Source: Luteimonas rhizosphaericola (GTDB lineage Bacteria > Pseudomonadota > Gammaproteobacteria > Xanthomonadales > Xanthomonadaceae). Taken from it: a DNA stretch of 64,000 bases. The position numbers and the translations under genes are program-made. Below, piece by piece: positions 1 to 64,000 of this stretch. The notes beneath the pieces are model-generated. The model did no database searches. It was not told the origin of the DNA and was given only the letters and a program-made list of their open reading frames with translations. Numbering within the stretch: the stretch's first letter is position 1; each line of letters starts with the position of its first letter. The stretch spans positions 418,935 to 482,934 of the forward strand of contig NZ_JARXRN010000021.1 of NCBI RefSeq assembly GCF_029888045.1. The letters are read 5' to 3'.

Positions 1-1200
1 CACCACCGCGTCGGCCTCGTGCAGCGACGGGGCCAGCGCCGCGGCATGCGCGCCGAGCCGCATCGAATTGCTGCGTGGCTCCATCGCCACCACGATGCGC
101 GCCGCACCCACCTTCGCCCGCAGGCCTGCGAGCGTGGTCGCGATCGCGGTCGGGTGGTGGGCGAAATCGTCGTACACCGCGATCCCGCGCGCCTGCCCCA
201 GCCGTTCCATCCGGCGCTTCACGCTGCGGAACCGCGACAGCGCCGGAAGCACGGCCGCCACGTCCACCCCGACCGCGGCACACGCCGCCAGCGCCGCGAG
301 TCCGTTGAGCACGTTGTGGTCGCCGAGCAGCGGCCATTCCACCGTGCCCACCGCCTGCCCGCCGCGCGTGACCTCGAACGCGCTGCCGTCCTCGCGCAGT
401 TTGCGCGCGCTCCACTCGAAGCCGGGATCGAAGCCGAAGCGTTCCACCGGCGTCCAGCAGCCCATCTCCAGCACTTCGCGCAGGCGCGCGTCGTGGCCGT
501 TGACGATCAGCCGGCCGCGCCCGGGCACGGTGCGCACCAGGTGGTGGAACTGGCGCTGGATCGCGGCCACGTCGGGGAAGATGTCGGCGTGGTCGTATTC
601 GAGGTTGTTGAGGATCGCCACCCGTGGCCGGTAGTGCACGAACTTGCTGCGCTTGTCGAAGAATGCGGTGTCGTACTCGTCGGCCTCGACCACGAACAGC
701 GGCCGCGCCCGGGTGCCGGGAGGGCCACCCGGCGCCGGCGCGGCCGCGCCGCCGAGCCGCGCCGACACCCCGAAGTCCTCCGCCACGCCGCCGATCAGGA
801 AGCCCGGCTCGCGCCCGGCCGCCTGCAGCAGGAAGGCCAGGATCGTGCTGGTGGTGGTCTTGCCGTGGGTGCCGGCGACGGCGAGCACGTCGCGGCCGGG
901 CAGCACGTGCTCGCGCAGCCATTCGGCGCCGGAGGTATAGGCGCGGCCGCTGTCGAGCACCGCCTCCACCGCCGGGTTGCCGCGCGAGAGCGCGTTGCCG
1001 ACCACCACCGTGTCGCAGTCCGGCGAGATGTGCGCCGGGTCGTAGCCCTGGGACAGGGCGATGCCGAGCGTCTCGAGCTGGGTCGACATCGGCGGGTACA
1101 CCGCCTGGTCGCTGCCCTCGACCGCGTGCCCGAGTTCGCGCGCCAGGGCGGCGACGCCGCCCATGAACGTACCGGCGATGCCGAGGATGTGCAGTTTCAA
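1..1200 (-). CDS. mpl: UDP-N-acetylmuramate:tripeptide ligase Mpl (3'-truncated by window edge)
   Basis: Mur-ligase family enzyme that joins recycled murein tripeptide (L-Ala-D-Glu-meso-Dap) to UDP-MurNAc in the cytoplasm. The first 400 codons are present and the C-terminus lies beyond base 1. The N-terminus reads MKLHILGIAGTFMGG, the nucleotide-binding start typical of Mpl rather than MurC. The ATP-binding loop GTHGKTTT is encoded near 870-890. A TTG start at 1198-1200 is chosen because it gives exactly this family N-terminus; there is no upstream ATG in frame nearby. It diverges from the DUF411 gene across about 125 bases. Mpl proteins are usually about 450 residues, so about 50 are missing. 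Identification is firm; the start codon is inferred. Confidence 0.93.
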   Translation of the reverse strand, partial: MKLHILGIAGTFMGGVAALARELGHAVEGSDQAVYPPMSTQLETLGIALSQGYDPAHISPDCDTVVVGNALSRGNPAVEAVLDSGRAYTSGAEWLREHVLPGRDVLAVAGTHGKTTTSTILAFLLQAAGREPGFLIGGVAEDFGVSARLGGAAAPAPGGPPGTRARPLFVVEADEYDTAFFDKRSKFVHYRPRVAILNNLEYDHADIFPDVAAIQRQFHHLVRTVPGRGRLIVNGHDARLREVLEMGCWTPVERFGFDPGFEWSARKLREDGSAFEVTRGGQAVGTVEWPLLGDHNVLNGLAALAACAAVGVDVAAVLPALSRFRSVKRRMERLGQARGIAVYDDFAHHPTAIATTLAGLRAKVGAARIVVAMEPRSNSMRLGAHAAALAPSLHEADAVV

Positions 1201-1325
1201 GGCGGAACCCGCGTGCGTCGTGACAGCCGCGCACTTTACCCAAACACGCCACGGCATGATCCCGGTCGCAGCGACGCGGACCCCGGGGCCGCTAGACTGG
1301 GCGCGGATCCCGCCGAGCCCCGCCG

Positions 1326-1823
1326 ATGCGCCCTGCCCTGTCCGTTGCCCTTCTCGTCCCCGCCCTGCTGCTGGGCGGCGATGCCCTGGCCGCCCGCCCG
1401 GCTCCGGCTGCGGACGCCGCGCCCGCAGCGGCGGTCGGCGCGCCGCTGCTGACGGTGCACAAGCACCCCAGCTGCGGCTGCTGCGGGGTGTGGATCGAGC
1501 ACATGCGGCAGGCGGGCTTCCGGGTGGAGGCGCGCGATACCGCGCAGATGTCGCCGGTGAAGGCCGCCGCGGGCGTGCCGGAAGCGCTGGCCTCGTGCCA
1601 CACCGCCGAGGTCGACGGCTACTTCATCGAGGGTCACGTGCCGGCGGCCGATGTCGCCCGGCTGCTGCGCGAGCGGCCCGCCGCGCGCGGACTGGCCGTG
1701 CCGGGCATGCCGCTCGGATCACCCGGGATGGAACACCCCGAGGGCATCGAACAGCCCTATACCGTGGAGCTGGTGCTGGAAGACGGCAGCACGCGGCCGT
1801 TCAACCGTTACCCGCAGGACTGA
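1326..1823 (+). CDS. Secreted DUF411 family metal-binding protein
   Basis: 165 residues. An N-terminal signal peptide (about residues 1-22, ending at an Ala-rich site) is followed by an Ala/Pro-rich linker and the DUF411 domain, recognised by HPSCGCCGVW at about residues 52-61 and a later Cys-His (about 88-89). DUF411 proteins are small periplasmic proteins often found with copper resistance genes; the CGCC cluster suggests metal binding or redox. No copper genes adjoin it here: it sits between mpl (divergent) and adk (convergent, 79-base gap). The function is an inference from the family; family membership is clear. Confidence 0.85.
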   Translation: MRPALSVALLVPALLLGGDALAARPAPAADAAPAAAVGAPLLTVHKHPSCGCCGVWIEHMRQAGFRVEARDTAQMSPVKAAAGVPEALASCHTAEVDGYFIEGHVPAADVARLLRERPAARGLAVPGMPLGSPGMEHPEGIEQPYTVELVLEDGSTRPFNRYPQD

Positions 1824-1902
1824 GCCGCCGCACGGCGACACGCCCTGATCCCGGACCGGCGCCACCGCGGATCGCCCGCCAGCGGCGCGGCCATGCGCGC
1901 CC

Positions 1903-2481
1903 TCAGCCGACCGCCTTCTCCGGCGCGATCGCCTCGACGATGCGGTTGAACACCGCCTCCAGCGAGCCCACGCCGTCGACCACGGTCAGCTGGCCGTGCT
2001 GGCGGTAGAACTCGATCACCGGTGCGGTCTGCTGGTCGTAGACCTGCAGGCGCTTGCGCACGGAATCGGGGGCGTCGTCGGCGCGGCCCTCGGCCTTGGC
2101 GCGGCCGGCCAGGCGCTCGACGATCTGCTCGTTGTCCACCGTCAGCTGCACCGCGGCGTCGAACTTCTGCCCGAGGCTGGCGAGCAGTTCGTCGAGGGCG
2201 GCGGCCTGGGCCAGGTTGCGCGGGTAGCCGTCGAGGATGAAGCCGGCGCGGGTGTCGTCGCGCGAGAAGCGGTCGCGCAGCATGCCCAGCAGGATCTCGT
2301 CGCTGACCAGGTCGCCGCGGGCCATGACTTCCTTGGCCTGCAGCCCGAGCGGGCTGCCGGCCGCCACCTCGGCGCGCAGCAGGTCGCCGGTCGAGATGTG
2401 GGGTACCTGCAGGTACTCCTTCAGCCTGGCCGCCTGCGTACCCTTGCCCGAGCCGGGCGCTCCCAACAACACCAATCGCAT
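1903..2481 (-). CDS. adk: Adenylate kinase
   Basis: 192 residues. Interconverts ATP + AMP and 2 ADP in the cytoplasm. The P-loop GAPGSGKGTQ is at residues 7-16, with the AMP-binding stretch (STGDLLRAE) and the DGYPRN motif following. The protein is shorter than the 214-residue E. coli enzyme because the LID is replaced by a short loop (about 126-140), the short-type adenylate kinase usual in xanthomonads. An upstream in-frame extension exists, but the ATG at 2479-2481 is preferred because it follows GGAG and gives the family N-terminus MRLVLLGAPG. It diverges from pfp (127-base gap). Confidence 0.97.
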   Translation of the reverse strand: MRLVLLGAPGSGKGTQAARLKEYLQVPHISTGDLLRAEVAAGSPLGLQAKEVMARGDLVSDEILLGMLRDRFSRDDTRAGFILDGYPRNLAQAAALDELLASLGQKFDAAVQLTVDNEQIVERLAGRAKAEGRADDAPDSVRKRLQVYDQQTAPVIEFYRQHGQLTVVDGVGSLEAVFNRIVEAIAPEKAVG

Positions 2482-2608
2482 CGAGGACTCCCCACCAGAT
2501 CGACACCGGAGGCGGTCGCGGGCGGTTGCTACACTCCGGCCGGACCGCGGATTCAGCCGCCAGCTTAACCCATCGACCCGACCCACCGACCTCATCCCAA
2601 GGGCGCAT

Positions 2609-3865
2609 ATGGCTTCCGGAACCCTGCTCTACTCCCAGTCCGGCGGTGTCACCGCCGTCATCAACGCCACCGCTTCGGGCGTGATCGCCGAGGCCCGCGC
2701 GCGCAAGGTGAAAGTGCTGGCGGCGCGCAACGGCATCCTCGGCGCCCTGCGCGAGGAACTGGTGGACACCTCGAAGGAGAGCGCCGCGTCCATCCGCGGC
2801 CTGGCCCACACCCCGGGCGGCGCATTCGGCTCGTGCCGCTACAAGCTCAAGTCGCTCGAGGCCGACCGCGCCAGGTACGAGCGCCTGCTGGACGTGTTCC
2901 GGGCGCACGACGTGCGCTGGTTCCTCTACAACGGCGGCAACGATTCGGCCGATACGGCCAACAAGGTGTCGAAGCTGGCGGCCGAGTTCGGCTATCCGCT
3001 GACCTGCATCGGCGTGCCCAAGACCATCGACAACGACCTGGCGGTGACCGACTGCTGCCCGGGCTTCGGCTCGGCGGCGAAATACACCGCGGTGTCGGTG
3101 CGCGAGGCGGCGCTGGACGTGGCCGCGATGGCCGACACCTCGACCAAGGTGTTCGTCTACGAGGCCATGGGCCGCCACGCCGGCTGGCTGGCCGCCGCCG
3201 CGGGCCTGGCCGGAAACGGCCCGGACGAGGCGCCGCACCTGATCCTGTTCCCCGAGCGCGCCTACGACGAGGCGGACTTCCTGAAGAACGTGAAGAAGGT
3301 CGTCGACCGCGTCGGCTACTGCGTGGTGGTGGCCAGCGAGGGCATCCAGACCGCCGACGGGCGCTTCGTGGCAGAGTCCGGCGGCGGCACCGATTCGTTC
3401 GGCCATACCCAGCTGGGCGGCGTCGCGTCCTACCTGGCCGGCAAGGTCAAGGACCAGCTCGGCTTTAAGGTGCACTGGACCCTGCCCGACTACCTGCAGC
3501 GCAGCGCCCGCCACCTGGCCTCCAGGACCGACGTCGACCAGGCGATCGCAGTCGGCCGCGCGGCGGTGAAGTTCGCGCTGGAAGGCCGCAACGCGACCAT
3601 GCCGGTGATCGAACGCACCTCCGACGCGCCGTACCGCTGGAAGATCGGCAGCGCGCCGCTGGACAAAGTGGCGAACCACGAAAAGAAGTTCCCCAAGAAT
3701 TTCATCCGCCGCGACGGCTACGGCATCACCGACAAGGCCCGGACCTATCTCGAGCCGCTGATCCGCGGCGAGGCGCCGCCGCCCTACGGCCGCGACGGCA
3801 TTCCCGCCTACGTCTCGCTCAAGCACGTAGCGGTGAAGAAGAAGCTTCCGGCCTGGGAAGGCTAG
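2609..3865 (+). CDS. pfp: Pyrophosphate-type 6-phosphofructokinase
   Basis: 418 residues. Phosphorylates fructose 6-phosphate, most probably with pyrophosphate. The PFK core is shown by GGNDS (about 111-115), PKTIDND (about 138-144) and MGRHAGW (about 188-194). Lysine in PKTIDND, where ATP-dependent PFKs carry glycine, and Asn-Asp instead of the ATP-type GGDGS both indicate PPi dependence. The length matches the Xanthomonas PPi-PFK, known to be PPi-dependent and reversible. The ATG at 2609 is used; a longer upstream frame lies inside the adk promoter region and is rejected. A palindromic repeat follows the stop codon. Confidence 0.94.
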   Translation: MASGTLLYSQSGGVTAVINATASGVIAEARARKVKVLAARNGILGALREELVDTSKESAASIRGLAHTPGGAFGSCRYKLKSLEADRARYERLLDVFRAHDVRWFLYNGGNDSADTANKVSKLAAEFGYPLTCIGVPKTIDNDLAVTDCCPGFGSAAKYTAVSVREAALDVAAMADTSTKVFVYEAMGRHAGWLAAAAGLAGNGPDEAPHLILFPERAYDEADFLKNVKKVVDRVGYCVVVASEGIQTADGRFVAESGGGTDSFGHTQLGGVASYLAGKVKDQLGFKVHWTLPDYLQRSARHLASRTDVDQAIAVGRAAVKFALEGRNATMPVIERTSDAPYRWKIGSAPLDKVANHEKKFPKNFIRRDGYGITDKARTYLEPLIRGEAPPPYGRDGIPAYVSLKHVAVKKKLPAWEG

Positions 3866-3889
3866 CCCGTCGACCGCAGCCCTCGTCCT

Positions 3890-3964
3890 GTAGCCCGGGT
3901 AAGCAGAGCGCACCCGGGATGACGTCGCGCAACACCCCGGGTGCGCTTCGCTTACCCGGGCTAC
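3890..3964. repeat. REP-like inverted repeat pair downstream of pfp
   Basis: Two 29-base arms (3890-3918 and 3936-3964) are inverted copies of each other, matching at 27 of 29 positions and separated by 17 bases. The right arm begins CCCGGGTGCGCTTCGC and ends with ACCCGGGCTAC; it is identical to the 29 bases at 33508-33536. The pair can fold into a long hairpin between pfp and ilvD and may also terminate both convergent transcripts, although no U-tract follows. The remainder of the 223-base gap shows nothing else recognisable. Confidence 0.85.
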
Positions 3965-4088
3965 GCCTGTCGGGACCTGCGATATCGCGTCTCCAGCCCC
4001 GGGCGCCCCACACCACCGGATGCGGTTCGCGCTTGCGCGATACGCGTGTCGGATCCGCGCGCCGCCCCGCCTCCGCGATGCGACGCGC

Positions 4089-5930
4089 TCAACCCGCCTC
4101 CAGCAGCTCCAGGTTGCGCACCGCGCCCTTGTCGGCGCTGGTGGCCAGCAGCGCGTAGGCCTTCAGCGCCCCGCTGACCTTGCGCGGGCGCGGCGACGCG
4201 GGCGCCCAGCCCTTGGCGTCCTGCTGCGCGCGGCGCGTCGCGAGTTCGCCGTCGGCGACCAGCAGTTCGATCGATCGCGCGGGAATGTCGATGCGGATGC
4301 GGTCGCCGTCGCGCACCAGGCCGATCGCCCCGCCCGCCGCGGCTTCCGGCGAGACGTGGCCGATCGACAGGCCCGACGTGCCGCCGGAGAAGCGGCCGTC
4401 GGTCAGCAGCGCGCACCGTTTGCCCAGTCCCTTGGACTTCAGGTAGCTGGTCGGGTACAGCATCTCCTGCATGCCGGGTCCGCCGCGCGGGCCTTCGTAG
4501 CGGATCACCACCACTTCGCCCGGCAACACCTCGTCGGCGAGGATGCCCTGCACCGCCGCGTCCTGGCTCTCGTACACGCGCGCGCTGCCCTCGAACACGT
4601 GGATCGACTCGTCGACCCCCGCGGTCTTGACCACGCAGCCGTCCGGCGCGACGTTGCCGCGCAGCACCGCCAGCCCGCCTTCCTGCGAATAGGCGTGGGC
4701 GACGTCGCGGATGCAGCCGTCCGCGCGGTCGTCGTCCAGCGTCGGCCAGCGCGTGGCCTGGCTGAAGGCGACCTGCGTCGGAATTCCACCCGGGCCGGCG
4801 CGATAGAACGTGGCCACCGATTCGTCACCGGACTGGGTGACGTCCCAGCGCGCGATCGCCTCGCCCAGGCTCGGCGCGTGCACGGTGGGCACGTGCGTAT
4901 GCAGCAGGCCGCCGCGCGCGAGCTCGCCCAGGATCGCCATGATCCCGCCGGCGCGATGCACGTCCTCGATGTGGTACTTCTGCGTGTTCGGCGCCACCTT
5001 GCACAGCTGCGGCACGCGCCGCGAGAGGCGGTCGATGTCGCGCAGGGTGAAATCGACGCCGGCCTCGCGCGCCGCCGCCAGCAGGTGCAGGATGGTGTTG
5101 GTCGACCCGCCCATGGCGATGTCGAGCGTCATCGCGTTCTCGAACGCCTCGAAGGTGGCGATGCCGCGCGGCAGCGCGGCCGGATCCTCGCCGCCGTACC
5201 AGCGGTGGCACAGTTCCACCGCGGTGCGGCCGGCGCGCAGGAACAGCTGCTCGCGATCGGCATGCGTGGCCAGCACCGTGCCGTTGCCCGGCAGCGACAG
5301 GCCCAGCGCCTCGGTCAGGCAGTTCATCGAGTTGGCGGTGAACATGCCGCTGCACGAGCCGCAGGTCGGGCACGCGCTGCGCTCGACCGCGGCCACCTGC
5401 TCGTCGCTCGCCGACGGATCGGCCGCCATCACCATCGCGTCGACCAGGTCGAGCTTGTGGTCCGCCAGCGCGGTCTTGCCCGCTTCCATCGGCCCGCCGG
5501 AGACGAACACCGTCGGCACGTTGAGCCGCAGCGCCGCCATCAGCATGCCGGGCGTGATCTTGTCGCAATTGGAGATGCACACCAGCGCGTCCGCGCAATG
5601 CGCGTTGACCATGTACTCGACCGAGTCGGCGATGATCTCGCGGCTGGGCAGCGAATACAGCATGCCGTCGTGGCCCATCGCGATGCCGTCGTCGACCGCG
5701 ATGGTGCTGAACTCCTTGGCCACGCCGCCGACGCGTTCGATCTCGCGCGCGACCAGCTGGCCGAGGTCCTTCAGGTGCACGTGTCCGGGCACGAACTGGG
5801 TGAACGAGTTGGCGATCGCGACGATGGGCTTGTGGAAGTCCTCGTCGCGCATGCCGGTGGCGCGCCACAGCGCGCGCGCGCCGGCCATGTTGCGGCCATG
5901 GGTGGAGGTTTTCGAACGGTATTCGGGCAT
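4089..5930 (-). CDS. ilvD: Dihydroxy-acid dehydratase
   Basis: 613 residues, full length. Dehydrates 2,3-dihydroxy-isovalerate and -methylvalerate to the keto acids of valine and isoleucine synthesis; a cytoplasmic Fe-S enzyme. IlvD/Edd motifs are present: [11 protein letters not shown] near residue 122, [16 protein letters not shown] near 193, GGSTNT near 277, and a C-terminal region with GRFSGGTSG and GHVSPEA. The Cys residues of the first two motifs are the expected cluster ligands. It diverges from the ilvC operon; its promoter must lie in 5931-6038, separate from the attenuator on the other strand. No ilv leader peptide is seen on its side. Confidence 0.97.
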
Positions 5931-6038
5931 GGAACTTCGCGGGGGAAATGACGCAACGCGTCAAAGCGGCATTCTGGGGAGTTTTCGCCGTTACAGTTGC
6001 AACGATTTCGGGGGCAACGGATCAAGTGGCGACAGCGC

Positions 6039-6066
6039 TTGACAAGCCGTGAAAGCGCGGTTTAGT
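6039..6066 (+). promoter_or_regulatory. Sigma-70-type promoter of the ilvC operon
   Basis: A perfect -35 TTGACA (6039-6044) is followed after 16 bases by TTTAGT (6061-6066), matching the -10 consensus at four of six positions. Predicted transcription start is about 6073-6075, essentially at the ATG of the leader peptide. It is the best promoter match in the 357-base ilvD-ilvC gap. Confidence 0.7.
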
Positions 6067-6074
6067 TTGGCCCA

Positions 6075-6185
6075 ATGCTGCAACGCCACACCCCTGCCGG
6101 GAACCCCCACGACGCCAGCGCGTCGTCGATTCTCGTACTCGTCCTTATTACCTCGCCAACCGGTGCGGGACGATCGGGCGCGTAA
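6075..6185 (+). CDS. ilv operon leader peptide (attenuation)
   Basis: 36-codon open frame. Residues 19-25 are Ile-Leu-Val-Leu-Val-Leu-Ile (6129-6149), a run of precisely the three amino acids made by the downstream genes, in a peptide otherwise rich in Ala, Ser, Pro and Gly. The stop codon TAA is at 6183-6185, 19 bases before the attenuator terminator stem. This is the layout of ilv leader peptides that sense charged tRNA-Ile, -Val and -Leu. No Shine-Dalgarno sequence precedes the ATG, and the predicted transcription start lies at or within two bases of it, so translation may be leaderless. Expression is inferred from architecture only. Confidence 0.85.
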   Translation: MLQRHTPAGNPHDASASSILVLVLITSPTGAGRSGA

Positions 6186-6218
6186 GCAGGAAGCGCCGAA
6201 TCGCAAAACCCCGCACCG
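6161..6218 (+). promoter_or_regulatory. Antiterminator of the ilv attenuator
   Basis: CGGTGCGGG at 6161-6169 is perfectly complementary over nine bases to CCCGCACCG at 6210-6218. The second segment contains most of the left arm of the terminator, so the two structures exclude each other. The first segment lies between the control codons and the leader stop codon. A ribosome stalled on Ile/Leu/Val codons would leave it free, while one reaching the stop codon would cover its end. An upstream segment, CCCCTGCCGG at 6091-6100, can pair imperfectly with 6160-6169 as the alternative 1:2 stem. Confidence 0.75.
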
Positions 6219-6235
6219 CAAGGGCGGGGTTTTTT
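6205..6235 (+). terminator. Intrinsic terminator (attenuator) before ilvC
   Basis: Perfect 10-bp stem: AAAACCCCGC (6205-6214) pairs with GCGGGGTTTT (6224-6233), loop of nine bases, followed by further T residues to 6235. It lies 52 bases before the ilvC ATG and directly after the leader peptide, so it is read as the regulated terminator of an attenuator. Confidence 0.9.
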
Positions 6236-6287
6236 GTTGCCCATACCAACCGTTTTCCAACCAACACGCCACTGCAGAGACCCTGAC

Positions 6288-7280
6288 ATGACCCAGTCCT
6301 CCCTTCCCAAGCCCAGTATCGCCATCGTCGGCTACGGCAGCCAGGGCCGCGCGCACGCGCTGAACCTGCGCGATTCCGGCTTCGACGTGACCGTCGGGCT
6401 GCGCCCGGGCGGCCCCACCGAAGCCAAGGCGAAGGCCGACGGCTTCAACGTGAAGGCGCCCGCCGAGGCGGTGAAGGAGGTCGACCTGGTCGCCGTGCTC
6501 ACCCCCGACATGGTGCAGCGGCAGGTGTACGAGGACGCGATCGCGCCGAACATGAAGCAGGGCGCCTGCCTGCTGTTCGCCCACGGGCTGAACGTGCATT
6601 TCGGCATGATCGCCCCGCGCGAGGATCTCGACGTGATCCTGGTGGCGCCCAAGGGCCCGGGCGCGCTGGTGCGCCGCGAGTACGAGATCGGCCGCGGCGT
6701 GCCCTGCATCTGGGCGGTGCACCAGGACCGCAGCGGCAAGGCGAAGCAGCTGGCGCTGGCCTACGCCGACGGCCTCGGCGGCGCGCGCGCCAACCTGATC
6801 GAGACCACGTTCAAGGAAGAGACCGAGACCGACCTGTTCGGCGAGCAGGCCGTGCTGTGCGGCGGCGCCTCGTCGCTGGTGCAGGCCGGCTTCGAGGTGC
6901 TGGTGGAAGCCGGCTACCAGCCGGAGATCGCCTATTACGAAGTGCTGCACGAGCTGAAGCTGATCGTCGACCTGTTCTACGAAGGCGGCATCACCCGCAT
7001 GCTCGAATTCGTGTCCGAGACCGCGCAGTACGGCGACTACGTCAGCGGCCCGCGCGTGATCGACGCCGGCACCAAGGAGCGCATGCGCGACGTGCTCAAG
7101 GACATCCAGGACGGCACGTTCACCAGGAACTGGGTGGCCGAGCACGCCGCCGGGCTGCCGAACTACAACCGCTACAAGCAGGCCGACCTCGACCACCCGA
7201 TCGAGGTCGTGGGCAAGAAGCTGCGCGAGAAGATGGTGTGGCTGGACAACTCCCCGAAGGAACAGAAAGAGGCCGCGTGA
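6288..7280 (+). CDS. ilvC: Ketol-acid reductoisomerase
   Basis: 330 residues, class I (short) length. Converts acetolactate/acetohydroxybutyrate to dihydroxy acids using NADPH and Mg2+. The Rossmann motif [17 protein letters not shown] is at about residues 15-31. The C-terminal knotted domain carries the metal-binding Glu/Asp of [12 protein letters not shown] (about 187-198) and the later [10 protein letters not shown] segment. The ATG at 6288 is chosen for the family N-terminus; an in-frame start at 6234 would overlap the terminator T-tract. Its stop overlaps the ilvG start (ATGA), so the two are translationally coupled. It is controlled by the attenuator just upstream. Confidence 0.97.
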
Positions 7281-9049
7281 TGAACGGTGCGCACTGGCTG
7301 GTGCAGGCCCTGGAAGCCGAAGGCGTCGACGCGCTGTTCGGCTATCCCGGCGGAACGATCATGCCGTTCTACGACGCGCTCCACGGCGCGTCGCTCAAGC
7401 ACGTACTGGTGCGCCACGAGCAGGGCGCCGCGTTCGCCGCCAACGGCTACGCGCGCGCCAGCGGCCGCGTCGGCGTGTGTGTGGCCACCTCCGGCCCGGG
7501 CGCGTCGAACCTGGTCACGGGCATCGCCGACGCGATGTTCGACTCGGTGCCGATGGTGGTCCTCACCGGCCAGGTGCCCACCTTCCTGATGGGCACCGAC
7601 GCGTTCCAGGAGCTGGACGTGTTCGGCATGACCCTGCCGATCGTCAAGCACAGCTTCCTGCCGCGCAGCGTGGACGAGCTGCCGCGGGTGTTCGCCGAGG
7701 CGTTCCGCATCGCCCGCAGCGGACGTCCCGGGCCGGTGCTGATCGACCTGCCCAAGGACGTGCAGATGGCCGATGCCTCGCACCTGCCGGTGCACTCGCC
7801 GCTGCCGGTCGAGCCGGTGCCGGGCCCGCCCGACGCCGCGCTGCACGAGGCGGCGGCGCTGGTCTCGCAGTGCCGCAAGCCGGTGGTGTACGCCGGTGGC
7901 GGCGTGGTGCTGGGCGACGCGGTCGAGGCGTTCCGCGAGTTCGTCGACCTCACCGGCCTGCCCACCGTGCTCACGCTCAAGGCGCTGGGCGCGCTGCCGG
8001 CCGGGCATCCTTCGAACCTGGGCATGCTCGGCATGCACGGCAGCCGCGCGGCGAACATGGCGGTGCAGGAATGCGACCTGCTGTTCGTGGTCGGCGCACG
8101 CTTCGACGACCGCGCCACCGGCAAGCTGGCCGAGTTCGCGCCCAACGCACGCGTGGTGCACCTGGACGGCGACGGCTGCGAGATCGGCAAGCTGCGCGCG
8201 GCCGACGTGGCGGTGCCCGGCAACCTGTCGCAGAGCCTGTCGCGCCTGGCCGCGCCGCTGGCCGCGCAGATGGAAGGCCGCCACGCCGCCGCGCGCAAGG
8301 CCTGGCGCGACACCTGCCTGGAGCGCCGCTCGCGCCACGCCGCGCGCTACGACGCCCCCGGCGACAAGGTCTACGCACCCGCCCTGCTCAAGCGCCTGAG
8401 CGAACTGGCACCGAATGCGGTGGTGGCCTGCGACGTCGGCCAGCACCAGATGTGGGTGGCCCAGCACTGGCGCTTCAACCACCCGCGCCAGCACCTGACC
8501 AGCGGCTCGCTCGGCGCCATGGGCTTCGGCCTGCCGGCGGCGATGGGCGCGCAGATGGAGTCGCCCGACGCGCAGGTGGTGTGCGTCAGCGGCGACGGCT
8601 CGTTCATGATGAACATCCAGGAGCTGGCGACCATCCGCCGCTACCGGCTGCCGGTGAAGATCGTGCTGCTGGACAACTCCGCGCTGGGCATGGTGCGGCA
8701 GTGGCAGGAGCTGTTCTTCGAGAAGCGCTATTCGGAGATCGACCTGTCCGACAACCCCGACTTCGCCGAGGTCGCGCGCGCGTTCGGCATCCAGGCCCTG
8801 CACGTGGACAAGGCGGCGAACGTGGACGACGCCCTGCGCGCGCTGCTGGCCGCCGACGGCCCGACCCTGCTGCACGTGGCGATCGACACCGCCGCCAACG
8901 TCTGGCCGCTGGTGCCGCCGAACCACAACAACGCGCAGATGATGGATCCCGACGACGCCGGCACGCTGGATACCGGCGAACCGGTGCCGGTGCAGCCGCC
9001 GTCCGCCTCGTCCGCTTCCGAGGAGCCGAACAATGCGCTACCAGCTTGA
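7280..9049 (+). CDS. ilvG: Acetolactate synthase large (catalytic) subunit
   Basis: 589 residues. ThDP-dependent enzyme condensing pyruvate with pyruvate or 2-oxobutyrate. The N-terminal ThDP pyrimidine domain has GYPGGTIMPFYDAL and the catalytic Glu in RHEQGAAFAANGYAR (about residue 47). The FAD-binding middle domain includes GARFDDRATGK. The C-terminal ThDP domain has the GDGSFMMN metal motif near 440 and LDNSALGMVRQWQELFF. It starts within the ilvC stop codon and ends 17 bases into ilvM. The pairing with an IlvM-type small subunit indicates an AHAS II-like isozyme. Confidence 0.96.
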   Translation: MNGAHWLVQALEAEGVDALFGYPGGTIMPFYDALHGASLKHVLVRHEQGAAFAANGYARASGRVGVCVATSGPGASNLVTGIADAMFDSVPMVVLTGQVPTFLMGTDAFQELDVFGMTLPIVKHSFLPRSVDELPRVFAEAFRIARSGRPGPVLIDLPKDVQMADASHLPVHSPLPVEPVPGPPDAALHEAAALVSQCRKPVVYAGGGVVLGDAVEAFREFVDLTGLPTVLTLKALGALPAGHPSNLGMLGMHGSRAANMAVQECDLLFVVGARFDDRATGKLAEFAPNARVVHLDGDGCEIGKLRAADVAVPGNLSQSLSRLAAPLAAQMEGRHAAARKAWRDTCLERRSRHAARYDAPGDKVYAPALLKRLSELAPNAVVACDVGQHQMWVAQHWRFNHPRQHLTSGSLGAMGFGLPAAMGAQMESPDAQVVCVSGDGSFMMNIQELATIRRYRLPVKIVLLDNSALGMVRQWQELFFEKRYSEIDLSDNPDFAEVARAFGIQALHVDKAANVDDALRALLAADGPTLLHVAIDTAANVWPLVPPNHNNAQMMDPDDAGTLDTGEPVPVQPPSASSASEEPNNALPA

Positions 9050-9269
9050 CCTGACCCTGCGCAGCGCCGAAGGCGTGCTGGCGCGCGTGATCGGCGCCAC
9101 CGAGCGGCGCGGCTTCCGGCCGCTGGCGCTCGATGGCCAGGCCGAGCCCGGCGAAGACCGGTGGCAGCTGCGCGTGACGGTGGAAGGCGACCGTTCGGAC
9201 GCCTCGCTGCAGCAGCAGTTGGCGAAGATGTACGACTGCCTGTCGGTATCGGTACAGCCCTGCCCGTGA
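9033..9269 (+). CDS. ilvM: Acetolactate synthase small (regulatory) subunit, ACT domain
   Basis: 78 residues forming a single ACT domain (beta-alpha-beta-beta-alpha-beta pattern, start MRYQLDLTLRSAEGVLARV). Small subunits of this length stabilise and activate the IlvG catalytic subunit in AHAS II. An AGGAG ribosome-binding site at 9021-9025 lies inside the end of ilvG, and the frames overlap by 17 bases, so translation is probably coupled. It is shorter than IlvH/IlvN types, which carry an additional C-terminal domain. Confidence 0.9.
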   Translation: MRYQLDLTLRSAEGVLARVIGATERRGFRPLALDGQAEPGEDRWQLRVTVEGDRSDASLQQQLAKMYDCLSVSVQPCP

Positions 9270-9325
9270 CGCGGCTTCGCCGCACGACGCCAGATCGCTG
9301 ACCCCACTTTCCGGATACCGACCCT

Positions 9326-10267
9326 ATGAGCGCCACCGTCACCCCCATCGCCGACGCCCACGCCCGCCACGCCGCGGATGCCGCGCGGCCGGCATCCGCC
9401 CCCGCACCCGCCCCGCTCGCCTGGTTCGACGGCGCGCTGGTGCCGGGCGACACCCTCCAGGCCGGCCTGACCACGCACGCGATGCACTACGGCAGCGGGG
9501 TGTTCGAAGGCGTCCGCGCCTACGCCACCGACTTCGGCGCCGCCGTGTTCCGCCTGCCCGAGCACCTGGAGCGCATGCGCCGCGGCGCCGACATGTTCGG
9601 CCTGCCGTTCGATCCCGCGCAGGCGACCGACGCTGTGCTGGCGACCCTGCGCGCCAACGGCCACCGCGACGCCTACATCCGGCCGCTGGCCTGGTTCGGC
9701 GAAGGCGGCTTCGGGCTGGATGTGGAAGGTCACGTGCCGCACATGATGGTCGCGTCCACCGCCACCCACGTGCACCTCAACGGCGCGCGTGCGCGCCTGG
9801 GCGTGTCGCGCTGGCGCCGCAACCCGGCCGACTCGCTGCCGCCGCTGAAGCTGTGCGGCGGGTACGTCAATTCGATCCTGGCCAAGCGCGAGGCCAAGGC
9901 GCGCGGCTTCGACGAGGCGCTGTTCACCGACCGCGAGGGCCGCGTGGTGGAGTGCACCGGCGCCAACGTGTTCATGGTGCAGGGCGGCGCACTCACCGCC
10001 GTGGCCCACCCCGATGCGCTCGACGGCATCACCCGCGACACGCTGCTGCAGCTGACCGGCGCGCAGGCGCGCGCGGTGTCGCTGGAGGAGCTGCTGCAGG
10101 CCGACGAGGTGTTCGCCTGCGGCACCGCGGCCGAGGTCGCGCCGGTGGCGCAGATCGAGGACCGCCACTACGGCGACAATCCGGTCACGCGCGAGCTGCA
10201 GGCGCTGTACGGGCGCATCGTGCGCGGCCGCGAGCCCGCCTGGCGCCACTGGCTGACCGCGGTCTGA
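9326..10267 (+). CDS. ilvE: Branched-chain amino-acid aminotransferase
   Basis: 313 residues. Class IV PLP aminotransferase performing the last step of Val, Leu and Ile synthesis. Family motifs: the GSGVFEGVRAY region near residues 56-66, the PLP Lys in LKLCGGYVNS (about 174-183), and ECTGANVFMV (about 210-219). A 30-residue Ala/Pro-rich N-terminal extension precedes the fold. The ATG at 9326 follows a 56-base gap after ilvM. The stop overlaps the ATG of ilvA (10267). It could also act on D-amino acids as a class IV relative, but the operon position favours ilvE. Confidence 0.93.
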   Translation: MSATVTPIADAHARHAADAARPASAPAPAPLAWFDGALVPGDTLQAGLTTHAMHYGSGVFEGVRAYATDFGAAVFRLPEHLERMRRGADMFGLPFDPAQATDAVLATLRANGHRDAYIRPLAWFGEGGFGLDVEGHVPHMMVASTATHVHLNGARARLGVSRWRRNPADSLPPLKLCGGYVNSILAKREAKARGFDEALFTDREGRVVECTGANVFMVQGGALTAVAHPDALDGITRDTLLQLTGAQARAVSLEELLQADEVFACGTAAEVAPVAQIEDRHYGDNPVTRELQALYGRIVRGREPAWRHWLTAV

Positions 10268-11378
10268 TGGACCCGGCCGTAGCCAGCACCATCGACGTGA
10301 CCGCAAGCGACGTGCTGGCGGCCCAGGCGCGGCTGCGCAGGTACCTCGACGTCACGCCCACCCATTACGCGGAGCGCTTCGGCACCTGGCTGAAGCTGGA
10401 GAACCTGCAGCGCACCGGCTCGTACAAGGTGCGCGGCGCGCTCAACGCGCTGCTGGCCGCGCGCGAACGCGGCGACGACCGCTACGTGATCACCGCCTCG
10501 GCCGGCAACCACGCCCAGGGCATGGCCTGGGCCGCGTACCGGCTGGGCATCCCGGCGATCACGGTGATGCCCAGGACCGCGCCGGACACCAAGGTCGCCG
10601 GCGTCGCCCACTGGGGCGCGACCGTGCGCCTGCACGGCGAGACCTACGACGAGGCCAAGGCGTTCGCCAAGGAGCTCGCGGCCCAGAACGGCTTCCGCCT
10701 GCTGTCGGCCTTCGACGATCCGGACGTGATCGCCGGCCAGGGCACGGTGGGGCTGGAGATCGCCGCGGCCATGAACCCGGACGTGGTGCTGGTGCCGATC
10801 GGCGGCGGCGGGCTGGCGTCCGGGGTGGCACTGGCGCTGAAGTCGCAGGGCGTGCGCATCGTCGGCGCCCAGGTCGAGGGCGTGGACGCGATGTGCCGCG
10901 CGCTGAAGGGCGACCGCTCGCTGGTCGACCCCTGCGCGACCCTGGCCGACGGCGTGCGGGTGAAGGAGCCGGGCTACCTCACCGAACGCCTGCTGCGCGA
11001 CCTGCTCGACGACGTGGTGATCGTTCGCGAGGCCGAGCTGCGCGAGACCCTGGTGCGGCTGGCGCTGGAAGAGCACGTGATCGCCGAGGGCGCCGGCGCG
11101 CTCGCGCTGGCCGCCGGCAAGCGCGTGGCCGGCAGGCGCAAGTGCGCGGTGGTCTCCGGCGGCAACGTCGACGCCGGGGTGCTGGCGCGTCTGCTGTCGG
11201 AAGTGCGCCCGCGTCCACCACGCAAGCCGCGCCGCCGCGCCCGCGAGCGACTTCCGCAGCCGGCGGCGACGCGCGACCCGCGTCCCGCCGGCCTGCTCCC
11301 GTCCCGTGATGCAGCGCACCCGCGGCCGACGGCCGCAACAGGTACCATCGACCGCGATATTCCCGAGGAACTCCTCGC

Positions 11379-11382
<4 letters not shown>
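10267..11382 (+). CDS. ilvA: Threonine ammonia-lyase (deaminase), short type with unusual C-terminal tail
   Basis: 371 residues. PLP enzyme making 2-oxobutyrate, the isoleucine precursor, from threonine. The PLP lysine is in GSYKVRGA (Lys54); [11 protein letters not shown] (about 79-89) and GGGGLASG (about 180-187) are the phosphate-binding loops. The catalytic domain ends near residue 316, and no ACT regulatory domain follows. Instead there is an Arg/Pro-rich tail of about 55 residues (11213-11379) unlike the family and reading like non-coding sequence. It ends in an ATGA overlap with leuA. The tail may be real, or a frameshift may have removed an earlier stop. Confidence 0.9.
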
Positions 11383-12929
<1,547 letters not shown>

Positions 12930-13043
12930 GCGGGACGGCCTGCCGCTGCGCGCTCGCGCGTCCGCGCGCATGCTTCTCGTTTCACTCCGCCGGAGCGGCC
13001 CCCGCGCCGCCCCGCCCGTCTTCCTCGCACCTGTCCAGAGTCC

Positions 13044-14102
13044 ATGCACGCTGACATCGTCGTACTGCCCGGAGACGGCATCGGTCCCGAGATCGTCGCC
13101 GCCACCCTGCCCGTCCTCGAAGCCGTCGCCTCGCGCTTCGGCCATGCCTTCTCGTTCGCCGAGCACGACATCGGCGGCATCGCCATCGACCGCCACGGGG
13201 TGCCGCTGCCCGACGCGACCCTGGAGGCCGCGCGCGCCGCGGACGCGGTACTGCTGGGCGCCGTCGGCGGCCCGAAGTGGTCGGACCCGAAGGCGAAAGT
13301 GCGCCCGGAGCAGGGCCTGCTGGCGATCCGCAAGGCGCTGGGCCTGTTCGCCAACCTGCGTCCGGTGCGTCCGCACGCGGCCGCCCTGGACGCCTCGCCG
13401 ATCAAGGCCGAGCTGCTGGCCGGCGTGGACATCGTGGTGGTGCGCGAGCTGACCGGCGGCATCTATTTCGGCGACAAGACCCGCAGCGACACCGACGCCA
13501 CCGACCTGTGCCGCTACAGCGTGGCCGAGGTCGAGCGCGTGGTGCGCCGCGCCGCGGCGCTCGCGCGCCAGCGCCGCGGCCACCTGACCTCGGTCGACAA
13601 GGCCAACGTGCTGGAGACCTCGCGCCTGTGGCGCGACGTGGCCACGCGGGTGATGCGCGAGGAATTCCCCGACGTCACCCTCGAACACCAGTTGGTCGAC
13701 TCGATGGCGATGCACCTGCTCTCGAAGCCGCGCGCCTACGACGTGATCGTGACCGAGAACATGTTCGGCGACATCCTGACCGACGAGGCCTCGATGCTGG
13801 CCGGCTCGCTGGGGCTGCTCGCGTCGGCCTCGCTCGGCGACGGCAAGGTCGGGATCTACGAGCCGATCCACGGCTCGGCGCCGGACATCGCCGGCAAGGG
13901 CATCGCCAACCCCTACGCGACGATCCTCAGCGCGGCGATGCTGCTGCGCCATTCGCTGGGGCTGGAGGCCGAAGCGGCAGCGATCGAAGCGGCGGTGTCG
14001 GCGGCCCTCGACGCGCGCGTGTTCACCGCCGACCTGGCGCCGTCCGGGCAATCGGTCGGCACCACGCAGGCGGCGCAGGCGGTCATCGACCGGCTCGGCT
14101 GA
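13044..14102 (+). CDS. leuB: 3-Isopropylmalate dehydrogenase
   Basis: 352 residues. Oxidatively decarboxylates 3-isopropylmalate with NAD+. Motifs: [11 protein letters not shown] (about 7-17), [10 protein letters not shown], the arginines of [11 protein letters not shown], the [21 protein letters not shown] stretch (about 236-256) and [15 protein letters not shown] (about 275-289). The gap of 114 bases from leuA contains no obvious terminator. It faces leuD with a strong hairpin between. Confidence 0.97.
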
Positions 14103-14166
14103 GCGGGCGCGCAGCGCGCGGACCCGTCCGCCGGCAGCGCCTGCCGTCGACCATCGCGCATGCGAA

Positions 14167-14188
14167 GACGCCGCCCTCGGGCGGCGTC
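14167..14188. terminator. Hairpin between convergent leuB and leuD
   Basis: Perfect 9-bp GC-rich stem GACGCCGCC / GGCGGCGTC (14167-14175 with 14180-14188) around a CTCG tetraloop. It sits midway between two converging genes and may act as a bidirectional terminator. No long T-run follows on either strand, so an intrinsic-termination role is only probable. Confidence 0.55.
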
Positions 14189-14218
14189 CTCGTCTCGGCA
14201 GGGGAACAGGGGCTTGGA

Positions 14219-14866
14219 TCAGGGCCCGGCGCCGAACAGCCACGGCTGCGCCGCGCGGTGGCGCACCTCGAACGCAGCGATCGCCGCGTGCTCCTGCAGG
14301 GTCAGGCCGATGTCGTCCAGCCCGTTGAGCAGGCAGTGCTTGCGGAAGTCGTCGATCTCGAACCCGTGCCGCGTGCCGTCGGGCGTGGTCACGGCCTGCG
14401 CGGCCAGGTCGACGGTCAGCGAGTAGCCCTCGGTGGCCTCGCATTGCGCGAACAGCGCATCGACCACCGCGTCGGGCAGCACGATCGGCAGCAGGCCGTT
14501 CTTGAAGCTGTTGTTGTAGAAGATGTCGGCGAAGCTGGGCGCCACGATGGCGCGGAAGCCGTACTCTTCCAGCGCCCAGGGCGCGTGCTCGCGCGAGGAG
14601 CCGCAGCCGAAGTTCTCGCGCGCCAGCAGCACGCTGGCGCCGCGGTAGCGCGGAAAGTTCAGCACGAAGTCCGGATTGAGCGGCCGGTTCGAACTGTCCT
14701 GACCGGGCTCGCCGACGTCGAGGTAGCGCCACTCGTCGAACAGGTTCGGGCCGAAGCCGGTGCGCCGGATCGACTTCAGGAACTGCTTGGGAATGATCTG
14801 GTCGGTGTCGACGTTGGCGCGGTCCAGCGGGGCGACCAGGCCGGTGTGGGTGGTGAAGGGGGTCAT
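14219..14866 (-). CDS. leuD: 3-Isopropylmalate dehydratase small subunit
   Basis: 215 residues. Swivel subunit of the LeuCD isomerase. Family marks: [13 protein letters not shown] (about residues 19-31), the [13 protein letters not shown] loop (about 86-98) and [19 protein letters not shown] (about 107-125). It begins 12 bases after the leuC stop codon, in the same operon, and is convergent with leuB. Confidence 0.97.
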
Positions 14867-14878
14867 GATCGGCTCCGC

Positions 14879-16306
14879 TCAGGCTGGCGACAGGGTGCGC
14901 ACGTCGACGAAGTGGCCGGCGACCGCGGCCGCCGCGGCCATCGCCGGGCTGACCAGGTGGGTGCGCCCGCCGGCGCCCTGGCGGCCTTCGAAGTTGCGGT
15001 TGGAGGTCGAGGCGCAGTGCTCGCCGCTGCCCAGCTTGTCCGGGTTCATCGCCAGGCACATCGAGCAGCCCGGCTCGCGCCATTCGAACCCGGCGTCGAG
15101 GAAGATCCGGTCCAGCCCTTCGGCTTCCGCCTGCGCCTTGACCAGGCCCGAGCCCGGCACCACCAGCGCCTGCTTCACCGTCGCCGCGACCCTGCGGCCC
15201 TTCGCCACCGCCGCCGCCGCGCGCAGGTCCTCGATGCGCGAGTTGGTGCACGAACCGATGAACACGCGGTCGAGCCGGATCGAGGTGATCGGCTGGTTCG
15301 GCTGCAGGCCCATGTACCTGAGCGCGCGCCGGATCGAATCCTGCTTCACCGGGTCCGGCTCGCGCTCGGGATCCGGTACCGCCTCGTCCACCGCCAGCAC
15401 CATCTCCGGCGAGGTGCCCCAGCTGACCTGCGGGCGGATGTCCTCGGCGCGCAGTTCGACCACGGTGTCGAAGTGGGCGTCCGCATCGGACACCAGCGTC
15501 CTCCACACCGCGACCGCGGCCTCCCAGTCGGCGCCCTTCGGCGCGAACGGGCGACCCTGCACGTAGGCGATGGTCTTCTCGTCCACCGCGACCATGCCCA
15601 CGCGCGCGCCGGCCTCGATCGCCATGTTGCAGATCGTCATCCGCCCTTCCATCGACAGCGCGCGGATCGCGCTGCCGGCGAACTCCAGCGCGTGGCCGTT
15701 GCCGCCCGCGGTGCCGATGCGGCCGATGACCGCCAGCACGATGTCCTTGGCGGTCACCCCGGGTCCGGGCGTGCCCTCCACGCGTACCTGCATGTTCTTC
15801 ATCTTCTTCGCCACCAGGCACTGGGTGGCCAGCACGTGCTCGACCTCGGAGGTGCCGATGCCGTGCGCCAGCGCGCCGAACGCGCCGTGGGTGGAGGTGT
15901 GCGAGTCGCCGCAGACCACGGTCATGCCCGGCAGCGTGGCGCCCTGTTCGGGGCCGACCACGTGCACGATGCCCTGGCGCACGTCGTCCATCCGGAATTC
16001 GAGGATGCCGAAGTCGTCGCAGTTCTCGTCGAGGGTCTGCACCTGCACCCGCGAGACCGGGTCGGCGATCGCCATCAGGCCGCCGGCGCGCTCGGCGCGC
16101 GTGGTGGGCACGTTGTGGTCTGGCGTGGCGAGGTTGGTGTCCACGCGCCAGGGCTTGCGCCCGGCCAGGCGCAGGCCCTCGAAGGCCTGGGGCGAGGTGA
16201 CCTCGTGCAGGATGTGGCGGTCGATGTAGATCAGCGAGGAGCCGTCGTCGCGACGCTTGACCTCGTGCATGTCCCAGAGCTTGTCGTACAGCGTCTTGCC
16301 TGCCAT
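14879..16306 (-). CDS. leuC: 3-Isopropylmalate dehydratase large subunit
   Basis: 475 residues. Aconitase-type [4Fe-4S] subunit of isopropylmalate isomerase. Start [48 protein letters not shown] (about 130-143); cluster ligands in [13 protein letters not shown] (Cys about 353) and the GCSMCLAMN pair (about 413-421). It is first gene of leuCD and diverges from a LysR regulator across 128 bases, an arrangement suggesting leucine-responsive control by that regulator. Confidence 0.97.
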
Positions 16307-16434
16307 CGGCGGGTCCCGCGTCGGTGGGTGGAAGCGCCGGGCGGCGTGGCGACCGGGCGTGGACCGATCCTAGGCGCTTGCGTTCGATAACTCCAATTCA
16401 TATTTTTCATCCATCGCATAACCGGACCGACTCG

Positions 16435-17304
16435 ATGGACCTCGCCAGCCTCGAGGCCTTCCTCGCCATCGCCGACAGCGGCTCCTTCTCCGGCGCCGGC
16501 GCGCGGCTGCATCTCACCCAGCCGGCGGTGAGCAAGCGCATCGCGGCGCTGGAAGCGCAGCTCGGGCGGCGGCTGTTCGACCGCATCGGGCGCGAGGTGG
16601 CGCTGACCGAGGCCGGGCACGCGCTGCTGCCGCGTGCGCGCCGGATCCTGTCCGAACTCGACGATACCCGGCGCGCGCTCGACAACCTCGACGCCCGTAT
16701 CGACGGGCGCCTGAGCCTGGCCACCAGCCACCACATCGGCCTGCACCGCCTGCCGCCACTGCTGCGCGTCTTCAGCCGGGCCCATCCGGGTGCCGCGCTG
16801 GACCTGCGCTTCGTCGATTCCGAACAGGCCTGGGCGCAGGTGCTGCACGGACAGGCCGAGCTGGCGCTGACCACGCTGGGGCCGGCGGCGGCGCCGCTGC
16901 GCACGGTGCCGGTCTGGGACGACCCGCTCGAATTCGTGGTCGCGCCGGATCATCCGCTGGCCGCGCGCGGCGAGGTCGGGCTCGACGAACTGGCCCGGCA
17001 CCCGGCGGTGCTGCCCGACGCGGACACCTTCACCCACCGCATCGTCGCCGGGCACTTCGCCGCCGCGGGCCTGGCGCCGACCCTGCGCATGACCACCAAC
17101 GCGATGGAGACGCTGAAGATGCTGGCCAGCGTGGGCCTGGCGTGGACCGTGCTGCCGCACACGATGCTCGATGCGCAGACCACCGTGCTGCGCGTGCCGG
17201 GCCTGCGCCTGGCGCGGCAGCTGGGGCACGTGACCCACGCCGGGCGCACGCTGTCGAACGCGGCGCGCGCGTTCCTGGCCGTGCTGGACGGCGCGACCGG
17301 CTAG
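16435..17304 (+). CDS. LysR-family transcriptional regulator divergent from leuCD
   Basis: 289 residues. An N-terminal winged HTH (about residues 1-60: FLAIADSGSFSGAGARLHLTQPAVSKRI region) is followed by a linker and a periplasmic-binding-type effector domain. The ATG at 16435 gives the standard MDLASLEAFL start; longer in-frame starts are rejected because they enter the promoter region. It diverges from leuC across an intergenic stretch with an unusually AT-rich core (about 16381-16420), where the promoters and LysR operator are likely to lie. A clean T-N11-A palindrome could not be fixed by eye. It is probably the leuCD activator; the ligand is unknown. Its end overlaps the convergent RND gene by four bases. 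Confidence 0.88.
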   Translation: MDLASLEAFLAIADSGSFSGAGARLHLTQPAVSKRIAALEAQLGRRLFDRIGREVALTEAGHALLPRARRILSELDDTRRALDNLDARIDGRLSLATSHHIGLHRLPPLLRVFSRAHPGAALDLRFVDSEQAWAQVLHGQAELALTTLGPAAAPLRTVPVWDDPLEFVVAPDHPLAARGEVGLDELARHPAVLPDADTFTHRIVAGHFAAAGLAPTLRMTTNAMETLKMLASVGLAWTVLPHTMLDAQTTVLRVPGLRLARQLGHVTHAGRTLSNAARAFLAVLDGATG

Positions 17305-20300
17305 GCGGGCGGCGCGGCGGCGGGCAACGGGCCGGCATCGCCGGCGCCGGGGTGCCCGGGGCCGGGGCGTCCGGGCTCGTCGCGCCGCACCTTGAACCAC
17401 GCCGCGTACAGTGCCGGCAGGAACACCAGCGTGAGTACCGTGGCCACGGTGAGCCCGCCCATGATCGCCACCGCCATCGGTCCGAAGAACACCGAGCGCG
17501 ACAGCGGCATCATCGCCAGGATCGCCGCCAGCGCGGTCAGCACGATCGGGCGGAAGCGGCGCACTGTGGCGTCGACCACCGCGTCCCAGCGTGGATGCCC
17601 GGCGGCGATGTCCTGCTCGATCTGGTCCACCAGGATCACCGAATTGCGCATGATCATGCCCGCCAGGGCAATCGTGCCGAGCATGGCCACGAAGCCGAAC
17701 GGCACCCGGAACACCAGCAGGAACAGGGTCACGCCGACCAGCCCCAGCGGCGCGGTCAGCAGCACCAGCGCGGTGCGCGAGAGGCTGCGCAGCTGCAGCA
17801 TCAGCAGCGTCACCACCACGAACAGGAACAGCGGCAGCCCGGCCTTGATCGAGTCCTGGCCGCGCGCCGAATCCTCCACCGTTCCGCCGGTCTCCAGCCG
17901 GTAGCCGGGCGGCAGCGCCGCGCGGATGTCGTCGAGCGTCGGCAGGATCTGCGCGACCACGCTCGGGGGCGTGGTCGCGTCGCGGATGTCGGCGCGCACG
18001 GTCACCGTCGGCAGCCGGTCGCGGTGCCAGATGATGCCGTCCTCGAACGCGTATTCGAGCGTGGCGACCTGCGACAGCGGCACCGGCTGGCCGCCCGCGC
18101 CCGGGATCGCCAGGCTGCCGAGCAGGTCCAGCCGCGCGCGCTCGTCCTCGGGGCCGCGCAGCAGGATGCCGATCAGCTCGTTGTCCTCGCGGTAGGTGCT
18201 CACCTGCAGCCCGCTCAGCGAGCCGGACAGGAACTGCGCCACCTGCTGCGAGCTGATGCCGAGCGCGCGCGCCCGATCCTGGTCGATCACCAGCCGCACC
18301 ACCTTGCTCGGCTCGCTCCAGTCCAGGTTGACGTTGGCCGCGTGCGGGTTTTCGCGCACCTGCGCCGCCACCTCGCCGGCGATCGCGCGCACGCGCTCGA
18401 CGTGTTCGCCGGACACGCGGAACTGCACCGGATAGCCCACCGGCGGCCCGTTCTCCAGCCGCGTCACGCGCAGCTGCAGGTCCGGGAACCGGGGCGCGAC
18501 TTCGTCGATCAGCCAGGTCCGCAGCGTCTCGCGCGCCTCCAGGTCGCCGGCGCGCACCACGAACTGGGCGAAGTTCGCCTGCGGCAGCTGCTGGTCCAGC
18601 GGCAGGTAGAAGCGCGGCGAGCCGGTGCCGATGTAGGCGACGTGGTTGTCGATGTCCTCGCGCGTGGCGAGCATCGTCTCCAGCCGTCGCGCCTGGACTT
18701 CGGTGGCGCGCAGCGAGCTGCCTTCGGCCAGCTCCATGTCGACCATGAGTTCCGGCCGCACCGAGTCGGGGAAGAACTGCTGCGGCACGAACCGGAACAT
18801 CGCCAGCGAGAGCACGAACGCGGCGGCGGTCGCGCCGATCACCCAGCCGCGGTGCACCAGGGTCCAGTCGAGCAGGCCGCGGAAGCGCCGGTAGAAGCGC
18901 GTCTGGTACGGATCGTGCGGCGCGTGCAGGTTCGGCGGCGCCGATGCGCCCGTGGACGCTTCGGCGGGCGGAAGCGCCTGCTGCGCCGCCGTCTCGCGCG
19001 GCTCCGTCGCGCGCGCCGTGCGCCCGACCTCCGCATGCGGGCTGCGCGCGCCACCGCGTGCACGCAGGCGCGCCAGCCGCGCGGCCAGACGCTGCAACAG
19101 CGGCGGCGTCGCCTCGCGTCCGGCCATGTCCGGCAGCATGCGGTCGCCCAGCCAGGGGATGAACAGCACCGCGGCGATCCACGACACCAGCAGCGCGATC
19201 GTCACCACCTGGAACAGCGAGCGCGTGTATTCGCCGGTACTCGACGCGGCGGTCGCGATCGGCAGGAAGCCGGCGGCCGTGACCAGGGTGCCGGTGAGCA
19301 TGGGGAAGGCGGTATTGGTCCAGGCGAAGCCGGCGGCGCGGAAGCGGTCGTAGCCCTGCTCCATCTTGATCGCCATCATCTCCACCGCGATGATCGCGTC
19401 GTCGACCATCAGCCCCAGCGCCAGCACCAGCGCGCCGAGCGAGATCTTGTGCAGGCCGACGCCGAACCAGTCCATCGCGACGAACGTCATCGCCAGCACC
19501 AGCGGGATCGACACCGCCACCACCAGGCCGGTGCGGAAGCCGAGCGAGAAGAAGCTCACCAGCAGCACGATCGCCACCGCCTCGGCCAGCACCCGCACGA
19601 ACTCGCCGATCGACTCGTCCACCGCCGCGGGCTGGTCGGCCACCTTGCGCAGCGACATGCCGGCCGGCAGGCCTTCCTGCAGCCGCGCGAACTCGCGCTC
19701 GAGGGTCTGGCCGAGGCGCAGGATGTCGCCGCCCGCGTGCATCGACACGCCGATGCCGATCGCGTCCTCGCCCATGAACCGCATCTTCGGCGCCGCCGGG
19801 TCGGCGAAGCCGCGCTGCACCGTGGCGATGTCGCCCAGGCGGATGGTTCGGTCGCCGGCGCGGATCGGGAACCCGCGGATCCGGTCGACCGAATCGAACG
19901 CGCCGTCCACGCGCAACTGGACGCGATCGGTCGGCGTCTCGAAGAAGCCGGCGGGCACCACCGCGTTCTGCTGCGCCAGCGCCTCGCGCACCGCCTGCAG
20001 CGGGATGCCCAGCGTGGCCAGGCGGGTGTTGTCGACCTCGATCCAGATCTTCTCGTCCTGCAGGCCGATCAGTTCGACCTTGCCGACGTCGTCCAGCCGC
20101 TGCAGTTCCAGCTGGATGCGGTCGGCGTAATCCTTGAGCACCGCGTAGTCGAAGCCCTCGCCGGTGAGGGCATAGATGTTGCCGAAGGTGTCGCCGAACT
20201 CGTCGTTGAAGAACGGGCCGACCACGCCCTCGGGCAGGGTCTGGCGGATGTCGCCGACCTTCTTGCGCACCTGGTACCACAGGTCCGGGATCTCGCCCGA

Positions 20301-20606
20301 ACGCATCGAGTCGCGCGCGGCGAAGATCACCTGCGACTCGCCCGGCCGCGAGTAGGCGCGGATGTACTCGTAGTCGCCGGTCTCCATCAGCGTCTTCTCG
20401 ATCCGCTCGGTGACCTGCCGCGCGACCTCGTCGGCGGTCGCGCCGGGCCACAGCGTGCGCACCACCATCGCCTTGAAGGTGAACGGCGGATCCTCCGAGC
20501 GGCCGAGCTGCAGGTACGACAGCGCGCCCGCCAGCGCGACCACGATCATCGCGTACAGCACCAGGCTGCGGTTGCGCAGCGCCCACTCGGACAGGTTGAA
20601 GCGCAT
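17301..20606 (-). CDS. RND efflux transporter, inner-membrane pump
   Basis: 1101 residues, AcrB/HAE family size (usually about 1030-1060). Two pseudo-repeats each hold six membrane spans and a large periplasmic loop. The proton-relay aspartates are present in GLMVDDAIIAVEMM (TM4), and GPFFNDEFGDTFGN and the C-terminal GTIALAGMIMRNSVI region are typical. The cytoplasmic loop between the two halves (about residues 500-575) is longer than usual and Ala/Arg/Pro-rich. It is encoded with its adaptor, whose stop lies 56 bases upstream, under a divergent TetR gene. Substrate unknown; multidrug efflux is the likely role. The outer-membrane partner may be the TolC protein at 23373. Confidence 0.93.
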   Translation of the reverse strand: MRFNLSEWALRNRSLVLYAMIVVALAGALSYLQLGRSEDPPFTFKAMVVRTLWPGATADEVARQVTERIEKTLMETGDYEYIRAYSRPGESQVIFAARDSMRSGEIPDLWYQVRKKVGDIRQTLPEGVVGPFFNDEFGDTFGNIYALTGEGFDYAVLKDYADRIQLELQRLDDVGKVELIGLQDEKIWIEVDNTRLATLGIPLQAVREALAQQNAVVPAGFFETPTDRVQLRVDGAFDSVDRIRGFPIRAGDRTIRLGDIATVQRGFADPAAPKMRFMGEDAIGIGVSMHAGGDILRLGQTLEREFARLQEGLPAGMSLRKVADQPAAVDESIGEFVRVLAEAVAIVLLVSFFSLGFRTGLVVAVSIPLVLAMTFVAMDWFGVGLHKISLGALVLALGLMVDDAIIAVEMMAIKMEQGYDRFRAAGFAWTNTAFPMLTGTLVTAAGFLPIATAASSTGEYTRSLFQVVTIALLVSWIAAVLFIPWLGDRMLPDMAGREATPPLLQRLAARLARLRARGGARSPHAEVGRTARATEPRETAAQQALPPAEASTGASAPPNLHAPHDPYQTRFYRRFRGLLDWTLVHRGWVIGATAAAFVLSLAMFRFVPQQFFPDSVRPELMVDMELAEGSSLRATEVQARRLETMLATREDIDNHVAYIGTGSPRFYLPLDQQLPQANFAQFVVRAGDLEARETLRTWLIDEVAPRFPDLQLRVTRLENGPPVGYPVQFRVSGEHVERVRAIAGEVAAQVRENPHAANVNLDWSEPSKVVRLVIDQDRARALGISSQQVAQFLSGSLSGLQVSTYREDNELIGILLRGPEDERARLDLLGSLAIPGAGGQPVPLSQVATLEYAFEDGIIWHRDRLPTVTVRADIRDATTPPSVVAQILPTLDDIRAALPPGYRLETGGTVEDSARGQDSIKAGLPLFLFVVVTLLMLQLRSLSRTALVLLTAPLGLVGVTLFLLVFRVPFGFVAMLGTIALAGMIMRNSVILVDQIEQDIAAGHPRWDAVVDATVRRFRPIVLTALAAILAMMPLSRSVFFGPMAVAIMGGLTVATVLTLVFLPALYAAWFKVRRDEPGRPGPGHPGAGDAGPLPAAAPPA

Positions 20607-20662
20607 CGCTCAGCCTCCCACGGCGCGACCGGCGGACCGGACGCGGCAAGTTGCCGCGGGGA

Positions 20663-21802
20663 TCACTGCGCCTGCTCCGCGGCTGCGCCGTCCAACGGCA
20701 CCGGCCGATTGTCGCGGTCGACTGGCGCCACCGCCTCGCCTTCGCGCAGCAGATGGCCACCGGCCACGACCACCCAGTCGTCCGGCGCCAGGCCCGACAC
20801 CACCGTGACGTGGCGCTCTCCGAACGCGCCCAGCCGCACCGGCACGGAACGCAGGGTGGAGGTCCCCGGTTCGACCACCCAGACCGCGTGCCCGCCACCG
20901 GGTCCCGGCTGCAGCGCGGCCAGCGGCACGCTCAGGGCGGCCGCATCGACGGCATCGCGGATGTAGACCCGCGCGCTCTGGCCCAGTTCGACCTGGTCGG
21001 CGTCGCCGGCGCGCAGCGCGACGCGGGCCGCATAGGTGCGGGTCTGGGGATCGGCGGCCGCGGCGATCTCGCGCAGCGTGCCGGGCAGGCGCCGGCCGGG
21101 CGCGCTCCACAGCTCCACCTCGGCGGCCTGGCCGATGGCGAAGTCGCGGATGTGCGATTCGGGCAGCGCGATGGACACCTCGCGGCCGTCGTCCCCGGCC
21201 AGGGTGAAGACCGCCTGTCCCGCGGCGACCACCTGCCCGGCCTCGGCCTGGCGGCTGGCGATCACGCCATCGCGCGGCGCGCGCAGCTGCGAGTATCCGG
21301 CCTGGTTGCGCGCCACCTCGAACTGCGCGCGGGCCGCGCGGGCCTGTTCGTCGGCGGCCTTCCAGGCCGCTTCCTGGGCGTCCATGGTCGAGGCGCTCAC
21401 CAGCCGGTCGCGCGCCAGCGTGGCGTAGCGCGCGCGGTCGGCGCGCGCGCGCCCGAGTTCGGCCTCCGCGGCGGCCAGCTGCGCCTGCGCGGCGCTGGCC
21501 TGCAGCTGCTGGTCGCCGGGATCGAGTTCCGCCAGCACCTGTCCCTGGCGCACCGCGTCGCCGGCGTCGACGTGGCGGCGCACCAGATTGCCGCCGATGC
21601 GGAAGGCCAGCGGACTCTCCGCGCGCGCGCGCACCTCGCCGGGGAAGGCCGACTCCACGGCTTCCGCGGCATCGCCGGCGCGCGCCACCAGCACCGGGCG
21701 GGACCCGCTGCCGGAGATCGGTGCCTCGCCACAGGCCGACAGCAGGACCGCGGCTGCCGCGGCCGCCAGGATCCATCCCGGAAGTGTTCGCCTGACGTGC
21801 AT
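20663..21802 (-). CDS. RND efflux periplasmic adaptor (membrane-fusion) lipoprotein
   Basis: 379 residues. A signal peptide with lipobox LLSAC (Cys25) predicts an inner-membrane lipoprotein facing the periplasm. The HlyD/AcrA fold is seen in order: barrel-sandwich (FRIGGNLVRRHVDAGDAVRQG, about 68-88), an alpha-hairpin of Ala/Gln/Arg-rich helices (about 95-165), the second lipoyl half with LRAPRDGVIASR, then the beta-barrel and membrane-proximal domains. It is first gene of the two-gene pump operon; the TetR regulator reads away from it across 70 bases. Confidence 0.93.
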   Translation of the reverse strand: MHVRRTLPGWILAAAAAAVLLSACGEAPISGSGSRPVLVARAGDAAEAVESAFPGEVRARAESPLAFRIGGNLVRRHVDAGDAVRQGQVLAELDPGDQQLQASAAQAQLAAAEAELGRARADRARYATLARDRLVSASTMDAQEAAWKAADEQARAARAQFEVARNQAGYSQLRAPRDGVIASRQAEAGQVVAAGQAVFTLAGDDGREVSIALPESHIRDFAIGQAAEVELWSAPGRRLPGTLREIAAAADPQTRTYAARVALRAGDADQVELGQSARVYIRDAVDAAALSVPLAALQPGPGGGHAVWVVEPGTSTLRSVPVRLGAFGERHVTVVSGLAPDDWVVVAGGHLLREGEAVAPVDRDNRPVPLDGAAAEQAQ

Positions 21803-21825
21803 CGGAGGGTGCCAGATTAATGAAC

Positions 21826-21871
21826 CGGCGCGTATAGTATAAATAGAGTACCGATTAGTCTAGTATTAGCC
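21826..21871. promoter_or_regulatory. AT-rich divergent promoter/operator between TetR and RND genes
   Basis: A compact stretch of about 46 bases, far richer in A/T than its surroundings, holds repeated TAGTAT/TAGTCTAGTAT elements. TAGTAT at 21861-21866 is a plausible -10 for the TetR gene, with only six bases to its ATG. This is where a TetR dimer would be expected to repress both genes. The exact palindrome cannot be fixed by eye. Confidence 0.5.
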
Positions 21872-21872
21872 G

Positions 21873-22550
21873 ATGCCTTCCAAGCCCCTGTCCAGCTCCG
21901 CGGCGACGTCGCCGCGTGCCACGCCCGGACCCGGCCGCCCCAAGGATCTCGCCAAGCGCGCCGCGATCCTGGATGCGGCCGCGCGCATGTTCACTCAGCA
22001 CGGGTTCGAGGGCGCGAGCATGGACCAGATCGCGGCCGAGGCCGGCGTGTCCAAGCTCACCGTGTACAGCCATTTCGGCGACAAGGAGGCGCTGTTCGGC
22101 GAGGCGGTGCGCGTGGTGTGCGCCTCGCTGATGCCCGATGACCTGTTCGTGCCCGACACCGGCGCGCCGCTGCGCCTGCAGCTGACCGGAATCGCGCGCG
22201 CCTTCTTCGCCATGATCACCAGCGACGAGGCCCTGGCCACGCACCGGATGATGATGAGTCCGGGTGGCGACGAGCGCGTGCGCCAGATGTTCTGGCAGGC
22301 CGGGCCGGAGCGGACCCAGCGCGCCTTCGCCGCGTTCCTGGACGCGCGCGCCGCCCAGGGCGAACTCGAACTGCCGGACGTGCCGCGCGCGGCCCGCCAG
22401 TTCTTCGCCCTGCTCAAGGGCGACCTGCATACGCGCATGGCCTGCGGACTGTGCGACCGGCCAGAGGAGGCCGCGGTGGAGGCGCACCTGGAGGCGACCG
22501 TCGACATGTTCCTGCGCGCCTACGCGCGCAACGTGCCGGCCGCGCGTTGA
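21873..22550 (+). CDS. TetR/AcrR-family transcriptional regulator
   Basis: 225 residues. N-terminal HTH at about residues 30-75: RAAILDAAARMFTQHGFEGASMDQIAAEAGVSKLTVYSHFGDKEALF, split here as ILDAAARMFTQHGFEGAS and VSKLTVYSHFGDKEALF. The C-terminal part is a helical ligand-binding domain. It is divergent from the RND adaptor-pump pair and is most likely its repressor. An N-terminal tail of about 28 residues rich in Ser, Pro and Lys precedes the HTH. A predicted -10 only six bases before the ATG suggests a leaderless mRNA. Confidence 0.92.
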   Translation: MPSKPLSSSAATSPRATPGPGRPKDLAKRAAILDAAARMFTQHGFEGASMDQIAAEAGVSKLTVYSHFGDKEALFGEAVRVVCASLMPDDLFVPDTGAPLRLQLTGIARAFFAMITSDEALATHRMMMSPGGDERVRQMFWQAGPERTQRAFAAFLDARAAQGELELPDVPRAARQFFALLKGDLHTRMACGLCDRPEEAAVEAHLEATVDMFLRAYARNVPAAR

Positions 22551-22686
22551 CCACGCCCGGCGCCATCGGTCGCGGTGACTTCCGGCACTCAGCCGTGCGC
22601 CGGCCGCTGGCGATCATGGCCCCGGGAAATCGGCCGGCCCGGCCAGTAGAATCGCGTTCCTTCCCCTTTCCGATCCGGACCGCACG

Positions 22687-23340
22687 ATGACGTTCGATTA
22701 CGCCAAGGCCCGCGAGACCATGGTCGAGCAGCAGATCCGCCCCTGGGAGGTGCTGGATCCGCGCGTGCTCGAGGTGCTGGCGCGGCTGCCGCGCGAGGCC
22801 TTCGTCGCCGAGCGCCATCGCGCCCTGGCCTACGCCGATCTCGAACTGCCGCTGGGCCATGGCGAAACCATGCTCAAGCCGGTGCTCGAGGGGCGTGCGC
22901 TGCAGGCGCTGGCGCTGGAAGGATCCGAGTCGGTGCTGGAGATCGGCACCGGCAGCGGCTTCCTGACCGCCTGCCTGGCGACGCTGTCGCGCGAGGCGAC
23001 CAGCCTCGAGCGCCACGCCGACCTGGCCGACGCCGCGCGCGGCCGGCTGCAGTCGCAGGGCCTGGGCAATGTCGAAGTGGCCACCGCCGATGCGTTCGTG
23101 TGGGAGCCGGGTCGCCAGTTCGATGCGATCTGCGTGACCGGCGCGGTGGATGCGGTGCCGTCACGTTTCGTGGGCTGGCTGCGTCCCGGTGGACGGATGT
23201 TCGTCGTCCACGGCCGGGTCCCCGCGATGGAGGCGGCGCTGCTGCGCAACGACGTCAACGGTCATCGCATCGAATCGTTGTTCGAGACCGAACTGCCCTA
23301 CCTCGCCGGCGCCGAGCCGCGACCCGAATTCAAGTTCTGA
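22687..23340 (+). CDS. pcm: Protein-L-isoaspartate O-methyltransferase family protein
   Basis: 217 residues. Class I SAM-dependent methyltransferase repairing isoaspartyl residues. The SAM-binding motif VLEIGTGSGFLTA is at about residues 82-94, and PREAFV (about 38-43) precedes it as in PCMT proteins. The typical substrate segment near LPLGHGETMLKPV replaces the usual GQTISQP. This variant is the form usually annotated as PCMT in xanthomonads, so protein repair is inferred. A TAGAAT -10-like box lies at 22647-22652. It is followed 32 bases later by the tolC-like gene, as in related genomes. Confidence 0.85.
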   Translation: MTFDYAKARETMVEQQIRPWEVLDPRVLEVLARLPREAFVAERHRALAYADLELPLGHGETMLKPVLEGRALQALALEGSESVLEIGTGSGFLTACLATLSREATSLERHADLADAARGRLQSQGLGNVEVATADAFVWEPGRQFDAICVTGAVDAVPSRFVGWLRPGGRMFVVHGRVPAMEAALLRNDVNGHRIESLFETELPYLAGAEPRPEFKF

Positions 23341-23372
23341 CACACCCCGGATTCATTCGCCAAGGATTCCCG

Positions 23373-24722
23373 ATGCTCCGCCGCCCCCTGGTTCTCTCCC
23401 TCGCCCTCGCGCTGTCGTCCGCTCCGGTGTTCGCCGAAGACCTGATGCAGACCTACGAGCTGGCGCGGACCAACGACCCGCAACTGTCGATCGCCGAATC
23501 GCAGCGGCTGTCGACGCGGGAGAACGCGGTCCAGGCGCGCGCCGCGCTGCTGCCGCAGATCAACGGTTCGGCCGAACTGAACCGCTCGCACGAAGCCGGC
23601 ACCACCGGATCCGCGCGCAGCCGCAGCTACCGCGCCACGCTGGGCCAGGCGGTGGTCGACCTCGGCGCGATCTCGAACCTGCGCGCGCAGCGCCAGTACA
23701 GCACCGCGGCGGACTACGACCTCGAAGCGGCCGGCGACGAGCTGATCGCGCGCACCGCCAATGCGTATTTCGACGTCCTGGTCGCGCTGGAGACGCTGGC
23801 CGCGGCCGAAGCGGCCGAAGAGGCGTTCCAGAAGCAGTTCGACTACGCCGACAAGCGCCTGGAGGTCGGCCTGGCGCCGATCACCGACGTGCACGAGGCG
23901 CGCGCCCAGTACGACGGTGCGCGCGCGAACACGATCCTGGTGCGCAACGCGCTGCAGGACGCCTACCAGGCGCTGGCCGAGATCACCGGCAGCCCGATCA
24001 ACGCGCTCAAGGCGCTGCCCGAGGACTTCCGGCCCGAGCTGCCGTCCACCGGCGACGCCGACTCGTGGGTGCAGCGCGCGCTCGATGCCAACCCCAGCCT
24101 GCAGGCGGCCCGCTATTCGGTCCAGGGCGCCGAATACGGCGTGTCGACGGCGCGGGCCGGGCACCTGCCCACGCTGGACCTGGGCGTGAGCTACAACAAC
24201 GGTGCGAACTGGTATTCGCCCGGGACCGTGGTTCCGCCCGATGCCGAAGGCTTCGGCAACGGCGAGGGCCACTCCTTCGGCCTCACGCTGACCGTGCCGA
24301 TCTTCTCCGGCGGCGCGACCCAGTCGCGCGTGCGCCAGGCGATCGCCAGTCGCGACATCGCCCAGGACCAGTTCGAACAGGGCCGGCGCGCGATCGAGCG
24401 CAACACCCGCTCCGCCTACCAGGCACTGGTGGCGGGCATCAGCGAGGTCGAGGCACGGCGGCTTGCGCTGGTCTCGGCGCAGAGCGCGTACGACGCCTCG
24501 CAGGTCGGCCTGGAGGTCGGTACCCGCACCGTGATCGACGTGCTGATCAACCAGCAGAACCTGTTCAGCGCGCGCCAGGCCTACGCCTCGGCCAAGTACA
24601 ACTACCTGCGCAACCGGCTGCTGCTCGAGCAGGCCGCCGGCACGCTCGATGCCGCCACCGTGCAGGACGTCAACCGCCTGCTGACCATCGACGCGACCGC
24701 GCCGGCCGACATCCGGCAGTAG
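23373..24722 (+). CDS. tolC: TolC-family outer-membrane channel protein
   Basis: 449 residues. Cleavable signal peptide (about 1-22, cleaved after VFA). The mature protein shows the duplicated outer-membrane-efflux domain with long helices: AYELARTNDPQL-like start, ARTANAYFDVLVALE near 130, and the second repeat RQAIASRDIAQDQFEQGRRAIERN near 320, ending with INQQNLFSARQAYASAKYNYLRNRLLLEQAAG. It follows pcm closely. It serves as the outer-membrane exit duct for tripartite pumps and type I secretion. The ATG at 23373 gives a proper signal peptide. Confidence 0.94.
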   Translation: MLRRPLVLSLALALSSAPVFAEDLMQTYELARTNDPQLSIAESQRLSTRENAVQARAALLPQINGSAELNRSHEAGTTGSARSRSYRATLGQAVVDLGAISNLRAQRQYSTAADYDLEAAGDELIARTANAYFDVLVALETLAAAEAAEEAFQKQFDYADKRLEVGLAPITDVHEARAQYDGARANTILVRNALQDAYQALAEITGSPINALKALPEDFRPELPSTGDADSWVQRALDANPSLQAARYSVQGAEYGVSTARAGHLPTLDLGVSYNNGANWYSPGTVVPPDAEGFGNGEGHSFGLTLTVPIFSGGATQSRVRQAIASRDIAQDQFEQGRRAIERNTRSAYQALVAGISEVEARRLALVSAQSAYDASQVGLEVGTRTVIDVLINQQNLFSARQAYASAKYNYLRNRLLLEQAAGTLDAATVQDVNRLLTIDATAPADIRQ

Positions 24723-24750
24723 CCGCCGCCGCGCGTTCCGTCCGCGCCGC

Positions 24751-26052
24751 TCAGGCGGCGCGCGTCGGCAGGTCGGCGTCGATCAGCGCCAGCGTGCGCT
24801 GCACCGCGCCGCGGCCATCGCGCACCAGCGCCAGTCCCGCCTCGCGCATCGCCAGGCGTTCCGCCTCGTCCGCCAGCAGCGCCGCCAGCGCCTGCTCGAC
24901 GCCGGCCGCATCGTTGCCGACCCGCATCGCGCCGGCCTGCTGCATCCGCCGCGCGATGTCGGCGAAGTTGTGCAGGTGCGGACCGGTGACCACCGGCGTG
25001 CCCACCGCCGCGGGCTCGAGCAGGTTGTGCCCGCCGATGTCCTGCAGGCTGCCGCCGACGAAAGCCACGTCGGCGCAGGCGTAGAACTGCTGCAGTTCGC
25101 CCAGGGTGTCGAGCACGAACACCGCGTCGTCGGGATCGGGCAGGCGCGTGAGCTTGCGCGTGGCGACCCGCCAGCCGGCGTCGAGCGCCTGCTGGGCGAC
25201 GCCGCGGAAGCGCTCGGGATGCCGCGGCGCCCACAGCAGCAGGAGGTCCGGCCAGCGCGTCCGCAGCTGCCGGTGGATGGCGAGCATCGCCGCCTCTTCT
25301 TCCGGGTGCGTGCTGGCGGCGATCCACACGGGGCGCGTGCCGGTGCGCTCGCGGAACCCGCGCGCGGCGCGCTCAATCGCGTCGGCGTCGATGTCGATGT
25401 CGTACTTCAGGTTGCCGCTCACCGTGATCGCCGCCTCAGGCGCACCGAGAGCGGCGAAGCGGCGCGCGTCGTCGGACGACTGCGCGGCCACCCGTCGCAG
25501 CGTCGCCAGCACGCGCGCCAGCAGCGGCCGCAGCACCCGGTAGCCACGCAGCGAACGCTCCGACAGCCGCGCGTTCACCAGATACGCGGGAATGCCCGCA
25601 TCGCGGCAGCACAGCAGCAGGTTGGGCCACAGCTCGGTCTCGACCACAAGTGCGATCCCCGGGCGGAAATGCGCCAGGAAGCGGCTCACCGCGCCGGACA
25701 GGTCGTAGGGCAGGTAGACGTGCTCCACGCGCTCGCCCCACAGCGCACGCACGCGCGCAGAGCCGGTGGGGGTGATGGTGGTGACCAGCAGTCGCAGGTC
25801 GGGCCGTGCCTGCATCAGGGCCTGCACCAGCGGCGCGACCGCGTTGACCTCGCCTACCGACACCGCGTGCACCCAGATCGGGGTCGGTGGCGCCGGGCCC
25901 GCATAGCGCGCGTAGCGCTCGCTCCAGCGTTCGAAATACGCCTCCTGGCGGAAGCCGCGCCAGATCAGGTGGTACACGGTCACCGGCACCAGCAGGTACA
26001 GCGCCGCCGAATACAGGCCGCGCAGCAGGCGTTCGGTGGTGTCGGCGGACAT
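24751..26052 (-). CDS. waaA: 3-Deoxy-D-manno-octulosonic acid transferase
   Basis: 433 residues. GT30 enzyme adding Kdo to lipid IVA at the inner-membrane cytoplasmic face. An N-terminal membrane anchor (about residues 10-28) is followed by the N-lobe with IWVHAVSVGEVNA (about 60-72), which carries the catalytic Glu region, and a GT-B C-lobe with GNLKYD (about 196-201) and FVGGSLQDIGGHNLLEPAAVGTPV near 325-348. The start at 26052 is preferred to one 23 codons upstream because it gives the usual N-terminus. It diverges from the lipid A acyltransferase gene. Confidence 0.94.
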   Translation of the reverse strand: MSADTTERLLRGLYSAALYLLVPVTVYHLIWRGFRQEAYFERWSERYARYAGPAPPTPIWVHAVSVGEVNAVAPLVQALMQARPDLRLLVTTITPTGSARVRALWGERVEHVYLPYDLSGAVSRFLAHFRPGIALVVETELWPNLLLCCRDAGIPAYLVNARLSERSLRGYRVLRPLLARVLATLRRVAAQSSDDARRFAALGAPEAAITVSGNLKYDIDIDADAIERAARGFRERTGTRPVWIAASTHPEEEAAMLAIHRQLRTRWPDLLLLWAPRHPERFRGVAQQALDAGWRVATRKLTRLPDPDDAVFVLDTLGELQQFYACADVAFVGGSLQDIGGHNLLEPAAVGTPVVTGPHLHNFADIARRMQQAGAMRVGNDAAGVEQALAALLADEAERLAMREAGLALVRDGRGAVQRTLALIDADLPTRAA

Positions 26053-26137
26053 CGGCACAGGATAGCGGGGGAAACGCGGCGCGGGTGTCGCCGCCACACC
26101 ACCGGGCCGCGACAGGACCACCGACTACAATCGGCCC

Positions 26138-27061
26138 ATGGCATCCGCGCAACCGACCTCCGCCCCACCGCCGCTGTCGCCGCGCCAGTGGCCGACCTGG
26201 ATCGGCATCGCCGCGATGGCACTGGCGGCGCGGCTGCCGTGGCCGTGGCAGCGCGCGATCGGTCGCGGCATCGGCACGCTGCTGCGCGCGTCGCTGCGCG
26301 AACGCCGCGAGGTGGCGGCGCGCAACCTCGCGCTGTGCTTCCCGGAGCTGGACCCCGCCGCGCGAGCGCGCCTGCTGCGCGCGCACTTCGCCGCGCTGGG
26401 CATCGGCCTGTTCGAGTTCGCGCGCGCATGGTGGGGCTCGGTGGCGCCGATGCGCCGCGGCCTGGTGGTCGAGGGTCTGGAACACCTCGAAGCCGCGCGC
26501 GCGGGCGGACGCGGGGTGATCGTGGTGTCGGGCCACTTCAGCACGCTGGAGATGTGCGGCCGGCTGATGTGCGACCACGCGCCGCTGGCCGGCATGTACC
26601 GGCCGCATGCGCAGCCGGCGATGGAATGGGCGGTCCGGCGCGGTCGCGCCCGCTACGCGGCGGCGATGTTCCCGAAGCAGGACGTGCGCGGCGCCGTGCG
26701 CCACCTGAAGAAGGGCGGCCTGCTCTGGTACGCACCCGACCAGGACCCCAGCCGCGGCGATGCGGTCTACGTACCGTTCTTCGGCCAGCCCGCGCACAGC
26801 CTGACCTCGACCCATTCGCTCGCGCGCCTGTCCGGCGCGGCGGTCGTGCTGTACCAGCACCGGCGGCGCGAGGATGGCGGCTACACCCTGACCCTGTGGC
26901 CGGCGCTGGACCACTTTCCCTCCGACGATCCGGTGGCCGACACCGCGCGCGTGATTGCCGGCATCGAGACCATGGCGCGTGCCGCGCCCGACCAGTACCT
27001 GTGGATCCACCGCCGCTTCAAGCGGCAACCCGACGGCAGTTCGCCCTATGCCGATCTCTGA
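26138..27061 (+). CDS. lpxL: Lipid A biosynthesis acyltransferase (LpxL/HtrB family)
   Basis: 307 residues. Transfers a secondary acyl chain to Kdo2-lipid IVA at the inner membrane. The catalytic HX4E motif is in GHFSTLEM (about residues 131-138), with a nearby MYRPHAQPAME segment and the conserved DQDPSRGDAVYVPFFGQPA (about 206-224). A hydrophobic N-terminal segment (about 20-35) is the membrane anchor. TACAAT at 26126-26131 lies six bases before the ATG, so the mRNA may be leaderless. Neighbouring waaA and glycosyltransferase genes support lipopolysaccharide synthesis. LpxL versus LpxM/LpxP cannot be told apart by sequence alone. The 193 bases after it hold nothing recognisable. Confidence 0.88.
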   Translation: MASAQPTSAPPPLSPRQWPTWIGIAAMALAARLPWPWQRAIGRGIGTLLRASLRERREVAARNLALCFPELDPAARARLLRAHFAALGIGLFEFARAWWGSVAPMRRGLVVEGLEHLEAARAGGRGVIVVSGHFSTLEMCGRLMCDHAPLAGMYRPHAQPAMEWAVRRGRARYAAAMFPKQDVRGAVRHLKKGGLLWYAPDQDPSRGDAVYVPFFGQPAHSLTSTHSLARLSGAAVVLYQHRRREDGGYTLTLWPALDHFPSDDPVADTARVIAGIETMARAAPDQYLWIHRRFKRQPDGSSPYADL

Positions 27062-27254
27062 GCGGGCGCCCCGGCGACCCGGCTGGACCTGATGCAGGTC
27101 GCCGGGCGGCCGGACAACCCAGCGTGCAAGGCCCGCTGGATACGGACGCAGACACCGGGGCCCACACCGGCCTCGCCCGCCGGACGCGACCGGCGGATCC
27201 GGCGACTGTCCGGCCGGCCCGACACGCAGGCGCGAGCGAGTGGACCCGGACCCG

Positions 27255-28607
27255 CTACGCCGCGGACGCGGCGGCGTCCGCGGGCGGCGCCGGCGTGCGC
27301 CCGGCGAGCAGGCTGCCGGCGTACAGCGCCGCGAGCAGCAGGGTCAGCCCGCCCCAGAACGTGGAATAGAACGCGAGGTGGGTATTGAACGGGAACACCG
27401 TGACCGCGAGCGCAAGCACCGCCGGACGCGCGCGCGTGCGCGCCTGCGCATCCGCGTAGCGCCACGCGCGCCACGCCAGCGCGGCGCCGGCCAGCCACAG
27501 CAGCAGGCCGATGCCGCCGGTCTCGCTGAGGATCTCGAGCACGATCTGGTGGGCATGGAAGGCCGGCCCCTCGCCCCAGGCCGCGGGCTCGCCGGGCGCG
27601 GGATCGCAGGCGGGAAACGCCTGCCGGAAGCCGCGCGCGCCGACGCCATTGACCGGATGCTCGCGCGCCATGCACAGCGCCGCGCCCCAGATCCGCGTGC
27701 GCCCGGACAGCGCGGTGTCGACACCGCTGTCGCCTTCCGCGGTCCAGGCCTGGGCCGTCCGCTGGACCCGCTCCTGCACCTGCGGCGAGAAGTAGGTGAG
27801 CCCGGCGAGCGACAGCGCGCCGGCCACGAACACGCCGGCCAGCCGTTTCCAGCCCAGCAGGCTCCAGCCGCTGAACAGCAGCACCAGGGCGAAGGTGATC
27901 CACGACGCGCGCGAGCCGGCGAACAGCACCACCACGCCGATCAGCAGCGCCGCCGCGATCCAGCCGCCGCTGCCCAGCCGCCGGCCGGCGGCGTACAGCG
28001 CGAACGGCGACAGGCTCGCCAGCACCACGCCTAGCTTGAGGTTGCACGGACCGAGCACGCCGCCGAGGCGGTCGGCCAGCATCAGCTGTTCGGCGCTGCA
28101 CATCGGCCGGCCGCTGATCGCCTGCTTGAGCGTATCGATGCTCCAGAACAGCGGACTGGTGCCCGACACCACCTGCACCAGGGCATCCAGCGTCCACACC
28201 GCGACGATCACCGCCAGGCCGCCGAACGTGATCCTGCGCCCGCGCGGACTCGCGACCGCGGACGCGGCCAGCCACAGGAACGGCAGGTAGCGCAGGTCGA
28301 CCAGCGATTCACGCAGCGCGCGCCCCTGGTCGACCGCATCGAAGGACGAGACCAGTTGCGGCAGCCAGTAGGCGCAGAACAGCACGCTGGTCAGCGCCCA
28401 GGCCTGCAGGCTCAGCAGGCGCATGCCGCCGCGGAAGCGGCCGACGAGCAGGTGCACGATCGCCGCCAGCGCGCCGAGCACCATCACGCCTTCGGCATAG
28501 CCCGGCGCCGGCCACAGCGCCACGAACGCCAGCACCCAGTGCGGCGCCCAGCGCCAGCCGGCGCGTGGCTCAGCGGGCGGTGTCGCGAGGGTCGCGGAGT
28601 TCGTCAT
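27255..28607 (-). CDS. O-antigen ligase-like (Wzy_C) membrane protein
   Basis: 450 residues with about ten to twelve hydrophobic segments. A large periplasmic loop in the second half contains SGRTRIWGAALCMAREHPVNGVGARGF (about 319-345), where R-x-x-x-W and HPxxGxG with the later HQIVLEILSETGG (about 367-380) are the O-antigen ligase/polymerase marks. It likely joins O-chain to lipid A-core or polymerises it on the periplasmic side. The start overlaps the end of the upstream glycosyltransferase gene by 38 bases, showing one operon. Confidence 0.87.
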   Translation of the reverse strand: MTNSATLATPPAEPRAGWRWAPHWVLAFVALWPAPGYAEGVMVLGALAAIVHLLVGRFRGGMRLLSLQAWALTSVLFCAYWLPQLVSSFDAVDQGRALRESLVDLRYLPFLWLAASAVASPRGRRITFGGLAVIVAVWTLDALVQVVSGTSPLFWSIDTLKQAISGRPMCSAEQLMLADRLGGVLGPCNLKLGVVLASLSPFALYAAGRRLGSGGWIAAALLIGVVVLFAGSRASWITFALVLLFSGWSLLGWKRLAGVFVAGALSLAGLTYFSPQVQERVQRTAQAWTAEGDSGVDTALSGRTRIWGAALCMAREHPVNGVGARGFRQAFPACDPAPGEPAAWGEGPAFHAHQIVLEILSETGGIGLLLWLAGAALAWRAWRYADAQARTRARPAVLALAVTVFPFNTHLAFYSTFWGGLTLLLAALYAGSLLAGRTPAPPADAAASAA

Positions 28608-29703
28608 AGACCGAGAGCGTGGCGTCCTGCATCGCCTGCAAGGTAAACGGAATCGTCGCGGGAAGCGACGGCGGTTGCGCGAGCATCGTCCGCGCCGCGT
28701 GCAGCAACGCGGCGGCATCGAACGGGGCGACTGCGCCGTCCGGCTGCAGCGCGTGCAGCAGTTCGCCCACGCCGCCGTGATCCCAGCCGAGCACGGGCCG
28801 GCCGACCGACAGGGCCTCGACCACCGTGCGCCCGAACGACTCGGGCTTGCGCGAAAGCTGCAGCACCAGGTCGCTGGCGGCATAGGCCTCGGCGATCGCG
28901 TCGGTGGCCGGGCCGAGTTCGAGCGCGGCTTCGACGCCGGACGCGCGGGCGCCGGCACGCAACTGCTCGAGATACGCCTCGCGCCCGGCCTGGACCGCGC
29001 CGGGCATCCACAGCCGCACGTCGCCGCCTTGGCCACGCAGCATGGCCAGCAGCGCGATCGCATCGGCATGGCCCTTGAGCCGCGTCCCGCGCCCGGGCAG
29101 CAGCAGCAGCGGGCCCTCGCCGCCCAGCGCCGGATACCGCGCGGCCACGCGCGCGCGCGCCGCACGGTCGGGCATGGGCGCGCGCGGGAACTGCGCCGGA
29201 TCCACCCCGCGCGGGATCACCCGCAGGCGCGCCGGATCGGTGCCGGGATAGTGCCGCAGCACGTAGTCGCGCACGGTTTGCGACACGCAGATCACGCGTT
29301 CGCCACGCGCCATGATCGCGCTGTAGCGCGAGGGCGAGTTCAGCCCGTGCACGGTGGTGACGAAACGCGGCCGCGGTGGCGACGCCATCCCGCGCACCGC
29401 GTGCCAGCCCAGCCAGGCCGGCAGGCGCGAGCGCGCGTGCACGATATCGACCTGCTCGCGCGCGAACAGCCGTCGCAGCGCGGGCACGTGGCGCAGCGCC
29501 AGCAGCGACTTTCGGCCGATGTCGAGGGTGATGTGCTCGGCGCCGGCGGCCTGCAGCCGTGGCACCAGGCGCCCGCCGGCCGAGACCACGATCGCGCGGT
29601 GCCCGGCGCGCACCAGGGCGTCGGCGATCTCCAGCGTGGACCGTTCGACGCCGCCGGACTCCAGCGCCGGCAGCAGCTGCACCACGGTCAGCGGGCGCGG
29701 CAC
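28570..29703 (-). CDS. GT4-family glycosyltransferase (LPS/exopolysaccharide)
   Basis: 377 residues, GT-B fold. N-lobe starts VVQLLPALESGGVERSTLE (about 7-25), the donor-independent GGxER motif of GT4 enzymes. The C-lobe carries LLPGRGTRLKGHADAIALL (about 200-218) and the nucleotide-sugar motif KPESFGRTVVEALSVGRPV (about 298-316) with the E-x7-E pattern. It lies 18 bases after the zinc-finger gene and overlaps the ligase gene, so all three form one operon. The sugar and acceptor are unknown; a lipopolysaccharide core role is inferred from neighbours. Confidence 0.88.
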   Translation of the reverse strand: MPRPLTVVQLLPALESGGVERSTLEIADALVRAGHRAIVVSAGGRLVPRLQAAGAEHITLDIGRKSLLALRHVPALRRLFAREQVDIVHARSRLPAWLGWHAVRGMASPPRPRFVTTVHGLNSPSRYSAIMARGERVICVSQTVRDYVLRHYPGTDPARLRVIPRGVDPAQFPRAPMPDRAARARVAARYPALGGEGPLLLLPGRGTRLKGHADAIALLAMLRGQGGDVRLWMPGAVQAGREAYLEQLRAGARASGVEAALELGPATDAIAEAYAASDLVLQLSRKPESFGRTVVEALSVGRPVLGWDHGGVGELLHALQPDGAVAPFDAAALLHAARTMLAQPPSLPATIPFTLQAMQDATLSVYDELRDPRDTAR

Positions 29704-29721
29704 GGCTGGGCCGCCGCGGCG

Positions 29722-29922
29722 TCAGTCGACGAGGACGAAATGGGCGCCGCAGTACGGGCAGTCGGCCTGGCCACCGTCGGCTTCGATCGGCAGGTAGACG
29801 CGCGGATGCGAATTCCACAGCGCCATCGACGGCAGCGGGCAGCTCAGCGGCAGGTCGGCGCGGTGCACCTCGTACTGGCGCTGCGCGTTGGCTTGCGTGG
29901 GCTGGGGCTGGGTGGCGGTCAT
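29722..29922 (-). CDS. Small zinc-finger (zf-CHCC) protein
   Basis: 66 residues. The C-terminal half carries the CHCC pattern: Cys in LSCPLP, His in NSHPRVYLPI and the pair CPYCGAHF. This matches the small zinc-finger proteins related to the mitochondrial complex I subunit NDUFS6, common in proteobacteria. The first 20 residues are Gln/Thr-rich and probably disordered. It is the first gene of the glycosyltransferase-ligase operon. No role is known. The 215 bases upstream (29923-30137) hold no gene. Confidence 0.85.
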   Translation of the reverse strand: MTATQPQPTQANAQRQYEVHRADLPLSCPLPSMALWNSHPRVYLPIEADGGQADCPYCGAHFVLVD

Positions 29923-30137
29923 GGCGGCGGCAGGGAAGTCGGAAAGCCGCGGCATTCTACCGCGGAAGCGGGCGTGCCCCGGCCTCGGCCACGGGACGCG
30001 ACCTGGCCGGATCGCCCACGCTCGCCGCATGCGCCGGGCGCCCGGCGCCGGACAGGCGGCTGCGCCCAGGCGGCATCCCTGCCGCTCCGGCAGCGTTGCC
30101 AACGCACGCAGGAGCTCCGCGCGGCGACGCGTGCCGC

Positions 30138-30848
30138 TCAGGGTGGCAGGTCGAACAGCAGCAGGTCGGCCACGTCTCCCGGCCGGCCCGCGAGCCGCAA
30201 CTCGCCCGACTCGGCGGTGAGGCCGACCGCGTCGCCGGCCGCCAGCGCCTCCCCGTCCAGCGTCGCGCCGCCCTGCGCCACGTGCAGCCAGTACAGGCGC
30301 GCGGGATCGAGCGGATGTACCAGCTCTTCGCCCTCGGCCAGCCGCGCGCCGCGCAGCCAGGCCTGCTGGCGGATCGCCAGGCTGCCCTGTTCGCCGTCGG
30401 GCGAGGCCAGCGTCGCCCACCGGCCCTGCCGCTTGGCCGGGTCGAACATGCGCTGCGCATAGGCCGGCGGCAGGTCGCCGCGGTCGGGCATGATCCAGAT
30501 CTGGAGGAAGTGCACCGGCTCGCCCTCCGAGCCGTTGTACTCGCTGTGCTCGATGCCGCTGCCGGCGCTCATCCACTGCAGCTCGCCCGGCCGCAGCACG
30601 CCGCTGCTGCCGGTGCTGTCGCGATGCGCGAGCGCCCCGCTCAGCACGTAGCTCAGGATCTCCATGTTGGCGTGCCGGTGCGGCGGGAAGCCGCCGCCCG
30701 GCGCCACCCGGTCCTCGTTGATCACGCGCAACGGCCCGAAGCCCATCCACGCCGGGTCGTGGTAGTGGCCGAACGAGAACGTGTGCCGGCTGTCGAGCCA
30801 GCCGGCCGACACGCGGCCACGTTCGTTGGCGCGGCGGACGACGCGCAT
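30138..30848 (-). CDS. Pirin family protein (YhhW-like bicupin)
   Basis: 236 residues. Two cupin domains. The N-terminal cupin has the metal-binding set RHTFSFGHYHDP (about 21-32), PPHRHANMEILSYVLSG (about 55-71) and HSEY (about 101-104), giving the His/His/His/Glu ligands. Homologues such as E. coli YhhW cleave quercetin in vitro; the physiological role is uncertain. It lies ten bases after the yceI-family gene on the same strand, so the two are co-transcribed. Confidence 0.92.
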   Translation of the reverse strand: MRVVRRANERGRVSAGWLDSRHTFSFGHYHDPAWMGFGPLRVINEDRVAPGGGFPPHRHANMEILSYVLSGALAHRDSTGSSGVLRPGELQWMSAGSGIEHSEYNGSEGEPVHFLQIWIMPDRGDLPPAYAQRMFDPAKRQGRWATLASPDGEQGSLAIRQQAWLRGARLAEGEELVHPLDPARLYWLHVAQGGATLDGEALAAGDAVGLTAESGELRLAGRPGDVADLLLFDLPP

Positions 30849-30858
30849 GGCCGTGTCC

Positions 30859-31578
30859 TCAGCCCGCCGGGACGTCGGCGCCTTCCGCCGCCGCGACCAT
30901 GGCTTCGGTGGTGATGCGCAGCTCGACCTCGTCGCTCACGTTCGGCGCGTAGGCGCCGACGCCGAAGTCGCTGCGCTTGAGCGTGGTGGTGGCATCGAAC
31001 CCCGCGGCCGGACGCTTGGCCATCGGGTGCTCCGCGAAGCGGTTGATGGTGGCGTCCAGCACCACCGGCCTGGTGATGTCCTTGACGGTGAGGTCGCCGG
31101 TGATCTTCAGCCGGTTGCCGCCGGCGGATTCGACCGACGTGCTCTTGAAGGTGATCGTCGGGAACGTCCCCGCGTCGAAGAAATCGGCGCTGCGCAGGTG
31201 CTCGTCGAAGTCGCTGGAGAACGAGTCCAGCCCGGCCAGCGGCAGGGTCACCTCGACCGACGAGGCGGCCACGTTGTCGGCGTCGTAGACGATCGCGCCC
31301 TCGGCCTGGCCGAAGTTCGCGATCGGGTTGGAGAAGCCGAAGTGGCTCCACCGCGCGACCACGTTGGTGTGGTTGGGGTCGATCACGTAGGTGCCGGAGA
31401 CACCTTCGACTGGCGCGGCATCGGATGTGGCCGGTTCCGCGGCGGGCGTGGCGGCGGCATCGGCCACGGGCGTCGCGGGGGCGGCGGAATCGGCGGCGGC
31501 AGGCGGTTCGGCCGGCGAGCAGGCGGCGATGGCCAGGGTCAGGGCGAGCGGAAGCAGGAGCAGGGCGGGACGTTGCAT
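30859..31578 (-). CDS. YceI-family lipoprotein
   Basis: 239 residues. Signal peptide with lipobox IAAC (Cys20), an Ala/Pro/Thr-rich linker (about 22-60), then the YceI lipocalin-like domain: GTYVIDPNHTNVVARWSHFGFSN (about 62-84), ADFFDAGTFPTITFKST and ITGDLTVKDITRPVVLD. YceI proteins bind isoprenoids or similar lipids in a hydrophobic barrel in the periplasm. The ATG at 31578 gives a proper lipoprotein signal. It is probably co-transcribed with the pirin gene. The 199 bases upstream show no gene. Confidence 0.92.
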   Translation of the reverse strand: MQRPALLLLPLALTLAIAACSPAEPPAAADSAAPATPVADAAATPAAEPATSDAAPVEGVSGTYVIDPNHTNVVARWSHFGFSNPIANFGQAEGAIVYDADNVAASSVEVTLPLAGLDSFSSDFDEHLRSADFFDAGTFPTITFKSTSVESAGGNRLKITGDLTVKDITRPVVLDATINRFAEHPMAKRPAAGFDATTTLKRSDFGVGAYAPNVSDEVELRITTEAMVAAAEGADVPAG

Positions 31579-31777
31579 GGGAATCACCTCGGAATGCGTG
31601 TGTGGAAGGCGCGGTGCGGAGCGGACGGCTGCCTCGCGCGCGCGACGGGAACTGCGGAACTTCACTGCTTCGCCGGGCGCGAAGGTACCGCCCCGGCGCG
31701 ATGGTGGGACCCGGCGCGGCCACGACCCGCGCTGCTGCAGGCAGCGGCCGGTTCCTGCACGCCGGGCACGGGATGCG

Positions 31778-32368
31778 TCATTCGATGCGCGCCGCCTCGT
31801 CGAAGGACAGTCGCGGCGAGCGCGGGTAAAGCACGCTCTCGTCGCCCCGCCCGAGGTTGACCAGGATGTTGGACCGCACGTTCGTGCCGGCGAAGAAGGC
31901 CGCATCGACCTTGGCGTTGTCGAAGCCCGACATCGGCCCGGTATCCAGCCCCAGCGCGCGCGCGGCCAGGATCAGGTAGGCCGCCTGCATGCTCGAGCCC
32001 CGCAGCGCCACGCGCTGCAGCCGTTCCTCCGGCGAGCCTTCGAACCAGGACTTCGCATCGACATGCGGGAACAGCACCGGCAGCTTGTCGTAGAAGCGCA
32101 GGTCGTGGCCGACGATCACGGTGACCGGCGCCGCCATGGTCTTCTCGTAGTTGCCCTCGCTCAGCGCCGGGCCGAGCCTCTCCTTCGCCTGCCGCGAGCG
32201 CACGAACACGAACCGCGCCGGACCGGCGTTGGCCTCGGTCGGCCCCAGCTTCGCAAGGTCGTAGAGCCGCCGCAGGGTGGCGTCATCGATCTGTCCGCTG
32301 AACGCGTTGTGGGTGCGGGCGTTCCGGAACAGCTGGTCGAGCGCGGAGTCGGACAACGTGTCGGTCAT
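31778..32368 (-). CDS. RutE-like nitroreductase-family flavoprotein (malonic semialdehyde reductase type)
   Basis: 196 residues, the same length as E. coli RutE. FMN-binding nitroreductase fold. Motifs: [30 protein letters not shown] (about 19-48, split as RTHNAFSGQ and [12 protein letters not shown]), the [30 protein letters not shown] region (about 116-146), and a C-terminal VNLGRGDES. RutE reduces malonic semialdehyde in uracil degradation, but no other rut genes are nearby, so the substrate here is open. The ATG at 32368 is preferred to one 16 codons upstream. Confidence 0.85.
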
Positions 32369-32447
32369 GGGGGTCCTGCGGAAGCGGTCGGGAATGGCTG
32401 CAGTGTAGAGTTCCACGCATGACGTTCAGCCGCGGTCATCGGAACGG

Positions 32448-33437
32448 ATGATTACAGAAATGGAACGGGCCGCGGCCTCCGGCACGCATTCGTCGCAGAT
32501 CTGGTCGCTCAGCGACGGACGCGCCGGCAATGCCCGCCAGGCCGATGCCCTGGCTGCGGCGCTGGGTGGCGCGTCGGCCACGCTGGCGCTCGAACCGCGC
32601 GCGCCCTGGCGCTGGCTGGCGCCGCGCCGGTGCCCGGGGGCGCGGCACGCGTTCGGCGAGGCGTTCGCCCAGGCACTGGACGCCCCGCCCGCACTGGCGA
32701 TCGGCTGCGGTCGCCAAGCCGCGCTCGCCACCCGGCTGCTTGGCGGACGCGGCGCGAAGACCGTGCAGATCCTCGATCCGCGCATCGATGCCCGCCACTG
32801 GGACCTGCTGGTGGTGCCGGAGCACGATGGCCGCGGCGGCGGGAACGTGGTGTCCATGCTCGGCAGCCTGCACCCGGTGGACGATGCCTGGCTGGCCGCG
32901 GGCCGCGACGCGTTCCCCGCGCTCGGCGACCTGCCCGCGCCGCGCACCGCCCTGCTGGTGGGCGGCCCGACCGCGCACGCGCCCTTCGACGGGATGCGCC
33001 TGGACGCGCTGTGCGCCGGGCTCGCCGCGCAGGCGGCGCGCGAACGCGGGAGCGTGCTCGCGACGGTGTCGCGCCGCACGCCCCAGGCCATGGCCGACGC
33101 CGTGGCGCGCGCGCTCGCCGGCACCCCCGGCGTGGTCTGGCGCGGCGCCGCGGACGGCCCGAACCCGTATCCCGGCCTGCTGGCCTGGGCCGACCGCATC
33201 GTCTGCACCCCCGACTCGGTGAACATGGTGAGCGAGGCCTGCGCCACCCGCGTGCCGGTGCACGTGTTCGACGCCCACCGCACCGACGGCCGGCCGCGCC
33301 GCTTCCTCGACGCCCTGCGGGCGCGCGGCCGGATCGACGCCATGGCGGACGCGGACGACGCACAGGGGAACATCGTCCCGCTGCGCGAAACCGCGCGCGT
33401 GGCGGCGGTGGTGCGGGAGCGGTTGGGGTGGGCCTGA
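32448..33437 (+). CDS. ELM1/DUF1022-family GT-B-like protein
   Basis: 329 residues. The start IWSLSDGRAGNARQADALAAAL (about 18-39; key D-G-x-x-G-x-x-x-Q) and the central QILDPRID (about 105-112), PTAHAPFDG and RIVCTPDSVNMVSEAC segments identify the family named after plant mitochondrial fission protein ELM1. Bacterial members resemble GT-B glycosyltransferases and commonly sit near lipopolysaccharide genes. The exact reaction is unknown. An alternative ATG lies four codons downstream (32460). Confidence 0.85.
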   Translation: MITEMERAAASGTHSSQIWSLSDGRAGNARQADALAAALGGASATLALEPRAPWRWLAPRRCPGARHAFGEAFAQALDAPPALAIGCGRQAALATRLLGGRGAKTVQILDPRIDARHWDLLVVPEHDGRGGGNVVSMLGSLHPVDDAWLAAGRDAFPALGDLPAPRTALLVGGPTAHAPFDGMRLDALCAGLAAQAARERGSVLATVSRRTPQAMADAVARALAGTPGVVWRGAADGPNPYPGLLAWADRIVCTPDSVNMVSEACATRVPVHVFDAHRTDGRPRRFLDALRARGRIDAMADADDAQGNIVPLRETARVAAVVRERLGWA

Positions 33438-33507
33438 GCAGAGGCGTCGCGGAACCAGGCTCGCGGCCCGACCTCGCAGCCGCGCGCCGACCGTGTGTCG
33501 ACGCGAT

Positions 33508-33836
33508 CCCGGGTGCGCTTCGCTTACCCGGGCTACGGACAAGACTTCGGGGGCACCGGCCACGGAGCGTTACCCGCTCGCGTAGCCCGGATAAGGCCGA
33601 AGGCCGCATCCGGGTTCGGACGAGCTGCACCTCACTCGCAATCCGGGTGCGCTTCGGTTACCCGGGCTACGGGCAGGACTCCGCGGAGCACCGGTCACCG
33701 GAACGTTACCCGCTCGCGTAGCCCGGCTAAGGCCGAAGGCCGCATCCGGGTTCGGGTTCGGGTTCGGTTCCGGTTTCGGGTTCGGGCGAGCGCCCGCTTC
33801 CATCGCGATCCGGGTGCGCTTCGCCTGCCCGGGCTA
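33508..33836. repeat. Cluster of five alternating REP-like palindromic elements
   Basis: The 419 bases between the ELM1-like and EF-hand genes consist mainly of five elements in alternating orientation. Forward (CCGGGTGCGCTTCG...CCCGGGCTAC): 33508-33536, 33642-33670 and 33809-33836. Inverse (GTAGCCCGG, then TAAGGCCGAAGG, then CCGCATCCGGG): 33582-33614 and 33718-33750. The two inverse units share at least 15 further upstream bases (CGTTACCCGCTCGC). A TTCGGG-type hexamer tract fills 33751-33787. The first unit is identical to one arm of the repeat at 3936-3964. The arrangement resembles a BIME; no transposase is encoded nearby. Confidence 0.85.
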
Positions 33837-33856
33837 CCGGCGCGGCCGTCGAGCGC

Positions 33857-34192
33857 CTACTGCGGCGGAGCCGCCAGTTCGCGGGCGTCCAGGAATCCGT
33901 CGCGGCTCGTGTCCTGGCGGCGGAAGCGCTCGGCCAGGCGGATCAGGTGCTGGTCGCGGGTGAGCGTCCGGCCCTTGCCGCCCGGCTGCTCGGCCGGCGA
34001 GAGCACGCCGTCGCCGTCGCGATCCATGCCGTCGAAGGCGTAGCTCATCCAGGCCTGGTATTCGCCGAGCGACACCCGGCCGTCGCCGTCGGCATCCATC
34101 TTCGCCAGGTAGTCATCCGTCTTCATGACCTGCGCCACGAGCGGCGCGGGCAGCGACAGGACGAGCAGCAGCAGGGCGACGGTTCGCATCAT
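33857..34192 (-). CDS. Secreted EF-hand calcium-binding protein
   Basis: 111 residues. Signal peptide (about 1-20, MMRTVALLLLVLSLPAPLVAQ region). Three EF-hand loops: DADGDGRVSLGE (about 33-44), DRDGDGVLSPAE (about 57-68) and a looser third DTSRDGFLDARE (about 94-105). Probably a periplasmic calcium-binding protein; no partner is evident. The two N-terminal ATG codons overlap at 34187-34192; the upstream one is used. Confidence 0.88.
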   Translation of the reverse strand: MMRTVALLLLVLSLPAPLVAQVMKTDDYLAKMDADGDGRVSLGEYQAWMSYAFDGMDRDGDGVLSPAEQPGGKGRTLTRDQHLIRLAERFRRQDTSRDGFLDARELAAPPQ

Positions 34193-34329
34193 GGAAGTGT
34201 AGCGGCCAACCGTCCGCCGGATCGCGTGGACCGCCGGCACCCGCAGAGTGCCGCGATCGTCAGGGCCGGCACGATGGCCGGCGCAATCGCCATGCTGGCG
34301 AGGCCGCCGCAATCGCGGCGGCCGTGGCC

Positions 34330-35538
34330 TCAGGCACGGACCGACTGCAGCGAATAGCCCTTCAGCCGCGCCGAGTAGTCCTGCAGCGCGCGGATGCCGC
34401 TGGCCTCGGCCTCGCGACACCAGGCCTGCAGGCCCTGCAGCGCGTCGCTGGCGTTGGCGCTGCGCGCCTCGAGCACGGCCGCCAAGCGGCGACGGTATTC
34501 CACAAGGGTGTGGATGCGCGGACGCTGCGAGATCCACTGCTGCATCTGTTCGCGCGCTTCCGGGTTGAGCCAGCGGCCATCGTCGACCAGGCCCTTGCGC
34601 AGGCGTCGCGGCAGCAGCGAGCGCAGCTTCGCGCCGGCGGCCTCGGCCTCCTCGCGCAGCGCCGGCATCAGCACGTTGCGCTGGTAGTCGGTCATGGCCT
34701 GGAAGCGGTGCGCGAGCAGCGCGCGCATGGTGTCGGTGTCGGGCACGTGGATGTTCGGGCGCACGTCCAGCGCCGGCGCCACGCGCAGCACCTTGGCCAG
34801 GCGCACGGCCTCGAGCCCCTTGATCACCGCCCAGCCGATGTCGAACTCCCACTTGCGCAGCGCGAACTTGGCCGAGCTCGGGAAGGCGTGGTGGTTGTTG
34901 TGCAGTTCTTCGCCGCCGATCCACAGCCCCCACGGGGTGAGGTTGGTGGCGGTGTCGGTGGTTTCGAAATTGCGATAGCCCCACCAGTGGCCCAGGCCGT
35001 TGACCACGCCCGCGGCCCAGAACGGGATCCACGCCATCTGGATCGCCCAGATCGCGATGCCGGCGAAGCCGAACAGGGCGAAGCTGACGAACAGCAGCAG
35101 GGTCGGGCCGAGCGTCGCGTACGGGGTGTAGAGGTGGCGCTCGATCCAGTCGGCGGGCGCGCCCTTGCCGTACTGCTCGATGTCCGCGCGCATGCCGCGC
35201 GCCTCGCGATACAGCTCCACGCCCTGCCAGAACACCGTCTTGATGCCCTTGTGCATCGGGCTGTGCGGATCTTCCTCGGTCTCGCACTTGGCGTGGTGCT
35301 TGCGATGGATGGCCACCCACTCGCGGGTGATCATCGAGGTGGTGAGCCAGGTCCAGAAGCGGAAGAAGTGCGCGAGCACGGGATGGAAATCCACGCCGCG
35401 GTGCGCCTGGCTGCGATGCAGGTACAGGGTCACCGACAGGATGGTCAGCTGGGTGGCGACCAGGAAGTAGGCGGCGAGCGGCCAGAAGCTCCACTGCAGC
35501 AGGCCACCGGCGAGGAAATCGATCAGGGACGCGGGCAT
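34330..35538 (-). CDS. Acyl-CoA/acyl-lipid delta-9 fatty acid desaturase
   Basis: 402 residues. Membrane di-iron desaturase. The three histidine boxes are HRSQAH (about 42-47), HRKHH (about 79-83) and HNNHH (about 217-221), with hydrophobic segments at about 8-40 and 130-175. Introduces a double bond into fatty acyl chains, affecting membrane fluidity. The C-terminal 130 residues (from about 270) form a helical, Arg/Ala-rich extension beyond the desaturase core. The ATG at 35538 is preferred to an upstream start that would run into the divergent ABC gene promoter. Confidence 0.92.
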   Translation of the reverse strand: MPASLIDFLAGGLLQWSFWPLAAYFLVATQLTILSVTLYLHRSQAHRGVDFHPVLAHFFRFWTWLTTSMITREWVAIHRKHHAKCETEEDPHSPMHKGIKTVFWQGVELYREARGMRADIEQYGKGAPADWIERHLYTPYATLGPTLLLFVSFALFGFAGIAIWAIQMAWIPFWAAGVVNGLGHWWGYRNFETTDTATNLTPWGLWIGGEELHNNHHAFPSSAKFALRKWEFDIGWAVIKGLEAVRLAKVLRVAPALDVRPNIHVPDTDTMRALLAHRFQAMTDYQRNVLMPALREEAEAAGAKLRSLLPRRLRKGLVDDGRWLNPEAREQMQQWISQRPRIHTLVEYRRRLAAVLEARSANASDALQGLQAWCREAEASGIRALQDYSARLKGYSLQSVRA

Positions 35539-35648
35539 GACGTGTTCGGAAATGGACGGGACCCCTGCATGATGGGGCCCCCACCGGGCCATGGCCAGCC
35601 CTGCGCCCACGTATGGTGTTCAGTCCGATTCATCCCCACCTCGCGCAG

Positions 35649-36485
35649 ATGCCTGCAGACGCCATCCCGCCCGACGCTCCGCTGATCGAATTCGACGATG
35701 CCCGCGTGCTGCGCGACGGCCGCGCCGCGCTGGACGGCGTGAGCCTGCGCCTGCCGCAGGGGCGGCACACCGCGATCCTCGGGCCCAACGGTTGCGGCAA
35801 GTCGACGTTCATCCAGGTGATGACGCGCCAGCTGTATCCGCTGGCGCATGGCGACGGGCGCGCGCCGGTGCGGATCCTCGGGGAGGCGCGCTGGGACGTG
35901 CGCGCACTGCGGTCGCGGCTGGGGATCGTGACCGGCGCGCTGCACGAGGACCTGCTGTCGGTACCGGAACTGGGCGTGCGCGACGTGGTCTTGGGCGCGT
36001 TCGACGCGCGGCTCGCGCCGCAGGACGATGCCGTTCCCGCGGCGCCCGACCGGCACCACCGGGCGGCGGCGGCGCTGGACCGGGTCGAGGCCGGGCACCT
36101 GGCCGGGCGTCCCTATGCCGCGCTGTCGACCGGCGAGGCCCGCCGGGTGCTGCTGGCGCGCGCCCTGGTGCATGCGCCGCAGGCGTTGCTGCTGGACGAG
36201 CCCGCCGCCGGCCTGGACGTTGTCGCCCACGCCCGCATGCTGCGCGCCCTGCGCCGGCTGGCGCGGGAGGGCGTGACCCTGGTGCTGGTGACCCACCATG
36301 CCGAAGAACTGATCCCGGAGATCGGCCACGTGGTGCTGCTGCGCGGCGGCCGGGTCGTCGCCGACGGCTCCCGTGGCGCCGTGCTCACGCCGCCACTGCT
36401 GGCCCGCGCCTTCGGTGGGCCTCTGCGGCTGCACGACGGTCCGCGGCCGCGCTTCGAACTCGAAGAGGCCGACACCGATGCCTGA
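35649..36485 (+). CDS. Orphan ABC transporter ATP-binding protein
   Basis: 278 residues. Walker [10 protein letters not shown] (about 43-51), signature [15 protein letters not shown] (about 159-173), Walker [13 protein letters not shown] (about 177-188) and the H-loop in LVTHHAEE. It resembles the single-domain ATPases of the YlmA/ModF-type group. No permease or binding protein is adjacent, so the partner is unknown. An in-frame upstream start at 35613 is possible. The end overlaps the mutM start by eight bases, so both are co-translated. Confidence 0.88.
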
Positions 36486-37305
36486 GTTGCCCGAGGTCGA
36501 GACCACCCGCCGCGGGCTGGCCCCGCACGTCGAGGGGCGGCGGGTGCTGAGCGTGGTGCTGCGCCGCCCGGACCTGCGCTGGCCGATCCCGCCGGAGGTG
36601 TCCGGTTTGCTCCCCGGACAGCGCATCGAGGCCGTGCGCCGGCGCGCCAAATACCTGCTGCTCGACACCGCCGCCGGCAGCGCCCTGCTGCACCTGGGCA
36701 TGTCCGGCAGCCTGCGGGTGCTGCCCGCGGACACGCCGGTGCGCGAGCACGACCACGTCGACCTCGTGCTCGCGCACGCGCGCACCGGCCCGGCGCAGGT
36801 GCTCCGCTACAACGACCCGCGCCGCTTCGGCTGCCTGCTGTGGCAGCCGCCGGGCGAGGTCCACCCGCTGCTGCGCGGGCTGGGACCCGAGCCGCTGACG
36901 GACGCCTTCGACGGCGACTACCTGTTCGCCCGCAGCCGCGGCCGCCGCGCGCCGGTGAAGGCGTTCCTGATGGACCAGCGGATCGTGGTGGGGGTGGGCA
37001 ACATCTACGCCGCCGAGGCGCTGCACGCGGCCGGGATCTCGCCGCTGCGCGCGGCGGGGCGGGTCTCGCGCGAGCGCTACCGCGTGCTGGCCGACGCGGT
37101 CCGGCGGATCCTCGACCACGCCATCCGCCGCGGCGGCACCACCCTGCGCGATTTCCTCGCCCCCGACGGCGCGCCCGGCTACTTCGAGCAGGAGCTGTCG
37201 GCCTACGGGCGGGGCGGCGCGCCCTGCCCGCGCTGCGGGCGGCCGCTGCGGCAGGCGGCGATCGGGCAGCGGACCACGGTCTGGTGCGGGGCCTGCCAGC
37301 GCTGA
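36478..37305 (+). CDS. mutM: Formamidopyrimidine-DNA glycosylase
   Basis: 275 residues. Bifunctional glycosylase/AP lyase that removes 8-oxoguanine. After Met removal the N-terminal catalytic proline-glutamate is P-E-L-P-E-V-E. The [18 protein letters not shown] helix-two-turn-helix is at about residues 168-185, and the C-terminal zinc finger has Cys pairs CPRC (about 247-250) and CGAC (about 270-273). Full length. It overlaps the ABC ATPase gene. Confidence 0.96.
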
Positions 37306-37335
37306 CGGCCGGCCGCGACCGGCGCGCCTTCGCGG

Positions 37336-37341
37336 TATAGT
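37336..37341 (+). promoter_or_regulatory. -10-like TATAGT upstream of the ECF sigma gene
   Basis: TATAGT, five of six matches to the -10 consensus, lies 30 bases before the ATG in a GC-rich surround. No convincing -35 was found. Confidence 0.4.
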
Positions 37342-37371
37342 CCCGGCGCTGAACGGGGACTTCTCGCGCGC

Positions 37372-37935
37372 ATGGCCGACACTGCTGACATCACCCTCTG
37401 GCTGGACGCCGCGCGTGGCGGCGACCGCGGCGCGCTCGACCAGGTGCTGGCGACGCTCTACCAGGAGCTGCACACCATGGCGCGACGCCAGCTGTCGGGC
37501 CAGATGGGCCAGACCCTGGACGCCACCGCGCTGGTGCACGAGGCCTATCTCAAGCTGATCGGCCGCAAGGAGATCCAGTTCGACGACCGCGCCCACTTCT
37601 TTGCGTACGCCGCCTCGGCGATGCGCAGCGTGGTGGTCGACTACGCGCGCCAGCGTCTGGCGCAGAAGCGCGGCGGCGACCTGCACCGGGTCACCGACCT
37701 GCCGCACGACATCGAGGGCGGCCTGCGCCTGGACGAGGACATGCTGGCCCTGGATGTGGCGCTCAACCGCCTGGCCGGCGTCGACGCCAAGCTCGCGCAC
37801 GTGGTGGAGCTGCGCTATTTCGGCGGCCTGTCGGAAGCCGAGATCGCCACCCTGCTCGGCCGCTCGGACCGCAGCATCCGCCGCGACTGGCAGAAGGCGC
37901 GGATGTTCCTGCTGGCCTCGCTGCAGGATTCGTGA
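37372..37935 (+). CDS. ECF-subfamily RNA polymerase sigma factor
   Basis: 187 residues. Region 2 (about 20-90) includes LVHEAYLKLI and AHFFAYAASAMRSVVVDYARQRLAQKRG, and region 4 (about 125-180) includes VELRYFGGLSEAEIATLLG and SDRSIRRDWQKARMFL as the HTH. This sequence type belongs to the ECF group usually encoded beside a Ser/Thr kinase, as here. No anti-sigma gene is present. The kinase gene starts 82 bases downstream, so a signalling pair is inferred. Confidence 0.92.
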   Translation: MADTADITLWLDAARGGDRGALDQVLATLYQELHTMARRQLSGQMGQTLDATALVHEAYLKLIGRKEIQFDDRAHFFAYAASAMRSVVVDYARQRLAQKRGGDLHRVTDLPHDIEGGLRLDEDMLALDVALNRLAGVDAKLAHVVELRYFGGLSEAEIATLLGRSDRSIRRDWQKARMFLLASLQDS

Positions 37936-38017
37936 CCGGGGAACCGGGCGACATGCGGGGCACGCGCCGGCGCAGGCATTCCGGGACATCCCGGGTTGGG
38001 CGGGGGAACGCGGGCTG

Positions 38018-40897
<2,880 letters not shown>

Positions 40898-41514
40898 ACT
40901 CGGCGCGGCTCACCGACACGTAGCGCTCGTTGCCGCCGATCTCCACCTGCGGCCCCTCGCTCAGCGCGAAGCCCTGTTCGTCCACCCGCACCGTCATCGT
41001 CGCCTTGCTGCCGCTGTGGCAGATGGTCTTGATCTCGCTGATCTCGTCGGCCCAGGCCAGCAAGTACTGGCTGCCTTCGAACAGCTCGCCACGGAAATCG
41101 GTGCGCAGGCCGTAGCACAGCACCGGCACCCGCAGCGCGTCGACCACCTCGCCCAGTTGCCACACCTGCGGCCGGGAGAGGAACTGGGCCTCGTCCACCA
41201 GCACGCAGTGCAGCCGGCCGTGCGCGGCGATGTCGCGCTCCACCAGCGCCTGCAGATCGTCTTCACGGCCGAACGCGACCCCATCGGCCTGCAGCCCGAT
41301 GCGCGAGGCCACCCGTCCGCGCCCGGCGCGGTCGTCCAGCCGCGGCGTCAGGATCAGCGTGCGCATCCCGCGTTCGCGGTAGTTGTGCGCCGACTGCAGC
41401 AGGGTGGTGGTCTTCCCCGCGTTCATCGCCGAATAGTAGAAGTAGAGCTTGGCCATGGGCGGATTCTAGACCGGCGCCGGAACGCGGGCCTCCCGGCGCA
41501 GCGCCGCGGCGCGG

Positions 41515-41520
41515 TAAAAT
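41515..41520 (+). promoter_or_regulatory. -10-like TAAAAT upstream of rep
   Basis: TAAAAT, five of six -10 matches, 26 bases before the rep ATG in the 90-base tdk-rep gap. No good -35 is seen. Confidence 0.4.
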
Positions 41521-41546
41521 GGGGCCGCTTCCCGTCGTTGGTCCGC

Positions 41547-43520
<1,974 letters not shown>

Positions 43521-43550
43521 CCGGCGCCGTCGGCTTCGGTGTAGCGCGCA

Positions 43551-44204
43551 TCAGCGCCTGTCGTCCAGCACCTGCGCCAGCTGTGCGCGCAGGTCCTCCA
43601 GCGCGGCCTCCAGCGCCTCGACGCGCGCCTCGAGTCCGGTCGCCGCCGGATGCTTCTGCGACGGAACCGACGCGTGGCCGGCCAGCGCAGCCACGTCCAC
43701 CGCGCCGCAGAGCTGGTGCACGAAGCGTTCCTCGCGCTGACCCGGCGCCCGGGGCACCACCGCCACCAGCGCCTGCGGATGCTGCGCCAGCCGCTCCAGA
43801 TGGTGGCGCACGTCTTCGGCATCGGCGAAGCCGTGCAGGCGTTCGCTGCGCGCAAGCAGCTCGTGCACCGTCTGCGCGCCGCGCAGCAACAGCAGCCCGA
43901 GCAGCGCCACCTGCGCCCGCGGCAGGCCGAGCACGGCCTCGGCGCGGTGTTCGTAGCGTTCCGCGCGCGAGGAGAACACCTGGCGTGCCAGCCCCCTGCG
44001 GTCGAGCTGGCGCAGGGCGTGGTGCACGGTCCCGGCATCGAGCGAGAGCACGGGCTCGCGCGCGGTCTTCTGGTTCGCCGCGGACTGGGCGGCGTTGACG
44101 GTGAGCGGATACTGGTCGGGCGTGGTGGCCTGCTTCTCGATCAGGCAGCCCAGCACGCGCGCCTCGGCCTCGGTCAGCGGCAAGCTGTCGGGGGTCTGGT
44201 CCAT
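43551..44204 (-). CDS. YceH-family (DUF480) protein
   Basis: 217 residues. Two winged-helix-like repeats: [28 protein letters not shown] (about 10-37, split as [19 protein letters not shown]) and [22 protein letters not shown], both family signatures. The C-terminal coiled-coil segment (about 190-215) is Glu/Ala/Leu-rich. E. coli YceH has no settled function. The start at 44204 follows the family N-terminus. Confidence 0.9.
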
Positions 44205-44311
44205 CGGTGGCTCCTGTCGGCTCCCGTATCGGGGTGCGCAAGGATAGCGGGCGGCTGCGCGACACATGCCTTCGCTAAACTCGGAGGTCCTGCCCGAACC
44301 CGAGGTTGCGC

Positions 44312-45256
44312 ATGCGCGCGAAGATCCACGCCACGACCACGGCGCTCGCCGCCCTGGCCCTGTCAGTCGCGCTCGCGGCCTGCAAGCCGACTGCGCCCGC
44401 GCGCCCCGCCGATGCCGGCGCTACGCCGGCCGATGCCGCCACGCCCGCCGCAACCGCTGCGCCCCCGGCCGCGACCGCGGCCGACGACAACCTCAACGCC
44501 GTGCTGTGGGTGCAGCGCTCGGCCGAATACCGGGCCAACGCGATCTCGATCTTCCGCGCCGCCGCCGACCACCTCGACGCCGCCCTCGCCGAGCCGGAGT
44601 GGGACGCGCTCGTGCCCGACGAGCGCGAGCAGGCCGCTCCTGCGAAGGGGCTGGCGCCCGCGGTGATCATGGACATCGACGAAACCGTGCTCGACAACTC
44701 GCCCTACCAGGCGCGCCTGGTCGCCAACGGCCTGGAATACGACGAGGTGACGTGGGACCAGTGGGTCGCCGAGAAAAAGGCCCGCCCGGTTCCCGGGGTG
44801 CTGGAGTTCGCCCGCGCGGCCGAGGCCAAGGGCGTGACCGTGCTGTACCTGTCCAACCGCGCCGTGCACCTGAAGGAGGCCACGCTCGCGAACCTGCGCG
44901 CGGCCGGCCTGCCGGTCAAGGACGACAGCGTGTTCCTGGGCCTGGGGACGCACGTGGAGGGCTGCGAGCAGAACGGATCGGAGAAGCTCTGCCGGCGCAG
45001 GCTCGCGGGACGCGTATACCGGGTCCTGATGCAGTTCGGCGACCAGCTCGGCGACTTCGTCGAGATCACCGCCAACACCCCCGAGGCGCGCGCCGCGCTG
45101 CTGGACGAATACGACGACTGGTTCGGCGAACGCTGGTGGATGCTGGCCAACCCCACCTACGGCTCCTGGGAGCCGGCGGTGTTCAACAACGCCTGGAGCG
45201 AGCCCAGGGAGGCCCGCCGCGCCGCGAAGCGCACTGCATTGCAACGAGATATGTAG
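44312..45256 (+). CDS. Outer-membrane lipoprotein acid phosphatase/5'-nucleotidase, e(P4) family
   Basis: 314 residues. Signal peptide with a lipobox ending LAAC (about residue 24), then an Ala/Pro/Thr-rich linker (about 26-55). The HAD catalytic motif [15 protein letters not shown] is at about 112-126 (nucleophile Asp115 region), followed by [24 protein letters not shown] and [11 protein letters not shown] near the end, all as in Haemophilus e(P4). It likely hydrolyses phosphomonoesters outside the cytoplasm. ATG at 44312 follows CGAGG by six bases; a TTG two codons earlier is less likely. Confidence 0.9.
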
Positions 45257-45268
45257 ACAATTCAGATA

Positions 45269-45297
45269 GTTGCATTGCTTAAATTAAGGTGTTGCAT
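45269..45297. promoter_or_regulatory. Operator-like symmetric element before the candidate sRNA
   Basis: Two GTTGCAT copies (45269-45275 and 45291-45297) flank a perfect short palindrome CTTAA-A-TTAAG (45278-45288), all in an A/T-rich island unlike the surroundings. TTAAAT at 45279-45284 could serve as a -10. This looks like a regulated promoter, but the regulator and start site are unknown. Confidence 0.45.
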
Positions 45298-45300
45298 CAG

Positions 45301-45394
45301 GTTCGTACAGGCGGTAGGCTGACGCCCGCCACAACACGAGTCCTCCGGCCATGCCGGATTCGACGGGGAACCGAACGGTTTCCCGTTTTTTTTT
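45301..45394 (+). ncRNA. Candidate small RNA with terminal intrinsic terminator
   Basis: Between the phosphatase stop and the start of the T3SS-linked region lies a stretch with three successive hairpins: GGCGG/CCGCC (45310-45330), TCCGGC-CAT-GCCGGA (45344-45358) and the terminator stem (45364-45385) with nine Ts. CCTCC precedes the second hairpin and could pair with Shine-Dalgarno sites. It is preceded by an AT-rich promoter-like island. No matching known RNA family is recognised. It could equally be only the 3' UTR and terminator of the phosphatase gene. Confidence 0.4.
45364..45394 (+). terminator. Intrinsic terminator after the phosphatase gene
   Basis: Nine-pair stem CGGGGAACC / GGTTTCCCG with one G-U pair and GAAC tetraloop, directly followed by nine consecutive T residues (45386-45394). 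It is the strongest U-tract terminator in the window. Confidence 0.92.
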
Positions 45395-45494
45395 GCCCAA
45401 CCCTCGGGTTCACCCCAGATACCGGGCGGCGATCCGGCGACGTAGCGTGGGTCGATGACAGGCGTGTGTCGCGCCGTGACCGGGGAGGCATGCC

Positions 45495-47066
45495 GTGACG
45501 TCGATCCCGTCCCCCTTCGACGCCCTGCGCGCGCTGCTGCCCCTGCCCGGCCGCGGCGGGCCGGACGGCGGCCCGTTCGGGCCCCTGGGCGATCTTCCCG
45601 ATCTCGACGACGGACCGCCGCGCGGGCCCGGCCAACATGCGCGCCATGGTGACGGGCCATCTGGTCCGGCTGGCCCGGGTGGTCCGTTGCGCGCGGACGG
45701 ACAGGCGCCCCTGAGTCCTTCCGAGGCGCACCAGATCGCCGATACGCTCACCGACGCGATGCGCCAGAATCCGTCGCATCCGCTGTTCCGCGATCTGCCG
45801 CAGACCTCGCCCGAAGCGTTCCGGCAGTGGGTGGTCGACGTGCTGACCTCGCCCCAGAGCATGATGCAGGGCCTGCCGCGTGAGACCGTCCACTCGCTGG
45901 CCCAGGCCACGTCGGTCGCCGCCGCGCTGCTGCGCGAACCGGGGCCGTCGCCTGCGATGGCCCAGGCGCGTGCGGAAGGCGACGCGATGCGGGCCAGCAT
46001 CCAGGCCCAGGCGCAGGCACAACAGGCGACGGCCGAGCGCGCACACGCGATGCCGCGTGGCGACGATGCACGGATCCAGGCGTCGCTGGCCCAGCAGGCG
46101 GGAGATGGCCGGATGTCCGCCGATCCGCGCGTCGCGTCCGCGCTCGCACAGGCTCAGGCCCAGGCGCCAGGCCAAGCACCGGGCCTGACGCAGGCGCCGC
46201 GGGCCGAGACCGGCCTGCCGCCCGGCGCGTTCCCGCCGCAGGGCACCCCGACCACGCCGGCCGCGCAGGTGCCAGGATCTACCGTCGCACAGGGACATCC
46301 GGCTCAGGCCCCGGCAGACGCGGCGCGCCCGGCGACCGAATCGCCGGCGACGCTGCTGCAGGCCCGTGGACCCGAGGGCGTCCTGCCGGCCCGTGCCGAA
46401 CGCGCGGGCGATGCGCTCCCGCAGGGCGGGCTCCCGGGCCTCGCCGGGGCGGCTGGCATCACTCTCGCCGCGGTGGCACAGCCTGCCGGCACCACGTTCG
46501 CCCACGCGCCGCAGGACGCGGTCCGCGCCCGCACGCCGGCCGAGCGCCGCGTCGCGCGCGACGCCGCCGCGAAGGAGGCGGCTGCGCAGGAACAGGCCCA
46601 GGCCCGCGACGGCGATGGGCGTCAGGAGCAGCGCAATCGGAAGCGGGCGGCGCCTGCGGACGGTGGCGCGGAACGGCGCCCGGCCAGCAGTGCGCCGCCC
46701 GGCACATCGCAGGCGAACGCGAACGCAACCGCGACCGCGGCCGGACACGTGGCCCTGGCGGGAGCGTCCGGTGCGGCGCAGGCCGCCGACGACGGCGACG
46801 GGGAGATCCGACCCGGCGGCCACCTCGCGCCGGGCGAGGACACGCCCGATGGAAGCGAGGCGGACTCCAGTCCGCCGCAGTGGCTGTACTGGTCGCTCAT
46901 CGCCGTCACCTATGGCTGCCTGACCGGCGCGCTCGTCTTGATGTCTCCGTGGGCTGCCTCGGTTCCGGTCGCGATCGACGCGATGCCGGCGTGGCGCAAC
47001 GGACTCACGATCGCCGGGCTGGCGAGCGGGATCTGGGCCTGGCTGATCGCCAGGCGCATGCGCTAG
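45495..47066 (+). CDS. Unrecognised low-complexity protein with C-terminal membrane hairpin, T3SS-adjacent
   Basis: 523 residues, no family recognised. N-terminal 60 residues are Gly/Pro/Asp-rich; residues about 75-170 form a more complex helical part (LSPSEAHQIADTLTDAMRQN and onward); 170-455 is an Ala/Gln/Pro/Arg-rich low-complexity region; the last 62 residues hold two membrane segments (about 463-485 and 497-516) ending in ARRMR. A GTG start at 45495 follows GGGGAGG by six bases, the best ribosome-binding site in the region. It converges on the T3SS gene series, with a 19-base gap. Possibly a T3SS-related accessory or substrate; this is only positional inference. Confidence 0.8.
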   Translation: MTSIPSPFDALRALLPLPGRGGPDGGPFGPLGDLPDLDDGPPRGPGQHARHGDGPSGPAGPGGPLRADGQAPLSPSEAHQIADTLTDAMRQNPSHPLFRDLPQTSPEAFRQWVVDVLTSPQSMMQGLPRETVHSLAQATSVAAALLREPGPSPAMAQARAEGDAMRASIQAQAQAQQATAERAHAMPRGDDARIQASLAQQAGDGRMSADPRVASALAQAQAQAPGQAPGLTQAPRAETGLPPGAFPPQGTPTTPAAQVPGSTVAQGHPAQAPADAARPATESPATLLQARGPEGVLPARAERAGDALPQGGLPGLAGAAGITLAAVAQPAGTTFAHAPQDAVRARTPAERRVARDAAAKEAAAQEQAQARDGDGRQEQRNRKRAAPADGGAERRPASSAPPGTSQANANATATAAGHVALAGASGAAQAADDGDGEIRPGGHLAPGEDTPDGSEADSSPPQWLYWSLIAVTYGCLTGALVLMSPWAASVPVAIDAMPAWRNGLTIAGLASGIWAWLIARRMR

Positions 47067-47085
47067 CCGATCGTATTGGCGCCGG

Positions 47086-47583
47086 TCACCGCGCCGGCAC
47101 GCACTCGGTCACCATGATCATCTGCATCGGCCCGCCGGAGACGCTCGGGACGTTGCGCTGGCGCGTGACCATCCGCGCGCATTCCGGATCCCGGCCCTTG
47201 GCGCTGCGGCTGGTGCGGTCCGACTGGGCCTGTGTCCTTTCCCCCGATACGCGCGCGGCGCCTGGCGCCGCGGCGGCATAGGCGCCCGCATCATGCCGAC
47301 GCCGCACCCTCTCGCCATCCTCCCTGCCCATCCGCTCCGCGGTGGCGCGCAACCATGCGTCCGCGCTCGACCGACCGTCGGTTCGCACGCGCCGCTGGTA
47401 CTCGGGCAGGAGTTCGCGGCGACGCTGGTCGATCGCGCGCTGCATGTCCTGCCGCAATGCCTGCTCGTTCACGGCGGCGCGTCCTTGCGTCTGCGCAGAG
47501 GCAGGCATGGAGGGGATCAGGAACGCGCCCGCCAAGGCGACCGCGGAAACGAGCATCAGGGAACGCGATGTCGACACGAACAT
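47086..47583 (-). CDS. Exported protein of unknown function, module plus Cys-containing C-terminus
   Basis: 165 residues. Sec signal peptide (about 1-30, cleaved after ASA). Residues about 55-95 (key pattern EYQRR..TDG....AWL.....R..GE) match a segment of two T3SS-linked proteins at 48484 and 49213. The last 35 residues (DPECAR to TECVPAR, two Cys) are nearly the same as those of the neighbouring protein at 47694. GGAGGG precedes the ATG at 47583, which decides the start. Function unknown; localisation is periplasmic or secreted. Confidence 0.8.
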   Translation of the reverse strand: MFVSTSRSLMLVSAVALAGAFLIPSMPASAQTQGRAAVNEQALRQDMQRAIDQRRRELLPEYQRRVRTDGRSSADAWLRATAERMGREDGERVRRRHDAGAYAAAAPGAARVSGERTQAQSDRTSRSAKGRDPECARMVTRQRNVPSVSGGPMQMIMVTECVPAR

Positions 47584-47693
47584 GGCTTCGCCCTCCAACC
47601 GTAGACACGCGACCGGACCCTAGCAGGAGCGGCATTAATCGGATGGCAACATTGCGTGACCGTCCGACGCAGACGCCTCCGGCCCCGCTCCGG

Positions 47694-48008
47694 CTACCGG
47701 CGCGCTGGCACGCACTCGGTGACCATGACCATCTGCATCGGCCCGCCACCGACGCCCGCCACGCTGCGGGTCCGTGTCTCGATCCGCGCGCAGTCCGGAT
47801 CGCCGCGCCGCTGGCGAGCTTGCGGACTGCGATCACCCGCGGGGTCCCGCACGCGGTCGTCGTCGCGTCCGACCGTGGCGCCGCCTGCCGCTGCCCGACC
47901 TGCATCCGCGCGCGCGCCGGTCGAGCGGTCGTAGTCCTCACACGCGACGCATGCATACGAGAGCAGACATGCGGCAACAACGGGACGAATGAGCATCTTC
48001 GGCTTCAT
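47694..48008 (-). CDS. Small exported protein with the same Cys-containing C-terminus
   Basis: 104 residues. A hydrophobic N-terminal signal (about 5-24) ends in a Cys-rich stretch (CVAC) that could be a lipoprotein site. A Gly/Arg/Asp-rich middle is followed by the C-terminal 37 residues (DPDCAR to TECVPARR) shared with the protein at 47086, including the GGPMQM and TECVPAR motifs. GGGAGG precedes the ATG at 48008. No family recognised; duplicated domain of unknown function. Confidence 0.75.
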   Translation of the reverse strand: MKPKMLIRPVVAACLLSYACVACEDYDRSTGARADAGRAAAGGATVGRDDDRVRDPAGDRSPQARQRRGDPDCARIETRTRSVAGVGGGPMQMVMVTECVPARR

Positions 48009-48027
48009 CGAACCTCCCATACAAGAA

Positions 48028-48052
48028 CGCCCCCTGCGAAACGCAGGGGGCG
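48028..48052 (-). terminator. Hairpin terminator after the small T3SS gene at 48080
   Basis: Perfect 11-bp stem CGCCCCCTGCG / CGCAGGGGGCG with a three-base loop, followed on the minus strand by TTCTTGT. It lies 27 bases downstream of the stop of the 48080 gene and before the exported-protein gene, so it may end or attenuate the T3SS-linked transcript. Confidence 0.65.
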
Positions 48053-48079
48053 CCTTGCGGAACGACACAAGGACGGGAA

Positions 48080-48421
48080 TCAGCCCGACTTGCGCGCGAT
48101 CTGGGTGTTGCCCTCGCCCAGGCTCTTGATGATGTTGCTGGTGGCCTGCATGAACATGTTCATGGTCTGGCTGTAGGCGTTCATCTTGGCATTGAGCTCG
48201 GTGAGCTGGGAATTCTCGCCACCGTCGGACACACGCTGTTGCTCGGTATCGATGGCCTTGGCCATCTTCACCAGGTTCTCGCCCATCTTGTCGGCGATCT
48301 TGCCCAGGACCATCGCGAGGACGACGAGCCAGCTGCCGCCCTTGGCGAGCTTGGCCTCGACGGCCAGCTGGTCCACGCTCATCTGGGAATAATCGTTCAT
48401 GGTGGGACGGATATCGGTCAT
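48080..48421 (-). CDS. Small helical T3SS-linked protein (filament/needle-like candidate)
   Basis: 113 residues. A hydrophobic stretch (WLVVLAMVLGKIADKM, about 31-46) is followed by a long amphipathic helical C-terminus (QLTELNAKMNAYSQTMNMFMQATSN, about 72-96, split as QLTELNAKMNAYSQTM and ATSNIIKSLGEGNTQIARK). The C-terminal pattern recalls EspA/needle-type T3SS subunits, but no clear family match could be made by eye. No cysteines. AGGAG lies eight bases before the ATG. The strong ribosome-binding site and following terminator suit a highly made secreted subunit; this is inference. Confidence 0.72.
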   Translation of the reverse strand: MTDIRPTMNDYSQMSVDQLAVEAKLAKGGSWLVVLAMVLGKIADKMGENLVKMAKAIDTEQQRVSDGGENSQLTELNAKMNAYSQTMNMFMQATSNIIKSLGEGNTQIARKSG

Positions 48422-48483
48422 GGCTGCTTCTCCTGGGAGTGTCGATTGCGATCGGATTCTTCAGATCTGTGTTCGGTACGAAT

Positions 48484-49122
48484 CTAGCGACCACTGCGCG
48501 GTGGCGGACCCCTCACGCGCCGCGCTCTCGACCTGGTGGCATCCGTGGCTATGACCGGCGCCGGTTCGCCGATGCCATTGGACATGGCGGCGTGGACCGA
48601 GCCCGGCGATCCTTCGCCGAGCAGTGCGTCGCGGTTGTCCCGCAACCATTCCAGGGCCGCCTGTTCGCCATCGCGCGCCATCCGTTGGCTGAACTCGATC
48701 GCGAACTTCGATTCCCTGCGCTCGAATGCAGCCAGCGCGCCGTCCAGCTGGCGGACCAGCGCGTTGGCTTCTTCGTCCGACACCGCACCAGCCGCCTGCA
48801 GCGCCTTCGCCGCTTCCATCCAGGTCTCGCGATCCGGGGCCTGGAAGACGGTGTCGGCAGCGTCGACCGCATCCAGCGCCGCGGACAGTTCGCTGCGGAT
48901 CTGGTCGCGGGTTTCAAGGTCGAGCGAAGGATCCTCACCCAGCAGTTCGAAGAACTGCTGCAGCAGCGCATCCTTCTCCATCTCGACCGCCGCGGCCACT
49001 CCCGCATCCGCGCCGTCTGCTTTCGCATGCGCCGCACCGCCGCCATTGCCCACCGTGCCACCCACCACATCGAAGCGGCGGTCGGCGGTTCCTGCGGGGC
49101 GGCGGATCTGGCGGCGTGCCAT
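48484..49122 (-). CDS. T3SS-linked protein of unknown function, module protein A
   Basis: 212 residues, soluble, Ala/Glu/Asp-rich and mostly helical. Residues about 102-168 align with 56-125 of the next gene's product: both read LxxxGxxxxxDEAxxLxRxxDGxxxxxxxRExKxxxEFxxRxARDGE, then a WL segment. No cysteines. The N-terminal 45 residues are Arg/Gly/Ala-rich and look unstructured, as in T3SS secretion signals, and the C-terminal 25 are Arg/Pro-rich. Function unknown; chaperone, regulator or secreted substrate are all possible. Confidence 0.75.
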   Translation of the reverse strand: MARRQIRRPAGTADRRFDVVGGTVGNGGGAAHAKADGADAGVAAAVEMEKDALLQQFFELLGEDPSLDLETRDQIRSELSAALDAVDAADTVFQAPDRETWMEAAKALQAAGAVSDEEANALVRQLDGALAAFERRESKFAIEFSQRMARDGEQAALEWLRDNRDALLGEGSPGSVHAAMSNGIGEPAPVIATDATRSRARRVRGPPPRSGR

Positions 49123-49212
49123 GGGGATTCGGACTACCGGTCGGGAATGGATTCGAATCTAGTGGAGGCGGATCGACAATTCAGCTGGGGCGGACCCTAG
49201 GCACCGATCACG

Positions 49213-49656
49213 CTACGCGGCGGCGCCAGGCGACAGGCCGGGAATCGTCTGCACCAGCTGGCGCATCTGCTCCCCTTGCCGGCGTCCCAGCGCCTCGGCG
49301 GCCTCGGCCAACCAGGCCCGGGTGTCGACTTCGCCGTCGCGCGCGAGACGATCGCGGAACTCCACTTCGAGTTTCGCCTTCTCCGCGCGCAGTTCGAGCA
49401 CGAGCCCGTCATACCTGCGCAGGATCGCGGCCTCGTCGGCCACGTCCAGGCCACCTTGGCGACGCAGGCCGCCGAGCAATTCCATCAGCTCTTCGCGGCT
49501 GGTCGCCACCGGCCCATCGCCCTGCGCAGCTACGACGGGTGCGTCGCCCGTCGACACCCCGCCCGCGGCGTCCGGATCGAGGTGGACGGCCGACAGGCGA
49601 TCGTCTGCAGGGGCCGGGCCACGGGTTGCGGGTCGCTGGGGAGGACGCTTGCTCAT
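49213..49656 (-). CDS. T3SS-linked protein of unknown function, module protein B
   Basis: 147 residues. N-terminal 45 residues are Pro/Arg/Ala/Asp-rich; the rest is helical. Residues about 56-132 match the module of the 48484 product; the last part (EFRDRLARDGE to AWLAEAAEALGRRQGE, about 99-129) also matches residues 60-92 of the exported protein at 47086. No recognisable family, no clear ribosome-binding site before the ATG at 49656. Presumably a paralogue of its neighbour. Confidence 0.72.
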   Translation of the reverse strand: MSKRPPQRPATRGPAPADDRLSAVHLDPDAAGGVSTGDAPVVAAQGDGPVATSREELMELLGGLRRQGGLDVADEAAILRRYDGLVLELRAEKAKLEVEFRDRLARDGEVDTRAWLAEAAEALGRRQGEQMRQLVQTIPGLSPGAAA

Positions 49657-49744
49657 GGGTCACCAGTTCCGGGGCGAGAGGCGTGTGCGGTCCGGGGAGT
49701 CGGCAGGCGGGCCGTCGCCGGCCCGGCCGCCACCCCCGGAACCG

Positions 49745-49954
49745 TCAGCTGCCGAGGCCGTTGAGGAACCCGCTGCTGAAAGCGTTGTTGAACACGGCAT
49801 CGAATGCCGAATCGCCGCTGCCGCCGGACTCGCCGAGCAGCGAACCGACCAGACCGCCGGCCAGCTGGCCGAGCATGGGGTTGCCGGTGTACGCGGTCAC
49901 CGCGAGATTGATGACGCTGGAAACGATGTCGCCAAGGCCGCTGAGGAAGCTCAT
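49745..49954 (-). CDS. Tiny Gly-rich hydrophobic T3SS-linked protein
   Basis: 69 residues, no Cys, Gly/Ser/Leu-rich. Two hydrophobic stretches (about 5-22 and 27-41: LGQLAGGLVGSLLG) flank a TAYTGNP turn; the end is Phe/Asn/Gly-rich (FNNAFSSGFLNGLG). CAGGAG lies nine bases before the ATG at 49954, a good site for a small abundant product. Size, composition and position suggest a secreted T3SS structural or harpin-like protein, but no family is recognised. Confidence 0.7.
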   Translation of the reverse strand: MSFLSGLGDIVSSVINLAVTAYTGNPMLGQLAGGLVGSLLGESGGSGDSAFDAVFNNAFSSGFLNGLGS

Positions 49955-50082
49955 GGTGTGGACTCCTGTCTACGTCGATGTCGGGGGTCGAAACATCACG
50001 CGCCGGGGGCGCCATCGAAGTGTGCTGCGAGGCCGGGTTCGTCCCAAGCTGGGGCGTTCCCCACCTGGGGCCAACCCTGGCG

Positions 50083-50805
50083 TCAGCCGTTGTAGTGCGG
50101 GTCGATCTGCAACTGGCCGAGGTCGTGTTCGGCGAACCGGCGGGCCAGCGCCGGCGCGGCTTCGCGGATCGCGTCGTAGCTGTCGCGCGAGCGCACGTCG
50201 GCGCGCAGCAGCCAGCCGTCGGCGGTCTTGCTCAGCAGCAGGTCGGTGCCAGGCAGCGTCGCATCGGACATGCGCAGCAGCACGTGCCCGTCGCCGTCGG
50301 CTGAGGCGGCGCCATCCACCGCCAGCTGGCGCACGTGGCGTTCGAGCATCTCGGCCAGGGCCTTGCCGCTGGCCATGGGCGGTGCGGGGACCGCGGCCTG
50401 CGGCGTCGCTCCCGCGTCGCGCAGCGCGGACTGCGCCTGCATCATCGCCAGCAGATCGGCGCCGTCGATCGAATTGGCGCCGAAACCGTTGTTGTCGACA
50501 CCTTCCTGCTGGCCTGACTGAGCGGCCTGGCCATGCACCGGCGCGTTGGCCTCGCCCTGGCGAGCGGCGGCGTGCGCGGCCTGCCGGCCGGCGTCCAGCG
50601 GCGCGCGCGGCAGTTCCTCGCGTTCCTGTGTGCCCGAACGCGCGTCCTGGCGGCCGTGCTGCATCAGCTGGCGGAAGCGGTCCACCTCTTCCTTGGGCGG
50701 CGCCTCGCGCGGGCGTTCGCTGGGTCTGTCGTTGTCCGTGCCACGCGTTTCGCCCGCGGAACGGTTCGTCAGCGACGAGGTGCTGCTGCCTTGATCGATG
50801 CTCAT
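50083..50805 (-). CDS. sctP: T3SS needle-length/substrate-switch protein SctP-like
   Basis: 240 residues. N-terminal half is charged and low-complexity (Arg/Glu/Gln/Ala), the C-terminal quarter is an ordered FliK/SctP-type domain: GHVLLRMSDATLPGTDLLLSKTADGWLLRADVRS (about 174-207, split as GHVLLRMSDATLPGTDLLL). It measures needle length and switches export specificity in other systems. The ATG at 50805 follows GGAG, only one base beyond the sctO stop. Alternative start four codons upstream overlaps sctO. Confidence 0.8.
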   Translation of the reverse strand: MSIDQGSSTSSLTNRSAGETRGTDNDRPSERPREAPPKEEVDRFRQLMQHGRQDARSGTQEREELPRAPLDAGRQAAHAAARQGEANAPVHGQAAQSGQQEGVDNNGFGANSIDGADLLAMMQAQSALRDAGATPQAAVPAPPMASGKALAEMLERHVRQLAVDGAASADGDGHVLLRMSDATLPGTDLLLSKTADGWLLRADVRSRDSYDAIREAAPALARRFAEHDLGQLQIDPHYNG

Positions 50806-50806
50806 C

Positions 50807-51319
50807 TCAGGCTCCATGGAATCGGGTGCGGGCGCAGTGTGCCGCTTGCACCAGGTCGGCGGCGGCGTCTTCCTCCTGGCGCGCTTCGAACGCCAGCATT
50901 TCGCCACGCCAGAGGGTCTTGCGCTTCTCCAGTGCGTCTTCGCGCGCCTTGGCGCGGAAATACGCCTGCATCGCTTCGGCGAGCGCCTGCTCGGCCTCGC
51001 GGAGGGCCTGCTGGGCCTGCTGCAGTCGCTGGCGCGCGGCCTGCTCCTGTTCGCCGAGCCAGTCGATGTGCGTTTCGCGCTGTTCGAGCGCGAGCGGGAA
51101 GGGAATCCCGGGCGGCGGCGGGTCGAGCATGCGCAGCCGCTGCCCGGCACGCTCGCGGCGCAGCGCCTCGATCTCGGCCTCGATCCTCTCGCAGGCCTCG
51201 CGCCGCTCGCGCACCACGCGCTGGCGCTCGACCACTTCCTGGCGCGCCTTCTCGGTGCGGTGCGCGCGCAGCTGCAGCAGCTGCTGCAGCGGATAGCGGC
51301 GGCGCGAGGTGCCGATCAC
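50807..51319 (-). CDS. sctO: T3SS stalk protein SctO
   Basis: 170 residues, almost wholly coiled coil rich in Arg, Glu, Gln and Ala (YscO/FliJ type). The start [19 protein letters not shown] is characteristic of the YscO family. A GTG start (51317-51319) overlaps the sctN stop in a GTGA, so translation is coupled. SctO links the ATPase to the SctV gate. Gene position between sctN and sctP is the usual one. Confidence 0.85.
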
Positions 51320-52674
51320 GGGAAGAGCTTCCGGAGCGTGTCGGACGACTGCGCGAACGGCACCAGTTCGCCCGAGCCCTGCTGCAGCAGCTTGCGGATC
51401 GCGCCGATGCGCTCGATCGCGAAGTCGGCGTCGGGATCGCTCCCGCGCTTGTACTCGCCCAGCTGCAGCAGCAGTTCGACGTCCTGGTACTTGGCCAGCG
51501 CCTTGCGCAACTGGCCCGCCGCACGCAGGTGCGCGCCGTCGACCACCCTCGGCATCGTGCGGCTGAGGCTGGTGAGGACGTCGATCGCCGGGTAGTGGTA
51601 CGCGGCGGCCAGCTTGCGCGAGAGCACGATGTGGCCGTCGAGGATCGAGCGCACCTCCTCGACGATCGGATCGCCGCCGTCCTCGTCCTCGGCCAGCACG
51701 GTGTAGAAGGCGGTGATGCTGCCGGCGTGGTTGTTGCCGGCGCGCTCGAACAGCCGCGGCAGTGCACTGAACACGGACGGCGGGAATCCGCGCCGCGCCG
51801 GCGGCTCGCCGATCGCCAGGCCGACATCGCGCAGCGCGCGCGCGAAGCGGGTGACCGAATCGAGCAGCAGCAGCACGCGCTTGCCGCGGTCGCGGAAATG
51901 CTCGGCGATCGCGGTGCCCACCCAGGCCGCGCGGCTGCGCTCGAGCGCGGGCCGGTCGGACGTCGCGACCACGATCACCGACTTCGCCAGGCCCGCATCG
52001 CCCAGGTTGTCGTGGATGAATTCGTTGACCTCGCGGCCACGCTCGCCGACCAGCACAATCACGTTGACGTCGGCATCGCCGCCGCGCGCGAGCATGCCCA
52101 GCAGCGTGCTCTTGCCGCCGCCGGCGACGGCGAAGATGCCCACGCGCTGGCCTTCGCCTGCGGTCATGGTGGCGTCGATCGCGCGCACCCCGGTGGAGAA
52201 CGGGCGTTCGATCAGGTTGCGCGCGAGCGGGTTGGGCGAGGCGGCGTAGATCGGCATGTCCACGCCCGGCCCGACCGGCCCCCTGTCGTCGATCGGCGTG
52301 CCGTGCGCGTCGAGGATGCGGCCGAGCAGGCCATCGCCGGCGCGCACCGTCGCCTGGCGCCCGCTGGCGACGATCTGGGTGGTGGCGGAAATGCCGTCGA
52401 GCGCGCCCAGCGGCGTGAGCAGCGTGTGCTGGCGCGAGACGCCCACCACTTCCGCTGCGAGATCGAACGCCGGGTCGCCCTCGCCCGGCGGGTTGCGCAG
52501 GTGGCACAGTTCGCCGATGGCGGCCTTCAGGCCGGTGGCGCGGATCAGGGTGCCGTAGGCCTCGACCACACGACCGACGCGCTCGATCGACTTGACCCCC
52601 GCCAGCGCGTCGAGCAGCGGATCGATCGCCCCTTCGCCCGGCGCGGACGCCAGCGGCATCCCGGGCAGGTTCAC
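51316..52674 (-). CDS. sctN: T3SS ATPase SctN
   Basis: 452 residues, full length. Hexameric ATPase that unfolds and dissociates substrates at the export gate. Walker [10 protein letters not shown] (about 182-190), Walker [20 protein letters not shown] region (about 244-262), [10 protein letters not shown] (about 211-220) and the [18 protein letters not shown] catalytic loop. Closest by motif to YscN/HrcN rather than FliI. It overlaps sctL and sctO by four bases each. Confidence 0.96.
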
Positions 52675-53357
52675 GACGCCGCCCCCGCCTGGCTGGCGCC
52701 GGCCAGGGCGACGCGGATCGCCTCAATCTGCTGGGCGACGCCCGCGCGCACCTCGCCTGCCTCGGAGACCACCACGCAGCTCAACGGATCCAGGCTTTCG
52801 TCGTCCACCAGTTCGATCACGCCTACCGCCGGATGCGCCTGGCGCACCGCGCCCAGGCCCGCCTGCACCGAGGCGCGGGCGCCTGGATGCACGCGGATCA
52901 GCAGGAACTGTTCGGCCTGCGCCGCTTCAACCGCCTGCATCACCAGCGGCGGCACCACGCTGGCGGCATCGAACCCGGGAGCCACGCGCTTGACGATCGC
53001 GCAGGCGAGTTCGGTGATGCGGCCGGCGGCGTCGGCCAGGACACGGGCGCGGCGCTCGTTCAGGGCGGTCAGCTGCTCGGTCATCTGCTGCTGTGCGCGC
53101 TTGATGCCTTCGGCGAAGCCTTCCGCCTGCCCGATTTCGCGGGCGCGGGCGACCTCGCCTTCCACTTCCGCACTGAGCGCATTGACCCGGGCCAGCAGAT
53201 CGTCGAGTTCGTCGAGCGCAGCCCAGGACTGGGCCGGCACCACGCGCGCGGCCAGTGCCCGGCCGACATCGCGACGATCGAACACGGCCACGCCGCTCGC
53301 GGGCGCGTGGTCGCGCGCAGCGGTCGGGGCGGTTGCCGGGCGCGGGCTAGTCGGCAT
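52671..53357 (-). CDS. sctL: T3SS ATPase stator SctL
   Basis: 228 residues. FliH/YscL-type: central coiled coil (about 55-100, with the [15 protein letters not shown] pattern typical of the family) and a C-terminal globular domain with [42 protein letters not shown] as the stator's conserved region (split as [20 protein letters not shown]). It holds SctN at the sorting platform. It begins within the end of sctK (11-base overlap). Confidence 0.88.
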
Positions 53358-53982
53358 CGCGATCCTCGTGGTGTGATGCGACGACCAGCACCGCCTTCTC
53401 GGGCACGTGGGTCGGCAGCGGATCGGCCGGCGGGTGCAGCAGGCGCGCCCAGTCGGCGAGCGCACGGTTGCGCCGTCCCGCCCAGGCCTGCAGTTCCGCC
53501 TGCCCCTGTCGATCGAGCAGGCGGCCCAGCGGGGCGGGATCGGACCCGAACGTGGGCTCGGCCAGCAGCGCCTCCCATTGCGAAGACAGTCGCGCGCGCG
53601 TGGCGGCGTCGAAGCGTCCGTCCCACACCGTGCGGTCGAGGGCGAGCAGATAGCTGTTGCCGAGCGTGGCGCGCAGCCAGCGCACCGGTTCGCGGCGGAC
53701 CTCCGCCCGGATCAGGGGCGCGTAGGCCAGGACGCCGAGATCGCGCACCAGGGCGGCGACGCGCGCGCGCGGCCAGCGCCTCGGCACGGCGACGTAGGCC
53801 GGTTCGCCCGGGCGCGGCGCCAGCAGCCCGTCGAGCAGGTCCTGCGGCAACGACCGCACCAGCAGCCGCCTGCCGAGCGGAGTCGTTCGCGCGCGTGCGA
53901 TCAGCGCATCGTCGAACCCGTGAGCCGACGGATCGGCGAACCACGCCGGATGCACCTCGGCGAGCAGCGACTGCAGCGACAC
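53347..53982 (-). CDS. sctK: T3SS sorting-platform protein SctK
   Basis: About 211 residues. SctK (YscK/OrgA-type) is poorly conserved; it is assigned from position between sctJ and sctL plus the N-terminal HPAWF segment and internal LLVRSLPQDLLD and RALGNSYLLALDRTVWDG-like stretches. The start is uncertain: GTG at 53980-53982, five bases beyond the sctJ TGA, is preferred; another in-frame GTG lies at 54007-54009. It connects the pod (SctQ) to SctD. Confidence 0.72.
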   Translation of the reverse strand: MSLQSLLAEVHPAWFADPSAHGFDDALIARARTTPLGRRLLVRSLPQDLLDGLLAPRPGEPAYVAVPRRWPRARVAALVRDLGVLAYAPLIRAEVRREPVRWLRATLGNSYLLALDRTVWDGRFDAATRARLSSQWEALLAEPTFGSDPAPLGRLLDRQGQAELQAWAGRRNRALADWARLLHPPADPLPTHVPEKAVLVVASHHEDRDAD

Positions 53983-53986
53983 CGGC

Positions 53987-54784
53987 TCAACCGTTCCAGA
54001 GCCTGCCACCGTCGACCGCCTGCGGCGCGCGACGCTGGCGCAACCTGCCCCATGCCGCCCAGACCAGCGCAAGCAGCGCGAGCACGCCGAGCCCGATGCC
54101 GATCGACATCGCGTTGGCCGCCGACAGCGCGGCAGGCACGGTATTGGCGCGCGGCTGCGCCGCATTGACCGGCGCGCCCGGCATCGGCACGAACTCCACC
54201 GACACCTTGTTGATGTCGCTCAGCCCCTCGATGCCGTCCTTGACCACCGTCTTGATCCGGGTCTGCATGTTCTCGAGGTTGGCGCCCGGCTGCTGGAAGA
54301 TCACCACCGCGGCGGATGAATCGCCGGCCTCGCCACCCAGCGGATCGCGCTGCGCCATGGCGATGTGGACCCGCGCCTCGACCACCCCGGGGTAGCTGGC
54401 CAGCGTGCGCGCCAGCTCCTGCTGGCGGCTGCACAGGTAGCGCGCGTTCTCCTCGACCGAAGACGAGGCGATGCCTTCCTTCTTGAACACGTCGCACATG
54501 GACACGTACTGCTGGCGCGGCAGGCCGCGCGACTGCAGCACCTGCATGGCCTGCGAGAACTCGCCCTTGTCGACCCGGATTTCCCAGCCGGTCTTGCTGA
54601 TCGACGTGCGCTTCTCGGCATTCACGCCCGAACCGAGCAGCGCCGCGTACACCTCGTTGGCCTGGCGCTCCTCGAGATCGCCGTACAGCGTGACCTTCGA
54701 GCAGGCCGCGAGCAGCAGGCAGGCCAGCGCGAGGCCCGTCGCGCGCAGCGCGCCCGACATCCGCAATCGATCGCTCGTGTTCAT
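53987..54784 (-). CDS. sctJ: T3SS inner-membrane ring lipoprotein SctJ
   Basis: 265 residues. Signal peptide with lipobox LLAAC (Cys28), then two ring-building motifs (YGDLEERQANEVYAALL, about 34-50; ARYLCSRQQELARTLASYPGVVEARVHIAMAQRDPLG region, about 114-150) and a C-terminal membrane segment (about 225-246). This is the YscJ/PrgK pattern. The lipoprotein nature and absence of FliF length confirm a non-flagellar T3SS. It starts 20 bases after sctI. Confidence 0.94.
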   Translation of the reverse strand: MNTSDRLRMSGALRATGLALACLLLAACSKVTLYGDLEERQANEVYAALLGSGVNAEKRTSISKTGWEIRVDKGEFSQAMQVLQSRGLPRQQYVSMCDVFKKEGIASSSVEENARYLCSRQQELARTLASYPGVVEARVHIAMAQRDPLGGEAGDSSAAVVIFQQPGANLENMQTRIKTVVKDGIEGLSDINKVSVEFVPMPGAPVNAAQPRANTVPAALSAANAMSIGIGLGVLALLALVWAAWGRLRQRRAPQAVDGGRLWNG

Positions 54785-54804
54785 GGTCCCGGCTCCGGCA
54801 GGGG

Positions 54805-55218
54805 TCAGGACTGCTGACGGAACAGCTGCTGCACGCCGTCGGACGTGCGGTTGGCCACGTTCGAGGTCAGCTGCGACTGGAACAGGAACTGGTGGCACTG
54901 CATCGTCATCTCGAGCATCTGCCCCGGCGTCATCTCCGTGGCGCTGGCGGACATGGCCCGCGACAGCGACTCGATGTTCTTGGCCGTGCCGTTGAGGCTG
55001 TCGAAGGCGTCGACCATCATCTTCGCGCTGGCGGACTCGCCTGTCGGCGCCGCGGGCGCCGCGGCGTCGGCGCTGGCCGTCTTCGACGGGGCGCCGGTGC
55101 GCTCGAGTGCCTGCGCGAATTCGCGCACGTCCACCGCGGCGGCCTGCGGCTGCAGCACCGGTGCCGCGGCGGGATTGGCGGCCGCGTCGAGTGCGGCGAC
55201 CTGGATTGCATCGATCAT
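54805..55218 (-). CDS. sctI: T3SS inner-rod protein SctI
   Basis: 137 residues. N-terminal Ala/Pro-rich part, C-terminal helix with the YscI/PrgJ-type pattern TPGQMLEMTMQCHQFLFQSQ and SDGVQQLFRQQS (about 93-137), including the hydrophobic heptads that form the rod. Position directly before sctJ is the usual one. Identity rests on this pattern and position. Confidence 0.82.
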   Translation of the reverse strand: MIDAIQVAALDAAANPAAAPVLQPQAAAVDVREFAQALERTGAPSKTASADAAAPAAPTGESASAKMMVDAFDSLNGTAKNIESLSRAMSASATEMTPGQMLEMTMQCHQFLFQSQLTSNVANRTSDGVQQLFRQQS

Positions 55219-55314
55219 GTGATTCGCTCCCTGCTGCCGGCGCCATGGCGGCGCCACCGGACCCGGCGCGGCGACAAGCGGCCGCGCGCGCCACGATCCA
55301 CCGACCGCCGACGA

Positions 55315-55650
55315 TTACTGCTTGCGGGCGACCGCGTTCAACGACTCGGCCACGCTGTTCTGCGAGGTCGCGGCGTTGTTGGACATGAACTGCATCTTCA
55401 GGCTGGCGGCGGTCAGCGCCACCATCTGCGAAGGCTGGTCGGAGCCGGCGCCGATCTGGTCGGACAGCTGGGTGATCTCCGAGGCCTGGGAATCGAGCGT
55501 CTGACCCCACGCGCGCGACATCGCTTCGTACCAGCTGCTGCCGCTGCCCGCGCCGCCGCCGCTGCGCACCCCGTTGGTGCCGGGACCGTTGTTGAACGTC
55601 GCCGCGCCGATGTACTGGTTGATCAGGTTGCCGTCGGTTGGAATCGTCAT
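55315..55650 (-). CDS. T3SS needle- or rod-like small subunit (SctF candidate)
   Basis: 111 residues, no Cys. Gly/Asn/Ser-rich N-terminal 40 residues, then two helices (MSRAWGQTLDSQASEITQLSD and MVALTAASLKMQFMSNNAAT, with SQNSVAESLNAVARKQ at the end). Length, helix-loop-helix pattern and position between sctD and sctI suggest the needle subunit or a second rod-type subunit, but the sequence is not close enough to SctF to be sure. A 136-base gap upstream could hold a separate promoter; none was fixed. Confidence 0.72.
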   Translation of the reverse strand: MTIPTDGNLINQYIGAATFNNGPGTNGVRSGGGAGSGSSWYEAMSRAWGQTLDSQASEITQLSDQIGAGSDQPSQMVALTAASLKMQFMSNNAATSQNSVAESLNAVARKQ

Positions 55651-55786
55651 CGCAGTGCTCCTTGTGCGTGGAGGAACCGGACCTTGCAGGTTGATCGGGA
55701 CGGACGGGTCCGGAGTGTCTCGTCTCGGAACTCTACCGGATAAACATGGCCGCGCATCGTGACCTAGGGTTTACCGCAGGCGATGT

Positions 55787-57052
55787 CTACGGCGTGTTGG
55801 GCTCGAGCGCGCCTGCACTCAGGCCCGGGCCGGTTTCAGGTTGCTGAACACCACGCGCGGGTCGCGCGGTCGCAGTGCCCGACGAGGCGCCCTGCGACGG
55901 CGCCTCGTCCGGCGGCGCATCGTCCGCGGGCGGCGCCGGTGCCGGCGACGGCCTGAGCTTCGCGAGCGCGCCGTCCGGACGCAGCACGTGCGCGTGCGCG
56001 CCGATCGAGATCAGCTCGCCCCAGCCGGGAATCGCGTCCCCGACCTGGTAACGCTCGCCGTCGGCGGTCTCGACGTACGGCGCGTCGCCGCGCACCACGG
56101 AGACGATGTGGGCCTGGGTCTGCGGAATCGCGCTGGCATCGGCCGTCGCATCCGCCACCGCCTCGTCCAGGTCCACCGGCTCGACCATGTTCACGCCGGT
56201 CTCGACCATCGCCCGGGAGCGGATGAATTCGCGCACCGCCTCGGCGTCGCCGCCCAGCCGGCCGGTGACGCGGACGTTGTTGTCGCCCAGGTATTCGGCC
56301 TGGACCTGGTAGCCGCCGGTCCGCATCACCTCGGCCACGTCCACCGCGAGATCCTCGCCGCTGCGCAGCTTGACGCTGGCCGGCAGCGCCTCGCTGGCGA
56401 TGCGGGCGTCCAGGCGCCCGGCGGTAGCGGCATCGTCGACCGTGCCGGCCAGCACCGCGTGGCCGTCGACGTCACGGGTGATGCGCACGTCGCTGACGCG
56501 ATGCTCGCGCGCCAGTTCGCGCAGCCGCTGCTCGACGTCGACCGGTGGCGGCGGGGCCGGCATCCAGGCGGCGAAGATCGCCAGGCCTGCCAGCGCCAGC
56601 ACCGCGATTCCCGCGATCATCGGCAAGCGGCTGGTGAAGGCGGGGCGCCGGCGCGGCGGCGCCTCGAGCCCGTAGTCGGGCGCCAGCGCCACCCATTCGG
56701 GCGCGTCGACGGGGCCGAACGCGATCGCGGCCTCGCCGATGCCGATCCGCTGGACCTGCGAGACCTCCACCGGATCGCCCGGGTGCAGGGTGCGCCCGGG
56801 CAGCTCCAGCGGCGCATCGAGCGCGCGCAGGTGGAAGCGCCCGTCGACCACGTTCACCAGCGCGTGGTGCGCGGCGACGCCGGCGTCGGCCAGGACCACG
56901 TCGCAGTCGTCGCCGCTGCCGACCAGCACCATCTCGCGACGCGACAGCGGGCGGCTGGCGCCCGCATGCAGGCCGGCGACGATGCGCAGGACGGCGGCGC
57001 CTTCAGGCGCGTCGTGAGGGGCGGTCGTATGTGGATCGGGGGGCATGGACAT
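55787..57052 (-). CDS. sctD: T3SS inner-membrane ring protein SctD
   Basis: 421 residues. N-terminal cytoplasmic FHA-like domain (about 20-115; VLVGSGDDCDVVLADAGVA), one membrane span (about 143-164), and a periplasmic part with BON-type ring-building repeats (about 170-300), then a Pro/Ala-rich tail (about 365-421). YscD/PrgH type. It lies 65 bases after sctV. The FHA-like domain lacks an obvious phosphothreonine-binding Arg, as usual in SctD. Confidence 0.88.
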   Translation of the reverse strand: MSMPPDPHTTAPHDAPEGAAVLRIVAGLHAGASRPLSRREMVLVGSGDDCDVVLADAGVAAHHALVNVVDGRFHLRALDAPLELPGRTLHPGDPVEVSQVQRIGIGEAAIAFGPVDAPEWVALAPDYGLEAPPRRRPAFTSRLPMIAGIAVLALAGLAIFAAWMPAPPPPVDVEQRLRELAREHRVSDVRITRDVDGHAVLAGTVDDAATAGRLDARIASEALPASVKLRSGEDLAVDVAEVMRTGGYQVQAEYLGDNNVRVTGRLGGDAEAVREFIRSRAMVETGVNMVEPVDLDEAVADATADASAIPQTQAHIVSVVRGDAPYVETADGERYQVGDAIPGWGELISIGAHAHVLRPDGALAKLRPSPAPAPPADDAPPDEAPSQGASSGTATARPARGVQQPETGPGLSAGALEPNTP

Positions 57053-57117
57053 CGGGTTCGGCTCCTGCGGGCGGGGGACCCCACGGGACGGGTGGTTCGG
57101 GCGGTGGCGCGGGACGG

Positions 57118-59175
57118 TCAGGCATTGATCTGTCCGGCCTGCACGATCCGGAGGTCAGGCGCGAGCTCCTGGTAGGAAAGCACCGGCAGGTCGAAGAAAT
57201 CCACCTCCAGCAGCTTGCGCAGGTGGCGTCGCACGTCGAGCGAACACAGCAGCACCGGGCGCACGCCCGGCACCTGACGCGCCAGGTGCGCGCGGACCTC
57301 GCTGCCCAGCCGCGCGGCGAGTTCGGGCGAGATCGCCAGCTGGCTGGCGCCGCCGGCCACGCGTACCGACTGGCGCAGCTTGTCCTCGAGTTCGGGATGG
57401 ATCAGCAGCACGTGCAGCTGGCGTTCGGCATCGGACCAGCGCTCGGCGATCTCGCGCTTGAGCGCCACGCGCACGTACTCGGTCAGCAGCACGACGTCCT
57501 TCTCGCGGCTGCCGACGTCGGTGATGGCTTCGAACGCGTCGCGCAGGTTGCGGATCGGGACGCCTTCCTCGGCCAGCCGTCGCAGCACGTCGGCCACGCG
57601 CTGCGGCGCCACCACGCGCAGCATCTCCTTGATCAGGTCCGGGTAGTCGCGCTGCATCTTGCCGAACAGGTTGGAGGTTTCCTGGATGCCCAGGAAACTG
57701 CCGAGCCGGCGCCGCAGCGCGGCATCGACGTGCAACACCAGCACGTCCAGCGGCGCCAGCGCGCCCTCGGCCGCGGGGCCGTCGCGCCATTGTCCCGACA
57801 GCGGCGGGAACCAGCCCGGCTGCGGCGACGCGCCGGGCGCCTGCGGTTCGAACGCGCCATCGCGCGGCAGGCGGCCGGACGCGACCCGCGCGCCGTGCGC
57901 ACTGAGCCGGAACTCGCCCTCGGTCAACGCGCCGGACACGCGCACCACCGGCGTGGGCAGCGGCACGCCGAACTCGTCGCGCACCTGGCGCGTGACGCCG
58001 GCGACGCGCGCGCGCACCGGCTCCTGGCCGATCACCGTCGCCAGCGCCGGCGACAGCTCCAGCAGCAGCGGTGGCGGCGGCGCGAAGTCGTCGGTTTCCT
58101 CCGGCACCTGCGATGCGGCCATCTCCTCGTCGCTGACCTTGAACAGCTTGCGCAGGGTCTCGAACTGCAGACGGTAGCGCCAGGCGCTGAAGCCGAGCAG
58201 GCCCAGGCCCAGCACCAGGAACACCGGCCACGGGAAGCCGGGCACCAGGGTCATCAGCATCGCCAGCAGCCCGGTGATCAGCGCCACCCGCGGCTGCGCG
58301 CCGACCTGGCGGGTGATGGCGTCGCCGAGGTGGCGATCCTCGATCTCGCCCGCCGTGCGCGTGACCACCAGGCCCGCGGCCATGGTCGCCAGGATCGCGG
58401 GGATCTGCGACACCAGGCCGTCGCCGATGGTCAGGATGCTGTAGGTATGCGTGGCCTGGGCCAGCGACATGTCCTTCTGCAGCACGCCGATCGCCAGGCC
58501 GCCCAGCAGGTTCACCAGGATGATGACGATGCCGCAGATCGCATCGCCCTTGACGAACTTCATCGCGCCATCGAGCGAGCCGTGGAGCTGGCTCTCGGTC
58601 TCCAGCAGGCGGCGCTTCTTGCGCGCCTCGTCCTTGTCGATCAGGCCCGAGCGCAGGTCGGAATCGATCGACAGCTGCTTGCCGGGCATCGCGTCGAGGG
58701 TGAAGCGGGCCGCGACCTCGGCCACGCGCTCGGCGCCCTTGGCGATCACGATGAACTGCACCACGGTGATGATCAGGAACACCACCAGGCCGACCACCAG
58801 GTTGTTGCCGGCCACCAGCGTGCCGAAGGTTTCGACGATGTGACCGCCTTCGGCATGCAGCAGGATCGACTTGGTGATCGCGATCGAGATCGCCAGCCGG
58901 AACAGCGTGGTCAGCAGCAGGACGCTGGGAAAGCTGGAGAACGCGACCGGGTTGGGGATGTAGATGCCCAGCAGCAGCAGGCCGAACCCGATCGAGATGT
59001 TGATCGCCACCAGGGTGTCCAGCGCCACCATCGGCAGCGGCAGGATCATCACGCTGATGATCAGCACCGCGCCGAAGGCGAGGATCACGTCGCTGTAGCC
59101 GGCCCGGCGCCGCGGCGCGGAGCCTTCCGGTGCCGCGAGCAGTGAGGACAGCCAGCCGCGTACGTTCGTCGTCAT
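57118..59175 (-). CDS. sctV: T3SS export gate protein SctV
   Basis: 685 residues. FlhA/SctV family: about eight membrane helices in the first 330 residues, including the conserved FHIPEP signature equivalents (FPSVLLLTTLFRLAISIA, about 81-98; AARFTLDAMPGKQLSIDSDL, about 156-175; GDGLVSQIPAI, about 269-279), followed by the cytoplasmic nonameric ring domain. First gene of the leftward sctV-D-(F)-I-J-K-L-N-O-P series. The 164-base gap upstream has an AT-rich promoter-like stretch (59265-59310). Confidence 0.96.
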   Translation of the reverse strand: MTTNVRGWLSSLLAAPEGSAPRRRAGYSDVILAFGAVLIISVMILPLPMVALDTLVAINISIGFGLLLLGIYIPNPVAFSSFPSVLLLTTLFRLAISIAITKSILLHAEGGHIVETFGTLVAGNNLVVGLVVFLIITVVQFIVIAKGAERVAEVAARFTLDAMPGKQLSIDSDLRSGLIDKDEARKKRRLLETESQLHGSLDGAMKFVKGDAICGIVIILVNLLGGLAIGVLQKDMSLAQATHTYSILTIGDGLVSQIPAILATMAAGLVVTRTAGEIEDRHLGDAITRQVGAQPRVALITGLLAMLMTLVPGFPWPVFLVLGLGLLGFSAWRYRLQFETLRKLFKVSDEEMAASQVPEETDDFAPPPPLLLELSPALATVIGQEPVRARVAGVTRQVRDEFGVPLPTPVVRVSGALTEGEFRLSAHGARVASGRLPRDGAFEPQAPGASPQPGWFPPLSGQWRDGPAAEGALAPLDVLVLHVDAALRRRLGSFLGIQETSNLFGKMQRDYPDLIKEMLRVVAPQRVADVLRRLAEEGVPIRNLRDAFEAITDVGSREKDVVLLTEYVRVALKREIAERWSDAERQLHVLLIHPELEDKLRQSVRVAGGASQLAISPELAARLGSEVRAHLARQVPGVRPVLLCSLDVRRHLRKLLEVDFFDLPVLSYQELAPDLRIVQAGQINA

Positions 59176-59310
59176 CCTTGCCCCTGTGGTCGAGAGCGGG
59201 TTCCGGTCCCCCGCATCCGCACTGGTACCGCGTGCGATGCGGCGACGGGGCGACCATATCCCGTCGTGATGTTATATGTCCGTCAACAGGATGTTTCGTT
59301 CATCAATCAC

Positions 59311-59338
59311 GCGCTGTCTACGCAAAGACTAGACGCGC
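59311..59338. promoter_or_regulatory. Inverted repeat between the FliO-like and sctV genes
   Basis: Arms GCGCTGTCTA (59311-59320) and TAGACGCGC (59330-59338) are inverse copies apart from one base, around a nine-base spacer. It begins two bases after the FliO-like stop, beside the AT-rich sctV upstream region. It may be a terminator stem (no U-tract) or an operator for the nearby response regulator. Confidence 0.45.
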
Positions 59339-59339
59339 A

Positions 59340-59786
59340 TCACGATCGTTTAACCTTGAACCGCTGTAATAAGCCGGGCGTGCCGTTCGCGGTGCCGGAG
59401 TGCTGGCGGGCGAGGGTGTCGAGGGCCACCGGCCCCAGATCATCGTCGTCGAGCGTGGATACCAGCGTCACTGCGTTCGCGCTCACTCCGACGGCGAAGG
59501 CACGGCCGGCGCGCGACCGCAGCACCACGATGCGTTCGCGCGGGCCCACCGGCAGCACCTGCACGACGGACAGCGGCGCGTCCGGGCCGGCCAGGCCGAA
59601 CCGGCGCCGCAGGAGACGGAGCAGCACCAGCAGGAAGACGATGATGAACGCAAGCGGCAACAGGATCGCGAGCAGTTCCCCCACGTACGACCCGCCTTCT
59701 CCAGCGGGCGCCACGGGCGTCGCGATCGCGGGCAGGGACAGGCTCGACAGCAGCAGCGGGGTGACCAGGCGTCGGCTCGGCGTCAT
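59340..59786 (-). CDS. FliO-like protein encoded in the T3SS locus
   Basis: 148 residues. Signal-like N-terminus (about 1-23), one strong membrane segment (about 37-60: LLAILLPLAFIIVFLLVLLR), then a short cytoplasmic domain with LSVVQVLPVGPRERIVVLRSRAGRAFAVGV (about 72-101, split as VGPRERIVVLRSRAGRAFAVG), matching the FliO family pattern of a G-P-R-E-R loop followed by a G-V strand. FliO assists assembly of FliP/Q/R in flagella. No flagellar genes are in the window, and the flanking genes are T3SS-specific. Confidence 0.8.
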   Translation of the reverse strand: MTPSRRLVTPLLLSSLSLPAIATPVAPAGEGGSYVGELLAILLPLAFIIVFLLVLLRLLRRRFGLAGPDAPLSVVQVLPVGPRERIVVLRSRAGRAFAVGVSANAVTLVSTLDDDDLGPVALDTLARQHSGTANGTPGLLQRFKVKRS

Positions 59787-59912
59787 CGTCGGACTTCATC
59801 GCGCGGGGACGCCGGACGGGACCGGCATCGGGGCCGCATACCCTAGCAGGCAACCGCGTTGGCCGCGTGTCGGCGCGGCGCGGCGCGCTGCGGGCGGCAG
59901 GAGACCGGCCGC

Positions 59913-60992
59913 GTGAGTCCGCGTGCCGCGCGCCCCGGTGCCACCGCGGGCGCGGCCGCTCCCGGACTCGGCGCGATCCTGGATGCGATCCCGTTCGCCT
60001 GCGCGGCATTCTCCCGCGCCGATGGCGCGCTGGCGGCTGCCAACCACGGCTTCCAGGACGCCTTCGCCGCCCTGCCCGGGCATCGCGACCGGCAGCAGCT
60101 GGCGAGCGCGCTGGGCGTGGCCCCGGACGCGGACGGCGCCGAAGCGCGCGCGCCGCACAGCGGCCACTGGTACGCGCTGCACTGGAGGCCGCTGGCGGCG
60201 GACGGACAGGCGTTCGACCTGCTCACCGCGGTCGACATCAGCGCCCGGCTGGAGGCGCTGGATACCCACAAGCACCGGCAGGAGAAGCTGCTGTTCACCT
60301 CGCGGCTGATGTCGGTGGGCGAAATGGCGGCCACCCTCGCGCACGAACTCAACCAGCCGCTGGCGGCGATCGTGAACTACCTCAACGGCAGCCTGCGCCT
60401 GGTGGGCCAGGCCGGCGGCCCGGCGCAGGTGGAGCGGGCACTGGTGGCCGCGCGCACCCAGGCCGAGCACGCCAGCGCCGTGATCGCGCGCGTGCGCGAA
60501 TTCGTGCGCGCACGCGAGCCGCGGCGCGATGCGCAGGAGGTCGGCGTGATCGCGCACACGGTGCTGGAGCTGCTGCGGCTGGAGGCCGAGCGCCAGCAGC
60601 TGCGCATCGACCTGGCGCTATCGCCGTCGCTGCCGGCGGTCTACGCCGACCGGGTGATGGTGGAGCAGGTGCTGCTCAACCTGGTCAAGAACGCGATCGA
60701 GGCGATGCGCGAGGTGCCGGCGCCGCAGCGCGAACTGCGTATCGAGGGCCGCGTGAACCTCGACGATGAGATCGAGGTGCGGGTGCTCGACCGCGGCGGC
60801 GGGCTCGGCCCGGCCGAAAGCGAACAACTGTTCTCGCCCTTCTTCACCACCAAGTCCGATGGCCTGGGCATCGGCCTGGCCATCTGCCGCTCGATCATCG
60901 AATACCATGAGGGTCGATTGTTCTTCGAACCCAGGACCGGCGGCGGCAGCGTATTCGCGTTCACGCTGCCGCGCGCGGAAGGGAGGCTGTAG
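59913..60992 (+). CDS. Cytoplasmic sensor histidine kinase (PAS-type, FixL-like)
   Basis: 359 residues. No membrane segment. N-terminal PAS-like domain (about 18-115), H-box TLAHELNQPLAAIVNYL (His144), N-box NLVKNAIEAM (about 255-264), G1 DRGGGLG, F-box FSPFFTTK and G2 GLGIGLAI. A GTG at 59913 is chosen because AGGAG (59899-59903) lies nine bases upstream; earlier in-frame starts have none. It is first gene of the rightward operon HK-RR-sctQ-sctR-sctS and probably controls T3SS expression. Confidence 0.9.
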   Translation: MSPRAARPGATAGAAAPGLGAILDAIPFACAAFSRADGALAAANHGFQDAFAALPGHRDRQQLASALGVAPDADGAEARAPHSGHWYALHWRPLAADGQAFDLLTAVDISARLEALDTHKHRQEKLLFTSRLMSVGEMAATLAHELNQPLAAIVNYLNGSLRLVGQAGGPAQVERALVAARTQAEHASAVIARVREFVRAREPRRDAQEVGVIAHTVLELLRLEAERQQLRIDLALSPSLPAVYADRVMVEQVLLNLVKNAIEAMREVPAPQRELRIEGRVNLDDEIEVRVLDRGGGLGPAESEQLFSPFFTTKSDGLGIGLAICRSIIEYHEGRLFFEPRTGGGSVFAFTLPRAEGRL

Positions 60993-60995
60993 GGA

Positions 60996-61592
60996 ATGGC
61001 ATCCGCACGCATCTACCTGGTCGACGACAACGATCCCTTCCGCGAGTCCACCGCGTGGCTGCTGGAAACGGCCGGCTTTGAGCCGCGGCCGTTCGCCTCC
61101 GGCGCCGCGTTCCTGGCCGCCTACGAGGCCGACCGCCACGGTGCGCGCGACGAATGCCTGGTCTCCGACATCCGCATGCCGCAGATGAGCGGCCTGCAGC
61201 TGCAGGACGAGATGCTCCGGCGCGGGATCCGCCTGCCGCTGGTGTTCGTCACCGCGCACGGCGACGTGCCGCTCGCGGTGGAGGCGATGCGCAAGGGCGC
61301 CACCAATTTCCTCGAGAAGCCGTTCACCGACGATGCGCTGCTGCACGCGATCGAGGCGGCCTTCGCCAGCCGCCGGCTGCCGGCGCAGATGCGCAACGAG
61401 GCGCTGGAGAAGCTGAGCCCGCGCGAGCGCCAGGTGCTCGACCTGGTGGTGGCGAGCAAGCCGAACAAGATCATCGCCGACATCCTCGGCATCAGCATCA
61501 AGACCGTGGAACTGCACCGCGCGAACATGATGTCCAAACTGGGCGTGCGCTCGCTGCCCGAACTGATGAAGGTGGCACTGGGCCATGGCTGA
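60996..61592 (+). CDS. FixJ-type response regulator
   Basis: 198 residues. Receiver domain with acidic pocket Asp10-Asp11, phosphoacceptor Asp58 (in VSDIRMP), and Lys in EKPFTDDAL (about 108-116); then a LuxR/NarL HTH (about 134-195: LSPRERQVLDLVVASKPNKIIADILGISIKTVELHRANMMSKLG region). It starts four bases after the kinase stop and overlaps sctQ by eight bases, so it is made with both. Its likely targets are the T3SS promoters nearby. Confidence 0.93.
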   Translation: MASARIYLVDDNDPFRESTAWLLETAGFEPRPFASGAAFLAAYEADRHGARDECLVSDIRMPQMSGLQLQDEMLRRGIRLPLVFVTAHGDVPLAVEAMRKGATNFLEKPFTDDALLHAIEAAFASRRLPAQMRNEALEKLSPRERQVLDLVVASKPNKIIADILGISIKTVELHRANMMSKLGVRSLPELMKVALGHG

Positions 61593-62706
61593 CCGTTCCG
61601 GCAAGACGTCACGCAAGGGCGCACCCCGCGTCCCCGCGCAGGCGCCCTCTTCCCAACCCGATGCGCGCCAGGTGGGCGCGGTCGGCGACCGCCTGCCGCG
61701 GCTGTCGCCGGCGCAGGCGGCTGCGCTGCGCGGCCTGTTCGCCTCGCCGCAGACCTGGACCCTGCAGGGCAACGGGGTGCTCCAGTTCATGCCCGGGCGC
61801 CCTGCCTCGCCGGCGCAGGCGTTCGAACTCGATGCGGAGGGCACCCGCATCGGCCTCGGTCTGCAGGCGCCCGACACCGACGCCGCCGTGCACTGGACCG
61901 ACTACAGCGGCCGTTCGCGCGTGCTCGCCTGGAGCCTGGCGCACGAGGCGTCGCTGGTGCGGCTGAGCGACGCCTTCGGCGTCGTGCTCACGCCGCAGGT
62001 GGACGTGGACGCCGCGGCTCCGGCGGAGGCCGACGCGCTCTGGCTGGACTTCATCGTCGACGAGGATCCCGGCGACGACGGTGCCTCGCGCATGCCGTCG
62101 CTGCAGGGCGCGTTGCGCGCGCCGCCGGCGTGGACCGACCGCCTGCTCGAACGCGCCGATCCACCCTACGACGATCCCGTGCCGCTGCCGGCGCGCTGGC
62201 GCGAACTGGGCACCACCGTCTCGGTGCTGTGGCGGATCCCGCCGCTGCCCTGGGCCGACTGGTCGCGGCTGCGTCCGGGCGACGTGCTGGTCGCTGGCCG
62301 CCAGAGCCGTCCACCGCGCGCGCAGGCCTGCGCCGCCGGCCTTGCCTGGCCGATCGCTCCCGAATCCGGCGGCTGGCGCATCGACGGCCCGCCCGCTCCC
62401 CTACCCAGTGCTGTGCAGGAGGCTTCCCCCATGAGCGACACCCCCCAGGACGACGGCAACCCGGCGGCGGCACCGGACGGCGACGCGCTCGCGCGGCGGC
62501 TGCCGGTCGACATCGCGTTCGAACTCGGCCGCAGCGAGCTGCGCATCGGCGAGCTCTCGGCGCTGCAGCCCGGCTATGTCTTCCCGCTGGCTGCGCCGGT
62601 GGAGGGCATGAACGTGACCATCCGCGCCAACGGCCAGGCCGTGGGCCAGGGCGAACTGGTCGCGGTCGGCGACACGCTCGGCGTGCGCCTGCTGTCGTGG
62701 ACCTGA
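61585..62706 (+). CDS. sctQ: T3SS C-ring/sorting-platform protein SctQ
   Basis: 373 residues. N-terminal variable part, middle SpoA-like region and a clear C-terminal SpoA domain (LPVDIAFELGRSELRIGEL, about 303-321, and VEGMNVTIRANGQAVGQGELVAVGDTLGVRLL after it). YscQ/HrcQ/SpaO type. It overlaps the response regulator gene. An internal ribosome-binding site and ATG (62417-62433) predict a separate SctQ-C product. Confidence 0.9.
   Translation: MADRSGKTSRKGAPRVPAQAPSSQPDARQVGAVGDRLPRLSPAQAAALRGLFASPQTWTLQGNGVLQFMPGRPASPAQAFELDAEGTRIGLGLQAPDTDAAVHWTDYSGRSRVLAWSLAHEASLVRLSDAFGVVLTPQVDVDAAAPAEADALWLDFIVDEDPGDDGASRMPSLQGALRAPPAWTDRLLERADPPYDDPVPLPARWRELGTTVSVLWRIPPLPWADWSRLRPGDVLVAGRQSRPPRAQACAAGLAWPIAPESGGWRIDGPPAPLPSAVQEASPMSDTPQDDGNPAAAPDGDALARRLPVDIAFELGRSELRIGELSALQPGYVFPLAAPVEGMNVTIRANGQAVGQGELVAVGDTLGVRLLSWT
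62417..62433 (+). promoter_or_regulatory. Internal Shine-Dalgarno and start for SctQ-C
   Basis: A perfect AGGAGG (62417-62422) lies eight bases before an in-frame ATG (62431-62433) inside sctQ, at codon 283. This is the strongest ribosome-binding site in the T3SS region and lies where other SctQ genes (YscQ, SpaO) have an internal start. Confidence 0.85.
62431..62706 (+). CDS. SctQ-C (internally started C-terminal SpoA fragment)
   Basis: 91 residues in the same frame as sctQ, covering the terminal SpoA domain with a short N-terminal Asp/Pro/Ala-rich lead. In Yersinia and Salmonella the equivalent short product joins the full SctQ to form the pod. Presence here is predicted from the internal AGGAGG and ATG. 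Confidence 0.75.
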   Translation: MSDTPQDDGNPAAAPDGDALARRLPVDIAFELGRSELRIGELSALQPGYVFPLAAPVEGMNVTIRANGQAVGQGELVAVGDTLGVRLLSWT

Positions 62707-62746
62707 GCACCCGCCCCCGCCCCTCCCGCCGCGCCCCGGAGCCTGC

Positions 62747-63769
62747 ATGGACCTGAGCAGCTATTCCCCCGCCCTGGTACTGGTCGTCATCGTCGCGCTG
62801 GCGCTGGCGCCCTTCGTCGCGGTGATGGTGACCTCGTTCACCAAGATCGTGGTGGTGCTGAGCCTGCTGCGCAATGCGCTGGGGCTGCAGCAGGTGCCGC
62901 CGAACGTGGTCATCAACGGCCTGGCGATCGTGCTGTCGATCTACGTGATGTATCCGGTGATCCTGCAGACCTACGAAGCGGTGACCGCCCACCAGCAGGG
63001 GCGGCCGGTACCGGCCGAGGTGCAGGCGCAGGTGGACCGGCGCGAACGCGAGCAGGCCGCGCGCGCCCGGGCGCAGGCCGAACGCGCCGCGCAGCGGGCG
63101 CAGGCGCCGGGTGCGGACGGTGGTGCATCCGCCGCGGCGCCGGCCGGCCCGCTCGCGCAGGGTGCGGAGCCGCCGCCGGCGAGCCCGGCCGCGGCCGACG
63201 CCCTGCGTGCCGAATCCGAAGCGGAAACCGCGCGCGCGGCGTCCGAGCCCGGCCCGCTGTTCCGCAACGTCACCACCGGCGAAACTGCGGAGGGCGGCGA
63301 CGGCGCGCAGGCCGAGATCGTGGTGCCGGCGCCGGCGCAGTCGAGCCCGCCGGTGGCTGCCGGCACCGACGGCGCGCGCCTGCTGGCCATGTTCGAGGCC
63401 GGCAAGGAGCCGCTGCGCACGTTCCTGATCGAGCACTCGAACGACGCCGAGCGCGGCTTCTTCCTGCGCAGCGCGCGCAGCCTGCTGCCCGAATCGCGCC
63501 GCAACGACCTCAGCGTGGACGACTTCATCGTCGTGGTCCCGGCGTTCACCGTGAGCGAGCTGACCGCCGCGTTCCAGATCGGCTTCCTGATCTTCCTGCC
63601 GTTCCTGATCATCGACCTGGTGGTGGCCAACATCCTGCTCGCGCTGGGGATGATGATGATGTCGCCCACCACCGTCTCGCTGCCGTTCAAGCTGCTGCTG
63701 TTCGTGCTGATCGACGGCTGGGCCAAGCTGGTGCACGGACTCGTGCTCACCTACACGCCCGGGGGCTGA
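62747..63769 (+). CDS. sctR: T3SS export apparatus protein SctR with large inserted segment
   Basis: 340 residues; SctR/FliP proteins are usually about 215-250. The canonical parts are intact: TM1-TM2 (about 8-80, with the FTKIVVVLSLLRNALGLQQVPPN loop), the LLAMFEAGKEPLRTFL stretch (about 212-227), LLPESRRNDLSVDDFIVVVPAFTVSELTAAFQIGF (about 247-281; key S-E-L-x-x-A-F-x-I-G) and terminal TMs with MMMMSPTTVSLPFK. Residues about 85-207 (62999-63367) are an inserted Ala/Arg/Gln/Pro-rich low-complexity region in the soluble loop. It follows sctQ by 40 bases. Confidence 0.93.
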   Translation: MDLSSYSPALVLVVIVALALAPFVAVMVTSFTKIVVVLSLLRNALGLQQVPPNVVINGLAIVLSIYVMYPVILQTYEAVTAHQQGRPVPAEVQAQVDRREREQAARARAQAERAAQRAQAPGADGGASAAAPAGPLAQGAEPPPASPAAADALRAESEAETARAASEPGPLFRNVTTGETAEGGDGAQAEIVVPAPAQSSPPVAAGTDGARLLAMFEAGKEPLRTFLIEHSNDAERGFFLRSARSLLPESRRNDLSVDDFIVVVPAFTVSELTAAFQIGFLIFLPFLIIDLVVANILLALGMMMMSPTTVSLPFKLLLFVLIDGWAKLVHGLVLTYTPGG

Positions 63770-63770
63770 C

Positions 63771-64000
63771 ATGGGCGAGACCCTCGAACTCACCCGCCAG
63801 GCGCTGTGGCTGGTACTGATGCTGTCGGGGCCGCCGATCGCGGCGGCGGCGATCGTCGGCCTGGTGGTCGCGTTCCTGCAGGCCGCCACCCAGATCCAGG
63901 AGCAGACCTTCGCCTACGCGCTGAAGTTCGTCGCCATCGTGCTGGCGCTGTTCGTCACCGGAGCGATGATCGGCGGCACGCTGTACACCTATTCGAACCG
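63771..64000 (+). CDS. sctS: T3SS export apparatus protein SctS (3'-truncated by window edge)
   Basis: The first 76 codons of a SctS/FliQ-type protein (usually about 88 residues). Two membrane hairpins: LWLVLMLSGPPIAAAAIVGLVVAFLQAATQIQEQT (about 13-47; key P-P and Q-E-Q-T) and FVAIVLALFVTGAMIGGTLY (about 53-72). It begins one base after the sctR stop. The C-terminal end and the sctT, sctU genes expected next are beyond the window. Confidence 0.95.
   Translation, partial: MGETLELTRQALWLVLMLSGPPIAAAAIVGLVVAFLQAATQIQEQTFAYALKFVAIVLALFVTGAMIGGTLYTYSN

Follow-up and report, generated by a model that had tools for sequence, protein, structure and literature searches.

The export-gate subunit SctR encoded by Luteimonas rhizosphaericola in the stretch of DNA analysed here (64,000 nucleotides, hereafter the window) carries a greatly enlarged loop. 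It is near certain that this insert is a real, selected and lineage-specific enlargement (65-151 aa) of the mobile loop between the second transmembrane helix (TM2) and the first periplasmic helix. The enlarged loop occurs together with the absence of the secretin gene sctC, and our preferred reading, to which we assign a probability of about 0.4, is that it is a periplasmic tether which compensates for the lost secretin anchor. Few parts of type III secretion are as conserved as the export-gate core, and an accessory loop that is itself conserved, on the gate of a secretin-less lineage, would give a direct handle on gate anchoring without a secretin in environmental bacteria.

The sctR gene (62747..63769, + strand) encodes 340 aa and was matched by PF00813 (229.8 bits) and NF009438 (276.7 bits). 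It scored 252.1 bits against TIGR01102, the equivalog model of the type III secretion system (T3SS), over the cut-off of 208.6, and 193.8 bits against the flagellar TIGR01103, under the cut-off of 217.45. An earlier note on this DNA had described the membrane segments and core motifs as intact, which was borne out: the methionine gasket GMMMM was kept at residues 301-305 (across 79 aligned rows G301, M302 and M304 were invariant and M303 nearly so), and the MTSF-type hinge appeared as VTSF at residues 28-31, with T29-F31 invariant in the same 79 rows. By sequence, motifs and gasket the protein belongs to the family of the canonical SctR/FliP proteins (Shigella Spa24, Salmonella SpaP, FliP); each export gate holds five SctR copies, and the pentamer with SctS and SctT is established for homologues. 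However, the loop of the canonical proteins has about 12-20 aa, while that of the Luteimonas/Lysobacter/Vulcaniibacterium clade has 65-151 aa and contains conserved blocks. Among the neighbours, sctQ (61585..62706, +; TIGR02551 115.4 bits, cut-off 100.8) and sctV (57118..59175, -; PF00771; TIGR01399 709.7 bits, cut-off 692.25) were named by family models; for sctS and sctT, position and conservation were the only basis. The 88-aa sctS (63771..64000, +) passes the end of the window and is complete in locus L114.

The Pfam and NCBIfam models of FliP/SctR matched SctR in two pieces, and the part between them, residues 82-207 (62990..63367, +), was unmatched. The coordinates proposed earlier for the insert, 62999-63367, were correct and correspond to residues 85-207 of the 340-aa ORF. 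The spacer between TM2 and the conserved periplasmic helix measured 132 aa versus 16 aa in Dyella, a surplus of about 116 residues. Counted by window residues 80-213, it was 134 aa here; of the 36 insert-less loci, 34 had 14-22 aa and the other two, both from Sphingomonas, had 37-39 aa. These two (L105 and L111) represent a separate, modest lengthening of the same loop, which is Gly/Pro-rich, and the Sphingomonas cluster L178, from the genome of L105, retains sctC. Eighty loci were fetched for comparison, and L059 and L061, cut by contig ends, were left out; the remaining 78 comprised 36 insert-less loci and 42 with extra sequence (41 long and one short, L069), which together with the window gave 43 rows. 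Over residues 82-210 the insert was conserved with variable length, 62-145 aa in 42 of the 43 rows, and the remaining row, Coralloluteibacterium L069, had a loop of 30 aa. Residues 82-210 of the window contain 29% Ala, 12% Pro, 10% Gly, 9% Glu, 8.5% each of Gln and Arg, and no Cys. "Low complexity", as the segment had been called, is only partly apt, since conserved blocks are present and helices are predicted at residues 90-119 and 147-165; likewise, codon use stays consistent through the insert roughly but not fully (GC3 0.88 in the insert versus 0.97 in the core). A known domain was rejected as the identity of the insert, for none was found at the depth searched in Pfam and among solved structures (best structure match E 0.14). 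A duplication from elsewhere in the genome was also rejected, the four other matches having E 0.05 or worse and internal stops. A scan of the phylum gave SctR unsplit among the matches listed and is silent on inserts elsewhere.

The placement of the insert in a soluble periplasmic loop agrees with homologues, in which the stretch after TM2 is periplasmic; its position in the assembled gate is likewise taken from homologues. According to an excerpt of PMC10019453, residues 72-78 to 92-93 of SctR in the Shigella needle complex are unobserved in every one of the five copies, and the alignment pairs residue 93 of that chain with window residue 217. The loop that the insert enlarges is therefore mobile in an ordinary injectisome. 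On gate opening, the alpha3-alpha4 helix-turn-helix of FliP swings outward, as reported in part of PMC12403130, and the insert probably sits in the loop connecting these two helices. The same excerpt describes a FliP p-loop (155-166) that fastens the gate to the FliF ring, and a similar role is proposed here for the SctR loop; however, the p-loop aligns to window residues of about 244-259, outside the insert. The further statement that the insert lies around the needle base was not supported, for it presumes an ordinary needle complex in a system whose genome has no SctC-type secretin and for which family models gave no identifiable needle subunit.

We read 53 clusters as DNA (that of the window, L128-L142, L146-L165 and L166-L182), and took sctC as absent when neither of two T3SS secretin queries matched. 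In all 34 clusters with a spacer of 65-151 aa sctC was absent and the sctD-sctV gap was 38-343 bp, and each of the 19 clusters whose spacer was 12-35 aa had a secretin match inside a sctD-sctV gap of 1.8-3.6 kb. The corresponding junction of the window, the site of sctC in short-loop relatives, is 57053..57117. Since L128-L142 and L146-L165 were taken largely from genomes in which SctR had matched in split form, the 34/34 tests sctC, not loop length. No TIGR02516 match over the cut-off, and hence no cognate SctC of a complete injectisome, was found in the window's genome; three secretins were found there, none on this contig, and they scored best as GspD, PilQ and GspD. In six long-loop genomes (that of the window, G374, G386, G395 of L. 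enzymogenes, G399 and G402), 15 secretins were found, best as GspD (nine, two of them under the GspD cut-off) or PilQ (six); these reached 90-143 bits against TIGR02516 versus a cut-off of 238 and 350 bits for the Dyella secretin. A secretin lies within the cluster in Dyella and in Coralloluteibacterium, and SctC was present in 24 of the 24 short-loop genomes searched, namely Coralloluteibacterium and 23 of the 36 insert-less loci, 19 of them among the clusters read. The five further genomes (L095, L097, L098, L102 and L113) have a SctC-type secretin with TIGR02516 scores of about 380-395 bits, located on another contig in L113 and about 146 kb away in L095.

The same association appeared family-wide. 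Among 395 genomes, SctR was over the cut-off in 89 (33 unsplit and 56 split matches) and SctC in 34, that is, in 33/33 genomes with unsplit and 1/56 with split SctR; the cross-table was compiled by eye from two listings, and its totals agree with the tallies of 89 and 34. The sole exception, G018, is Coralloluteibacterium, the short-looped sister lineage. At least five genomes with partial, sub-cut-off SctR are uncounted (G012, G205, G293, G332 and G355), none of which has SctC over the cut-off. The 33 unsplit genomes fall in other genus codes, and the window's own genus code has no unsplit SctR over the cut-off. The unsplit SctR proteins that were fetched (L004-L033) share 38-53% identity with the window over the C-terminal part, and those of the insert-less Dyella and relatives (L077-L086) 71-77%. 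The 33 are probably other T3SS types, and they make a weaker contrast than the 19 sister clusters.

In a tree of SctR alone, the long-loop rows were placed loosely, forming one clade in 47% of 200 bootstrap trees; therefore a concatenated tree of SctV, SctN and the SctR core was made (LG+G4, short search, midpoint root), to which a long-branch warning applies for the outer rows. Here the long-loop, sctC-less rows were one side of a branch with an SH-aLRT of 99. Going inward from the Caulobacter/Sphingomonas root, sctC is present in Rhodanobacteraceae (loop of 16-20 aa) and next in Coralloluteibacterium (33 aa), and it is absent from Vulcaniibacterium (65 aa) and then from Lysobacter and Luteimonas (83-151 aa). 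This reads as a modest lengthening, then secretin loss and then a strong expansion. That sister clusters keep sctC at the corresponding position suggests that the secretin was lost secondarily here. The link between loop and secretin comes down to a single evolutionary event, and cause cannot be proved from such an association.

Secretin absence in Lysobacter is not new. According to the excerpt of de Bruijn 2015 (PMC4657364), the T3S secretin gene is absent from five Lysobacter strains, in which only T2S and type IV pilus secretins occur, and L. enzymogenes (L137) has the same cluster as the window. That excerpt, however, does not mention a SctR loop, does not sample more widely and does not reconstruct how the secretin was lost. 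Part of PMC13163355 instead assigns a secretin of the T2SS region to the T3SS. Neither a SctR/FliP insertion nor a link between loop and secretin was found in our searches of the open-licence literature. The "needleless" T3SS* of Myxococcus is also non-flagellar and without a secretin, but in the excerpts of PMC3459982 and PMC12075869 that absence is read as ancestral; it is different here, where the sister lineages keep sctC between sctD and sctV and the loss looks secondary. The non-flagellar cluster of the window also has a fliO-like gene adjoining sctV (59340..59786, -; PF04347 38.5 bits, cut-off 22); excerpts of PMC12403147 already report FliO in the Luteimonas T3SS and in the myxococcal vT3SS. 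A second FliO match in the genome lies beside FliP on contig C20. FliO as the cause was rejected, for a FliO-like match was also found in 11 of the 19 short-loop clusters.

Selection on the insert was evident from substitution rates. By the Nei-Gojobori method, its dN/dS was 0.14-0.79 and below 1 in 23/23 pairs, which overlap in members, and that of the core was 0.01-0.26; the insert exceeded the core in 22 pairs and equalled it to two decimals in one. The core had a weighted pN/pS of 0.09 and the linkers one of 0.49-0.66, and three blocks evolved more slowly than the linkers. Block 1 is a predicted helix at residues 90-119 (63014..63103, +; pLDDT 87-92 for residues 81-120). Before and at the start of this helix GRPxPxxVQxQ (residues 85-95) is conserved (pN/pS 0.31 for residues 82-106), and a 21-bp imperfect tandem repeat lies within the block. 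Block 2, of the type SPAAADALxAEAEA (residues 144-160; 63176..63226, +; pN/pS 0.20), begins mid-loop, at about residue 65 of the 129-residue loop. SPAA[AV][DAG] occurred in 33 of the 43 loops, versus a mean of 0.42 and a highest count of 3 in 500 shuffles; the ten loops without it (L055, L057, L067, L068, L069, L071, L072, L073, L076 and L091) are mostly from Lysobacter. Block 3, [LMQ]FxxVxxG (residues 169-178; 63251..63280, +; pN/pS 0.35), was present in 20 loops and absent from 23, with a mean of 0.02 and a highest of 1 in shuffles. Such motif counts are inflated by shared descent; constraint is better judged from the pN/pS of each region. No single motif is universal, because blocks 2 and 3 are absent from some loops and the loop of the L. 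enzymogenes group is merely Ala/Pro/Thr-rich. An AlphaFold2 model of SctR from the 79-row alignment (mean pLDDT 69.8, pTM 0.50) gave helices at residues 90-119 and 147-165, the second of which covers block 2. The average pLDDT was below 60 for residues 121-140 and 171-210, and about half of the insert is predicted to be disordered. Fully extended, half the loop would reach roughly 20 nm at 0.36 nm per residue, and less where helical.

In some relatives a block 3-like motif also occurs in SctD, which in the window (55787..57052, -; 421 aa; PF16697 42.4 bits, cut-off 33.2) has an Ala/Pro-rich C-terminal tail (about 55790-56020), as in many long-loop genomes. Of the 34 long-loop clusters, seven (L129, L130, L131, L134, L142, L163 and L164) have F..V in this tail, and all seven fall among the 16 whose SctR loop has F..V. 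The flanks match by lineage: DPMF..V goes with DPRF..VV in L129-L131 and L134, and FANVQGSPDAT with FSNVVGSPDAT in L142 (F.NV.GSPDAT in SctR and SctD). This motif was a lead found while looking rather than a pre-planned test. Similarity between SctR loop and SctD tail exceeded shuffles at p<0.01 (400 shuffles, uncorrected) in 6 of 32 clusters, two of which (L153 and L157) reflect shared Ala/Pro/Thr richness; L163 and L164 (loops not cut) and L136 and L139 (short or not cut) were left out. The SctD tail of the window has no F..V and no significant similarity to its SctR loop (p 0.25). In the relatives that have it, F..V in both loop and tail suggests a shared docking partner.

In the mechanism we propose, five SctR loops would ring the gate exit as flexible periplasmic tethers. 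Near its middle each would present the short conserved helix of block 2, and the loops of many Luteimonas also the hydrophobic F..V motif of block 3. By holding the gate and early rod to another component of the envelope, the loops would take over the anchoring role that the N-domains of the secretin have in ordinary injectisomes. In Shigella it is SctI that ties the export apparatus to SctC, through a beta-strand (PMC10019453, in part). This contact cannot form here because SctC is absent, and the loop may replace the tie. In favour of the tether we count the co-occurrence of long loop and missing sctC (34/34 and 19/19), the tree, the family scan and the GspD/PilQ-like secretins, together with dN/dS below 1, blocks that are slower than the linkers, blocks 2 and 3 in excess of shuffles, the predicted helix of block 2 and the F..V in SctD tails. 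Against it stand the single event, blocks that are not universal, the window's SctD tail without the motif, an insert evolving much faster than the core, the Coralloluteibacterium extension (33 aa) that precedes sctC loss, and a 35-aa Sphingomonas loop with sctC.

The close rival, tentative but quite plausible, is relaxed constraint, which accounts for most of the facts almost equally well. In this view the loss of the secretin with its N-domains would have freed space around the gate, and an already mobile loop would have lengthened through small in-frame duplications in a genome rich in GC; its blocks would be only weakly selected for solubility or helicity. The higher dN/dS of the insert in 22 of 23 pairs, the range of 62-145 aa across 42 rows, the 21-bp repeat in block 1, the ten loops, mostly from Lysobacter, without block 2, and the fact that the loop is unresolved even in Shigella (PMC10019453, in part) all speak for it. 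However, dN/dS of the insert was below 1 in every pair, and 33 of 43 loops retain block 2, which has a pN/pS of 0.20. Furthermore, no short-loop row occurs inside the 34-row sctC-less clade, whose clusters were chosen by split SctR, and the family scan also gave no unsplit SctR over the cut-off in the window's genus code.

It is unlikely that the loop and the loss of the secretin are unconnected and coincide only because one ancestor had both traits: both do map to the same stretch of one tree, in a single event and with elongation to 33 aa before the loss, but the step to at least 65 aa falls on the branch that lost sctC, and 53 of 53 clusters fit. We consider it quite unlikely that the T3SS was rewired to a borrowed secretin, PilQ of the type IV pilus or GspD of type II secretion, with SctR loops and SctD tails as adaptor arms docking the gate. 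If true, this would link the T3SS with type IV pili and would fit twitching data from L. enzymogenes. According to the excerpt of Fulano 2020 (PMC7277350), strain OH11 exports a test flagellin in dependence on flhB and fliI, and twitching is lost in flhA, flhB, fliI and fliR mutants but kept in those of fliP and fliQ. One FliP-family gene was found in L. enzymogenes ATCC 29487 (G395), and the "fliP" of that excerpt is probably sctR; in that case the effect on twitching does not come from the loop. It is very doubtful that five disordered loops crowd the exit as a brush that seals or filters the channel or guides early subunits: five copies per gate, a location near the exit by homology and the predicted disorder of about half of the insert would suit a brush, but it would not need the conserved blocks, and the net charge ranges from -13 to +3 among the 43 loops. 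An assembly or frame error, or a decaying gene, is practically negligible, as related loci carry the insert in frame (a comparable loop occurs in 41 other SctR genes) where the earlier note had allowed that they might lack it, core pN/pS is 0.09, the TIGR01102 score is over its cut-off, and nothing was found in favour of error or decay.

Several other features of the cluster were observed. Between fliO and sctQ (59859-61592, +) lie a histidine-kinase-like ORF and a FixJ-like response regulator (NF006900 204 bits, under the cut-off), and matches to both were found in 71 of the 80 loci. A probable sctU lies on another contig of the window's genome (G000:C17:308631-309641; L123:12608-13711), and a sctU match falls inside the same locus of about 11 kb in 51 of the 80 relatives. 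Regarding the needle subunit SctF, two small cluster proteins of 111 aa (55315-55650, -) and 113 aa (48080-48421, -) had no convincing Pfam or NCBIfam match; they occur in 15/15 and 13/15 other clusters, respectively, and are candidate needle or filament subunits. At the cluster edge, an Ala/Gln-rich ORF of 523 aa (45495-47066, +) had no Pfam match, and only its hydrophobic C-terminus (about residues 455-523) was matched in 7 of 15 other clusters.
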